A DNA stretch of 64,000 nt. It comes from Daphnia pulex. Taxonomy: Eukaryota; Arthropoda; Branchiopoda; Diplostraca; Daphniidae. Both the position numbers and the translations under genes were made by a program. This document shows, in pieces, positions 1-64,000 of the stretch; positions within the stretch are counted from its first letter, which is position 1; each line of letters opens with the position of its first letter. Below the pieces are notes generated by a model that worked only from the letters and a program-made list of their open reading frames with translations, did no database searches and was not told the origin of the DNA. Location of the stretch: contig NC_060027.1 in the NCBI RefSeq assembly GCF_021134715.1, positions 3,100,001 to 3,164,000 on the forward strand. The letters are read 5' to 3'.

Positions 1-252
1 GACTTGATTGTCGACGGCTGTTGCTTTTCAAAAACATCATTTTTTAAACATGCAAACTGATTTAAACTTATTGTATCAGAAGCCAGAATTGAACAGTTAA
101 ACAATTGTACACGGAAAAATTGAATCGGAGATTTTCAAGTGAATTTGGATCATCATTGAAATAAAATATATTTATCTATTAATGGAAATGTTAGCACAAA
201 ACCGAATTTGCGTCAACTGGTTCCAAACATATTTCCTGCGTTTCTTAGACTT
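1..252. other. 3' flank of the first Rho GTPase, no gene seen
   Basis: AT-rich sequence left of the GTPase stop codon at 253-255. It probably holds that gene's 3'UTR, which runs leftward. No open frame with recognisable protein content was found on either strand. Confidence 0.4.
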
Positions 253-1202
253 TCAGAGGAGGTTGCAATTTCTAGGTTTGGTCTTTGGTTTGTTTATAGC
301 TGTCCGAACAGCCTCTTGAAAGACTAGTCTCAAATTCTCGCCAGTCTTTGCAGAGCACTCGAGAAAAGGACCAACTTTCTTGCTCAGTTTGGCAGCCTCG
401 GCATAAGACACCTGCAATAATCTAAACATGTACAGAAATGTAAAATTTCAATAAGAAATGCTCGATTCCATACGCAATCCTCATCTGTAGGTCCCTCTTT
501 CCGGATATCAACTTTTGCTCCTACAAAACAGTCCAGTTTAATAATTATTAATTAATTTAAACGCGCTTCTTATTTTCAAATTGTTATACCGACGAGTACG
601 ATGGGCGCATTAGGGCAGTGGTGCTTCAATTCGGGAATCCATTTCGATGTGACGTTATTGAATGAAGTCCGATTGTTGACAGCGTAGCAAAGTAGGAACA
701 CGTCGGTCTTCTCAAAGATTAGCGTCATTATTATCAATTTGATAGATATTTAGTGTTGGTTAAAAATACATTAGGATACGAGAGAATGCGCAGCCTTTCG
801 TAGTCTTCCTGCCCGGCAGTGTCCCAGAGCGAAACATTGTACGCGTGTCCGTCCACTTCAATTGTTTCGGAAAAGTTATCAAATCTAAACAAATAATAAC
901 CATGATAACAAATAAAACCGTATTTAATAAAAAAATAAACCTTTAAACCACATCAAATTCAACGTGACATCACTGCCCTTCTTATCTGGCAAAAGATTAT
1001 ACTTTTGACATCACCTTTATATGGCTGGACAGGCCGGCAACTTTTATAAATTAATTTTGTTCTACAAGAAATGTATATAAACTTACACAGTTGGCACGTA
1101 TGTGACAGGGAAAACGTTCTTGGTGTACACAATCAGCACACACGTTTTTCCCACTGTGCCGTCGCCGACCACTGTTATCTTCAACGGTCGATCTCGAATC
1201 AT
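253..1202 (-). CDS. Rho-family small GTPase, five exons, CAAX box CNLL
   Basis: The hand-spliced model has exons 1202-1087, 884-770, 707-590, 520-474 and 411-253, giving 184 residues. All junctions use GT-AG and keep the frame. The protein starts [20 protein letters not shown], so the P-loop GDGTVGKT is at about residues 12-19. It continues with the switch I core [17 protein letters not shown], the switch II motif [13 protein letters not shown] and the G5 motif ECSAK. It ends in the CAAX box CNLL, which predicts geranylgeranylation and membrane attachment. Members of this family are GTP/GDP switches that control actin and polarity. Two features are odd. The nucleotide-specificity motif, usually TKxD or NKxD, reads AKVD. 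The Rho insert helix is missing, so the protein is slightly short. It is a divergent Rho/Rac-like protein and I cannot assign it to a named subfamily. It forms a head-to-head pair with the GTPase at 2265. Confidence 0.88.
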
Positions 1203-2264
1203 TTTCGCCAAAAACTGTGAGAGAGCTTCAACCGTAAAACCGGAACCTAATGGTTTTACCAGTTTATCACGTTACATCCACAATGTGCACGAGATTCCGG
1301 TGGAAGTGTTGAAGAGACGGAACCAGCAACCACAAGGGGAATCTACACTTTTTAATCTCGATCTTAGTCAGTGTTAGTCACACGCTGGAATCAACTAGGA
1401 AATTCACCCCCACCAAACACTCAATTTTATGAAACGTCTATTCAAGTGGAACTCGCCTCAAAATGTCGTCAGTTGGCTAACTGTTTTTTAAAAGACGAAT
1501 GCATCAAAAAGGACGGCCAGAGTTGTAGAATGTCCAGATAAGCACTATTTGATAAGACAAAACGGCCAAAGCATTTTCATGTCTGACCAAGCGATGAAGC
1601 AAGCGTCTAGGTTGAAAAAGTGGGCGGGACTTGTGTTATAATACACCGGCAATGATATAGAATGCCCGGCCCTGATGAAATATTACACCCTCGGCTTGCT
1701 CGGGGCAAAACAAAAAAAAAAATTAATTTGACAATAGTTGAAAACCAAAAAAAATAAATAGCCAATTTTGATCAAACCCTATCGCATTCCTTATGCAGAA
1801 CCATGAAGCTATAGAGGGGGACAAGGTCTATAGTCTTCCAACGAAACCGTAAGTGGAAAAACAAACTCATCAACGGATGACTACGCCCTATCGGACAAGA
1901 GAAACATCCGTTGTTGACGCACGAAAGAACAATTTCTTTCTTCACTTTCTCTCAAAACCAACATTAGATTCAAGATTATTTTTATTATTTTTAGAAATAA
2001 ATCAACAATAAAAAATAATACAACCCGTTTATAATTAACGAAACACGGAAAAGGAGCGATGGTTCTGACTCATTTGACGCACTTGAGGTTTGGGGCGGAT
2101 CGACATTGTGCGCACTGTGGTTTTTTCCCTAACGCGGAAGGAATATATAAACCAAGTTCGACAAAGTTAACAATTTAGTCGAACTCAAACCGCCGTGCAG
2201 TCGAAAAAGGTTTGGTGAGTGTAGTTTTTGTAAAGATACCCAGCACGGATTTCGTCTGAAGCGG
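1203..2264. other. Shared intergenic region between divergent GTPase genes
   Basis: About 1 kb separates the two start codons and presumably contains both promoters and 5'UTRs. It is AT-rich. I saw no further gene. A clear TATA box and initiator could not be assigned to either gene. Confidence 0.4.
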
Positions 2265-3118
2265 ATGAAGATGTCGGAACGTCCAATCAAGGTCTTGTTA
2301 GTCGGTAGCGGAACAGTTGGAAAAACTAGCCTGTGCACGGTCTACACCAAAAAATGTTTCCCCTCCAAATATGTTCCGACAGTGTTAGTCTTGTATTGTT
2401 TGTATTGACGATTGTAGAGTCTTTAAAATCTTATTTGTTTACCGTTATACAGAATGGAAATAGCCTTCTCCACCGTTGTGATCAATGATGTGACACACAG
2501 ATTGGCCATCTGGGATACAGCGGGACAGGAAGACTTCGACCGACTACGACTTTTGTCCTATCCTAATGTAAGATTAATTACCGCACATTTCCGGATATGA
2601 GTATATCTTTTAATTTTCGGTTTACCCATTATTGAATCGTTTACACAGACGGACGTCTTTTTAGTTTGCTACGCCATCGATGATCTCGATTCTTTTCAAC
2701 ACGTCTCGACAAAATGGATTCCAGAGTTACACAAACATAGCCCTGGCGTCCCAATCATTCTCGTTGGTAATAATCAAAATTTTTCGACTATTTGGCGTAA
2801 TACCCTTCATAATTTAATTTTACAAATTTGCAATTCAAGGTACTAAATTAGACAAGAGACATAAAGGTGAAACGCTTGAAAGCTATTTGGTAAGTACTAT
2901 TCAAATCTGCCGCAATTAAACTATTTAGAAAATTAAACAAGAATCCTATTAAATTATTCCAGGTTCCTTATAGTAGAGGACAAAGTTTGGCAGAGACCAT
3001 CGGAGTTGCTCATTTCGCCGAGTGCTCAGCTTTGAATGGGAAGAATGTGTCAAAAATATTTAAAATTGCAGCTGCTGCTGCTTTAGGATTAGATAAGAAG
3101 TCTTGCTGCATACTTTAA
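2265..3118 (+). CDS. Divergent Rho-family small GTPase, five exons, CAAX box CCIL
   Basis: The hand-spliced exons are 2265-2383, 2453-2567, 2649-2766, 2840-2889 and 2963-3118, giving 185 residues. The start ATG at 2265 gives MKMSERPIK; an in-frame ATG at 2271 is an alternative. The P-loop is GSGTVGKTS (canonical GDGAVGKT), switch II is [13 protein letters not shown], the specificity motif VGTKLD is intact, G5 is ECSAL and the tail CCIL is a prenylation CAAX box. After the conserved VPTV of switch I the effector loop reads [11 protein letters not shown]. It has lost the aromatic residues usual in Rho/Rac (VPTVFDNY), which suggests altered effector contacts. The Rho insert helix is reduced. Intron positions and phases match the paralogue at 253-1202, and exons 2 and 3 have the same lengths (115 and 118 bases), so the two arose by duplication. 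Confidence 0.87.
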
Positions 3119-3712
3119 AAAATGTTTGCGGTCTTAATTTTACGTTTGTGAACAGAATATTTTCATAATAATGCATATATTAGGTGTTGCAATAAATGGC
3201 TATTTAATATCAATTTGACACGGCGTGAAAAGAATTGATGGATGTCAACAGTCTTACCTTTCAATTTTGGTTTTCGGTCAATTTCCGGACTGAATTCACG
3301 TTCCGTGTAGTCGGTTTGTGGATGCTGGACGAATAAACATTTCACGATTCACTGAACAGCATCCAGTTTCATTTGTTCAGTCGTTTTCACACGCACACAG
3401 CAATTAACTTGGAAATATGACCCACACACTATAACCGATATAAACCCAATAGGACACGGGCAATCTGGTGAACGAATATCAACCACATAATTTCACTGAG
3501 CACAGAAAACACACCACTGTACACGAAACTTGTAGCATGGTGGATCGTGATGATATGACAAATTATGAAGAACTACACCTGGGTGGTTGGGGTAAAAAAA
3601 TATCGTCGTATATTAATTTACACTTACAAGACCAGACCATGCACACACATTATACTGCAGATTGCACTGAATAAAAATCACTGATGAAATATTTTTAATT
3701 ATTAATGACAAA
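3119..3712. other. Intergenic spacer, no gene seen
   Basis: AT-rich spacer between the 3' ends of the plus-strand GTPase and the minus-strand secreted-protein gene. It probably contains both 3'UTRs. The short open frames here show no recognisable protein. Confidence 0.4.
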
Positions 3713-4281
3713 TTACGCGAACGTAGGATTAACGGGAGTTGTGAATTGAGGCATTAGCTGGGAGACGAAATCCATGGGCGTTTGTGATTGCATCTGCGTT
3801 GGGAAGTTCATCATTTGGTCGGTGTCGATCCCGAAAATGGACAACACTTGACGCAATACTGCCACGAGGGGATCGATGAATACCTGGCTGATAAAGTTCC
3901 ACAAAGCTGTTGGAATCCTCCACCAAGCCGACATCAATTGGCTACACAATCCACAAAATAAAAATGTATCACACTCAACTCAGGGGAAATAATAAGAAAA
4001 TCGTTTTACCTTTTGCCTTCACTCTTGTCGATGCCAAGACTCCGCTTCGTCACTTGAACCTTCTCTGTAGATTTCATCGATTCAGTCGCGTTGACAGTAG
4101 CGTTGACATTTGCATTGACAGTTCCATTAACAGTCGCGTTCACAGGAGACAGACTGGCTTTGGCCACCAACGAACCAACGGGCTGCACTTTGCTTGAATT
4201 GGTCTTCTTACTGCCAGCGTCTGCTGCCATAGTGACAGCCAGCACCAGTACAAATACCATCATCACTTTAGTTGCCGACAT
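3713..4281 (-). CDS. Small secreted protein with Asn-Ala-Thr-Val repeats, unknown function
   Basis: The two coding exons are 4281-4010 and 3941-3713, joined by a 68-base GT-AG intron, giving 166 residues. The N-terminus MSATKVMMVFVLVLAVTMAADAG is a clear signal peptide. Residues about 45-65 form an imperfect repeat of NATV/NGTV/NANV units with several N-x-T sequons, so dense N-glycosylation is likely. A KRS dibasic site follows. The second exon encodes an amphipathic Trp/Phe-rich segment (SAWWRIPTALWNFISQVF) and a Gln/Pro/Met-rich tail ending NPTFA. An acceptor (TTTTAG) lies four bases upstream of the ATG, which implies an upstream 5'UTR exon spliced from a donor near 4360. I recognise no family. 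It could be a lineage-specific cuticle, mucin-like or antimicrobial secreted protein. Confidence 0.75.
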
Positions 4282-4414
4282 TTTTCTAAAACAATACAAA
4301 TTCTTACGTAAGACAATATTCCAGCAAATAGACTTTAAATCAATATTAATTAAAAAACTTACCCTTTTGAGAGAGAAACTAGGAATGTGATACTTCTGAA
4401 CGTTGAACACACAC

Positions 4415-4449
4415 TGAATCGAAAGAGAGAAAAGTACGCCCCTAAATAG
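4415..4449 (-). promoter_or_regulatory. Core promoter (TATA-like box and initiator) of the secreted-protein gene
   Basis: On the minus strand a TATTTAG box lies at about 4449-4442. It is followed about 30 bases downstream by TCAGT, the arthropod initiator consensus, with its A at about 4415. The spacing is right for a TATA-driven start. The transcript would splice from a donor near 4360 to the acceptor just before the ATG at 4281. Confidence 0.55.
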
Positions 4450-4777
4450 CCTACCTTCACTCTTCAGTCAAATGATCACCCAGCCTGCTGTCGCTAATGA
4501 ATTAAGGATAGGTACTGAAATTACCGCCATTCTTTGTCTTGATGTTGTCTGCGAAATGACGTAACATATACTAACATAAGCCTTGGGCGTCTCACGTCAA
4601 TTGTTTCTATAAATTTATATCAATCTAACCTGATTTTAATTAAAAAAAAGGCAAATCATTTGGCAATCTAATAAACTTAGTAAAGTGTATTGTAAGCTCA
4701 CAAAAATTACAGGGGAGCATCAATTTGCAATTTCGGTGATCAATGAGGGTATGAAACATGAATGCTGGTTGGCCAAC
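4450..4777. other. Intergenic spacer, no gene seen
   Basis: Short AT-rich spacer between the secreted-protein promoter and the Nup62 stop codon. It holds upstream sequence of the former and probably the Nup62 3'UTR. Confidence 0.4.
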
Positions 4778-7607
4778 TTAAGCAAAACGAAAACTCCGGT
4801 CTTGATCTCTTCGCTGCTGTTCCAATCCACGCCCCACATCGTCAAGTTTGCGCTGGAGAGCTGTGCAGCTTGATTCCGCCCATTGGAGTGAGTCGGTGTG
4901 AGCGTTGAGAATTCGTGCTATTTTGGCAATCTGTCGAAAAATGAGAAGTAAACAAAAAACATGTAAAAACGTAAACACAGCTGGAAAATATATCATGTTT
5001 GAAATTTACCGGATCAGCTGTGGCTTCGTGTTGCCGACTAGCTGCGTTCATTCTCTCGATGATCTCCTTCAGATCGTCAGCCAATCGTCTCATTTGTGAA
5101 TCGATATTCTCGGCCAACTGATATCTAAAGAAACATTACCAGGAATATTGTCGTGAAAACAATGGGAAAACTATTGTAAGCAAAAATCAAGTTACGTGTG
5201 ATCGCGTTCAGTATCGTGTGGCATGTTGTTGACTTCTTGTTGCAAACTCTCTTCCAAGGGAATGAGCATCTCCTCAAGTTCACGCTGCTGGGCACGAACG
5301 AAATCCAATTCGGATTCCAAACGCACTTGATCTTTCTTAACTCTGTTGACGGAATCGCTCAGCGCAACAATCTAAAAGAAGTTGCTCTTTCAATGATGAA
5401 AAATTTCTTATTTATTCTTGTTTTCATTTGTACCTTTTCTCCGTTGGAGACTAAAAGACGATCCCATGCGGCTACCGAAGTAGCTTGATTCAAAAATATT
5501 TTCTCTTGTTCGTCCAAGTCAACTGACCATTTGTTAATGGATTCCTCCAATTGACGGAAGGTCAAAGCAGTTCCAGGAGTGCTGGTGGTGCTTGTCGGGG
5601 TTGCAGATGTCCTGTTATGATAATAATGAATGATTTCCAATTCTAAATATGAAGTGTTTTTCTAAGATCTTACGAGGTAACAATCGACGAAGTCGCAACT
5701 GGGGCCGTTGCAGCAGTGGATGCAGGCGCAGAAGTTCCAAAGCTAAACGACGGTGCAGCAGAAACGGCTGTAGTGGCCGGTGCTGTAGTTGCGGCAGCGA
5801 GAGTCGGAGCAGCCTTGGATGCATCGGCTGTTGACGTTGGGGCTCCAAATGAAAAACCTAGAAAAACCAAAAATTCCATGAAAATTGGTAAAAGGACAAG
5901 ATAAATAAAACTGTGATGTTTACCTGTTGAAGGAGCAGCAGCGGTTGATCCAAAGTTGAGGGTTGGAGCTGGTTGAGTCGCAGTAGTAGTTGTCGGTTGC
6001 TGAGCAGGAAATGCTGGAGCTTGAGCCGAAGTGGTCGGTTGAGTAAGCGAAAAAGCCGACGGAGCAGCGCTGGTGGTAGTTGTGGCACCGAACGAAGGTA
6101 AAGTAGGTGCTGCTGTACTAGTGGTTCCAAAAGAAAGTGTTGCACCGCTTGGTTGGCTAAATCCTGGCAAAGTCGAAGTTCCAGTTGATCCTAAAGAAAA
6201 ACCGCCAGCAGCTGGAGCAGCAGAAGTAGCTGGCTGACCAAAACTAAGTCCTCCGGTGGATGCCGGAGTGGTGAAACTATAGGCTGGAGGTGCTGCAGTC
6301 GGTGCAGCGGTTGTTGCTGGCTGATTAAAAGCAAAGGGAGTTGCAGCGGCCGTTGTAGTCGCAGCCGCAGCCGGTTGACCAAAATTCAGACCTCCACTAG
6401 CGGGTGCTGCAGCAGTCTGACCGAAACCAAAGCCTCCCGTGGAAGGGGCTGCTGCTGGCTGAGCAAAAGTCAAACCTCCGCTGCTTGGAGCCCCGAAACC
6501 TCCGGCCGTAGATGTTGCAGTCGGCTGGCCAAAACCAAAGCCTCCAGTCGAGGGCGTTGAAGCGGGTTGTCCAAAATTGAGGCCCGTTGAAGCCGGTGCG
6601 GCTGTTTGAGCAAAGCTAAGACCTCCTCCTGCTGGTGCGTTAGCCGCGGGTTGACCAAAATTCAAGCCTGTCGACGCTGGTGCAGTTGTTTGGCCAAAAG
6701 TGAGACCACTCTGAGTGGCGGGAGTTGTTTGTCCAAAGGCTGGAGTTGATGTTTGTCCAAATGCTGGCTGAGTGGATGTCTGTCCAAATGCTGGCTGAGT
6801 CGCTGCTTGGCCAAACGCTGGCGTTGAAGCTGTGGTCGAACCCAATCCAAATGGTGATGGTGCGGCTGAAGCCGGTGTTGGCTGTTGGCTAAATGAGAAT
6901 GAAGGAGTGGTGGATGGTTGCTGAGCTCCAAATGCAGGAGCTGCAGTACTCTGCCCAAAACCAAAGCTAGGAGCTGCTGTAGAAGTGGCACCAAATGTTG
7001 GGGCTGGGGCTGCAGAGGCTGGCTGACCTAAACCAAACGACGGAGTTGCTCCTGCAGCTGTACCAAATCCAAAGCTTGGTGTTGCAGTTTGGCCGAAAGC
7101 TGGGGCAGCAGCAGCAGATGTTGTGGGTGCTCCAAAAGTTGATCCTGTTCCAAAAGAAATAGCTGGTTTTGCTGCTCCAAAGAGACCACCAGTAGCTGGT
7201 GGCTGTGCTGCGGTAGTTTGGCCGAAACTAAAGCTACTTTGTGCAGGTTGTCCAAATGTTGATCCTAAGGCTGGAGCAGCTGCAGCAGGTGCCCCGAAAG
7301 CTGTAATTACAAAAGAAAAAGCATGGTGCATTGGTTTAATTGTTTGTTCAACATTCCGAAAAACAATTACTTAACGTAAAGTATTCTGACTTTAAACCAC
7401 ATGAACCAATAAGATGATTTGACATGTATGACAGACTATTAAAGCTCTTTTTACGCTCTTTTTACTTACAAACAACAACTATCAAAATATAACTACTCTA
7501 ATCGATCATCTATGTTTACCTGGGGCTGTTTGTTGCTGGGATTGAGCACCACCGAAAGCAAAACCAGTACTTTGCCCAGTAGAGGGGGTACCAAAGTTGA
7601 ATGCCAT
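4778..7607 (-). CDS. Nup62: Nuclear pore glycoprotein p62 (Nup62)
   Basis: Central-channel FG nucleoporin of the Nup62-Nup58-Nup54 complex. Exon 1 (7607-7520) starts MAFNFGTPSTGQSTGFAFGG. The large exon 2 (7300-5924) and exon 3 (5857-5674) encode more than twenty FG/GFG repeats spaced by Thr/Ser/Ala/Pro-rich linkers, the selective-barrier region that binds transport receptors. Exons 5611-5434, 5371 onward, and three more exons to 4778 encode the conserved C-terminal coiled coil. It begins with TALTFRQLEESINKWSVDLDEQEKIF, a Nup62 family hallmark, includes NRVKKDQVRLESELDFV and HRLADDLKEIIERMN-type heptads, and ends RDQDRSFRFA. Intron 2 (5923-5858) is exactly 66 bases with no in-frame stop, so its retention would keep the frame. 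The family assignment is very secure from domain order and sequence. Confidence 0.95.
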
Positions 7608-7765
7608 TTCGAAGGTTTTTGCAGGTTAATAAAAGACGAAATCAAAGAAGCCTGCCTGATTTAAACTTCTAAAAGGTGGTTGCACAACAGTTATTGAAAA
7701 ATGCCGATTGCTACAAGCACAGATTATTTCCGGCTGTCTTGTACAGAGTTCCACTGTTTCAGACG

Positions 7766-7773
7766 ATTGAAAT
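7766..7773 (+). repeat. Left copy of the 8-bp target-site duplication ATTGAAAT
   Basis: ATTGAAAT directly precedes the left terminus CATAGCC of the palindromic element. The identical octamer follows the right terminus at 8597-8604. Confidence 0.85.
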
Positions 7774-7970
7774 CATAGCCTACTAAATATCACGGCCACA
7801 CATCTGGCTATCTCGCCGTTACCGAGAAGCTCCGCCTACTCCAGATCACGTGCTTGTCTGTGATTGGCCGTACCCCAAAATCGTTTCCATTTTCCACGGC
7901 TTCTTTCCAAACTTTTAAGTTCCTTGACGTCGTCTTGCATCCTGGTATGGTCAGAGTCGATATAATGTAA

Positions 7971-8040
7971 GCAATTGGTAGTCTAGTGGGTAGAGCGGTG
8001 GATTTCCATTAGAGTAATACTAGGTTCAAATCTGATCAAG
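7971..8040 (+). other. tRNA-like sequence in the left arm (pol III box A/B)
   Basis: TAGTCTAGTGGGTAGAGC resembles a tRNA D-arm and box A. AGGTTCAAATCT about 35 bases later matches box B and the T-loop (GGTTCRANTCC). The intervening segment contains TTTCCAT, which would give a UCC (Gly-like) anticodon, but the anticodon stem does not pair. It is therefore a degenerate tRNA-derived head as in SINEs, not a functional tRNA. T-rich runs downstream could terminate pol III. Confidence 0.6.
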
Positions 8041-8327
8041 TCATAATCAATTTTTCATAATTTTTTCTTGTTTTTTTCTAGATTTGTAAAGCGAATTAGA
8101 TGGAATGCCTAGATTCTGTAAAAAATGCGAGTTTTTTCACATTTTTTAAAACAAAATCTGAAATCTGAATTTGTTTTTTTTTCTAAGTCCTTGCCAAAGC
8201 GAACAAATTCAGATTTTGTTTTAAAAAATGTGAAAAAACTCGCATTTTTACAGAATCTAGGCATTCCATCTAATTCGCTTTACAAATCTAGAAAAAAAAC
8301 AAGAAAAAATTATGAAAAATTGATTAT

Positions 8328-8400
8328 GTCTTGATCAGATTTGAACCTAGTATTACTCTAATGGAAATCCACCGCTCTACCCACTAGACTACCAATTGCT
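8328..8400 (-). other. tRNA-like sequence in the right arm, inverted copy
   Basis: Reverse-complement copy of the left-arm tRNA-like segment with the same box A and box B. If both arms were transcribed by pol III, convergent transcripts through the loop would make a long hairpin RNA. Confidence 0.6.
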
Positions 8401-8596
8401 TACATTCAATCGACTCTGACCATACCAGGATGCAAGACGACGTCAAGGAACTTAAAAGTTTGGAAAGAAGCCGTGGAAAATGGAAACGATTTTGGGGTAC
8501 GGCCAATCACAGACAAGCACGTGATCTGGAGTAGGCGGAGCTTCTCGGTAACGGCGAGATAGCCAGATGTGTGGCCGTGATATTTAGTAGGCTATG

Positions 8597-8604
8597 ATTG
8601 AAAT
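8597..8604 (+). repeat. Right copy of the 8-bp target-site duplication ATTGAAAT
   Basis: Direct repeat of 7766-7773 just outside the right terminus GGCTATG. The pair defines the element's boundaries. Confidence 0.85.
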
Positions 8605-8997
8605 TGAAATTCGCCTATGGAGTCGACTACTTCACTAAATATGTGTTGAGCACCATCTAGCGGAGAAGAGTAGAGTTATCAATAATCAGGCGCCAATTGT
8701 AACTTTTTATGCAAATGCAATACACTCAAATATGCATTTTCAAAATGGGTATTTTTCCCAATTGTTTCATTAATGAAAAAAAATTCATTGACAATATCAT
8801 TTGAAGTGATTATTATAAATTGTATTCAGATATATCACTGCAATATCACCCACACCACAATTCAAGGGGTGTAAACCAAATTCCATGGAAAATTTTATCA
8901 GAATAGAATAACAAACCAAACAATTAAAATATGGAAAATGGCTTAAAATTGCCCGAGGCAAGAACGGTGAGATGCAAATGATAAATCAGTGTTTGTA
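8605..8997. other. 3' flank of CNDP2, no gene seen
   Basis: AT-rich spacer that includes the probable CNDP2 3'UTR. A CACCATCTAGCGG motif at about 8651 resembles the recurring CGCCATCTA motif described in the findings. No coding sequence recognised. Confidence 0.4.
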
Positions 8998-10981
8998 TCA
9001 ATGCGCAACATGGTAGAGATATGCAGCCAATGACTTGGTTCCTTCGATATAGTTACGAATATCAATCTTCTCGTTTTGGGAATGGGCACCATCGTCAGCA
9101 GCCCCCATCGGCAGCAGCATCACACTCTTGCCCGTAACCTCCTAAATGTTTTAAGTACATTGAAGTTATAACAAATTAAAACAAACTCAGAAATATAAAT
9201 TTCATACCTGAAAGGTTAGAGTAATAGGAATAGAGCCACCTTCGCGAGTAAGATCAGGTTTACATCCATAGACTTCTTCCAAAGCTTTCTGACCAGCCAG
9301 ATAGTGAGGATGGAAGGGATCAGCCATCCATGGCTTACCACTGTGGTGGTTAATCACCTTCATTTCATTGGGGCTCTCGCGCAACTTCCACATTTCATTG
9401 AGGTAATCATTTACCACTTGATTTACCTTCTCCGGTGTTTGATTTGGAACGATACGAATAGAAAATTTGCCAGAAACTTTCCTTGGAATAACTGTTTTAG
9501 CTCCAGGTTCACTAAAAGCCCCTTGAATTCCGTGAAGTGAGAGCGCCGGGAAGCGCCATCGATGCATCAGAGTTTTGGACTAAAATGAAATAATCAGCGG
9601 TTAGAGTTAAGTTATTTAACAATATTTGAGTTTCAATACCTTGTCAGTTTTGTGTAGCAAGTGGTTGCACCCAATATCTTTCTTGTAGTGTTCAAGATCG
9701 AAATCAATTGTGGCATAAGTTGCCAATTCTTCATCGGTGACGGGAGCTACATCAGCCATGATTCCAGGAACTAAGATCTGTCCCCTGTTGTTCACCAGTG
9801 TGTTCATCATGTAGATCAAATCCGCCATAGCTTCATGCCTAGTTAGCATATATTTAATTATGTATCCAAACTAAAGGCGAATGATTAGCAAAACACTTAC
9901 ACGGAGCCACCGAAAACGCCACTGTGCAGATCTTTATCAGCGCAAGCAACTTCGATTTCAAAATAGCATAGCCCACGCAGACCGTAGGTTAAGCACGGCT
10001 TGTTTTTACCGAGCCAGTAATTGTCGGAAATGCAAACAAAATCCACGCCACTCATAAATGCGTCTTTTTCTTTTTGCAATAGCTCTTCGAGACCTTCACT
10101 TCCCGATTCTTCCATGCCTTCAAAACAAAACTATGGGAAAATGAGAAAAAATAAACCCCACTGTCAGTTATATGATGAATGAATAAAGTGCTAATGAGTT
10201 GAGGAAATCTCACCTTAAGGTTGACTGGCAGATCTTGTCCTGTTTGTTGGAAAGCTTCAATGGCATGAATCCAACCAAGTACTGGGCCTTTGTCATCAGT
10301 GGATCCTCGACCATAAAGTTTACCATCTACTTCAGTCAAGACAAATGGATCTGTGTCCCATCCATCTTCCTGTACAGCATTATCACTATGTCAATTATAC
10401 ATGACAAACTAATCAAAAGCTGCATTTAAAAAACAACCTTGAGTGCTGGCTGAACATCCAGATGCCCGTAAACCATTACAGTTTTCTTGTTGGGATCATT
10501 CCCAAGTTTGCCGAAAAGAACAGGGGGTAGGTCTAAGATACTTCCATCATGCATTTTCTTGTGTTAAATCAAAAATAGTCTCAGATTAATTTATTTTCTT
10601 TGAAATTTATTTCATCCTTGTACCTGTTTGCCAACATCTTTTAGTTCTGTTGTAGCTCCAAGTAGTTCAAGTTTGGCTGCAACCCACTTGACCATCTTGA
10701 AGATTTCAGGGCGAGTTTCTGGCCTTCAATCAGACAACGATTTAGCATAAAGTTGTATTTAAATTTCTTCAATATGAAAACAACTTTACCATGCTGAAAC
10801 AGACTTGATGGCAACTGCTTCATCCAAATTCTTTATGAACTTGCCTTTGTTGCTATCAATATAGCTGCAATAATAATAAACAGTACAAGTTTATCAACTT
10901 TAGAAAATAGTACCATACAACATTACGTAATAAGAAATATTTCGCAATATACCTGAAGACTGGTTTCAACGCTTCGGTCAT
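8998..10981 (-). CDS. CNDP2: Cytosolic non-specific dipeptidase (M20 metallopeptidase, CNDP2-like)
   Basis: Hydrolyses dipeptides such as Cys-Gly in the cytosol using two metal ions (known for the family). The start [23 protein letters not shown] is at 10981 and the last exon ends [17 protein letters not shown] at 8998. Metal-site landmarks appear in order: [14 protein letters not shown] (first His and Asp), [13 protein letters not shown] (bridging Asp), [12 protein letters not shown] (catalytic Glu pair), [10 protein letters not shown] (Asp), [11 protein letters not shown] (His) and [11 protein letters not shown] (C-terminal His). The order and spacing match the human CNDP2 family along its whole length. 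About nine short exons are separated by introns, several of 60-90 bases. No frame disruption was seen. There is no signal peptide, which supports the cytosolic CNDP2 type over secreted carnosinase CNDP1. Confidence 0.94.
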
Positions 10982-13900
10982 TGTTCCGCTAGATGAGTAA
11001 CTTTTAAAGACGACCGCAACAATGGAACGATGGGCGTTTAATGAAAACCGAATGAGATTCTCTGTGCTAGCAAAGCACTGTCAGAGCCTGTCACTGTAAA
11101 CAAGTTTGGAATTTAGACTTGACAGACAGCTGATCGAATTTAGATATCGATGGTATTTCTATCGATTAACTTGGGGGCCACTAAAAATTTTAAACCCAAA
11201 TTCACGTTAGGATAATTTAATTGCACAACAGACAACACCGAAATAGATTGATCGAGAACTTTTACTCTGAGCAATGTATAAATTCCTGGTACGAAGAAAT
11301 TTGAGCTATATATATTTGCCCTTGCCGGAAGCAACGACGAGTTCACAGGTTTCAGCAATGCACAGATTCTCTCCAATCTTCTGACACGGAAATGTGCTAC
11401 AGCACTTTGCTTGATATGCGTATTATAAAGAATGCTAATCCAGCATCATGCTATCGTGAATGTATTGAACTTTCTACGCAATTTATTCCGAAATAAATAC
11501 GAAGAGCTCAATCAATTTCAACCAGCCATATTTATTCATCGACTATTATAATTTATTATGCCATACTGTTTAGATGACAGATGGATGCCGGAAGTGAGCA
11601 AACAGCTGATTTCCAATCCCGAAACTTGAATCATAAAAAATTCAGGAACCAAGGCTCAGAGATTCAAATTTATTTTACAAGTGGAAAGAGAGAAATAACG
11701 TCTCGACAATTCGTGACAAAATCAAGGACGAACATTTTTCACACAGTGTCACTCTGTCTCTTTTGATAAGTTTTATTTTTGTAGTCAACTAGTTACAATA
11801 TCTTATCCATTTCAACACACCAAACTAAATTGATTGAAGACACTTGGTTATATATGATTGACAGCTGCTAGACATATTGTTATCTCCCAATAACCAATTG
11901 ATAATTGAACGATTATCATATAGTACCTCTCTCGAAGACAAAATTTGAATACACATGCGTGCCAGTTATTTGGATGATGTCATACGAAATATCTAAAACA
12001 GTGAAAACGTTTGAGCGCCCTCTCTCCGATTAGTTAAGTTTCATCGGTTGAATAAATTAGAAAGATATATAGAAAGGCATTCCAGATAAAAATGAAAACA
12101 CAAAAAAATAGGATATTCCATTCTGCACATTCACTGCTTGTTGTGTTGCCGGTCACGATGAAGGACGTTGCCACGCAATGCAACCGAATAATTTTGACCG
12201 CGCCGCTGGCGTCTAATGCATATAGTTATATATCTACTCTCTCGAGAGAGTAAAAAAAAAAGCTGTCCCCTTTGCAACGTGTGCACTGCTGTTATATGCG
12301 TGTTGTTCAATCTGCAAACAAAAGAAGGTCACACACACTTGTTATATATTTCAGAGTTTTTTAAACACAAAAACTCGTTTCATTTTATTTTGTGAGGGAA
12401 ATTTGATACCTACGTTCAGGTGAGTTCGACCTTGTGTAGAACTGTTTGACTTGTTGTAATTTTAGACGTCAGAGATTCAGGAAAGGGAAGCTTTACAAGT
12501 GTAGCTCTAGGAATCCTCAAACGTGTTGCGATGAACGATACGAACTAGAAAAAAATAAAGGGCATGTACCTTTTTTATTTTCCCAAAAAGATTCAGGCAG
12601 CTTTCTTATCTCTCTCAGCTGTTTTGGTTCAACTATTTTCTTATTTTAAGAATCTGCTCCAATTCGTTTGGGAATTATAAATAGACACAGCGCGTTTTGG
12701 CGTAGAAATATTATCGCCGTTCTCATCTACACAAGAGTATCCTATATGATGTAGGTCATTAGACAGTCCGTGTTTTGACCTGTACATTTCAAATGACGTT
12801 CACAAACGACGGGGAAATAAATTGCTGCGGTTTTCTGTTGCTTTTTTTTTATTATTATTAACTAGACACAAGTACGGCACCGCATAGTTCCCGCTGATAG
12901 GCAATCGCTCACTCGAGATAATAATGCGTGTACACTGGAAGGTCTATTTTCGACTATGTACTGCTGCAGCCGGTGCGCGTTTCGTTCGAAGGAAACCGCC
13001 GGTGCGTATCATTTTGGTCAACCATCAACTGACCCACATAATAAAATTCGCTTAACACAAAATATTAACCGTTAGTGAAAAGATCTAAATTATAATATTT
13101 CAAACCTTCAAAAACAGCAGATGAAATGGCCTACTTTTTTTTTAAATTTGAGATTAACCAGAATATACCTTACCCGAGCTTGTAATGAATCGGTACACCG
13201 GTACATGTGTATTTCGACACAATTCTAGCTGCTACCCCCGACGGGGTGAGTCATATGGAAATTTTAGTCCGATGGAGAGAGAATTACTTTCGTTCCTCGT
13301 GGTTTTCCAGAACGAGTCGAGCATGTATAATATTGCTCTCAAACGTGAACACACATGTTTGACGATATTGCAGACTGTATAACCCAGTTGATTAGGAAAT
13401 ATCCCACCTTTTTTAACGCGCATCACATGAGATTGAACCACACAAAAAAGCAGCTCGTTAATGTATTCTTTATTTTTCAACCGCTATATACCTATACGAT
13501 TGTTTAGGTACGCTCATCTTTTATGCCGAGGCACGATTGGCCAAGTCATCATTTATTGCGAGACGGGAAAAACTTTGTTGAGAACAAGGGCATTTGTCAT
13601 CTGGGCAACATCAATATTTAGATCAAGGATCGGAAAATTCTACAAGTGTATACGTGTGCTGACGGGGTTTCACGATCAAATCGATCTGTTTATTTTTTTA
13701 TTATTATTTTAAATTATTTCACGAATATCCGGGGCGTATAATTTTGTACCTTTCAAAAGAATTCTTTGTTGTATTTGAATTATTTCAGCTCATATAATAG
13801 AAATCGTTGTTGTTGTTGATTGTCCATCGAAAAATGGCGTACCCCAATTGTTCGTGGATTGTTAAACAACATTTTTATTTTTACAATCAATATTTTGAAC

Positions 13901-16900
13901 AGTAAATTTAACCTCAAAGAACATTTCGAAATGCTGGGCTGCTGCTGTTGTTGTATATGATGAACATTATCGGTCCTATCGCGTTTATATGGCACCCAGT
14001 TTCCTTCCTCGTTTTGCGGTCAACCGACAGCATTGCACGTGAATATTATTTCCTTACAGCCAAATAATATGAGACTCTCTCTCTCTCTCTGTACACGTTT
14101 GCTAACTGTATCTCCCCGTCATGAAAAATTCTATCACGCCAAACAACAACAACAACGAAATTGCTCAATGCTGTGGGACCTAATTAAAACAGTTTTTTAC
14201 TTCGTCCTTTTGTTTTGTTAATAATTCATTGAAATAAAGATCAAGGTGACAAGTTGATTGTCATGTCACACCACCGTAGACCCTCGGAAAAATCGCCGTA
14301 TCACATGACACGGGCGGTCGTGAAATCCCACGGTGGATTACAGATTGTCGTCTTGATAATGAGCTAATTACGTAGAACAAGGTTACGTGTCAGCTGTTGC
14401 CAGCAGCTTATTAGCTTATACGTAGTATATATACACATTTCAACCGGATTGAACAACAATCAGAAAGGAATGTCGGATGAGGCACACAACAGCTGAAATT
14501 GTCTTTGCTGTACTTTTACGAGTTAGAGCCGCTTAACATTAGTTAAGTGGGGGACGATAGTTATTATAACGGATCCGTTTCGACACCGCAAGAAAATGAC
14601 GTCGTTATTGGTCTGGAAAATGTAACTCAGACTTGTATATATTTCCTAAATGATGTGAATGATTTTTTCCTTGTTTCTGGAACGCTCAGACCAATATTTC
14701 TTTAAGTTAATCGTTCTTTTATTAGTTACTGAGCGCCCTGGATTCACCAAAAAAAAAGTCGTAACTAGAACGTGTGTGCATGCCATACTGAATTACATAT
14801 CGCGTAATTCAAATCTAGCCGAATTTTTATAAACAGATGCTGGTAGTATCATAAGACAATAAAAATACCTTTCCACTGGAGCCTTGACACAACATCGCAA
14901 CGCTATAAAGTAGTAACAAAAATATAAATGTTTCTCTCTTTTTTTATTTCGGTAGAATGACCAGCTTGGAATCATTTTTTATTTGTCGATATCGAAATTT
15001 CAAAAGTAAAAAGATACCGGGCAGCAGAAAATTCGCTGACACGTTTCCCTACCAGAAAATACACTTTTCCTTATCAAATCGTATAGAAATTTAAATTCAA
15101 TGAATTATTCCACCGAAAAAAAGAAAGAATTAAGCTGTTGTGAAAGTTGGAAAGACTTTGTCGTTTTTAATTCAGCGCGTGTTGTTACACGAATTAAATG
15201 AAAGAACCACGGGGAATATTACCAGCAGCTAGATAAAACTTACACGTCATTAACATTGTTAAACGAGCTTTTTTTTCTGCGCTGAAACTGCCATTTTTGG
15301 GGGAAATGATCCAGTTGAATCGCGCGCTTGTTGTGGCCACCGCCACCGCTAAGAGGATTATTAAAATGCTCAGCAGCTTGACAAGAGTAGCGAAACTACA
15401 TGGCAAATGGAACGAAGAATTTAGAAAGGGACACACAGACGTACACGTACCGGTGCTGTGTGCTGACCTACAGGAACGCACCTCGAAAAAATACAATGAA
15501 ACTAGGCGTTTCCCCGACCTTCTCTTTTCTTTTAATTCATAGATTCGCCAACAACAGCAAAAAACGATTCAATTAAAATTGGGTTTTCCGGTACATAACC
15601 ACATGCACGTCACCCGTGTCAAACCCCCAAACAGTTTGGAGGCTATCGGCCACTTTCGCCCATCGCAGCCGATGAGTTTTGGGACGTTTTTGAACGTGTC
15701 GTTTGTTTAATTTCTCCACAGTCCATTGCTCTGGCGAATGATAACCATAAATACAGAAAGAAAAGAGATTGGCGAGAGTCTAATTGATGTCGAAATCAAA
15801 TTCCATAGCCTCATTCCTCGAGCAGAAAAGAGCCAAACCGAATCGGTTCTAAGGTTCTTTTTGATTATGACATAAGCCCGGCCAGCCACTTTCCTTTGAC
15901 TCGACCATTGCCCTGGCGCGCGCCAGGGGAACCATGACGACCGAGCCCACGACAAGGTACATGCATTGAATAAGGTGTGTGTGTGTGTTTTTGGTAAAGG
16001 GGCGACGATCTGAGAACAATAGTTACCCACCAGCTCGAACTTTCACTCCGAAAAGGACGACGAGAAATCGAGAATCTAACGCAATTGGAGTAGTAGTAGT
16101 AGTAGCACACACGCATGAACGAGAAAGCGTACACCAAAAATAACTTTTGATCTATGCTTCTCTCCTTGACGCCAATGAAATTCCTTAACGAATGAAAAAA
16201 AAGTGAAATAATTAAGCAATTTGTTTTTAAATGTGCCTTATACGCACCATTGTATTCTCCCCTTCAAATTTGTTTTTTCTTTCGCGTCACTTGGATATTT
16301 TGTGTTTTTTTGGGAAAAACGTTAAATTATAATATGTATCGAACATACAGAGACAAGTGCAATTTAAAAAAAAAAGACGTTTGCCGAAATAACAAATTTT
16401 TAAGGCTTGTCGGGAAACGAATCGAGAAAGACGGGGCACTGCAGATATGAAATTCACTTTCAAAAAATAATCTTTTTGAAAGGAAAAATAAAAGAATTGA
16501 AAAAAAAAAAATGTGTGTGTGTAGAACCTGTGAGGGAAATTGATAAAGTCGTGGGAAAATCCTGGACAAGAGTATTATTTATGATACAGCAGCATCAGCA
16601 ATCAAGATTTTGAAGAAGAAGAAGAAAAACCCTATGGACAAAAATTGGAATGTACAAAACAGCAACAACATTAAAATGGGAAGGACTCGAGAGAATTGAC
16701 GATGCGATTTACTGCCGTAAATCTCTTAAGATTTTTTTAAAAAAAGATTCAAATTTTTTCGCTCTCCAACATTTTCAATTTAAAAAAAAATCACACGTGA
16801 TGGATGATGATTGTCTTCCAGCAAAATATTAATTTTCAATTTAAATTATTTCCTTTTCTTTTGAGAAAGAAAAAGAAAAATTTCGATAAAAAAAAGTCGC

Positions 16901-17218
16901 CAGTCGTCCAGTGAGAGTGAGAGCTGAATACAAAAAGGAGAGAGATGGGTGTGTTGAACGCTAAATGACGAGTTACCATGTGAAAAGAAAAATAACGTTT
17001 CGTAACGGGAAAAATGTGTTTGGAAGGGGCTTGCGAAAAATTGAAAAGCCGCGTAAGTTCGAAGAAGAGTGGGGGGAGAAAAAGAGTTGCTCGAGTCCTG
17101 GACGGCGCAGATATACACATTATATAATAATTCAAAAATAAAAAAAAAGTAAAGTTAAAAACTGTTACAGACATTCGGGGGAATCCCTACATGTTGTTGT
17201 TTCATCTTCTTCTCCGTT
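10982..17218. other. 6.2-kb intergenic region, no gene recognised
   Basis: Runs from the CNDP2 promoter to the FAM43 3' end. It is AT-rich with CT-, CTG/CAA- and GTA-type short repeats, such as (AGT) units at about 16092. Open frames are short and of biased composition. A frame at about 15194-15496 minus contains a hydrophobic stretch but has no supporting splice or family evidence. A long FAM43 3'UTR probably occupies the right end. Confidence 0.4.
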
Positions 17219-20200
17219 TCAAAGATTGAGCGTGAATTCCTCGGCCATGGTGTAAGCGCCTTTGACCGTTTTGACGGTGCTGGCATCCGAGGCGGAAGAC
17301 GAGGAAGAGATGACGTCCTTGTCGTCCGAGTAGCCGCTCTCGTCCGAAACGTTGTCGTGGTCTTCGCTGGCCAGCATGTGAAAGGCTTGACCGTCGTCGC
17401 AGGGACTGGGCACCAGATTGAGGCGACCCTTGTCGGCCAAATTGGGGCTGTGATCCGCCGATGAGCAAGGCGACGATCCGCTGAACGAGTCGCTCTCCAA
17501 CAATTCCTCCACCGCCGAATCGAGACGCAATCGAAAGTCGATCTCCTCCTCGTCGTACAAGTACTCGTCCCGCGATTCAATGTACTCGGAAGTGGGTCGT
17601 CTACAATTATTTTTAATTCACACACTTGAGTTGTTGTTGATTGAACGACGACGGATGACAAGTGGGAACTTACCGAGCAACGCCGACGTATTCTGGTTGA
17701 CTTTGCCGGCGGATGAGGGCCCGATTCTGTTGCAGTTGGAGCTCGGCCGCGTAGTCGTTGACGCTGGCGGCTCTGCAGGGGAGCGAGCGACGGGCTCGAC
17801 GCGGTAAAATGGGCGGAGGCGATGAAGGTCTTCCGCCGTTGTCGATGACGCAATCGGCCGATCCGAATTTCTTGCGGGCCTCGGCGCTCATTCGCCTCAG
17901 CAAGGGAAGCCGGATCGGTTTGACCACGGGACAAGAAGAAGACGACGATGACTCACTGGATTGAACTGGGCTGGAAGGACCTCCGTCGACACAGGAAGTG
18001 CCTCCATCGGGCATCAGAGTCACCTTTACCTCCGCCAAATCCTATTTTTTAAAAAGAACCAACGTCATTTTTAATCCGCCCGATTCTTAAAGGTCTAAAT
18101 GTCGTACCAAAAGTCCGTCGGGTGAGACGGCATCCGGCGAAGGATCGGACTCTGTCATCATCTTGGCGGGCAGGGAAGGTGTAGAGATAAAGCGTTCCTC
18201 CTCTCTGACCGTTTCCAACGAACTGCGGGTGGGCGAAACGGATTGGATGACTGTGTTGTTGCGCTGGAGCGTCGGTGCCGATTGGGTTCCGCGCAGGGCC
18301 AAAACGCGGAGCCAATCCTTTTCTTCCACTTCTTCCAATTCCGGCGATTCCTCGATCGAGCCTAATTTGGGTGCAGATTTACACCGTTCCACCGGAGGTC
18401 TGTCCAAAATGAAAAACAAAGTGGCTTTTATAGCAACAACAACAACAAGGTGAAATTAAGGTCAAGTATATATGTACTTGTAGTTGTTGATTCCGGGCGC
18501 TAGTAAAAGTTTTCGCTTTGGAATGGCGCTGGAATAGTCATCGTAGAGACAGGCGGCCACTGAAAGACGGGCCGATTGTCGGCACAGTTTCTCTCGTCGG
18601 AAATCGTGCAAAGCCTCGCGGAGTCGCTGCTCCAGCCGGGCCGTCAGCTGTCGAGCTTGTCGACCCGTCGTGCACAGCACAGCGTGACACCGCAACTCTT
18701 GCTGCGATAACAAACACAAACAAAATAGCGTCAAACGTTAATAATGGTCGTAATATACTGAAAAACAACAACAACAACCAAAAATGATAATTTGATGAAG
18801 TTTGTCTTTACTTTGAGACGGCGTCCTTCATGACGGTAGACCCAGGCAAAGATGCGCGGGTAGGAAGGCGGAGCCGAGCACCACGTCACGCGGTGAGACC
18901 AATATTCCGTCAGCCCATGCTCAGACGTTGTTGCCTAATAAATATCAAAATAAAAAGGTTTAAAAAGGGGGGGAAGAAAAAACAATTCGGGAATTGGCTG
19001 ACCCCAATCAGCATCCCCAAAGTCACAAGGTGACTGAGCTCTCCACCGTGTTTCCCCCCCTTGCTCATTCAAAGTGAAAGTCTCTCTGTGACTTGGCATT
19101 GGCTCTCGCCTCTACTAAACAACTTTTATATTCGTACATTTTTACAAGACTGTAATCATTTCCAATGTGGGAGAAGAAGAAGAAGAAGAAGAAAGGAGAA
19201 ACATTGGACTTTTTTGGCACGTACAAGAGTCGTAAAGGTTTTTTTTTTACCTGAAGACCAGAGCTGCAAACGGAGAGTCTCATGGACACATCGGGCCGGC
19301 TACTCTGGCAATAGTTCTTCCATAAAGTTGCCAACGGTTTATCGAGGCATCCTTCACCTACAAGCCAAACATCGACAAGACACCAGACAAAAAAAACAAT
19401 GTTTGTGTAAAATAATCGATATCAAAAACAGTTAGCTTTGTTTTGTGGGTTAATGAGATAGAGCTTCACGTCTCTAGCACAACAACAACAACAACAACAA
19501 CCGTAATATCAGTCGTTGTTGCCGGGGAGTTTTTGGTGCTCGTCAATAATAAGACGGACGGGAAAAACCTCCCGTTACGTGTCGTTGGTGGTTTTAGCTG
19601 CTGCCATCGAGAACTCGGCCACACAACAGTATTCTTCCGACTAGTATCGCCCGCAGAACCCAATAGCCCCCCCATCCGCCAATAATAAAAATAATAATGG
19701 ACATTTCTGGATTTTGTTTGTGTGTGTGTTAACGCCTACGTTGGACTCGCACACAAACCTCGGTGGTGATGATGGGCGGATACCCCAAAGAGGATGAAAC
19801 AAGACATCATCATCATCATCATTTCCCATCCGGTTGCCCCTGTCGATTATAACAATAACTTTCAAAAATAATTCCGGGCGAAAATTAAAAAAACGAACGT
19901 CATCAATAAAATGTGAGAGAATTCCGGAGAATCGAAAAACACACACGCCCATTGGACATTATATGCGTCGACATGAAAATTTTCCCAAATGTAAAAAAAT
20001 TATTTTCTTTCGTCTGCCATTCCCTTTTTCGGTTATTTACGACGTCAATGCGAAAACATAGAAAAAAACACCTTTTGAAATTTCCCCTCGCAGGTGTACT
20101 ATACTCGTGACCACACGGTGGCCGGGATTGGGCAATCGATCCGTCCATTGAATTGAATCCAAGTTCCCCCACACTCGCGTTCGTGAAAAGAAAAAGAATC

Positions 20201-20768
20201 GTTCGAATTGTTTGGCAGGCGCACAAGACGTTGTGGAGAAAAAATTGAATCGCTGCCATCTTTATTCATCGACAGGTTCCGAATGTGCTGGTCGTGAGCT
20301 AACAATATCCCGCTGCTTGTTCCCGATAGATTATGTGAAAAACTGGAGCGGGTGGTGGTGGTGGGGGGATTATTATGAAGTGCGCCATTATTTCTGCACC
20401 AGACAGAAGCACCAAGGAAAACATTATTTGGCGAAAACCGTCAAGGACGACACTCGTGTGGGTTCTTCACCGTTACGTTATAGACTAACTCCTTAAGGGC
20501 GTAGCCAGACAGCCAAACTACACCTAAGGGGGTACTAGAGAAAGAAAAATAGACACACGAACGGACCCAGAGCGCGCACAGAAAAATGAATACAAATAAA
20601 ATCCATTTGTGTATGTGTGTGTTTACCTTTAGCCCATCCGGTGAGGACGTTGCCTAAATAGACAACTTTGAACGAAGGATCCGATTCGGTGATGACGGCC
20701 GTGAATCGCTTCTTCCACCAGCGAGGCATCAGCGAAGTTTTCTTCATCTTGGCACTCAACGTTTCCAT
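17219..20768 (-). CDS. FAM43 family PTB-domain adaptor protein
   Basis: The seven hand-spliced exons are 20768-20627, 19357-19251, 18934-18812, 18701-18478, 18399-18108, 18041-17674 and 17600-17219. They sum to 545 residues with the frame kept throughout. Residues about 20-190 form a PTB/PID-like domain with FKVVYLGNVLTGWAKGEGC, LATLWKNYC, VTWCSAP, RIFAWVYRHEGRRLK and LRCHAVLC, each with a counterpart in vertebrate FAM43A/B. Directly after it comes KPPVERCKSAPKLGSI, nearly identical to the FAM43A motif PPVERSRSAPKLGSI, which fixes the family. The rest is low complexity and Ser/Glu-rich, with PRRARRSLP basic patches and an acidic C-terminus ending AEEFTLNL. The molecular function of the family is poorly known; an adaptor role is inferred from the PTB fold. 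The ATG at 20768 could be preceded by 5'UTR exons. Confidence 0.88.
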
Positions 20769-20905
20769 TGAGAAAAGAACCGTCCACAGTTGGGCCAACC
20801 CCACCACTCCCGACACACACACTCACGAAAATCGGCCAGGAGCACACACGAAACGAGCAATGTTTGCTCTAGTTGCAACGCTGATGAACTGATGGGACCA
20901 GCGAA

Positions 20906-20928
20906 AACAACACACACACACACACACA
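20906..20928 (+). repeat. (CA)n microsatellite
   Basis: About ten AC dinucleotide units in tandem, just upstream of the FAM43 start codon. Confidence 0.9.
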
Positions 20929-23900
20929 GCTCACACTAGTGACGAGCGGGCGGGCGTTAGATTATTGCAGCATTCAAACCACGACCCGGTTGGGCGGGAT
21001 TCGACAACAAACCACATCCGCGCAGGCGGCGGAACAACAACAACAACGGACGTTCGGCATTATCGACGCCAGCCGCATGACACGGTGGTGTCTCTCTCTG
21101 GTCCGATAAGAGAAGAAATTGATAGTCGTTACAGCAGCCGGACCAAAACAATTGGCGAATTTTTAAATAACGCGGCACGTCCAAAGTCACAGAAAAACCA
21201 GACACCACCAGCCTGCAATAAAACAACCAGAGAGAGAAATTAGTTGACAACAAATTTTTTGACAGTTTCCAACTGAGAAAAGTTGTGATAATTAGTTGAT
21301 TTTCTGGGTTAGATAAGGAGACTTTCAACTGATTACATCGAAATGAGTCAGTGGGGGGAAAAGCCCCAGTAAACAAGTTGGAGGGATAACAACAACATTT
21401 GTTTTGTTAAAAATGGCCTGATGATATCTAATGTCGTGATCTGTGAAACTAATAACCACAAATATCTCTTTTCTGGTCCAATAGAAAAGTGGAGGGAGGT
21501 TTCTTCTTCTCACTTTTAACACACACAAAAACAAGTAAAACTACGACAACTGGTTGGCCAAAAAAATAAAATATCTATCGAGCTGTTTAGAAGCCTGTAA
21601 CCGTCTCGGCCGGTCGACCCAACTGGCCTGGATAAATTTCTTGATGACATCCCGTCTTTTCTTTCTCTTTTTTCAAGTCATGCCTTCGACACCGTTACAG
21701 TTCGTTTCGCATCTTGTGGAAAATACACAAAACGGGAATACAATTTCGCAATTTTTACTTCAAGGACTCTCCTTCTATTCCCGACAATCATTTTTCTAAA
21801 CTTATCTTGTCGTTTTTTGTTTTATCATTTTCTCAGTATGCCCTGCAACGCACATTGGTAGAAGGTCGACATCGCAGTTTCCCAGTTTAGTTTTTTTGTT
21901 GTTTGTGATAACAAACTTGCACTTTTCTAAACAATTTTGTTCCCAAGGAGACTTTTTTTTTCGTTCACAAAATGAAATCGGGAGGCGAAATTTTCTTGTC
22001 CGACTTGTTTTCTTTTCTCGTTGGCAATCGAATCAAATGGAAAATTTATTTTTTAAACTTTTATAAATTATTTGAGAATGAAACAAGGGCGACTTGAACG
22101 CGAGAGATGAGCCAGCAGAGCTCAAAAGGAAGAAGCAAAACACCACCGGGGGGGAATCAATGGCGTCTTTCTCTCTCTACTACGTCAGTGAGAAACACAC
22201 ACTAGCCACACACACACACACGAATAGAATCTTATTACCTTTCGAAGAACACTTGAAACAATTCAGTTGATACACTAGTATCCGATGCAATTGAATTCAC
22301 ACACACGAAATTATTGAGCAGATTTAATTCGACACGAGGCAAACTCGACAGCAGCACTTTTGCAAAAGGCACAAACGTAACACCACACACAGAAAACACA
22401 AACTTCGGCAGGTTCGGCACACACACCTGGCTTCTTACAAATGGTGGAATGTTGTCTGAGCTTGGGGAAGAGAGAGAGAGAGGCAAGCTATTGAGAAGCC
22501 CTGCCCTACCTGTCTAACTGTGCTTCAGGGCGGTTTGGAGGAGGAGGGGGGAGAAACAACGGGTGGAGAGGGGGGGAGACCAAACAACCTGTGCGTGTGT
22601 GTAGAGTCGAATTTCAATTTTTTGGGAAGCCGCTGGGGATTGATTGCAGCGCTCCTAGCAGAGAAAGGAACAACTAAGATGGTCATTTTGTTTTTTTAAT
22701 TTTTTCTCAAGGAAAAATGGAAATGATATCAACGGATCGTGTTCCACTATTGGTAATTAGTTCGTTTATGTAGAATTTGATATTAGTGAGTGAATACACA
22801 AATAGTATATACAGGGTAAAATTAAAGTTGAATGCAATTTTCATTTTATTTCATTTTAAATGAAATTCAAATCAAGTATTATTCATTCACGGCCGCAACG
22901 GTGTCGGCTTGAGGTTTTATTTAAATTGATGACGTGTTGGAAAGATCTTTCGAGACATACGTAGAGAAAAAACGTCCTCCACACTTGCATGTAGCAACTG
23001 GTTTTTCTTTTCCTTTCAAGAATTCGTCTGAGCCTTTTTTGCTTTTTGTCTAAACTCAGGGCGAGATTCCAAGTATTCGATGCTAATGACGAATTTCAAG
23101 GAAACAAATGTAGATGGCGTCCCTTGAAAAGTCTATCCCGAATTTTTCGTGCTACTCATGCCGCAACAACTTGTTGTAACATGGCCACACTACAAGAAAA
23201 AAAGACAAAAAAACCGGCTTTCCGTCGAGGAAGTGTTACGCACTGGCAAAAAGCAGCCAACCTGATTGGTTCAGACGTCCCAAGGGCTTCCATTCCCGTT
23301 TCGAGATATCGATTGGCTTTAATCGGAATCGAAGAAGTCAAAAATCGATTTCCAGATCAACGCCATCTAACGTTGATTTTAACAAGTTTTCACTTTGACT
23401 CATAGATGGCGTGGGAGTAAGCGATTGCCCGCAAAAATAGATCTCGTTTGAATTTGTTCATTTCTGGGCGGCAGTTCTGCGGTTTGATTCCTTTCTTTTT
23501 AATGCGTTTCCGTGTGGTACCTACTACCAACCGCAACACTTTGGAGTACACTGTAATGAGTTTGTATCAGGCACCACCTGGCGCTTCAGCGCTGGATGAC
23601 TAGCTCACATTTTTAATGAAAAAGAAAAGAAAAAGAAAAAAAAAAGTGTTTCTTCTATGTCGTCGTAGTAATTTTTGTTTTCTTCCCAAATGAAAAAAAA
23701 AAAAGACGTAACCGGCGCCAGATGGTCACGGAGAAACGACGGACGATGGCAGATACCAACAACTATTACGCACGAATGTATTACACACACGATGGCGCGC
23801 GCGTGCTCACGAAAAAGAAAAACAAACCAGGTAAAAAAAAATTGGGGAGGACGAAACACGAAACGAAAAAAAAGTGAAGTAGAGCATCGTATTTTTTTCT

Positions 23901-25557
23901 TTTCTTTTTTGAAAAAGTGAACTAGAATGCTAGACTGGCCGGGGAAGACGAGAGCTCGCAGAAATGTTTGTTTCATCCGACGAGTTACGAATAAATTCAA
24001 TCGACGACGTCCATCCAGCCCACAAGAGTCGACCGCAAATCAAACAAAAAGTAGAAACGTGGAATAAACAAAAAGGTAAATGAAACATAAAACATGAGGG
24101 GGGAAAATGAGCGAAAAAAAAAGAAGATGGACCACATTTTATCTCTCGGCTTATTTCTTTACTTTCCGATTGGCCGAATAAATAATTTGATCCTTGGTAG
24201 TATTATGCACAAGCCGGTCCGTCCTCAAAAATTGACTTTGTCTCTCTCATTCCATTTAGAGAAAGAAGAAGAAGATAGCGATGACAAGCGACACAAGGGA
24301 GACAAAAGAGACTAACCCACTTTGATTGAAATCCATCAAAATAGGCGAAACAAGAAATAAAAGAACTTGCTCAAGCAAAAGATTTTTATTGTTTCGTCGA
24401 GACTCTATCAAAGAATTCGCCTTCTTCTTCTTCCGTCTATAAGCTGTGGCTCTCAGATCGTGATGAACGCGTTCACCGCTCTGATAAAATGTTGATGTAC
24501 CCGGCGGTACCCAGTTGCTATAGTTTATACAGAGGAAATTATTCACGGAGAATGGAACAATAATCGTAACAATAATCCCGTTGTTTGGCTTATTATTCCA
24601 TTCAGATCTCTGGTCCCTTTTTTTTCTTTGGAATAGATAAAAGAATTGAGGTTTTAATCCGTGGAATGTAAAAGGAAGGCAGTAGGCCTAATAACCGCTT
24701 CGGGGACACACTTGTTGAGGTGTGTAACATAGCCCACAGTAGGCTACAGAACTCAATCAACATAGCTGTAGGAAATTGTTATTAATCTAGTACTATTGTG
24801 TATAGCGCCATATTTCTTCTATTTCAAAATGGGGGGGAGATGCGTCTCAAGGTTGTAGCGTGACTATTATACAGACTATATACGCAGCGGTGCCGTTTCT
24901 TTTTGTTTTTACGATATGATACTAGGTTGGCCGTTTATCTAGGAACTTTTTGGTTTAGTTATATAAGACGATGGCTATCGGGCGCCCTAGAAAAGAAAAA
25001 AAGAACTATTATAGGGGATCTACTTATTCTTACATTATCGTAACCATCTCACCGAGAAAAAAACAAGATGATCGGTGACGTCAATGCCAGAACCGTCATG
25101 CTCCCAATCGCCAACCTTCTTTTAAAAAAAATTGAAATACACTAAAAAGTTGTTTATTACGCAAATTTTACGAACAAATTGAAATCCCCCTAAAGTTAAG
25201 TTAAAATTTGAATAATCAAATTTTTTTAAATTGAATTTAAAAAATTAAATTCTCGAAAATGTTTGTATCGAATTGGGATGAACCAATTAAGAATAAATTG
25301 GTTTACAAAGAAGAACAAGACAGGAAAGAAAAAAAAAAAAAAAAACGAGTTATCCAAAACCTCAAAAATTATAGAATGAGGTGTACAAGAAAAACTGGTA
25401 ACCATCATCACACCACTGGGCGAATCATTTTCAAGACTATACAGTGTGTGTTGTTTCTTGCGTCTATGTGTATATACATCAGCGAAAAAATAGAAAAAAA
25501 AATAAACCGTTGCCGGCGTGCACTCATTCTCGCCCCGTCTATATAGTAAAGGAACAA

Positions 25558-25579
25558 CAGCAGCAGCAGCAGCAGCAGC
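25558..25579 (+). repeat. (CAG)7 microsatellite
   Basis: Seven uninterrupted CAG units inside non-coding sequence. Confidence 0.9.
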
Positions 25580-28500
25580 CAACACACAAACCGAAATGTA
25601 GGTCACTGGCCTGTTTTCCCGTTCCCCCCTTTTTTATATGTGTATATATACACACACACACCCGTTCTTATGGTGTTTGACTCCTTTAAGAAAAAAAAGG
25701 AGAACCAACCAAACCGCACACACACACACAGAAAATAAGGTGGGAGATCCCGATTGTGCGGGATCGACAATACTACAAAAAATTGTTGTTTTATTTCTTA
25801 GACACCGAGTGTGTTTTGTAAGAAATCAGCGATGGTAATTATTCAAATGGTTGGAAACAAACGTAACAAAAAAATTGCGCAACGTCAAATGACAAAATTT
25901 GGGAAAATCGCAATAACCCCGAAAAATGATTTCCTAACGATTGTGTATAACAGCCAGAATAATATACCGGTCCTGTCTATCGACATAAACCGAAGCTAAA
26001 AATGAAAAACAAGAATCGGGAATAGTCCAAGATTATGTCGAATCCCAAATAAAACAAGGACATCAGTAAAATTCTTCTTTTCCTGCATATTTTGATAAAA
26101 TTAAAAATAAACCCGTCCTTCTTAATAGCTTTAGCTAAGTAGTTTGCGGAGATGAGACTGGCTCATTGGATATGCAAAAATAATAATAACGGGAACCGGA
26201 TTAAAAATAAATTGAACATTTGTTTCTCTCTCTAGCTCCAAATGTCGGACGCTGGTCAAAATGATTTCAATTCGGAATGAACCAGCAGCAACAGAACGAA
26301 CCCAGTGACATTTTCTCTCTCTCTCGGAGAAGAAGAAAGAGGAGCATCATCATGTAATACAGCGTGACACACTTTGAAGGAAGAAGAAGAAGAAAATCCG
26401 CCCGTTCTTTTTTATTCTTTCACGCGCGCGCGTATTTCAGGGTGACCCCGATTCTCCACACACATTTTTATGATTTTCTCGTCGAAAAGTGTGTGTGTAT
26501 ACGGCTCGCATCTGTTATTACACATTTCTACGGACGTCATAATGTATTAGATATTTACTGTAGTTGGTTGTTGCTGCTCCGACTACAATAAATAAAATTT
26601 CCTCCAATGTTGGATTAATTTTCACAGGTCCCAAATAGGAGGATAGACATAAACCTTATTATTAATATCTCACAGAGGATCCATCCTCTTTCCCCCTTAA
26701 TCCGATCGTCTACCAGATGCGATGCACTCCGGCGGTGGTGGTGGATGCCAGCCGTCACATCGTTCTGATATGGAGGTCAACGCGATGTGGTGACAGGGTC
26801 GCTCATTTCGGTCACTATACACACACACATATAATCACATTGCCCTCAATTTTTTCGGGTTCCCCTATTTTTTGTGAATCTAAAAATCTAAACCCGAAAT
26901 GAATTTTGTCAAAAAACGGTGATGGCGCAAAAATTTTGTGTTTGTTTCCCGGATTCTTTTGTGTTACACACAAAAAAATATTAAAAAAACCCCGGACGGA
27001 TATGAAAAAAAAGAATTGCGGTCCGTCGGACGGTCTGGACTTGTCCGATTAAGGTCGAACCGTACAACTTCTGGGTCTCCTTCGGGATCCTGTCGTGTAT
27101 GTAGAGTTACCCTCATTTACAGTCGAGTCGAGTGTCTGTGCCAAGAAGAAGAAAAAAAGACCGGTAGCTGCGGATTTGTATTGGACGATGTAGTGTAGTA
27201 GTAGTAGTACTGCGGTTGGGAGAAAAAGAGGCGGATTGGCGCGGAGGAGGAGCCCGAACGAACGAACCATTTTCGGTTGTTTGCCTTATTGACGGAACGA
27301 GCCGCTTTGGTTCAGGCTCTGCTGCAGAGTCTCCTTCTATTCTGCGCCTTCCTTAGCTCAACTGGGTGGGTAGGTAGTAGGACCTCCTCTAGTATCTAGT
27401 AGTACGTTTCGCCCGCTTTTTTCTTTTTTCTTATTTTTATTTTTCCGAGCTGGGGCTGGTGGAGGAAGAAGAAGCAACGGCCAGGCTCAGTATCTTCGAC
27501 ACCTGTCTGACGGACGGTTCTAACGTCGCGATCCTCTGGTGCGGACCGGAGGTATACAAATCCCCCCACCCCAACATTAATTTCGGCCAACGCCAATTAC
27601 GACGAATAAAAGGATTTTCAAATGTTTTGACATCAAACACCAGAAATTTTCCTTTTTTTCCCAACCAAAGTGTTTTTATACCGAGTGCGCCAATTTCATT
27701 TTCGAAAAAAAACCAATTTGTTTGATTGAATTATTTTAAATGTCACGGATTAAGTGCGTGTGAGATACAACAACAAACTTGCAAGTGTGTCTGTGTGCCT
27801 TCTTTTGGATTATCAACCAGATGACTTGAATTACAAAAATTTTCTCGGTGAGTCTATCGTTCGTTCGTTCAAATTTCTTTGATTGAAATTACCAACCGGC
27901 GCAATTTGATTATTTCAAAGAAAATTAAAAAAATAAAAAGCTGAGAGATCCAGAAATGAGCCCAACCAAAAAATGTAATTCTTTTTTACTTCTTCTTCTT
28001 CTTCCACCTTTCCGCCCCAACCGACCCACCTTCTTCTTCTTCTTCCTTACTGCGTTTGTATCGTCTATACCTGAATAAGAGAGCCCGCGCCGCGAGTCGG
28101 GCGGGCGACTGACCTCATTTTCTATTTGGCTGCCTAGCAGCTACAAACTTCAAATAAGAAGAAGAAAAAAAAACTAACCAAGCCACCAGCCTTCTTTTCT
28201 AGTTTTGTGAGGAGAGAAAAGAACTAGACAGAACAAACCAGATTCTTCAGTTGTTCTCCTTTTTATGTTTGTCTTTCTTTCTCTCTTCGACAGAAACAAA
28301 ATTTTACCCGTTCGAGAAATTGGAAAAATTCGTTTCGAATTTGGCGCTCAAAATTCATCCAATAATTGAAATGACATTTTTGAAGTAATTCAAAAAAGTC
28401 ATTCACAAGTTTTTGTTATTTTTAGAAAAAAAGGGGGGGTGGGGAGGCTGGAAGGGGGGGTCAACCTCGAGGAACGTACCTGGTCTATCTTGTCTTAACC

Positions 28501-31500
28501 TCATTTTCACGGTTGCCATGCCAACAACCCCTTACACCGAGAAAGAAGAAAAAAGAACCCCCCTTTTTTTTCTTCCTCTACAATCGATTTCCGGGTTAAA
28601 AGGTCCAGCGCCCTTTATAATATTTACATACTACTACTCTCAAGGATTTAATTTTACTCCACCCTCCCATGTCCGAAAAAAAAAATCTACCGTGATCAGT
28701 TTCGGGAATTTTTCGCGACTCATTTCCTTTTTTTTGCGCATAAAAATTTAAAAAATGGAACGTCAGACAACAACAACAACCAAAAAAATGGGTAGTAACG
28801 TGCGTACACATTTTTTCGAATAGGAAATGTGGGACACGGCCTACCTTTTTTTTTTCCTCCTCCTCCTTCCTCCTCCTAATACCCCCGTTGGGTGAGACCA
28901 ACTTCTCTTAGTTGGTTGGTTCGGTTTTTCTTCTTCTTCTTCTTCTTTGGTGCCTCTTGGGCCTAACCTACTTTTGTTCCTCACCACCACCACACGACTC
29001 ACGGATTCAGGGGGCGGAGTCTGGTGGTTTTTATTTTATTTTTCAGGGGGGTCCTACACCGCGTTCTACTTGTAACATCAAAACAATAGAATCATCATGA
29101 AATGATTAGTCGCAGCCATTATTACCTTTTTCTTCTTTTTCTATTTCTGCTTCTTCTTGTCGCGTTTGATTTTTCCGGGGGGATTTTTATAACAGCGCCA
29201 TCTAAGACGACAGGCAATTGTAGTGGAAAAGACGCGATCCGGCCGGATGTGGACACACATACCAAGAAGAATAGGACAGCTCACACACACACACACACAC
29301 ACTGCCTAGAGCTTTACACACACGCAGACACAGCGCGTGTGTTGCGCAACGCTGGACTGGGGGCTTATAGGAAGTTGACCTACTTCTTGGTCTTCTTCTT
29401 CTTCTTGCCAGTGTGTGGTGCAATCTCTCCTCTTGAATACACAGACACACACCTCGAAGAGTGTAAATTTCCAAGCTTTCCGGTCCAGAAGAATCTTTCT
29501 TTTAATTCATCTAAAATAAATAAAAATTTCTTTTAGTTAAAAGAAAAGGAAAAGGAAAAAATAAAATGTTTTACCGTTAGTTCAAATTGGAGGACATTGC
29601 AGCAGCAGCTATCGACGTCTTATGCAATTCCGGACACGACGGAAGTTGTAGTTTTCGATGCTGTCGACATTCTCATTTAGTGACCTACATTTCAACACTT
29701 CCCCCTTCAAAAAAAAATGGACAGTATTACGCTACACAAAAAAATAATACATATTTAAAAAAATTCAGAAAATTTAATTTCGCTGGAAAGAAGAAGAAAA
29801 AAAAAGAGAAAATTTTTACGGGAAGAAAAAAAAAACCGCAAGGCGAAATTTTTTGAACGACGCCGAAAAGATAATAACAATAATAATAAAAAAATATTTT
29901 TTTTACAAGAAGAAAAAAAAAACCAGGGCGTACATACTAAAAGGAGAGACGGAAAAAGAAGAGGAAAGCAAAAGTGCAACGAACTGCACAACGCTTTGGC
30001 CTACATTTTCACCACCAGGCGAAAAAAAAAAAGCTGCTGCTGTGGGTGGTGGGTGGGTGGGTTGTGCGTGAGCGAATAGACAATTCTTCTCTCCCGTTTT
30101 TCGTGCGTTCGATGCGCAGTCGAACAAAAAAGAGCTCCGGGCGGAATTCTCTCTCTCTCCTGTGTGTGTGTGTCTGTGTTCGGACAATTAAACCTGGAGA
30201 CGATGACGATGTGCATCGCTGTGCTGCGTGTGTGTGTCTAACAAAAAAAAAATCACGTGACTACAAGAAGAGAAAAAACGAACATGATTCGACAACTTTT
30301 TTCAAAAAGAAAAATTGTCCAAATGAGGCCAATACAACGAGGCAAAAACGTGATGGACGTCCAACAACGTCCGTTTTTTATCTGCGTGCGTTCCACTTGC
30401 GTTTGGCCAATCCGACCGGAAGAAATTGAAAAGATTATTTTTTTTTCTTAATTTTCCCCCGCGAAATTTGAAAATTTTCTACTAACCAAACAAAACTAGG
30501 CTATGGGAGAGAAGGAAGTCTATGTGGTCAGACAACAACATTTCAGTCGTTGGCAAGGACGTCGTAGATCTTGGTTGGTAATAAATATGGCGACTCGACA
30601 ACGTCCGATACGGATCTAGCCAGAAAGAGAAAAATTCATTTTAAAAGGAAAGAAAAATAAACGGACATGTACTAATAATATAACGGTTCCTTTCCCCCAT
30701 CTATGGTCATATGTATATATATATATATCTTACCTACCTGTGATGAATTTTTCTTTCCTTTTCTTTATTTTTTTTCCCCCCTCATTCCTTAAACATCTAC
30801 ACAAGGGGGGAGGGGAGTGAGTCCGTTTCGTGACGCGCGTCGCCCGAAAGGCAAAAACGAGAGAGCAGCAGCGCCTCTCTCTGGTTCTGGTGACCCACTT
30901 CCCGGTTGTCGGGTTGACCTCAATTGCCAAATCCTTCCTCCTCCTACTTTTTTTTTTCTTTTTACCTTCCCACCCTTAAACCAGTGTGTCGACTCGTCGA
31001 CGACGACGGATGATAACGGAATTCATGTTTCAATTCCCAATCAACAATTTTGTTTCGATCGTTTCGCTCTCGTGATTCCGTCCAATAGGCAAAACTCTCC
31101 TTCCAGTTTTTTCTTCAACAACTTTGGCTAGTTATGCATATCTGGGTTGTTGTTGTTGTTGTTGCGACTGGTTCCTTCGTCACGCACAAACCAGAAATGA
31201 AAAGAACTTGTTGTGTGTGTGGATGGAACCTTCTTTTTTTTTTTTCGCTGGGCTGAAGGAAAGAAAAATAAAAAACACACCTGGAGGTGGTTAAATATTT
31301 TTTCCGACGAGTCCTACTTTTCTCTCTACACACATGGACCTGTTTTTCCTTCCTCCCCTGGGGCACTATACCTGGTAGTAGTACAGTCGTAGTAGTAGAG
31401 TGTGTGTGTTTCTCTCTCTCTACACACACACACATCCACCTGCAGCAAGGACGATGTTGGTCGAGTGCCCAGGAAGAAGAAGAAAGTCTCTCTCCGCTCT

Positions 31501-31787
31501 CTCGTTCACGCTGTTGGGTTGAGGAGGTTTCTGTGGTGAGAAAGGGGAACATTTCATGAAATGTGGACGAAGCCAAATGGGTTGTCCTCCTCCTCCCACT
31601 TCGGTCGGTGGGGGGGCTCTCCATCCGTCACGGGCGGATGGATATGCGACCTACATTTTTGGCAAACACATCACACATCGTGTTCGTTTATTATTTCTTG
31701 TTATATCCTATAGAAGAAGAATAATATTTCTTGTATCCAAAATAGTTTTGATTTGAATTTTTTGTTTCTTTTTTTTTTACTTTACAG

Positions 31788-32163
31788 ATTTGTTGATGAC
31801 ACGATTTTCCGTTCCATGTGCGTCGATTCTGATCCGCCGCCTGTGATTATGAAGGTGGCCCAGTGTTGTCCAGTAGCTCCAGCAACCATCCGGTGTTGCT
31901 GTAGCTAAAACTCCTCCCACCCAAAAATAAAAAGAACGAACGAAATTCTCGGGCGGAAAGTGACTTTTTCAGTGTTTGTGTTGGCCTGGGCGGAAGAAGA
32001 CAGAAATAAAAAAAATTAGAACAAAACAGCTCCTCAAAACATTTCCAAAGGTTCCAAACCATAAACGACGGCGAGTTCATCAGGAGCATCACCACTACTA
32101 CCACCACCTCTTGGTCCATCCGTTTGTTGGTCATTGGTCAGTAGTGGCAGCAGTTGCACCACA
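31788..32163 (+). promoter_or_regulatory. 5' leader of the zinc-finger gene with upstream ORFs
   Basis: A strong polypyrimidine tract and acceptor (TTTACTTTACAG) ends at 31787, so the coding exon probably begins at 31788 with about 376 bases of 5'UTR. It contains at least two upstream ORFs before the main ATG: 31795-31845 (ATGACACG..., 16 codons) and 31816-31908 (30 codons). Both terminate before 32164, consistent with translational damping. Confidence 0.5.
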
Positions 32164-34140
32164 ATGAAGCTGGAACCCCCCGTACCTGTTCCGGTCGACT
32201 CGATCCTCTCGTGGGGTTGCGGCGGAGGCGTAGGAGCAGACGACGACGACGACCTCCTCAACGGCAAGTTCAACTCGTGCGACATGGCCGACTCGACGAC
32301 CGGAAGCAGTTTGCACGATCACCTGCATCACCATCACAACAGCAATTCCCTCTCCGGCGGAGGCAGCGGAGGTGGGCAGCATCACAGCATGGTCGGAGGC
32401 AGTTCGGGTAACATGTTGAGTTGCGGAGGAGGCAGCAGCCTGGCAGGATCCGGCGGCCCCATCAATCAGAGCAATAAAGCCACCTTGCTCTCCCTGGACA
32501 ACCTGGACGGGCTCCTCCTGTCCGGCGCCACCGTCCTGACGACGCCAACGACGCCCGGACCCGGTCCTGGCGGAGGGCACAGCTTCGCAGAGTTGAAACC
32601 CTTGGCGCTTCCGCCATTCGAGTACGGAGGCGGCGGAAGTAACGGCGGCAACAATCTCTCCCTGGACGGCTCCCTAAACAGTTCCGGATCCAGTCACCAT
32701 CACCACATGGGAGGAGGAGGAGGGACGCGAACGATCCTGGACATTAACCTCAACCTGTACAAAGCCAGTCCGTCTGGCAACAACAATAATAACAATAATA
32801 ACAACAACAACAACAACAATAATAACAACAACAACAATTCGGGCAACAACCTCAACTACTACGGTGGCGGAGGCAGTGGTGAGCCCGTGTCGACGACCAC
32901 GTTGGTCAACGGCCTGGTCAGCGTCGGTGTAGTCAAGGCGGAAAGTATGGCCGACTACCTGATGAATCCGGAAATCGACGACATCGCCGCCATCATCGGC
33001 AACGCCATCGCCGACAGCACAGTGGCCTCGGCGTCGGCGTCCACGGGTGGCGTCGGAGTCGGTGGCGGCGGAATGGGCGGCGGAGGAGTGAGCAACGTGG
33101 CCGGCGTGGGTCTGGGCGGAGTTGAAAGCCTGGGCCCGGACATCCGCGATCCCTGGGCAGATATCGACGCCTGGATCGAGAGCGCCTGTTCCACCGTCTA
33201 CAAGCACGAGCCCATGCTGGAGAGTCCGGCCTCTTCGGTGACTTCGGGCACGTCGCATTCTTCACTGTCTTCCGTCAGTCCAGCATTCGCTCATCCATCG
33301 CAGCTTCCGCCCATGAGCTCCTTACAGCCGCAACAGCAGCCGCACAACAGCAGCTGTAGCGTCAGTTCCACCCTGCAGGCGCTCCTGAGTCAAGGAGCGG
33401 CGGCAGCCGGAAGCGTAGCCTTGGCTCACATGAGTCAAGATCCTTCCGGCGGCGGAGGCGGTCAGAACAACCTCTCGGTGAAAAGTGAGCCCTCCATGGA
33501 CATGCCCCTGCTGCAGCGGCGGTTGACGGCCGGCCGAGAACCGAACCTGAACAACAGCGGAGGTAACAACGGGCCCATGGGCGGATTCGTGTCTTGTTCC
33601 ATGGCTGGCTCATCCAACAAGGAGCTCCAGCAACTGCCACACACAACCTTCCACACGGGTCCCACTCTGAACCACGTGACGACGTCCCAGTTGCCCCATC
33701 TCGGCGGAGGTGGCGACTCGAGTGGATGTCACTCCAGCAGCTATCCAGCCACGGCCCGCCGGTCGACGGCTGTCAAGAGCAGCAGTAGCGGCTACAACAA
33801 CAAAGATTTAAGCGATCTCGACGATCCCATGAGCGGCGGAGGTGGAGGCAGTGGTGGGACGGGCGGTGGCGGATCGGGTGGTCGGTCCAAGCACAAGAAC
33901 CGCTCGGGCAAAGCCAAGATGACGACGGTGATGACGACAGACGGATCAGGAAAGGAGAAACCCGTTCACCGGTGCAATATCTGCAATCGGGGATTCCTCA
34001 ACAAGTCCAACATCAAGGTCCACCTTCGTACCCACACCGGAGAGAAGCCCTTCAAGTGTGACGCCTGCGCCAAGGCGTTCCGTCAGAAGGCCCACCTGTT
34101 GAAGCACATGCAGATCCACAAACGGATTACCAGAGACTGA
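32164..34140 (+). CDS. C2H2 zinc-finger transcription factor with two C-terminal fingers
   Basis: Single long exon of 658 codons. The true start is most likely ATG at 32164 (context ACCACAATGA, giving MKLEPPVPVPVDSILSW), because the open frame upstream of it begins at a TTG. The protein is mostly disordered: Gly/Ser-rich runs, an acidic DDDDD patch, His-rich clusters and 20 consecutive Asn at about residues 206-225. A conserved-looking island DIRDPWADIDAWIESACSTVYKHEP lies near residues 325-350. Two adjacent C2H2 fingers joined by the TGEKPF linker are at about residues 604-624 and 632-652 (CNICNRGFLNKSNIKVHLRTH; CDACAKAFRQKAHLLKHMQIH). The protein ends KRITRD. Two fingers with a TGEKP linker indicate sequence-specific DNA binding in the nucleus. 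I do not recognise the specific orthologue. Confidence 0.88.
   Translation: MKLEPPVPVPVDSILSWGCGGGVGADDDDDLLNGKFNSCDMADSTTGSSLHDHLHHHHNSNSLSGGGSGGGQHHSMVGGSSGNMLSCGGGSSLAGSGGPINQSNKATLLSLDNLDGLLLSGATVLTTPTTPGPGPGGGHSFAELKPLALPPFEYGGGGSNGGNNLSLDGSLNSSGSSHHHHMGGGGGTRTILDINLNLYKASPSGNNNNNNNNNNNNNNNNNNNNSGNNLNYYGGGGSGEPVSTTTLVNGLVSVGVVKAESMADYLMNPEIDDIAAIIGNAIADSTVASASASTGGVGVGGGGMGGGGVSNVAGVGLGGVESLGPDIRDPWADIDAWIESACSTVYKHEPMLESPASSVTSGTSHSSLSSVSPAFAHPSQLPPMSSLQPQQQPHNSSCSVSSTLQALLSQGAAAAGSVALAHMSQDPSGGGGGQNNLSVKSEPSMDMPLLQRRLTAGREPNLNNSGGNNGPMGGFVSCSMAGSSNKELQQLPHTTFHTGPTLNHVTTSQLPHLGGGGDSSGCHSSSYPATARRSTAVKSSSSGYNNKDLSDLDDPMSGGGGGSGGTGGGGSGGRSKHKNRSGKAKMTTVMTTDGSGKEKPVHRCNICNRGFLNKSNIKVHLRTHTGEKPFKCDACAKAFRQKAHLLKHMQIHKRITRD
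32779..32838 (+). repeat. Poly-asparagine tract (20 codons)
   Basis: Twenty consecutive AAC/AAT codons inside the zinc-finger gene. The mixed codons suggest an older tract kept at protein level rather than a fresh AAC slippage. Confidence 0.9.
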
Positions 34141-37100
34141 CCTATATTTTTAGAATTGTTTTTTTGTTTCGAGGAGAAAACACAATCGAATAACTTACTG
34201 TATAGCAATCAAACATTATTCATCCCCCACATCATCAGGCATTGAAAGAGATTATACTTTTCGTTCATTCCTTTTATCCCTCCCCCCCCTTTCTCCAGAG
34301 ATATATACCTAATATAAATGTGAGCAGTGTGTGACGATTATTCTTGAGATGTGTGTGTGGTGTGTGCACCAGGATGCAGAGACAACTCGTCAAATCAGGC
34401 TTCCCGGTTCCCAAACTTCCAAACAACTCATGAACGTGGTAGTGTACAAAATAAGTTTTTGAAATGGCTGTTGTGTCATGTCGTGTGTGTCCTTTCCGTC
34501 CGCCCACCGACAGCCCAAACGAGTTTTGGCCTTATGTAATTCATTCCTGAAACGTTGCAAGAACAAAAAAGTTTGAAAAAAAAAAGAATTCATTCGATTC
34601 AGGTCCTATAAAAAGAAAAACCAATTTAATTTATTTCCTTTTACCAAAACGTGTCACTTCCTTTTGCTCCCATTTCTCTTCTGATACGACCCATTCGGTT
34701 TCATTAAACATTTTTGTAACGAAAGAAAACAAAAAAAGACGAAAGAAAACAAAAACGTGACACGAAAAATTTGATACCCAGCCAGCACGAGTTGGAATCA
34801 TCAGAGAAATTGTATCCCGCCACACCGGAAGAATTCTCGTCTGCTCTCTCGCGGTGCTGTCATGTTGCCCTAAAAAATAATAATTTCCAGAAAATTCACA
34901 CACACACACACACAACGTTTTCCCTCCACTTTTTTTTTTTCTGAATTAAATCGTGTGTTTTTGTGTACATGTTCATTTTGCATATATTATATACAGAGTA
35001 AAAAAATAATAAGAAAACAACAATTTTTTGGTGTGGGTCTGACTGATGCGTGTGCTGTTTGTGTATGCTTTTTTTTCATTTCTTTATTCTCCCGATATTT
35101 TTTTTTTCCTTTTCCTTCTTCGTGACACTCGTGCAATTTCCGAACGATGTTCTCGAGTGACTCCTTATATATATATAATTTGCAATTATTATTATTATTT
35201 TTATTTTTTTTGGAAACGATAAAATACAGAAGTTGAACGTCTTTCACATCTCAGGAGGACTTCCAACATCGAACAACCAACACTTTATATTAAAAAAAAA
35301 AAAGAACAACAACCACAACAGCACTAAAAAGATTTATAAGTTCTCTTTCTCTTTCTTATTTTGCATAATGATTGTAATGGTGCTGTTAAAAGCTTTCTCG
35401 CCGAACCCCCCGTCCCACAAAACCCCCCCCCGTCCTCATGGTGTTCTATAAATATTATATACATTATATAAATATTATCTCTTCTTCTTTTTCCTCTTCT
35501 TCTCTTCTTTTCCCCCCATCTCTCTCGTAATCATCGGCACTTGTAACATGCACTGGTCACTGTGTTGAATGCGACTCGAAAACAAAAAAAAGACAGTTTA
35601 TAAAAAATCCAATCGACGTCTCTATGCAAATCAATTCCCGCATTTGAACCGAAATTTAGAGAAACTTGGCACAAAACAAAATTAATTAATTGACTATATA
35701 GTAAAATGAAGAAGAAGAAGAAATTTTTTTGAAAAATTGGTCCGAAATTGATTTTTTGATTGGAATCGATAACAATTGGGGCTGGCCCTTTTTAGTTTCC
35801 TTTTCAGTGTATGTGACCCATTGTATAATCCACACACTATTTTCTCTCTCTCTCTTTCTATCTCTCTTATTTCCTCGAAAAAACAATTCTATTTTCATCC
35901 GTGCTCTAATAAGATCGGTGCTGTATTTCTCCGTATATCTTTCTATGCGGCCCTCCCCCCCCCCCCAAACCCACCCACACTCCCCCGAAAACGAGTTATT
36001 ATCGATTTATATTTGTATAACACATTGTAATTTTTTTTTCGAAATAAAACAAAAAATGAAATTTTTTTCGTTTACAAAGAAATTGACATGTCTAATTCAT
36101 TTAGATTTTCAATTAATCATTGAATACCCTCGAAAATGAATTAAATAATAAGATATTCAATTAAAACACACACACACACCCCAGAAGCAGTTGGTTGCTG
36201 CTGGTCGATGACCATATTTGTGTGTGTGCCGCGTGTGTGTGTGTCTATATGGGTTGACAACAACGAACGCACCGAACGAGGAAGAGAAACTTTCTAACTC
36301 GTAAAAAATTAGGGCGCTCATGGTTTGTTGCTCTCCATCGGGCTCGATTCGTCCTGTATAATAATATAATACATAACATATGGTTATCATTGGCGTGACA
36401 GTTGAACACAGAAAAAGAAAAGATAAAAAGATAATATTGTATAGCTGTCTGCTGGATGGATGACAGATCGTCAAAGAGTGAAACGTACCGGAAGGTCGGA
36501 GACAGGGTGGTGCGTAATTTGCGCAGTCGTGTTGAAAATTTTATCATCAAAGGGGGATTTATAACTGGAGACCTTTGGTCTCTTTTTTTCTTTCTTTACT
36601 TCTTCTCGTCGGTCTGCTGTTGTTCGTGAATGACCTCATTTCTTTTTTTCACTTGTATAGTCAGTTTCCTCGACAGGAAAATTTGAATTCAAGTTGAAAA
36701 TCCGGATCGCTATATCAGCACAATGATCAATCAAGCGAGGAAAAGACCTCGATTTTATTTCCCAACGTCGAGAATCATTATATTGTGCCTCGCGCCTAGC
36801 GTCGCCAGTTTCCCTCCGGGACTTTTGGGGTTTAACTAACTTAAATGAGGGAGTGTGCTTAATACATTTTTGGGGGTTAGGGGTAAGGTTATATATAGGT
36901 TAAGTATTTTTTCGCGCAATGTAGGGTCGGTAGGGTGATTGCTTGGCGCTTATTATGGGGTGTAACTGTAATCCAGGAGCACGCCTAAGTATTTTTTTTT
37001 TTCGGTTACCTTTTGACCAGTTTCACAACTTGTATCATTTGGATCCCTATCATGTTGGAATTGAAGCCATTTAATGCACCTTTAGAAAGCCGGACTATCT

Positions 37101-37646
37101 AGGCAACAAATTTTGTTTTCTAATGAAGAGAGGGCAGAATTTTCTTCAACTCACTTATAGATTAGCGAAGTGTGATTTATGGATCAACTTAGTCGAGTAG
37201 CCTAGTGAATTTCTTACTGAAGCATTTTAAGTCGCATCCTAATTTATGCAACCAACTCCGCGGATTATCCTCCACGAATAACCAATTCCATTCGTCATCA
37301 TTTTTCTAAAATCATTTCTCATGACCAAAATGTTAAGCTCTATGTAGTACCGCTTTTCTATTCGAAACTCGGTGTCGATGTATAGCTGTCACAAGCAGGG
37401 GTATGGAGAGAAATCGAACAAAGTTTTTATATAGCAAACCGCGATTGGTTGTATTAAATTCCAACTCTTAACACGTAGTTATACAATGCCAGGAATGAGG
37501 GAGCAACGCAATGAAGTGAAGCCATGATTTTAAGACAATAAGACTAGTTTTATCATATGAATGCCCTCATTCCAGTTCGCAAAAACGCTGAAATAAGAAC
37601 AATTTAGAGAAACTGAGTTTGTGTTTCATAACAGTATTTGACACGT
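34141..37646. other. 3'UTR of the zinc-finger gene and intergenic sequence
   Basis: AT-rich with homopolymers, (CA) tracts and TATATA runs. AATAAA-type signals, for example near 36043, could end a long 3'UTR. An unusual G-rich stretch with GGGTTAGGGGTAAGG lies near 36870. No gene recognised on either strand. Confidence 0.4.
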
Positions 37647-38113
37647 TTAATCGCCTTTCTCCAGCGAGAAGCATTTTCATCATTCTCCAATGGCGGCATC
37701 TCTTCTTCGGCTTTGGCTTCCTCACCACCAGCAGGGACATCATCTTCACCGATACCCAAACCCAATTTCATCATGTGGTAGATGCGAGAAGCATGGACGT
37801 CTGGCTCTTCCAGGGAGAAACCAGATGACAGCAGAGAGGTTTCAAACAGCAACATGACCAAATCCTTGACGGCTTTGTCGTTCTTGTCAGCCTCTGCTTT
37901 GACGCGCAGGGCTTCGACGATGGGATGGTCGGAGTTGATTTCCAAGTGCTTCTTGGCGGCCATGTAATCCATGGTGGAGGTATCCCTCAAAGCCTGAGCC
38001 TTCACTTCATGATACGCTCCATGTTGACGGTCCAGCCGTACTGGGAGGTGACGATACAGCAGGGAGACTTGAAAATGACGACCATCTCGACTTTCTTGTC
38101 CGTTTCTTGTGGC
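37647..38113 (-). pseudogene. Hsp90: Hsp90 pseudogene, C-terminal fragment
   Basis: Encodes the end of a cytosolic Hsp90: [12 protein letters not shown], then [53 protein letters not shown] and [15 protein letters not shown]. There are two lesions. A 5-base insertion (TGAAG repeated) near 38004 follows IMK and puts a stop in frame. A one-base loss near 37660 destroys the ATG of the terminal MEEVD co-chaperone motif, so the frame runs past the original stop site at 37647. The segment just before SPCC ([11 protein letters not shown]) is also degraded. The fragment lies in the same orientation as the N-terminal fragment at 39993-40575, with IP3 receptor sequence between them. Confidence 0.9.
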
Positions 38114-38153
38114 AAAAATAAAAGAATTTCAATATGGAACATGGAAATCTTAC

Positions 38154-39992
38154 ATGAAACTGAAATACCCGATGATGGAGAACATGAAGACTAGGATGAG
38201 AGCCAAAACGGCAGCGAGAACGATGGACCTGCCGTTTCGCGTCACTGAGCGGATGACGTTGAGCAGCGTCTCCTCGCGGTAGACGACGTCAAACAAAAGG
38301 ACGGAGAAGAAGAACGAATGGGTGGTGCTGAGTCCGAGGAAGCAAAAGATGAGGTGAACGACGTGGTAGACAATCTCCGTGTCCGTGCAGATTTGTCTGA
38401 CGCTCCGCTGGAATGTCCCGGCGTTGGCCATGATGCTCAGCAGATGGACGCCCTTCAACACTACCGTGGCGGTGCCAAGGAGCATCAGTGTGGGTTGAGG
38501 GCCGGCTGAGCAAATAAGCCGGAGGATGACTGTCATGACGAGAGTCCTAATAACCGACGGTTTGGGTAACGTGATGGCCACAGCGGTGGATAGGAGCATG
38601 ACGGCCCAGATGAGACCTGAATTAATAAACAAAAAAGATCGTTGAAAAGATGGAAATGGGAGTCACTGTTTAAAGGTGTGCAGACCTGAGAGGTGAGTGC
38701 GAGGATCAGGAGCCGGTCCGTCAGTGTCAAACGGGTAAAAGAAGGCGACAATCAAGTTGATAATGACGGCCAAATTGAAGAGGATTTGACTCCAGATGGA
38801 CATGTGCGAGCTGACCCAAAAGAGAAACGGCTGTCCGCGCAATTTCTTCTGCCATTTCATCTCGTCAAACATGTCGTCGACTCCTTCGAAGAAGGCGGCC
38901 ACTTTCGATCCCTGGTCGTCGCGCTCCGCCGTGTGGAAGACGCGCACTTTCGTGTCGTTGGTCAAATACTCGCACATTTCCGGAATGGGGAAGACAATCT
39001 GCTCCATCGTCCGGTCGTGACGGACAATTTCGATTTGCGCCGTGTGATTGGCGTAGTACTGCAGGGCCGCATCACCACTGACTCCGTCCACTGGCGGCGG
39101 TTTCATCAGGGCGGCCAATTCTTTGTTGTGCTGCGCCAACTGGTGGCACAAAATGTAAATGTTGTGGCCGACTTCTTTGGGACTAGTCGCCTCTTCTCCA
39201 CCGACCAAACTTTTCTGATAGGCTTAGCAGGCAACGTCCACTAATTGGTGAGGATTCATGTTGTACAGGATCCTTTCCGCGTTCTCGCTGTCGCCACGAC
39301 TCTCCATGACGGCCAGCAACAACTTGGAGGCGTTGTTTTTCAACTCCAAAACAAGATCCATTCTCCGTTTTCCTAAATAATTGATCAAATAATTATTAGA
39401 ATCAAATGGAATGAAAGGAAATTGTTACCTAATGGATTGATGTCGGTAAGAAGAAGAGCCGTGATGATGTCCAGTCCATTCGACTCGTGAGTGGCGATGC
39501 AGTTTTGGTTTTCGTGACAAGGTCCTTGGCAATATTCCGTCAATGTTTCCAGGGTTTGGTTGATGAGGGTGACGTTGTGCTCATTAATGTAGAGGCCGAG
39601 CAGACCCAGTTCGCCCGTCGTCGATCCGCAAATGCAGTCGAGGAACATGAGTGTCTCTGACACTAAATTGTAACTGTTTTTGTTGGACTGGGCCCGCAAA
39701 AAGTTCTGCAGGTCTCGATTGTGATTCTCACACAGCAACTGCAGGAAGCGGAAGACGGGCAGCATTACCAGAACCTTGGCGGACAACTTGGACTCCATGT
39801 CCGAATCAGTTGCCGTAGTTAACTTTAAGGGCGAATTAAATTTATTTTTGTAAGAATTTTAATAAAATCACGAATTCAAGTTTTGTTGTACCGATTTGGG
39901 TTGTTGTTGTTGTCTCACCAAGTCCTCCAGCGTCGAGTTGACACTACTCAACGTCGTTGTAGTCGAATCATCCAGCCTGGAGCTGGATACTA
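38154..39992 (-). pseudogene. Itpr: IP3 receptor fragment (C-terminal cytosolic part and transmembrane exons), disrupted
   Basis: Four exons with intact GT-AG introns: 39992-39892, 39822-39429, 39372-38686 and 38616-38154. They encode the region before and into the channel domain: [91 protein letters not shown] and hydrophobic transmembrane segments ending IIGYFSF. Known family members are ER calcium-release channels. An in-frame TAA (39224-39226) interrupts VDVAC*AYQKS where the family has a Lys. The pore-loop and C-terminal exons that should follow are absent and the sequence passes into Hsp90. The piece is truncated on both sides and cannot make a channel. Retained introns show DNA-level duplication rather than retroposition. 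Confidence 0.88.
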
Positions 39993-40575
39993 CAAGTGGA
40001 GGACAATCTTGGTTCCTCTACCCATGGGTTCTCTGTGATCAGGCTTGATGGTGAAAGAACCACCAGCTGAAGATTCCCAAACATACTGCTCATCATCATT
40101 GTGCTAGGAATGAACTGTCACCTTGTCGGCAACCAGGTAAGCAGAGTAGGAACCCACACCAAACTGACCAATCATGGAGATGTCAGCTCCGGCAGAGAGG
40201 GCTTCCACGAAAGCTTTAGTTCCAGACTTGGCAATAGTACCCAAGTTGTTAACCAAATCAGCCTTGATCATGCCGATACCACTAAAGAGAAACAGAACAG
40301 TCAAATTCGTGTTCAAATAGGAGGAACTAAATTTCTCAACTTACGTATCCATGAGAGTGAGTCATTCTTGTTGGGGACAATCTTGATTTTAAGATCCTTG
40401 CCGCTGTCCAACTTGCTTGGGTCAGTCAGGGATTCATAATGGATCTTGTCTAGGGCATCTGAGCAGTTGGAGATCAACTATAGAAGGTGTTGATAATCAA
40501 GCTCATAAGCTGAGCAATCTTGGCCTGGAATGTCAAAGTCTCAGCTTCATCTTCCATTTGAACTTCTCCAGGCAT
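39993..40575 (-). pseudogene. Hsp90: Hsp90 pseudogene, N-terminal ATPase-domain fragment
   Basis: Starts [33 protein letters not shown] at 40575, followed by [82 protein letters not shown] and the glycine loop region. Lesions: loss of the segment NKEIFLRE (near 40479), which shifts the frame and removes part of the ATP-binding helix; a nonsense TAG at 40104-40106 in [14 protein letters not shown]; and an abrupt end after TKIVLHL near 39993. One intron (40344-40282) keeps its splice sites, so this is a decayed duplicated gene, not a processed copy. A 5'UTR donor-like GTAAGT near 40738 suggests the ancestral leader intron is also kept. Confidence 0.92.
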
Positions 40576-41593
40576 CTAAAAAGGGAAAGGAAAATATTTC
40601 AGTAAGAAATGTTTGTCAATTGTGGTAGATTGCACTCACAAATTGAAATTCTACATACTATCTATGGACTTGAGGCATACCAAAAAATGTGTAAATAACC
40701 AATTTGTTTGTCTAAACCAGTAGTAAAACTGGTAAAACTTACTTTGCATTTAAACGTAAACAAACAAACCCGACGCTTTTCTGTTCACGTTTGGTGGGGA
40801 TCTACATGTATACAAGGCCGCCGGGCAGTCGTAAAAACTGCTACCAAATTCGCTTCTTGTTAGGCCTGCAAACTATAGCTTTTGGGTTGACACACATCAA
40901 GCCGGGAAAGTGAGCCCGTTCGACTTTGAATCGCTGTGTAAAAAATACAGCTATTAGTATATCTTCATGTGATCCATTTTGAAGACCTTTCTTTGTTTAA
41001 TCTCTTTCATACAAAAATTTTCGTGATAAGAAACACATTTACGTAAATTTTGTATTAATGTTTAGTGTCGTTTTGAATTTGCAGTTTGAATTGCAGCGGT
41101 GGCGTTTCGAAACTGAGCCCCGTTTGACTTAGAATCGCTGTTTTAAAAAATGAATATAGTATATCTTCGTAAAATGTGATCCATTTTAAAGAGATTTCTT
41201 TGTTTAATCTAATGCCTACAAAAATTTGCGTGATTGGTGACACAATTACGTAAATTTAAGTGTCTAATTACTGCAATTGAATTTTGCAGTTTGAATTGCA
41301 GCGGTGGCGTGTCGAAACTGAGCCTCCTTCGACTGTGACTAGAATCCCTACGGGAAATTATTGGTTTTAATTTATACGTCCTTCGAATTTGGCGCGCTGG
41401 GAATTCGATATTCCGCGCATTGAATCCGCGCATCTTGTAACAGGTTCCCATCTCGTCACCTGACGACATTTTCACTTTGTGGTCGTTTCTTGTTTACAAT
41501 GGGTTGTTATTGATAAACCCAATCTCGTGTAAATTATTTTTTTCCTGGATTTCCATTGCAGTATAACCGACGAATATACATTTCTCTTCCGCA
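40576..41593. other. Intergenic region between the Hsp90 pseudogene and UBAC2
   Basis: Contains the old Hsp90 leader and promoter and the UBAC2 promoter and leader. Its main feature is a direct tandem repeat of about 205 bases (40910-41340). No further coding sequence seen. Confidence 0.4.
40905..41340 (+). repeat. Direct tandem repeat, about 205-bp unit, just over two copies
   Basis: The marker GAGCCC..TTCGACTT recurs at 40912, 41115 and 41320 (as GAGCCTCCTTCGACT). Matching interiors include ATAGTATATCTTC, GTGATCCATTTT(A/G)AAG, TTTCTTTGTTTAATCT and TTTGCAGTTTGAATTGCAGCGGTGGCGT. The copies have diverged by substitutions and small indels, so the duplication is not recent. It lies upstream of UBAC2. 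Confidence 0.82.
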
Positions 41594-43293
41594 ATGGCCA
41601 CGTACGTTTCACAGTACTCTACAACTGGATTCTGTATGTTGACATTTATATTAACGTTTCCAGTTTGAAAACCAAAGGTGGTCAGTAATAAAGCCATCGT
41701 CATTAAAAAAATGGAATGTTTTCTCTCCAACAGACCGAGCACCGGTATCAAAAGGGCTGATGGGAGCTTTGTTCATCACCTGCACAGCCATCCATGTCCC
41801 TCTACTGTCTCATCTACGGCTGTACCTCATATGTCAACTGCCAAACACTTTCACGTCTGGCGAGGTATTTCCATCATCTGCTCAAAAAGCCAGCATGTGT
41901 GAGGAAGGTGAAAGTTTTTTCATTACACAGTCTTTTGCTAACAGGTGTGGAGGTTGTTTACATCACAAACAGCCTTTCTCGAAACAAAAGATTTAATTTG
42001 TGCAGCATTGCTTATATACTACTTCAGGTAATTCCCCTTTTCTGCATATAATATAGAATGAGTGCCCAAACCAACCATCAACCATCTCTGCTTCGTTTTC
42101 TTAATTTTTATGTAGAGTGTTTGAAAGACGACTGGGCTCCAAGAAGTTTGCTTCCCACTTGCTTGCCACTAGTCTCATTTCGCTTGGGCTGCAAGTACCA
42201 ATCATTTTGCTCATCAGATCCACAGGATGGGCCTCATATCACCATGGGCATCTCCCTCCTGGCCCGTAAGTCTCCTGCATCACTTTTCCTTTTTACAGAC
42301 ACATGCAAAAACATCAAATGTTAACCATTATTTTTCTCTCCCAAAAATAAAGATATGGATTGATCTTTCCACTCTTTGTACCGTACCTGTGCGATATCCC
42401 GAGAATGACTCGTACACATATCCTTGGGATACCCATCACAGGAAAAACACTGACATATTTAGTAGGTCTGCAAGTGTGCAGCACCTCTTTCCCGACGGCT
42501 GTCTCGGCATTTTGCAGCATTGTAAGTGAATTTCGTTTTCCTCTTGGTCGCTTTCATGACGCTCGAGGCGTGACAGACATATATACTTTTACTTGCACAG
42601 GCTGCTGGACTGTTGTACAGATGGAACGTGTTGAGGGTTCAAGACTGGCTGGCCATACCCGATTGGCTAGCCCGGATAACAGACATGACCTTTGGCCGAT
42701 TATTATCCTCATCACCACCCGCCGACGGGCCGATGGGTGCCACGTTGGAAATTCAACGCCAGGAGCAAATGGAGAGGCTTGAACATCAAATGTTGCTCCA
42801 ACGATCCCGGGACGGACCTCCTCGTCAGGCAAATGAATAATTGTTTTTTTGATATTCCTATATACCCACGCCGAGTCCTCAATTTCCTTACGTATAATAC
42901 CTGAGACGTGATGTTTTTTGGCCCTATAGAACACGGGGCAAGGCTACGCCGAGCGTCTCGTCGGTCCCGAAATGCAGTGGGGCGAGCAAGGTGCCAACGG
43001 ACACCCACGGCGCCGCCGAGATTTCCCCAATATCTTCAATCCGAACGGTAATCGAATTTTTTTCCGTTTTCAAGAATGTCTTACCTATTCAACGTCCGTG
43101 TTTTCGTTCGGAATTCTTTTTTATTTTATTTTGGGCGTTGACAGAAGTTCGACCGAACGACCCAACACCACCGTCCGAAGAGAACGTGACCTTCTTGACG
43201 AGTATGGGCTTTAGCCGTGACCGTGTCATGCGAGCCTTACAAACGACTGGAAACAACGTCGAAGCAGCCACCAATTTACTCTTACAGGAATAG
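41594..43293 (+). CDS. UBAC2: UBAC2: rhomboid-like ER membrane protein with C-terminal UBA domain
   Basis: The eight hand-spliced exons are 41594-41633, 41734-41864, 41945-42027, 42116-42265, 42353-42521, 42601-42828, 42930-43047 and 43145-43293. They total 355 residues (human 344). The start gives MATYVSQYSTTGFYRAPVSKGLM, aligning with human STGSSGLYKAPLSKSL. Rhomboid-like membrane segments follow (VWRLFTSQTAFLETKDLICAALLIYYFRVFERRLGSKKFAS, then FPLFVPYLCDIPR). The conserved MGATLEIQRQEQMERLEHQ motif is at about residue 250, and a UBA domain (VTFLTSMGFSRDRVMRALQTTGNNVEAATNLLLQE) ends the protein. Family members act in ER-associated degradation with gp78 and UBXD8. Exon 6 ends CAG|GCAAAT, a GC-AG intron; every other junction I found is GT-AG. 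The exon 2/3 junction is the least certain. Confidence 0.92.
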
Positions 43294-46200
43294 TAAATCG
43301 GAGAAAAGAAATTAAAAAAACAACGTCAAAAAAATTAATTCATTATTATTATTTTTTTCAAGTAAACATGAATAATAATCTTACCCCAACCCCCCACCTC
43401 TTTATTACTTATTGTGTCGATGTAATTCTATTTTTTTCCGATTCCCAAATTGTGAGGATATCATTGTTTTCATTTTTATTATGATAAAAGAAGAACCATT
43501 TTGTCGTGATTCGTCAATTTTCTTTTTTGTTTTGTGAGTTTTTGAAAACTGTTTGTTTACAGGGTGGTAAAACACAGAAATATCAAAATGCAATTCTTCT
43601 CTTAAATTCATCTAATTTTTTCTCCTTTTTTTTCTTTTCTTTTTGTGTGTCTAGTCTTAAAAGAATGATTACGCGATATCAAACAATTTTCTTGTCTGGC
43701 ATCGGGTGAGAAGTGGAACAGCGAAGAGTCAGCAGTTCAGTTCCGCCTCGACACCGATTCCAGCGACGAGGAAATGGTTTCAGATAAAGAAGAAGAAAAA
43801 GAAGAAAAAAGGAAGCCAGCATGAAAGAATGATGAGGAACAATTCGACACTTTCTTTCGACTCCCCTCTTCAATCACCGCAGTCTATAGTCTCTCTCTTA
43901 TCTACATCGGGCGGTTGGGGAAAAAAAAATTGGCCGGCCACGGTGCGATCGTCGAAGAGACCCGACGTCTCAGTCTGTCGAGCGGCGGGACCAACGGCCA
44001 CGGAATACACAAATGACGTCAACCGACCGAGACCGAGCCATCATCATCATCCCCGAAAAAAAGCTACGGCGAAGGCAATGAGGTAATCGCTGCTTTTTGT
44101 GTTGTCCCGTTAAACTATTGGCTGGGCCAGCCCGCCGTCTCAACGGGAGATCGTTTTTCACGCTCAACAAGTCAAGTCGACGACGACCGATCTTTCAAGA
44201 TGCTGGCCGTCGACTCGCTTTCTTGTTGTAAGAAAAATGTATAGACAACCATTCTACTACTCATTTATTAGACCGGATAGACTTTTTTTTTGGACAAAAC
44301 GGGCCGACCCGGAATGATTTCAATCCGGTACGCCGGATTTTCCGGTTATTATTCTAAGGCGTTCTATTCATTTCCTTTTTTTTTTATTCTAAAACAAAAA
44401 AAGAAAATCGATAAAAACCCCCCCAAAAAAAGAGGAGAAATAGAAAAAGAAGGCCATGCTTGGTTTAGTCATCAAGGATGACCAATAATTTTTTCGTTAT
44501 TTAGGTTACCGGCACCCCGCAGTTCCGTGTATACCTAAATGACTTTGAAGAAAAAATATAAGAATTGAAATGAAAATAATAATAAAAGGATGTGACCACA
44601 CAGCAAACACACACACGCACACAGCAATTGAGGAAGGGTTCTATTTAGACGTTTGAATATCATTTAACTCTCGTTATATGGTGTTTGTAATCTACTCTAA
44701 GCAATTTCGAAAAATTACCGCGTCGGTTTTTTTTATTAGCGGCTATTGTCACGTCCGACTGGCAGCAGCAGCCAAACATTAAACGATCAAATGGACTCGA
44801 ATGTTTCTTTTCGTCTACAAGAGCGGTGAATCATCCCTTTTTTCAAGAAAGAAAGAAAATAAAAACCAACCAAAAAGAGAAAAGAGAGTGAAACTGGGTC
44901 AATTATAAATCGTGATATAACCAATGCAACTAAGAGAGGCGTCAAATACTCTAAGGAGAGACTGCGCGGAACGTGACCTTCTTGTGTTTCTCGTGCACGG
45001 GGGTTCATCTGCCAAAAAATGATCAAACTCCGTAGAAACCTGAAACATGTGTAATAATAATACGGGCGTCCAAAATGTTGAGATAGAGAGAAATTTTCGT
45101 TTTTTCATTCTAGATCGTGATATGCCTTCAACAACAAGAGGAGGAACAGAGTCTGTAGATAGACGCAGATGTATATACCTATACCCCGGTTGTCCTCAAT
45201 TCCATCTGCTGCTGCTGCTGCTGCTGCAAAAAAGAACGAAACAATTTCTCTTCCATGTTTTTATTGCTATTATGCTCAGCAGTTGTGTTTGTTAGTTACC
45301 AACTTTTGTGGCTTGTTGCGCGTCTTTTACGCTTCAAATCACAATATGCACGTCGTCCCTCTATACTCTAGACGCTGTGGCTGCTGGAATATTATTATTA
45401 TTACTACTCAAAAGTAGGTCAAATGAGTAGTCATTATCATTAGCACGGATCGTAGCATCTCGGTAGTTATCGCACACGGCGCCCTCTGCTGATGTTAAAT
45501 GCTCCAGCACCGCCTTGCGCAGAGAATCACAGCGTCTCTCATCCGCCCGTCTCTAATAATTATGAGCAACACACCAAGTAGTTAACACACAAAATTCCAT
45601 GTCTGAAATAGGCTTACACATCCAGCAAACGAAAATAATAACCGTTAAAATATTTTTTAAAAAAAGGATAGAGCTGTGTGTATTTATATTTCACACACAA
45701 ACGTGTCGTTTACTCTTCTCTCTCTTTTGTTTCCGGATGGTGGTTGAAACCCAAAAAATGTTTTCTTATAGCCAACGCCTTTTTCTTTTGTTTCACCGAT
45801 GATTGATTCAATGAGGTTTCGTTTTATTTCTTATTTTTTCTTCCTGGTTAATGTAATGATTAACAAACCGCCAATCACCATCGATGTTGACTCGACATAT
45901 TTTTTTGAAATAATCCAAAGTTGTTAACCTCTCCTATTCAGCAACGGCCATTATTCAGCTTGTTACTATTCATTCCAACGGTTCTTATTATTTTTCTTTG
46001 ATACCCCTGCGTTGGATTATTCGGTGGGGGTCTGATTGATTACGAAATAAAAAGAATCAGCTCGCGGGATGATGGTGGTATAGTGTAGTAGAGTAGTATA
46101 GTAGAGGCGCCTTTTTGGATGGTAGTGGTGGTTAGCGAACGATTGTCTCGGGAAAGTTGGCAAGAGAAAGTGCGATGCAATCACGCCGCGAGGGATATGA

Positions 46201-48177
46201 CAGGATTGACGAGTTGCTCGCGGGATTCACGATTCAAAAAAAAAAGAGAACAACAGTTGAGAGTCTCTCTCTTCTCTTCGTTCTGCTGAGAGACATTCAT
46301 TCTGACAATGTTTCGGAACGGCTGTCGTGTCTGGCAAAGAAAAAAAGCTAGTATACACGCTCCCGGCGAATTATCCCGGGAATCTGGATCGCCAGCGATT
46401 CTTAGCGCGTCTCTCTGAACACAAATGCCTTGCACAATACGAACTCTTAGAAACGAATAGAAAATGACGTAACATTCTCTGAATCTTTCAAGATGAATTT
46501 TTGTATTGACTGAATACAGAGTGATACAATACAGACACAAAAGCCTTAAGTCTAATTTGCTTATAAGTTTTTAGAGAGTCAAAAAATGGTGGGTGTAGCA
46601 GCAGCAGAGGAATTATCGGGAATTATGTAATAAGAGAATCGTTGATCGAACGGACCTATTTTTGAAGTGACATTTAATTGCATTCAAATGTATACCAAAT
46701 GCGAAAAAACAAATGAAATCACTCGGCCGTCTAATCAATATAACAAATATATATAGACCCATTACTACTTGTACATAATATCTAAACAATTAATGATTCA
46801 ATCAGAATGTTTTTAGGAAAGCTTAGAATGTTTGGACAAGAGCAACGAGGCGCAACTCACGGCCGCACCCGTGAATAAATGCAACGTCAAATCAAAGAGG
46901 CGTAATAATATGAACTGTTCAGTAAGTTGTTGTTAAGTCTTCCAGCCAATCATCGTTTTATTAATTGAATGTGATTGATTAAATAGATGCGAGCACCAAT
47001 AAGAGCAGGTTACGGATACAACAAATGGGGATGGAGGAATTTTTTAGTTTTTAAAAAAATGGCAATTTCAAAAGAGGAATTTTCTTGTTGGTTTGTTTTT
47101 CCAATAGTAAGAAAAAAAAGTAAAAACGATCGCTGGATACCGAAAATGTGTACCGATGACAATTCGTTAATTTTTTGATCGGATGAATTAATTTCTTTTT
47201 TTTTGTTTTTTTGTTTGTTGGTTGAGCCGTTTCCACTCCTGTTAGAGACAAGCGGGAGATTCGAACCACACACCACACGGGAATGTACAAGTTTAACATC
47301 GTTCAAAATATAGGACACACACACAAAAAAGTTCTTCTTCTTCTTCTGGTAAATTTTTGCTTGGCTATTCTTCTAGGCAAAAAAGCTTTTTGTAGGAGCA
47401 CCCCCTATGGTAAAGATACTACGTTCAAAGTTTAGCACACTCGATTCTTCTTATTTACTCCTTCCAAATTCGTAAAATTATGACCGAAAGGGCAAGACCG
47501 TTTAACATGTTAAAGTTGACTAGTCACCTCTTCGTGGCGAGCGTGAAACCAGAACATGGTGGGGCTTTTTTTTTTTCAAAAAAATTTCGCGCTAGTTCTC
47601 GTTTAAGTAGAACACGTACACACGTACACACACATCATCGGAGGAGGGGGGGGGGGAACAAAGCAAGATGATGAGGAAGAATAAAAGAAACAAACAAACA
47701 AAGCTAAACCGGATAGAGCCAAAAATAAGAAAATTAAAAATGGGAGTACGTAAACAAACGTACTCGCACACACACATACACTATAGTAGATGATTAAGTA
47801 CACATATTCCTGCCTGTTTTGTTTTGTTTGTCTTATTTTTTTCTTTCCTTTTTTTTTTTTGTTGGATACTTATAGGGATAGGCGACGATTGACACGACAG
47901 GTTCAACGACTAGTCTAGCATGTTACATGGAACGCTTAGTTTTGGTTCACTAGAACAAACATTTTTTCAAAAAACTAAAAAAAAGAAGAAGAAGACGAGG
48001 AAAGTTGGAAAAAAATAATAATAAACAGAAATCTAATTTTAGCATAAAATCGACCTGGATTTTTGTCTGTTGGAGTGTTGTTGTTGTTGTAGGATTTTTC
48101 TGTTGTTATGCAACGGCGTCCCAGTCGGTACATCATTTTCTACAAGTCGTTTCGTTGGGTTTGCCGCTTTTTTTCTT
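43294..48177. other. 4.9-kb intergenic region, no gene recognised
   Basis: Starts with the UBAC2 3'UTR and ends with the skywalker 3'UTR. It is AT-rich with GAA, CTG, CA and homopolymer tracts. A 126-codon frame at 43706-44086 is Ser/Lys/His-biased, has no recognisable domain and probably is not a gene. A perfect vertebrate-style CTCF-like sequence, GGCGCCCTCTGCTG, lies at about 45478-45491. Confidence 0.4.
45206..45227 (+). repeat. (CTG)7 microsatellite
   Basis: Seven tandem CTG units in non-coding sequence. Confidence 0.9.
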
Positions 48178-51100
48178 TTACAAGTTCTGGAAGCCGTAGA
48201 CTTCCAGGACTCTAATCTCGAAATCGGTTGTGGAAGCCAGCGGCGGATTATTGAATGTCAAGCAGCCGTCGGTCTTGCCATAACGAATGTTTTCGTCGAT
48301 CCAGATGGCTTGACCTTTCCTGTTGTTTTAAAAATCAATCAATCGAGTGTCTTGAATAGGAGATAACATTTAAATCCTATACCCTCCGCCAACAGTGATC
48401 ATGTGTCCGTCGGAAGCCATAAAGAGTTCGGCAGCGTGCCGGACGCAGGACGGGCCGTCTGAGGATGAAGTGGCGCTGATGCCAACCCAAGGGTATTTGA
48501 TTTCGTTGGGTACGAGAGTGAAGACAAACGTCTCGCCCGTTCCAAAATAGCCCTGACGGCCGCCATGAGAATCTTTGGAATTTCGTTCCGCCCACCGACT
48601 TGAGCAATAGGCTCCGAATACCTGGATAAAAGTCAAGATTATTCAATACAAAAACACGTTGATTAAACACAAATTGAATTTGATGTTACATCTTCAGTGG
48701 CAGTTTTAACGATGAGGATTGTTGGTTCGTGCTGTTCCACCCGGTTGAAGAACGTCGTCATACTGCAGCCGTGCTCCTCGGTGGTGTACAGCAATTCCGG
48801 CTGGTACATGGTGATCCGCACCGGAAGCCAAGACCATACCGTCAAGAGCTATAATGAAGGTTAGAGGCGGGAAAATCAACAATTTCAAATTAGCCAAATG
48901 TTTCGGTTGAACAAAAAGGCAAACAAGGTGTGCACAGAAACGACGAGGACGATACAAGACATTGTCATAATCAACTCACCGGTTATACATAACGAACTAA
49001 ATGAAACCAAAAGAAAATAAAATTCAAATTGGTTAATAGAATCAAACAATAACAACAAAACGGTTAGAAAAAAAAAATAATTCTCATCCTCGTAGGTGCA
49101 ACAACAAAAATAAAAACTGACTAGCAAAATGTCCAATCAGGCAACTCTGCTTGCGGGTGTTAATAGGCGGAGTGGGGATAAAAATCAAATGAGGATAAAA
49201 AACGATTACAAGAAATCGTGCCACCGACAGTGAATGGGACTCACGCGATCGTAGTCGGCAGCATGGGAACGAACGCCCTGAATCGGGAACAATCCCAAGG
49301 ATCGAGACCTAAGACCAGGTGACCTGGAACCCTATCGAACCCCAAACACACCCCCACAACCGTTTCCAATAAGAGCCAATAAGAAAAAGAGAAGAAGAAG
49401 AATCGCCAACAACCACGTATTAACATTGTGTCTTTTCCGACTAGTCACCAAAAAACCTTTAGTGTTAAAATGGGAAGAAAACGAAAATGAAATGCCAAGG
49501 GGGAATTCACCTCTCGAATAGTCAGCGTGTGTGACATCATTTGGATGTTGACTTGAGACTGGCTGGTGGGCAAGACGTCGCTGGAACGCGACCGAGGCAC
49601 CATGACGTTCTTGTTGTTGGGCATTGAGGCCGAGGCGGCCGCCTTCGATTTGAGATACATCTCCGTTTTGATGAAGAGTCGATCCATTTCGGACGAACTG
49701 AAATTTCGCACTCCGTAGGCCGTTCTCAGTAATTTCTCGGGGCTGCAAGGCAAATTGTGGCAAAAGTCCATCAACGTCGCCTCCACGATCGACTCTTTGT
49801 TCAACGCTGGCCCTGTGGAAAAAACCCCAAAATGTGCGTCATTGAGCCAACACTTCAAAAAATAATTGAAATGAAATAAACTTTTACGATCGTTGGGCGA
49901 AAGAGAGGTGAGATGCCGATGAAAAAGAATGAGAATGGCCATCCAAACACGGTACATGACTTTCCGGCCCTCGAACATGAAACAATCCATCACGCGGACC
50001 TATATTGCGTCAAATACGACATCAATTAAAAAGTTATTCATCAATAAACAAACGAAAATAATCGAATGATACCAAATGTTGGAATGGTAGCTCTTTCAGG
50101 ATGCAATTCAGCCATTGCTGATGGATGGACTCGAGAATATTGTTCTCTCCCGCCTGTTTAGCGAGGTACGAAACGGCCGATTTCTAAAAAAGACACAAAA
50201 CAAACATTAACATGTCCCATTTTAATGATTTGTGATGATGTTACAGCGTGACGTCGACACAAAATCATCGACGTTCTCCAGATAGTTTCAAAATGCAATT
50301 TAGTCTGCGTAATGAATTTCGTTTTCTTAGACGAGACCATCTGCGAGACGCAGGCGTAGCAGTCCTCCTCTGAAAGACAATTGCCAAAGAAATAACCAAG
50401 AAAAGTAAATATCCGAAACAGGATTTTCAAAAACTAATGAATTAATTAATTAGAGAAGTGTCGATAATTAAGAAAAAAGATACCGCTCATGTAATGGAGC
50501 AGGAGACAAGTGATGGGGTATAAACTGGGAGCGTACGTGATATCGGGGCACGAATAGGATATGATGTTGACGACACGCCGGGCCACCTGAATGCCCGTTT
50601 CGTTTAGATAGTACGACATCTGAAACGACGGCTCCACAAAAGTCGGCAGCGGCCCAGTCTTTGCCACCAAATCTGTCAGGGGCGGGTGAGAATAAAAACA
50701 AATAGAAGAGCGGTTAGATTATATTCTCCCGTAGATAAATCTATTCGCTATCTGCTATTAAACTAATCCGCATACCGTGAGTGCCGTAAATCTGTTTGAC
50801 AGTGTCCCAGTATAAAGAATCCATCGTCGCCTTATCTTTGACGTGGATACTGCAAATGATCTGAAATGAATAAATTATATTAATAATTGGAGGGTTGAAT
50901 GAGATTGCGGTTGTTCAAAAGGATATACCTGCCAGAGACGAGAGCGGACGCAATCGAACGGCAGCCACTGGTGAAAGCGGATGCAGTTTTTGAGTTCGCG
51001 GACTTTTCCCGTTTGAACGATGCGCTCCACCTCGTCGGCCGTCTTGTTATGCAGGTGCGATCGTCTTCTGACTCCCATAAACGATCCCCGGTTGGACTTG

Positions 51101-51324
51101 CGTCCCAGGGAACTTCTTCCGGGTGAATCCAGGACGGCCGTGCCCGTGATCCGTCCCAACTGGTCCACGTCGACGTACGGCTGGAAAGGGCAACGCCGAG
51201 GTGATGACGGCGAGCTGACGGAATGATTGTCCTTTCCTTCCTCGACATCGTTTTCGGCAGGTGGCTCGATCAGATTGGATTCACCTGGTCCCGGTCCCGA
51301 ATAGCTGACCACTTCGCCCGTCAT
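48178..51324 (-). CDS. sky: TBC1D24/skywalker: TBC and TLDc domain protein
   Basis: Regulates synaptic vesicle and endosomal traffic as a TBC-domain protein acting on Rab35 (known in flies). The start ATG at 51324 gives MTGEVVSYSGPGPGESNL, following an acceptor at 51401. Coding exons 51324-50929, 50860-50776, 50672-50484, 50369-50245, 50183-50073, 49999-49888 and 49812-49511 keep phase and encode a low-complexity N-terminus and the TBC domain (ERIVQTGKVRELKNCIR, VRSRLWQ, LYWDTVKQIYG, DITYAPSLYPITCLLLHY, CFMFEGRKVMYRVWMAILILF). Exons from about 49330 to 48178 encode the TLDc domain (LLTVWSWLPVRITMYQPELLY, EPTILIVKT, AYCSSRWAERN, GYFGTGETFVFTL, ELFMASDGHMITVGGG, TFNNPPLASTTDFEIRVLEVYGF). The junction between 49511 and about 49330 is unclear: the simple splice does not keep the LFPIQGVRS frame, so an alternative exon end is likely. 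Identity is secure. Confidence 0.92.
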
Positions 51325-52413
51325 TGTGTATTTTCGACGAGGACAGAGCGGGAAATAAGATCCGTCGACGGCGAGTCTGTGCACACGAGGAAATGTGTCG
51401 TCTAGAATGGAAATTTCAACACGGTATTTAATTGATATGGATGCACATTCAACTCAAACACGTGACCCCGACGTGACACGCATCACGCAAACTTATGATC
51501 CAAGAGTCAAACGCACAACCATGAATTACTACACCGAGCGGAGTCTGCTGAGCTAGACAGCTGGATTTCGTCTGATAACCCCACCGAAACACGCTTGCAG
51601 CTTTTCACAGTAATCACTGGAAACCGGTTTTAATACAGACGCAATTTCTCCTGAATCACAAAAAAATTTGAAAACCGGCAAATTTTTTTCTGGAAAATCT
51701 TATCCCTTCACCGTGACAAAAAAATGTTGGGCGGGTTTTAAGAAAATGAAACCTGCACGCAAGAACGAATTGAAACTCTTGCTCAAACGTCACGTTTTTT
51801 TCTGGCGTACGTGCAGAAGCTATATAGAGATATCGTTGGCGGTGTAAAGAATACTTCAAAACATTAACTGACCTGATTGTTACCAAGTTAACGACTAATA
51901 GCACGTGGAAGACTGTACAAAGACCCCTTGGGGATGCTTATCACCAAACCCACAATGTTTGCCAACACAGATATACGTCAAATGGTGCAGAGGAAAGTGC
52001 AGTGGCTCTCCTCTCTGGGCCAGAATTAAACCACTGAATCCAATTGGTTGTTATTTACCTTATCTCGCACTAAAGAATCTGTAGATAGATTCAAAACTTT
52101 AAAACCTCCTATATCCCAACGTAGTTCAAACAAAGCCCAAGCCATAAACACAACTGAGACCGAGAGATTAAAATTGGCAAAAGAATTTGCTTGCACAATG
52201 GGCTAAGCAACTGCACTTGCATCACCTATATAAAGTGAAAGGGCCCCCGTAAAGCCTGCCCACCAGAGGCTGAGTTTCTAGAGCCTTGCTTAAAGCTGTA
52301 CTTGAAGGTCAAGTGAAAATGTGTTAATGGCATTTTTAAGGCTTGCTCGAAACCAAATAGTTTTGTTACGTTCAATCAAAGCAGCCAGCATCACTGGAGA
52401 ACGAAAGACTCAC
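51325..52413 (-). other. 5'UTR part and first intron of skywalker
   Basis: The acceptor CATTCTAG|ACGACAC at 51401 is preceded upstream by a strong donor TACGAAG|GTGAGT whose exon ends at 52414. This supports a non-coding first exon and a roughly 1-kb first intron. No other gene seen here. Confidence 0.5.
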
Positions 52414-52600
52414 CTTCGTAAAAGATGTTGTGAGCTGGAACAATTTGAGAACGAGAAACACAGCTGTTGAGATTCCGATAGCTAAAGATGAAATGACCAC
52501 TTGACAGAAACCCAAAAAGCCAGAGCAAAAATTGTGTGGGTGCGCGAGAGATTTGGCAATGATCAGCGATTATTAGCAACCAGCTCTCCTTTAAGAGTGG
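52414..52600 (-). promoter_or_regulatory. Probable non-coding first exon and promoter of skywalker
   Basis: The donor consensus GAAG|GTGAGT on the minus strand at 52414 marks the exon's 3' end. Its 5' end is not defined. A TATATAAAG box on the opposite strand at 52227-52235 is isolated and unassigned. Confidence 0.4.
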
Positions 52601-55600
52601 GCGACAGCAGCAGGGATCAACCAGGAGAATAGTGCCAACAAGACTTGGATAAAAATACGACCGACTTCAAAGGCGGAAAAGCTGGCGCTGGGCAGGTTGT
52701 ATATCTATCGTGAATAACTTTGCACTGGCCTAGGAGAATGAAAGCCAAATGTTATGAGCTTTTCTCTAAGAGCTGCCAAGGATAAGACTGTCCCTCTCAC
52801 CATTTAGAAACGTAAAAATTGACAGTTGCGTCGTCTGCTCGTGACGTAAACAATTCACGGTATCACGCGCCCTCATCGATTTCGGTTGGAACCGATATCG
52901 AGTCACGTTACTATAGCTACTCTCACAAACTCTCTATATTCTCAACGGTATCTTATTATTGATAAAATGTTGGTCTAATTTAATTGAGTTTGTTCAGGCA
53001 AATTGAATAAGAACTACAACTGCAACGTTAATTGTATACGTCTGATCCAACGAATAGGAATGTGCCCATGAAATTCTCGTATGCAAATTTCTTTTTTGTT
53101 TAAAGAAACCGGTTTTTTTCACTGTCTGTTAAACTTGTTTAAACGACAAGTCGACGAGGCCAGTCGAAATTATTTATCGTGAAAAGAAGAGACGAAGTTA
53201 ATTCAATGTGAAAATAATAACGTCAAGGGCAGCCTAATTTTATTCAATAAATTTGTTAACATCATTATCACTATTTTCTATTGTAAAAAAAAAATTATTT
53301 TCAATTTACTCTGTAGATAAAAAGACAATGCCTCGGGTGATTTAAAAATTTTATTTCATTTTTCGAGCTTCCAGGGAATAAAATAAGGCAACTTGCCAAT
53401 TGATCTGAGATTGGTTATTATCCGACAATGGTCTTTTTTTTTCTCCTTTTTTGTTTAGCACGTACGCACCTTCGGATTACCTTGCATTAAATGACAAGCA
53501 GAAAACTATACACATTCTGTAAATAAAAACCTGCAGCACGCCATAGTATGTTTATTGTTTTAAAAATATTAAAATTGGGTAATCATTATATTGTTGCAGA
53601 CCGTAGGTTTTAATACCTTCCGGCTATAATAGGTTGCAATAAAAGAGCGCAAAAATCTATATATAATTTTCAATTGTGTAATCACCACATGATAATAATT
53701 CAACCCCATTTGAAAACCTTTTCCAATTTTAGATCGCTCTTTTCTGTGCTTCACCTTTCAGGGCTCCAAACGGGGACGTATGGAAATCGCGCTACTTATG
53801 CCAATGTTTTCCGTAATGAGTCTATGCTCCAAATTTGCGCTCTAATTGAACTCCGTCTATTAATACTGGCCCATTTAAAAGCGCTCGCCAGCAACTAACG
53901 TCAGCGTCTTTTCTTTTCTATGACGTCCGTACGTGATAATATAATCCCTGCAACTCTTTAAAAACTCACGACAGCATTATAGTCGGGAAACACAGTGGCA
54001 AGGCTGAAACTTCTATCTCCAGGGACACCACTCACGCCCGCTTCACGCCATTTTTGGGATATGGGAGCTGACAACAAAATATACTTTAAAATAGTTTCAT
54101 TATTTCGCATTATTTCTGTAAGAATAAAAGTATGACCATTCCTGGGAATTTCATTACGTAATAGAATTCATTACTTGGCTCGACTAAAAAATTTCTTTTA
54201 AGTAATCTTTTGATCCTGTAACTTCTAGTTGACATCGCAGCTTTCAATTCTTTGTCGTGATGAAAGGGCTAACAAGTATTTTGCGCAATGAAATATTCAG
54301 AGATCTGCTGACGTCCGTTCTTAAGTAGTAACTCAAGTATTCGAAGACGTCAAACCACCTTAATACAGGTATTATATTATTGATAAAAAGCGGCTCAATC
54401 CAACGTGACAGCAACTGTATCATAAAGCTTATTGTGAATGTTTCACTCTGTATCTAATATTTTATGATGCCTTCATCTCCTGCAAACACAATGTTGCAAA
54501 CAGATAAGTTTGTATATTGAATTGTGCACGTGCTGTGCGTACCGTAGGGTATCTGATCTAATTCATATCTCTATTCAATCTCCTGCTACATTTCTCAAGG
54601 CAACATTTTTTTAATAAAAAGAATCGAACAGATGAATAACCCGAGCGAAGGTCGTATGCCAAATACAATTCCCTTTTATAGAAATGGGCCCTAAATGGAT
54701 ATGAAATTCGGGAAGATGTCATATGTGGCTAATAGCATTTTTTTATAGTGTTCTTCATAAGGTTTTTGAGGAGCAATCAGCCTTTATCCGAATAAAAGAT
54801 TTTAATAATTATGAGCAGCTTTTTATTTTTTGATAGCTCGGAACTACCTGAACTACGCAAGAAATAATTGCGCTAGCGTCAAATGGTCATAATTAACTAA
54901 GCGGATGAGTGATATCTCCCTTTTAAAAATAAGCTGAGGTGGAAATAGTCAGCTGGGAAAATTCGAACATCATGCAGGACGTAAATAATAAAGATTCTGT
55001 GCACACCGTTCATAAACATAGCTGAGAAAAGTTATTTTTATCATGTGCTTATTTGGGTTCTCCCCACCCTCTCCCACGGTCGTGGATGGCAGGAGAAGAA
55101 TGGGAATTATTTTAAGAAATTAGCATTTCCCTTGACTGATATGGCGATGATAAGCTGGAGCAGGGTATAAAATACCATTCATGTCAGTCTCGTAGTATCG
55201 CTTTGGCCTAGCCCTTTAATGCCATAAAATGACAACTTCTCAATGTGCGCTAAATTAGATTTAATTTTAAATGTCTACATTTTGATGTAGATGTCTTAAT
55301 GCACACTTTTCTTGCTTTTGTTGACGGTGGGAAAATGTTGTTCAAGATATTACGCACTTGTATAATATGCTGGCATCTTTAGAATGCAATCTGCTGCATT
55401 GACACTTATTCACGAACGTGATTTGTTTTTTAACCGCACCGGTAGTCGTTGCTGATTTCAGCGGTCTGCTCGGCGGTCTTCGCTAGTTTTGCGTGAGTAC
55501 GATATCAGTTTCAGCGCTTGTTTTAATTTACAGGATAGTATCGCTTAAATCCAGGTAGTTGTTGACTTATTTATTGGCTTTTTAGGTTTTGCCAAAAAAT

Positions 55601-58600
55601 TGCATCAATAAATTTCACAAGCCTTATCCACACGGAAATAAGTTATAAAGCAGAGTACAATTTCAAATTGGTCACTCTCTTTTTCGTCGATGGGTGGGCC
55701 GCATATATTCCACCCGGAATTGAAGGTCCTTCCCGGCGTCTATTTGCCTTGGATGCAGAATATCACACAGTCCGATAAATCGATTTTAATTTGAAACTAC
55801 GTATAAGCCCGAAATGGGAAGGTAGTCAATAATTATCTACCTTCTGAATTCGCGCAAGCTGAGGAGAGCTTCTCGTAGGAGGGTCGAAAGGAAAGATTTC
55901 AAGGCTGGATAGGTATGCATAGAGCGGAATTATTGTCAACTGCCGGCGTCGCCCCTTATCTGGACTGTTACAACCTTCGCCAACTCTTTTTGGAAAAGTG
56001 ATTCGTAGCAAAAAAACAGTTGGCGATGATCGACTGGGAATTTTTCTAACAATAGCCAACCTATACATATCAAAGTGTATATCGTCTTACCAAAGATTTA
56101 GACCCTGGCTAAATTCAGACAGCGATTTATTATTATTAACAATGTTGCTTTTATATTCATATACCTATTGTTTGTATTTCGATTTGTAGCCTATCTTGGC
56201 TTTAAATAGATTTCCAGTTCATCGCTCGTATAGGATTGCGTGCCGCAACTTTTAAGCAATGATTATATTCCCTGGGATATATTTATCTGTTATGCGAGAT
56301 AACTTACAAAATACGAATGAGGGATTTTTAGACAATTATTCCGCTTGCGCATCTTCGTATTCTGGCCACAGAGTTTCCTCCTGCGCATCCTGAATACTAA
56401 ATTTTATCATTTTTCACATACTATAGCGCTAAAATTGGAACGAACGCATTAGAAGATGAGAAATCAGACATACAAGAATGTCAGAAAACTCAATTGATGT
56501 AAGTTACAGTATAGCAAGTTTAAAACGCTTAAACGTAACTGCAGAAAAAACTATTACTTCCTCTGTAACTCGATTTAATTGACAATCGCCGGGCTATAAA
56601 ACACATTGTTTTATACCACCCAGAACAATGGCTACAATTTATCACTGTAAATGAACCCAATAATACCCGTCATGAAAGAAGATATAAGATTACTTGAAAA
56701 ATAAAAGAACGTCCGTTAGTTTTAATCGGTTATAGCATTATTCTCTCTAGTTGCAACACAATGGCTTTAATAAAATGGGCAATAAAAATCCCCCTTTGAG
56801 CGGATCTGACGTTGACAAATGGCAGTTTCAACAGGTCCGTTGGCCGAACAAGAGAAAGCTTTTCTTCGTTCTTTTGGGAAGAGTCAAATAAGTTGTCTAC
56901 TGTCTGCGGACGGCAGCCAAAGTTACCGAATGTGTTTTGGTAAAAACTGGCTAAATTCCCCAATCCCCAGCATGCAGTGCTCAAGCGTGCGTCTTTTTTC
57001 TTTAATAATGTCTTGTATTGTTGTTTTTTTTTGCAACGAATAAGATTGCGACCAATATATTCATTTCCCACAAAATAAATACCGGTACTAATTAGATCTG
57101 GTCTCATTAGTTATTGAGGAAAGTCAGAAAACAAATTAAAAGCAACGTCTTGCATCTACTCTAGGGAAGGGAATCTAACTAGCAATTGGGGGAATCCCCC
57201 CCCCCCTCAATACGCCATCTAGCGAATTATAAAACAAATATGAAATGCTGCCATCTAGCCATTAAAAAAAAAACTATTGGGGAAAATTGGAAGGCTGTGC
57301 AGAGTTGCAACTGCCAAGTAGTAATTGTTTAATTGATTAAGCAATAGGCGCCAACGTCTTCCATTAATTTATAGGTCGTTGGCTGATCGTTACAAAACAA
57401 AAAATCTTCAATTTGCAATGAAAATGTGAGAACGGTATTGCTAATCTGAAACCTGGCAATGTTGCACAACGCGACAGACCGAAAAGAAAATGAGTCAGTC
57501 GATGAATCGTTTATGCAAATGCGAGTTGGAAACATGGTGCATGGTGGAAGATTAGAAGAACAATGAGAAGAACTCAGAGGTATGTGAAACTATAAATATT
57601 AAACCGCAAGAATGTAAGACTGTAAATTTAGGAATGCTGAAACATACTGTAGTTAGATTAAATGTGCATATAAGCTTCTGTAGTAACCCTTTGATGTAAT
57701 TTTCAATTGTACGCTTGCACGTGTTACTTGAAGATCGTTGTTAAAGGTATTCGTGAATGGAATTGTAAAATCATATTCGTATCCATCACGAGTTGTAAAA
57801 ATTGATCAGGTCCCAAGGAATATGGTGTTTCAGTCTGATGTAGTTGGATGATAGAATATGTTGCTGTTAATCTATAAAGATTGTACGTACAACAAAATGC
57901 TCATTGTGAAATGCTTGAATATTTCATCTCATCGCATAGATGAAAACTTTTTCCCAAGCAAAATGATCACGTACCTAGTTCCTTGTCATAGAAGTATGAT
58001 GTCGATATTTAGTCCTTTGATTTCATGTTTCAAAGGTTATACCATCCACAAAGTATACCATCTGTCTAAAATGCCCCTTCGTGTAGTGATAGAATTGAGG
58101 ACAAACAGTCATCGCTAGTTGAAGCAAGTTTCCCATACCAGAGAAGTGTGTTTGTTAGGCAAAGTGAAAATACGAAGATTTAAAAAAAAATATCTCATTG
58201 TGTTTGTCAGGAATAGTGGAATAACTGTCATTTCCTTTTTTGGATGTGGCTGTAAGATGTTTGATAATATCGTATGTATACGGCAACTTTTGTAGCTTAG
58301 TTGATGATATAGTCTACAGTATTTAATTGCCACGCTGGAGTCTCATGTCCTTATAAGAGAGATATTTGGGAAATGTTCAAAAGGCAATCCCTTACATCAA
58401 ATTATGTTAATGCTGTAGAAAAACATAATTTGAATCTCACTCAATCATCCCTTAATGTTCCTTTGTTGTTTTCTTAGTGTGGTTTAGGGTTTTCATCATC
58501 ATCTTTTTAGTGGCTGCTTCATTAGTTGGTATTTTTTAAAATGTATCTTGCTCATGTCATGTTGTTTTAGTTTCGATCTTGTTTAAAATATATTTGTTTG

Positions 58601-61340
58601 CTTGTTTTAGAAACCCTTTACAGCAAGGAAGAATTCAGCAAACAAGACTCTTCCTAGAAGATTTGGCCATTTTGAAGGTGCCAACCATTCTCAACTGTTT
58701 CCGCACTTTCACAGTCCATAATACGGAATTGGAAGACGGGGGGGGGGGATTACCGGATTACAGTGGACTACCAGCACCAGTACGTAGAGTTTCGGTATGT
58801 CATAATAACGTGCTTCGCATTAACTAAACTTACTTAATATTATTATACTATTAAAACGAAGTTTCATACTCAGAAGAGATGCTAAATATTCCCGCATTGT
58901 GCATCGTTTTTTAACATCAACGCATGTGAAAAAAATTTTAGTTACCTTTAAGCCCGTTAAACAAAGAAAACTGTCTGAAAAAAGAATCCTGAAAACTAAA
59001 GTGCTGATGATTCAAACTTTCATAGCGTATTACAAACCAGATACAGTACAAACTAGCTGATGAAAACCTCGTATCTTCATTTGGCCACTAGATGCTAGTA
59101 CTGACCAGTTTGTTTTCAATTTTGCTGAAAAAAACTAAAGTGGATCAAACTTCCTCAATAATTTCTTCCGTAACGTACTTCATAGTCATAGATAATACTA
59201 CATACAAAGATTGTTAAGGTAGTTTGATGTTGCAATTGACGTTTATGCTACAGCAACAGGACTCATTTTTCATAATCGTTAAAAAATTTATTTATTTCGC
59301 CAATCGATTGATTCTTTTCTCACTTCCGGTTTCAAATTAGTGCTCTAGTGTGGTAAATATTAACCTTACGTCAAATAGAACCATATTTTCGAGATCCGCG
59401 TCATGTATCCGTTTGATTTCATATGTTGATAGTAGATATCCAGAAATCGTCCCTAATCGTGAATTTTTCTGTACAGCGAAAATATCGTATTGAACTATGT
59501 CCATTCCGATCCCGAAAATAATGAGTATCACACATATATCACGTTTGAGGTTATCTACATAGTTGACTACCTTTCGTTTATTTCTGGTTTAGTCTCGGTC
59601 CTACCTCCTAAATTAAAATATTTTGAATTTCGACACTAGATGGCGGGGATGTTGTTTTTCTTTTGACACTTATTACATGAAGTACAGTGACGAGCTAATG
59701 TCGAAAGTTATGTTTGGAAGCTTCTGTGGTAGTTTTTTTGTACTGATTTTGACGGACCAAATTAAACATAATCTAAGCAAGGCTGTAACTTTGGTTCAAT
59801 GTAGCGAGTATTGTAGTTTTATTGTTACAAACGTCTCAGTATTCTACAATTCCCGTATGTGTGTGTATGTGTAGTCTCATCAAAGATACATTCATGGATC
59901 ATGAACATTCTTAGTTTCCACAAAAAGATTATCTCAGGTTAACCACACCTTCAGCTACCAAACATCAGCTCTATGGCCCAAGAATTGTGGATGAATCCAA
60001 CATGTAAGCTTAATGTGATGATTTTACTATCACATCATGCGTATGAATGGGAATAAGTTATAAACTAGGTGCCTAAATTTATTTTACAGGTTCTCTCTTA
60101 AATGAGTATTGGTCCTTAAGAAGCAGTTAATGCTGATGGTGTTAACCAAGTAGTGATATATTATCACTTCTATTCATAATAGTTTCCCCAATAGAAAGTA
60201 TGTGAAGATTTCCAACAGTAGATTGAGGTTCTCCTGTACTGCTACATTTGGTGTTGCCTAAAAAAGTAATTGAAAGTTGTTTGAGGACATTTTCAGTTAA
60301 GAATTTGACAACCTATATTTACAAAGAGTTTAGTGAATTCATCATGATTACATTCTTTTCAATACTTAATCATAATTATTTTCAATTTAGATTCTTCATT
60401 TCAAGGCCCCATGAATCTCCCATTTTTAGTTCCTCAATGAGTCTGCTTTTTATTTGGGGAGGTATTGCTTTCAGTCACCTCAATCTTGTTTGATTATATT
60501 AGGAGAGTGGTAAGTTTCTTATCCCTACAAAATCGAATTTGCTATTTTTTTTATTGCTACGTTGAGGAACCCATACTCGGCATTCTTTGTTTGGGATGCA
60601 TCAGAGGGATTGTAGAACAGAATACGTACAGTTCCTCTACACGGAGCGGATTTGACATTTGAAAGCAATAATATAACTTCCTGTCATGGACTTTACGCAC
60701 AGGTAAAATAATTTAAAAAAAACTTGAACCAAGAGAGAAGCATTACGTAATTACTATAAATTCGAAATCATCATTATTTACAAATTTTCTATTTTTAAAA
60801 GGGCTGGGCTGATCCAATGTTCGAAAATTCGAACCTATCCTCTCCCAGAATTTTCACGCAGTAAATATTTTACTTTAATTATTGGCAGCGTTTGGCAGTT
60901 TTAACGTGAATTAATTTTATTTCTAGGAGGGGTTTTTGAATTCGAAAACACGGGAATAAATGACTGAACTACCATCAATTGCGCACACTTGTCACCGTCG
61001 ATTTTTTTATATACCTCGTAACTAAGGTTTTTAAATTGTTTTTTATTTTTTGTTTTCATTTTAGGTTTCGAAAAAATTCTATTGGGTTTAGCCCACCATA
61101 CTTTGCATCGAGGTCAGCGCAGCCTGCTTTGCATCTGTTAAGCAACAGTTGTATCCAACAGAATCTTTAAAAAAACTCACTCGCATTCAATTTTTTACAT
61201 CCGGTTCCATTTATTTCTATACACAGATGTGCCACCTACGAAAAAAAAAGATTAAAATGTAATGACTTCTCTAATAAAGACTGGTTCACTTTCCACAGAA
61301 AGCCAAACAACGTTTGACGCTCCCGCGAGAAGGTCCAAAA
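52601..61340. other. 8.7-kb intergenic region, no gene recognised
   Basis: AT-rich, with fewer simple repeats than the 21-32 kb region. The open frames are short and uninformative. A TATAAAAT box at 55166 and a candidate exon at about 58610-58790, preceded by a good acceptor (TTGTTTTAG), could belong to a non-coding transcript but have no other support. TAGATGGCG-like motifs occur at 57213, 57250 and 59637. Confidence 0.4.
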
Positions 61341-63595
61341 ATGAAGTTAGCCATTGCATTGGTAAGAATTATTTTCGTACTACTACATTTTTGGATCTAG
61401 CTTCATAAAAATCTGGTATTTATGTGTTTATAGGAAGCCCAAACTATTACGTCTACAACGCCCAAATTAACAACCCTCAAAACAACTAGGACGACTAACG
61501 ATCAACGGACGACTACTAAATCAACAACCCCCAAAACAACCAGGACAACTAAATTAACAACGTCAAAATCAACAACCCCCAAAACAACTAGGACGACTAA
61601 ATCAACAACCTCCAAAACAACAGTAAAAACCACAACCGGCAAGACGACGCTTAAGCAAAGCACTTCAACGACAACCAAAAAGCCTGTTACCACAACTGCT
61701 TTGACTGTTAAATCCTATAAAGTTTGCCGTGACACATCTTCAACAGCGACCAGTGGATCCATCCAGCCCTTAGATGGTCTAACACCGTTGACAACGGTAC
61801 CACCGAAAACGTGCAGCTTTTCCATCACCTACTGATCAACATGTTCAGATGTCTTGTTCGGTCGCCAATCTAACTTTCTTCACAACTTACGCCGAAATTT
61901 CCTCATATTCAAGTTCATTGATCGTAAGATAATTAAACGCAACTCAAGATGTTCGCAGCTGAAATCTCGTTAATGCCATTTACTTTTAGTTCGACGGAAT
62001 CCTAGACGTTGAGCTATCGAACATAATCCTACCAAACAAGGTTTATGCTTCATATAACAATACAATGACTGTAACTTATCGAGTTGTCAATGCATCAGAT
62101 AACTTTGATTGTAGTTGGACAACATTTCGGGAGCCCACGACAACAACCGATTATAAATGTGATTACTAGATTCATATTCCATTATTTTGCTCAACTTATA
62201 ATATTGTCAAAGAATTCATAGCATATTTTTAATTTTTCAGGGTGTCGTGATGGTAAGACCACAGCAGCCAATGGATCCATTCAAACTATGCGTGAACCAA
62301 TAGGAAATGATATAATCCCAGTTAGAGTTTGTCCCTTTGTCATCAATTCATCATCCAACAGTCAAGTACAGATGTCTTGCGCGTCCCAAACTTCTTGGGA
62401 ATTTAGGCTATTTACAGTAAGAAATAGTTTGCCATGTATAGATGATCGTAATTTTTCAAATGTTCAACATTTTCTTAGTTTGACATCTTCGAAAACTTTT
62501 ATAACTTTCGACCTAAATATTATAAGACGACATCAAATGGAAATGAAATAGAAATACTGCTGAGCCGCGTCGTTACCGATGCAGGCTTTCCAATTGATTG
62601 TAAATGGACGACGACAGCAGCCAGCGTAACGGTGAAAGACTTCAACTGTAATTTAAATTCAGATTAAGTCTTGCTTGGACTTATTATGGAATCCACTCTG
62701 CCTAATACTTTTTGATTTTAGACTGCGTTCACGTACAATCAACGGCTTCAAACGGTGTCATTACACCATTAACTAATGCGACCGACTCAAACATATGTTT
62801 GTTCTCTATTATTGTTCCCCTCTGTCAGCACATTCAGATATCTTGTACGGTCGTCAACCTCACCGAAGGCAGCTACATTTGGGTAGGTCTGTTGTTGTAA
62901 TGCATTGCAATTTGCAATTCAAATTCATTTTTGTCAGCTGGGTGGGATCAATGAACTTGAAAGGAGTGGTGTCCCATCACCTGACAAGGTTTACACGTCA
63001 ACAGGCAATCAAGTAGACGTTATATCGACGTATGTAAACCAAGAAGATTGGTTTCAATGTAATTGGACGACTATAACCAACGACGACTGATTTCAAACGT
63101 AATTTCAGACTTAAAGCAAAACAATTTTTTTTTTAACGGTTTGTCTTAATTTATTCGCGTTGCGAATATGTCGTTTGAGCATGTTTAGTGTGCCTAGATG
63201 GAGAGACAACAGAAGACCGCGGGACAATTCAACCATTTAATAGTAGGCGTAATGTAGCGGAAGGACAAAGTAGTTGTCGCTTTACTATAACTGCACCTAT
63301 GAGTAAGCGTATTCAAATGACTTGCCTGACCAACGACGACTCAAGCCCTGATTATTGGGTTAGTGAATCTAAATGTCTATCTATGTCAACTTCACTGGTT
63401 GTTAAGCAATATTTGCAGTAACACAAAAACTTTCTTATCATGTTATAGAACCTCTTTGAATTCGTGCCCTCACTCTCGGTTATCGCTTCACCAATCATCG
63501 CCAACGCGACTTACAATTCTACGGGAAATGAAATGATCTTGCTAGTTCAATTAAAGGATTCATTTTGGTTTAATTGCACTTGGATGTTCATCTAA
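61341..63595 (+). pseudogene. Thr-rich secreted protein with four CUB-like modules, frame disrupted
   Basis: Exon 1 (61341-61361) gives MKLAIAL. Exon 2 from 61434 encodes a mucin-like Thr/Lys-rich repeat (units like TTPKTTRTTKS, about 80 residues), then CUB-like module 1. Each module has two exons. The first holds C.DG.TT..NGSIQPL and C.F.I......QMSC. The second holds VY.STGN..V and F.CxWTT. Modules begin near 61715, 62240, 62732 and 63189, and the last stops at 63593-63595. The repeated CxFxI...IQMSC and Cys-Trp-Thr-Thr signatures suggest an extracellular CUB-like fold. Lesions: a frame shift at about 61827 (after CSFSIT, giving TGA at 61833), and an in-frame TGA at 63088-63090 after module 3, with phase mismatch to module 4. 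The hydrophobic leader is unusually short. It could be a decaying gene, or a working gene with assembly errors. Confidence 0.65.
61450..61695 (+). repeat. Degenerate Thr/Lys codon repeat (mucin-like linker)
   Basis: Imperfect repeats of about 36-45 bases (ACAACCCCCAAAACAAC(T/C)AGGACGACTAAA and variants) encode TTPKTTRTTK-type units suited to O-glycosylation. They account for the hydrophobic-looking Val-rich frame on the opposite strand. Confidence 0.8.
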
Positions 63596-64000
63596 CCATG
63601 TTTGTAACGGTTTTTGAACGAATGAGTCCTCCCAATTATTGGTGGAAAGAATAACGAGTAAAAAGAGGGTGGGGAAATCAATCAAGCGCAGATGTATAAT
63701 TATGCCTCATCCTTTTTAGTACTTAGGTATTGCTTATTTACTTTATACTGTGCATTTTCCAATTTAATTTTCTTCAGTTATTTTTTAATGTTCATGGTGC
63801 AGGTATTTGCGATTGTAACCACCTTTACTTCTGCATGAATTCATACACTTCCTTTAAAGAGCAAAAGCTTCAAAAATAAGCATAAGTCTAACAAAACAAC
63901 CAATTAAATAATAAGATACATTTGGTTTTAGTTAAAAATCAATTTTCTATTTATCAACGAATTATGTTCAAAAGTGTTGCTTTATTTACCAGTCATTCGT
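63596..64000. other. 3' flank of the CUB-like locus, no gene seen
   Basis: AT-rich sequence to the window edge. No further CUB-like module or other coding sequence was recognised. Confidence 0.4.

Follow-up and report, generated by a model that had tools for sequence, protein, structure and literature searches.

Hsp90 and ITPR sequences at the locus

The window is a 64,000-nucleotide stretch of Daphnia pulex DNA, C11:3100001-3164000 of a 133.19-Mb assembly of 13 contigs (denoted C1, C2 and so on). On its minus strand, parts of two host genes lie in the order Hsp90, ITPR (IP3 receptor), Hsp90, and alignment to the parental genes of the same assembly gives the same joints (Table 1). This order and the collinear orientation of the parts, proposed in a preliminary description made from the sequence alone, are confirmed by the parental alignments and by Pfam and PDB matches. 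The Hsp90 C-terminal part matches PF00183 (1.6e-29), and the ITPR exons match PDB chains of ITPR2 (1.7e-70) and ITPR1 (8.4e-49).

The introns of both genes are present in the window copy, as had been described. The Hsp90 N-terminal part comprises the end of the pre-ATG intron, the exon with the ATG (40575), one intron and the next exon. Reading against the parental gene upheld the count of at least four Hsp90 lesions, and the single nonsense codon reported for ITPR is indeed present. Likewise, the ITPR part lacks the pore exons, although the parental gene on C7 has them; the captured ITPR DNA ends within an intron, one base short of a complete acceptor AG. Two boundaries had to be moved. The last ITPR exon had been ended at TTCAT/GTAAG, whereas the parent-like end is GG/GTATTTC (38169), and the unit had been taken to span 37647..40575, whereas the real unit is larger. 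Its length is 4576 bp (~4.58 kb) if both terminal Ts are included, one T being the target's.

Table 1. Features of the element in the window (positions are those of the 64,000-nucleotide window).
Feature	Position	Strand	Remarks
Whole mobile element	36782..41357	-	both ends common to siblings with different flanks
5' end with palindromic sub-terminal repeat TTTCCCGTAGGGA	41345..41357	-	
~205-bp tandem duplication of the element's own 5' region	40906..41334	-	two copies, ~80% alike
Hsp90 N-terminal part	39990..40704	-	85.6% to intact gene
Short junction stretch, remnant of last deletion	39986..39989	-	382-395 bp in four D' siblings
ITPR genomic fragment	38110..39985	-	95.6% to C7 gene
ITPR exon, RIH_assoc domain	39429..39822	-	Pfam RIH_assoc 1.1e-33
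ITPR exon with nonsense codon	38686..39372	-	TAA at 39226-39224
ITPR exon, first part of transmembrane region	38169..38616	-	donor GG/GTATTTC
9-nt filler at ITPR/Hsp90 joint	38101..38109	-	partly copies adjoining Hsp90 letters
Hsp90 C-terminal coding part and sequence past stop codon	37411..38101	-	89.5% to intact gene
3' sub-terminal repeat TCCCGGAGGGAAA	36809..36821	-	inverted relative of 5' repeat, 10/13 letters
Conserved 3' end GGGAAACTGGCGACGCTAGGCGCGAGGCACAAT	36782..36814	-	

Both parental genes, whose divergence from the chimera the preliminary description had wished to see compared, were found in the same assembly. The Hsp90 parent lies on C10, with its ATG at 16240683 and a 718-codon frame without interruption, and is the closest uninterrupted Hsp90 among 60 matches in a PF00183 profile search of the assembly. 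Many of the 60 are broken pieces, several with the window's TGA, and a multi-exon row of matches at C2:316592-318997 may be another Hsp90-family gene. The ITPR parent is at C7:12199305-12204179, where the exons, including those of the pore, are open across the 4.9 kb examined. The two genes, suggested in the preliminary description to have possibly been neighbours in the ancestor, are on different contigs of this assembly.

Other host-gene copies were also encountered. Another ITPR copy, at C8:5362820-5366799, is degenerate; it has an internal deletion and includes some later exons, and the stretch examined there contains no Hsp90 match or element end. The intact Hsp90 gene has an ITPR/Hsp90 element copy (C10:16225756-16229383) ~11 kb away, and a further Hsp90 fragment (C10:16229592-16230332) is on the same contig.

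A repeated element with defined ends

The rearrangement is a repeat and not a single-copy event; it forms part of a transposable element whose ends can be defined. When the assembly was searched at the DNA level with window positions 37000-41500, at least 91 matches were returned (best 39 of 68 candidates scored), and copy numbers are lower bounds because genome searches score the best candidates in this manner. Three siblings span both joints at 99-100% in the assembly DNA search, and at least 22 mapped copies carry both Hsp90 and ITPR. Among the stretches examined, 21 loci of 3271-6412 bp, with different flanks, have exactly one exact 5' end and one exact 3' end; these include the window's copy and two of a sister lineage described below. 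The nearest sibling, at C10:13945053, differs from the window copy by one substitution and one indel across 4576 bp.

The ends themselves are dispersed through the genome. The 3' 32-mer is found at 28 places with up to three mismatches (control 0), the first 19 letters of the 3' end at 31 places with up to two mismatches (control 1), and the 5'-end 22-mer at 33 places with up to three mismatches, 22 of them exact (control 0). One more Hsp90-only copy, at C7:11982345, is known from search matches alone and stands outside the mapped set. At C11:6066057-6066306, 3'-end-like and 5'-end-like sites of the element family lie ~210 bp apart in opposite orientation.

An assembly chimera, which the preliminary description had kept in view as an artefactual origin, is very unlikely because eight contigs contain the ITPR/Hsp90 joint, within flanking sequence that differs. 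Overall, the preliminary interpretation is partly supported.

Insertion site and movement

A triple nest at C2:12660678-12674227, in which one element lies inside a second that lies inside a third, provides two empty target sites. When the flanks are joined with one T kept, uninterrupted matches (10-base arms) are present in 9 of 28 other stretches for the inner element and in 12 of 28 for the middle one, whereas joining with no T or with two Ts gives 0 of 28. Since the empty sites fit only when one T is kept, one terminal T belongs to the target and insertion occurs at TT. Apart from one ambiguous T, which could be a 1-bp T duplication, the target is not duplicated, and the two empty sites are compatible with T^T, or with T^T and G^T, as insertion registers.

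The target preference appears to extend past TT. At all 24 exact 5' ends, which have 24 distinct flanks (raw count, with the C9:7017767 copy excluded for its differing first bases), position -2 of the 5' flank is A, and position -1 is A, G or T and never C; in the window these positions are 41358-41359. The element has been recently active, the copying of the window element and of its sibling on C10 being recent. Judging from its class, the element would move by a rolling-circle route.

Probable stepwise construction of the cargo

The forms of the cargo are given here by positions within the parental Hsp90 and ITPR loci. Family A (four copies, the longest siblings) consists of Hsp90 678-1656, Hsp90 2249-2695, ITPR 305-3375 and Hsp90 2692-3401. 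The D' form, in four copies (C5, C3, and the inner and middle elements of the C2 nest), has Hsp90 678-1669, ITPR 1364-3375 and Hsp90 2692-3401, with a junction stretch of 394 bp in the C5 and inner C2 copies. The D form, also in four copies (the C11 window, C10:13945053, C2:379769 and C8:13340337), is D' minus ~390 bp over the first joint, and its C8 representative has an extra deletion in the Hsp90 end. Form C, in eight copies, has Hsp90 647-1039, ITPR 1417-3208 and Hsp90 3182-3401, except that ITPR begins at 1799 in one copy. Two further forms with one copy each complete the 22 two-gene copies.

The preliminary description read the chimera as a swap in which ITPR replaced an internal block of Hsp90. 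This reading fails, as in family A a single insertion point has Hsp90 to its left and right, and 3-4 bp occur in both of the flanking Hsp90 pieces. ITPR was therefore inserted without loss of Hsp90 at that point, and the middle of Hsp90 was lost later by separate deletions. In the Hsp90-only copies (three, plus the outermost element of the C2 nest) the insertion point lies within deleted sequence, which removes the evidence of whether they predate the insertion, and no mapped copy keeps the state that preceded ITPR insertion.

The joints of the insertion are precise. At the Hsp90/ITPR joint, all four family A copies share GAC, a 3-bp microhomology. Of the 14 copies mapped as far as the ITPR/Hsp90 joint, the 10 compared in sequence all have the same 9-nt filler there, and two of the 10 differ by one base just before the filler. 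After the filler, Hsp90 resumes at the same GAC as in the other joint. A single insertion event accounts for all copies. The joints are most naturally read as end-joining repair of a double-strand break, with a template switch as a possible alternative. The ectopic repair or template switching proposed in the preliminary description stands as a likely origin of the joint, and falls as an account of a single locus.

Boundaries common to the copies suggest that the element would first have acquired genomic Hsp90, from the pre-ATG intron to beyond the stop codon. A break within the Hsp90 part would then have been repaired with ~3.07 kb of genomic ITPR DNA, leaving joints (3-bp microhomology, Hsp90-like filler) like those of polymerase-theta-type end joining, the mechanism that we infer. 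Internal deletions made several shorter forms, including that of the window by loss of ~390 bp from D', and transposition multiplied these forms, as is shown by the ends that the copies share, by their differing flanks, and by the nests and empty sites. It is conceivable, at a little under an even chance in our judgement, that the rolling-circle family acquires host genes internally, by break repair in its own body, and not by passing its 3' end. If so, the series from Hsp90 to ITPR within Hsp90 to deletions, along with the sister-lineage cargo, would constitute a direct animal record of such acquisition.

Sister copies with other cargo

Two sister copies (C2:10227909-10232876 and C10:14041617-14046709) have in common with the window element 610 bp at the 5' end (~90%) and 104 bp at the 3' end (~84%). 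Their cargo differs from Hsp90 and ITPR and is host-like, and Pfam and PDB searches gave it no identity. Its best outside matches, C6:5059700-5063209 (74-77%) and C2:836325-837977 (81%), are joined end to end in the cargo, and weaker partial matches are found elsewhere in the assembly. Because this lineage bears other host-like cargo, the element family looks like a repeated gene carrier. A further sister copy, at C1:7899092-7901665, adjoins a 5'-end place.

Age and constraint of the cargo

Codon comparisons were made after dropping codons with gaps or N and columns with fewer than five copies, and stop codons were also dropped in pairwise dN/dS. Hsp90 differs from its parent by fixed silent changes at 20 of 213 sites and by 11 fixed replacements (counted over two coding parts in 25 copies; the intact gene is outside the 25). 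For ITPR the corresponding numbers are 10 of 364 and 0 (22 copies; the C7 gene and the C8 ITPR copy are outside the 22). The greater number of fixed silent differences indicates that Hsp90 was captured before ITPR, with relative ages that are rough because Hsp90 silent distances range from 0.10 to 0.35 by part. Joint capture of Hsp90 2249-2695 (94% identity) with ITPR was considered and rejected, as its silent distance of 0.145 is near the 0.124 of the N-terminal part.

ITPR differs from its parent by 0.09-0.11 at intron positions and 0.06-0.095 at silent sites, and its dN/dS to the parent is low (0.12-0.27). A donor from a diverged lineage, considered as the cause of this low ratio, appears not to be needed. 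Seven of the 10 fixed sites are readable in the C8 ITPR copy, where five match the elements, two match neither and none match the C7 gene, and the fixed ITPR changes are therefore mostly on the gene's own branch.

Variants among the ITPR copies comprise 58 silent, 116 replacement and 11 stop changes. The comparison of 58:127 among copies with 10:0 fixed gives a Fisher p of 1.7e-5, which is rough because the copies share ancestry. Between families, dN/dS is mostly 0.4-0.7; transition bias and the dropped stop codons may explain values below 1, and weak constraint on a source copy is a possible alternative. As judged from these codon patterns, the cargo appears to be under little or no protein constraint and to encode no clearly constrained protein.

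Class of the element

We conclude that the locus is, with high probability, one copy of a non-autonomous transposon of rolling-circle type, for which Helentron/HINE is the best fit, and that its host genes were captured in steps. HINE/DINE-1 elements are described in PMC4067079 as non-autonomous Helentrons with palindromic sub-terminal repeats, insertion at TT and no target duplication. The window element resembles that description in its palindromic sub-terminal repeats, terminal T runs, TT target, absence of target duplication (the two empty sites fit this, with one T ambiguous) and lack of coding capacity for transposition. The 5' repeat (TT + TCCCGTAGGGA) agrees with the spacing of 2-4 nt from the 5' end that characterises Helentrons, and the 3' repeat TCCCGGAGGGA, which matches it at 10 of 13 letters, is 29 nt from the end versus 38-60 nt in mite HINEs. 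Also unlike HINE/DINE-1 as described there, the sub-terminal sequence differs, no 3' stem-loop exceeds those of shuffled sequences, and the window family is 3.3-6.4 kb long with multi-kb, intron-bearing cargo.

The 5' end folds no better than shuffles (z -0.62), and the short weak stem at the 3' end is likewise no better (z -0.22). A profile search of this one assembly located PF14214 at 52 places, among which there is no autonomous Rep/helicase/endonuclease partner with these ends. The place nearest to any of 65 end places is 19 kb away in the wrong orientation, and the next is at 33 kb. One Rep element region has Rep and PIF1 domains and no endonuclease, and shows no convincing match to the window element over the stretch examined, which is without that element's own ends. 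Because of the weak folds, the 29-nt distance of the 3' repeat and the lack of an autonomous partner, we label the element Helentron-like, not a proven member of the group.

There is some support for a gene-carrying transposon of another class, such as an unrecognised cut-and-paste or recombinase element. No matching Rep/helicase partner is present, the ends fold like shuffles, A is invariant at -2 in 24/24 flanks, and a 1-bp T duplication is possible. However, cut-and-paste hallmarks are absent, there being no terminal inverted repeats and at most one ambiguous T duplicated, and the TT insertion and the palindromic sub-terminal repeats at both ends also speak against this class, which we regard as unlikely. 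More improbable still, and strongly so, is a canonical Helitron family such as HeliDaph, even though PMC2884549 reports Helitrons, with tandem arrays, from D. pulex and the assembly has its 52 PF14214 places. The element begins TTTCCC and ends CACAAT, not 5'-TC and 3'-CTRR, and the empty sites do not have the canonical insertion between A and T.

Origin at a single locus, by ectopic repair or a template switch between Hsp90 and ITPR, is hardly credible. Its appeal is that the joints resemble break repair, but the 22 mapped two-gene copies, their common outer ends on different flanks and the four copies that retain Hsp90 on both sides of the ITPR insert stand against it, and this multi-copy structure refutes it as a full account. 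A processed pseudogene was likewise rejected, since both genes keep introns. It is also quite improbable that the chimeric copies are functional, whether through a truncated ITPR protein or through a regulatory RNA against Hsp90 or ITPR. Several copies do have long open ITPR frames, and between-family dN/dS is below 1, but replacement and stop variants pile up among copies. Moreover, no Hsp90 promoter was identified in the element, because its Hsp90 part starts within the pre-ATG intron.

Relation to known gene-capturing elements

Gene-capturing rolling-circle elements are known and are rarely reported for Helentrons, and the window element is a well-resolved addition. In the account of PMC4067079, Helentron gene capture is described and is rare; beyond earlier annotated examples, the gene fragments given there are only histone pieces from Culex (244 bp and 87 bp) and a 1688-bp fragment from Phytophthora. 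For maize Helitrons, PMC3288121 describes how several gene fragments were captured step by step, and the window family resembles these elements in sequential capture, internal loss and nesting. The maize elements are canonical Helitrons as presented in that source; in contrast to them, this arthropod family preserves a joint inside an earlier captured gene, a filler and a deletion series.

HeliDaph of D. pulex, as described in the text of PMC2884549, resembles the family in its rolling-circle type and its clustered copies. In that paper, 'captur' and 'gene fragment' have 0 occurrences. Literature on Daphnia Helitrons and Helentrons, gene capture and Hsp90 pseudogenes yielded no such element among the matches listed (titles and abstract openings). 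For the question of how rolling-circle elements pick up genes, the window family offers a preserved case. The capture route is testable because both nested-capture joints, deletion intermediates, parents and empty sites are present in one assembly.

Daphnia HSP90 nuclear-marker primers have been published (PMC1852300, as given there). On the intact Hsp90 gene they have 0 and 1 mismatches and predict a product of 830 bp; on the Hsp90-only copies C10:7756684-7761188, C10:7764871-7769375 and C6:6570540-6574130 they have 0 and 2 mismatches and predict products of 815-817 bp. By these primer predictions, element copies could be a paralogue trap in Daphnia phylogeography. The element accounts for scattered Hsp90 pseudogenes in a genus that is studied with HSP90 as a nuclear marker.

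Elsewhere in the window, positions 7766-8604 form a large near-perfect inverted repeat with 312-nt arms that are 98% complementary and further inverted arms nested inside, which looks like a foldback element.
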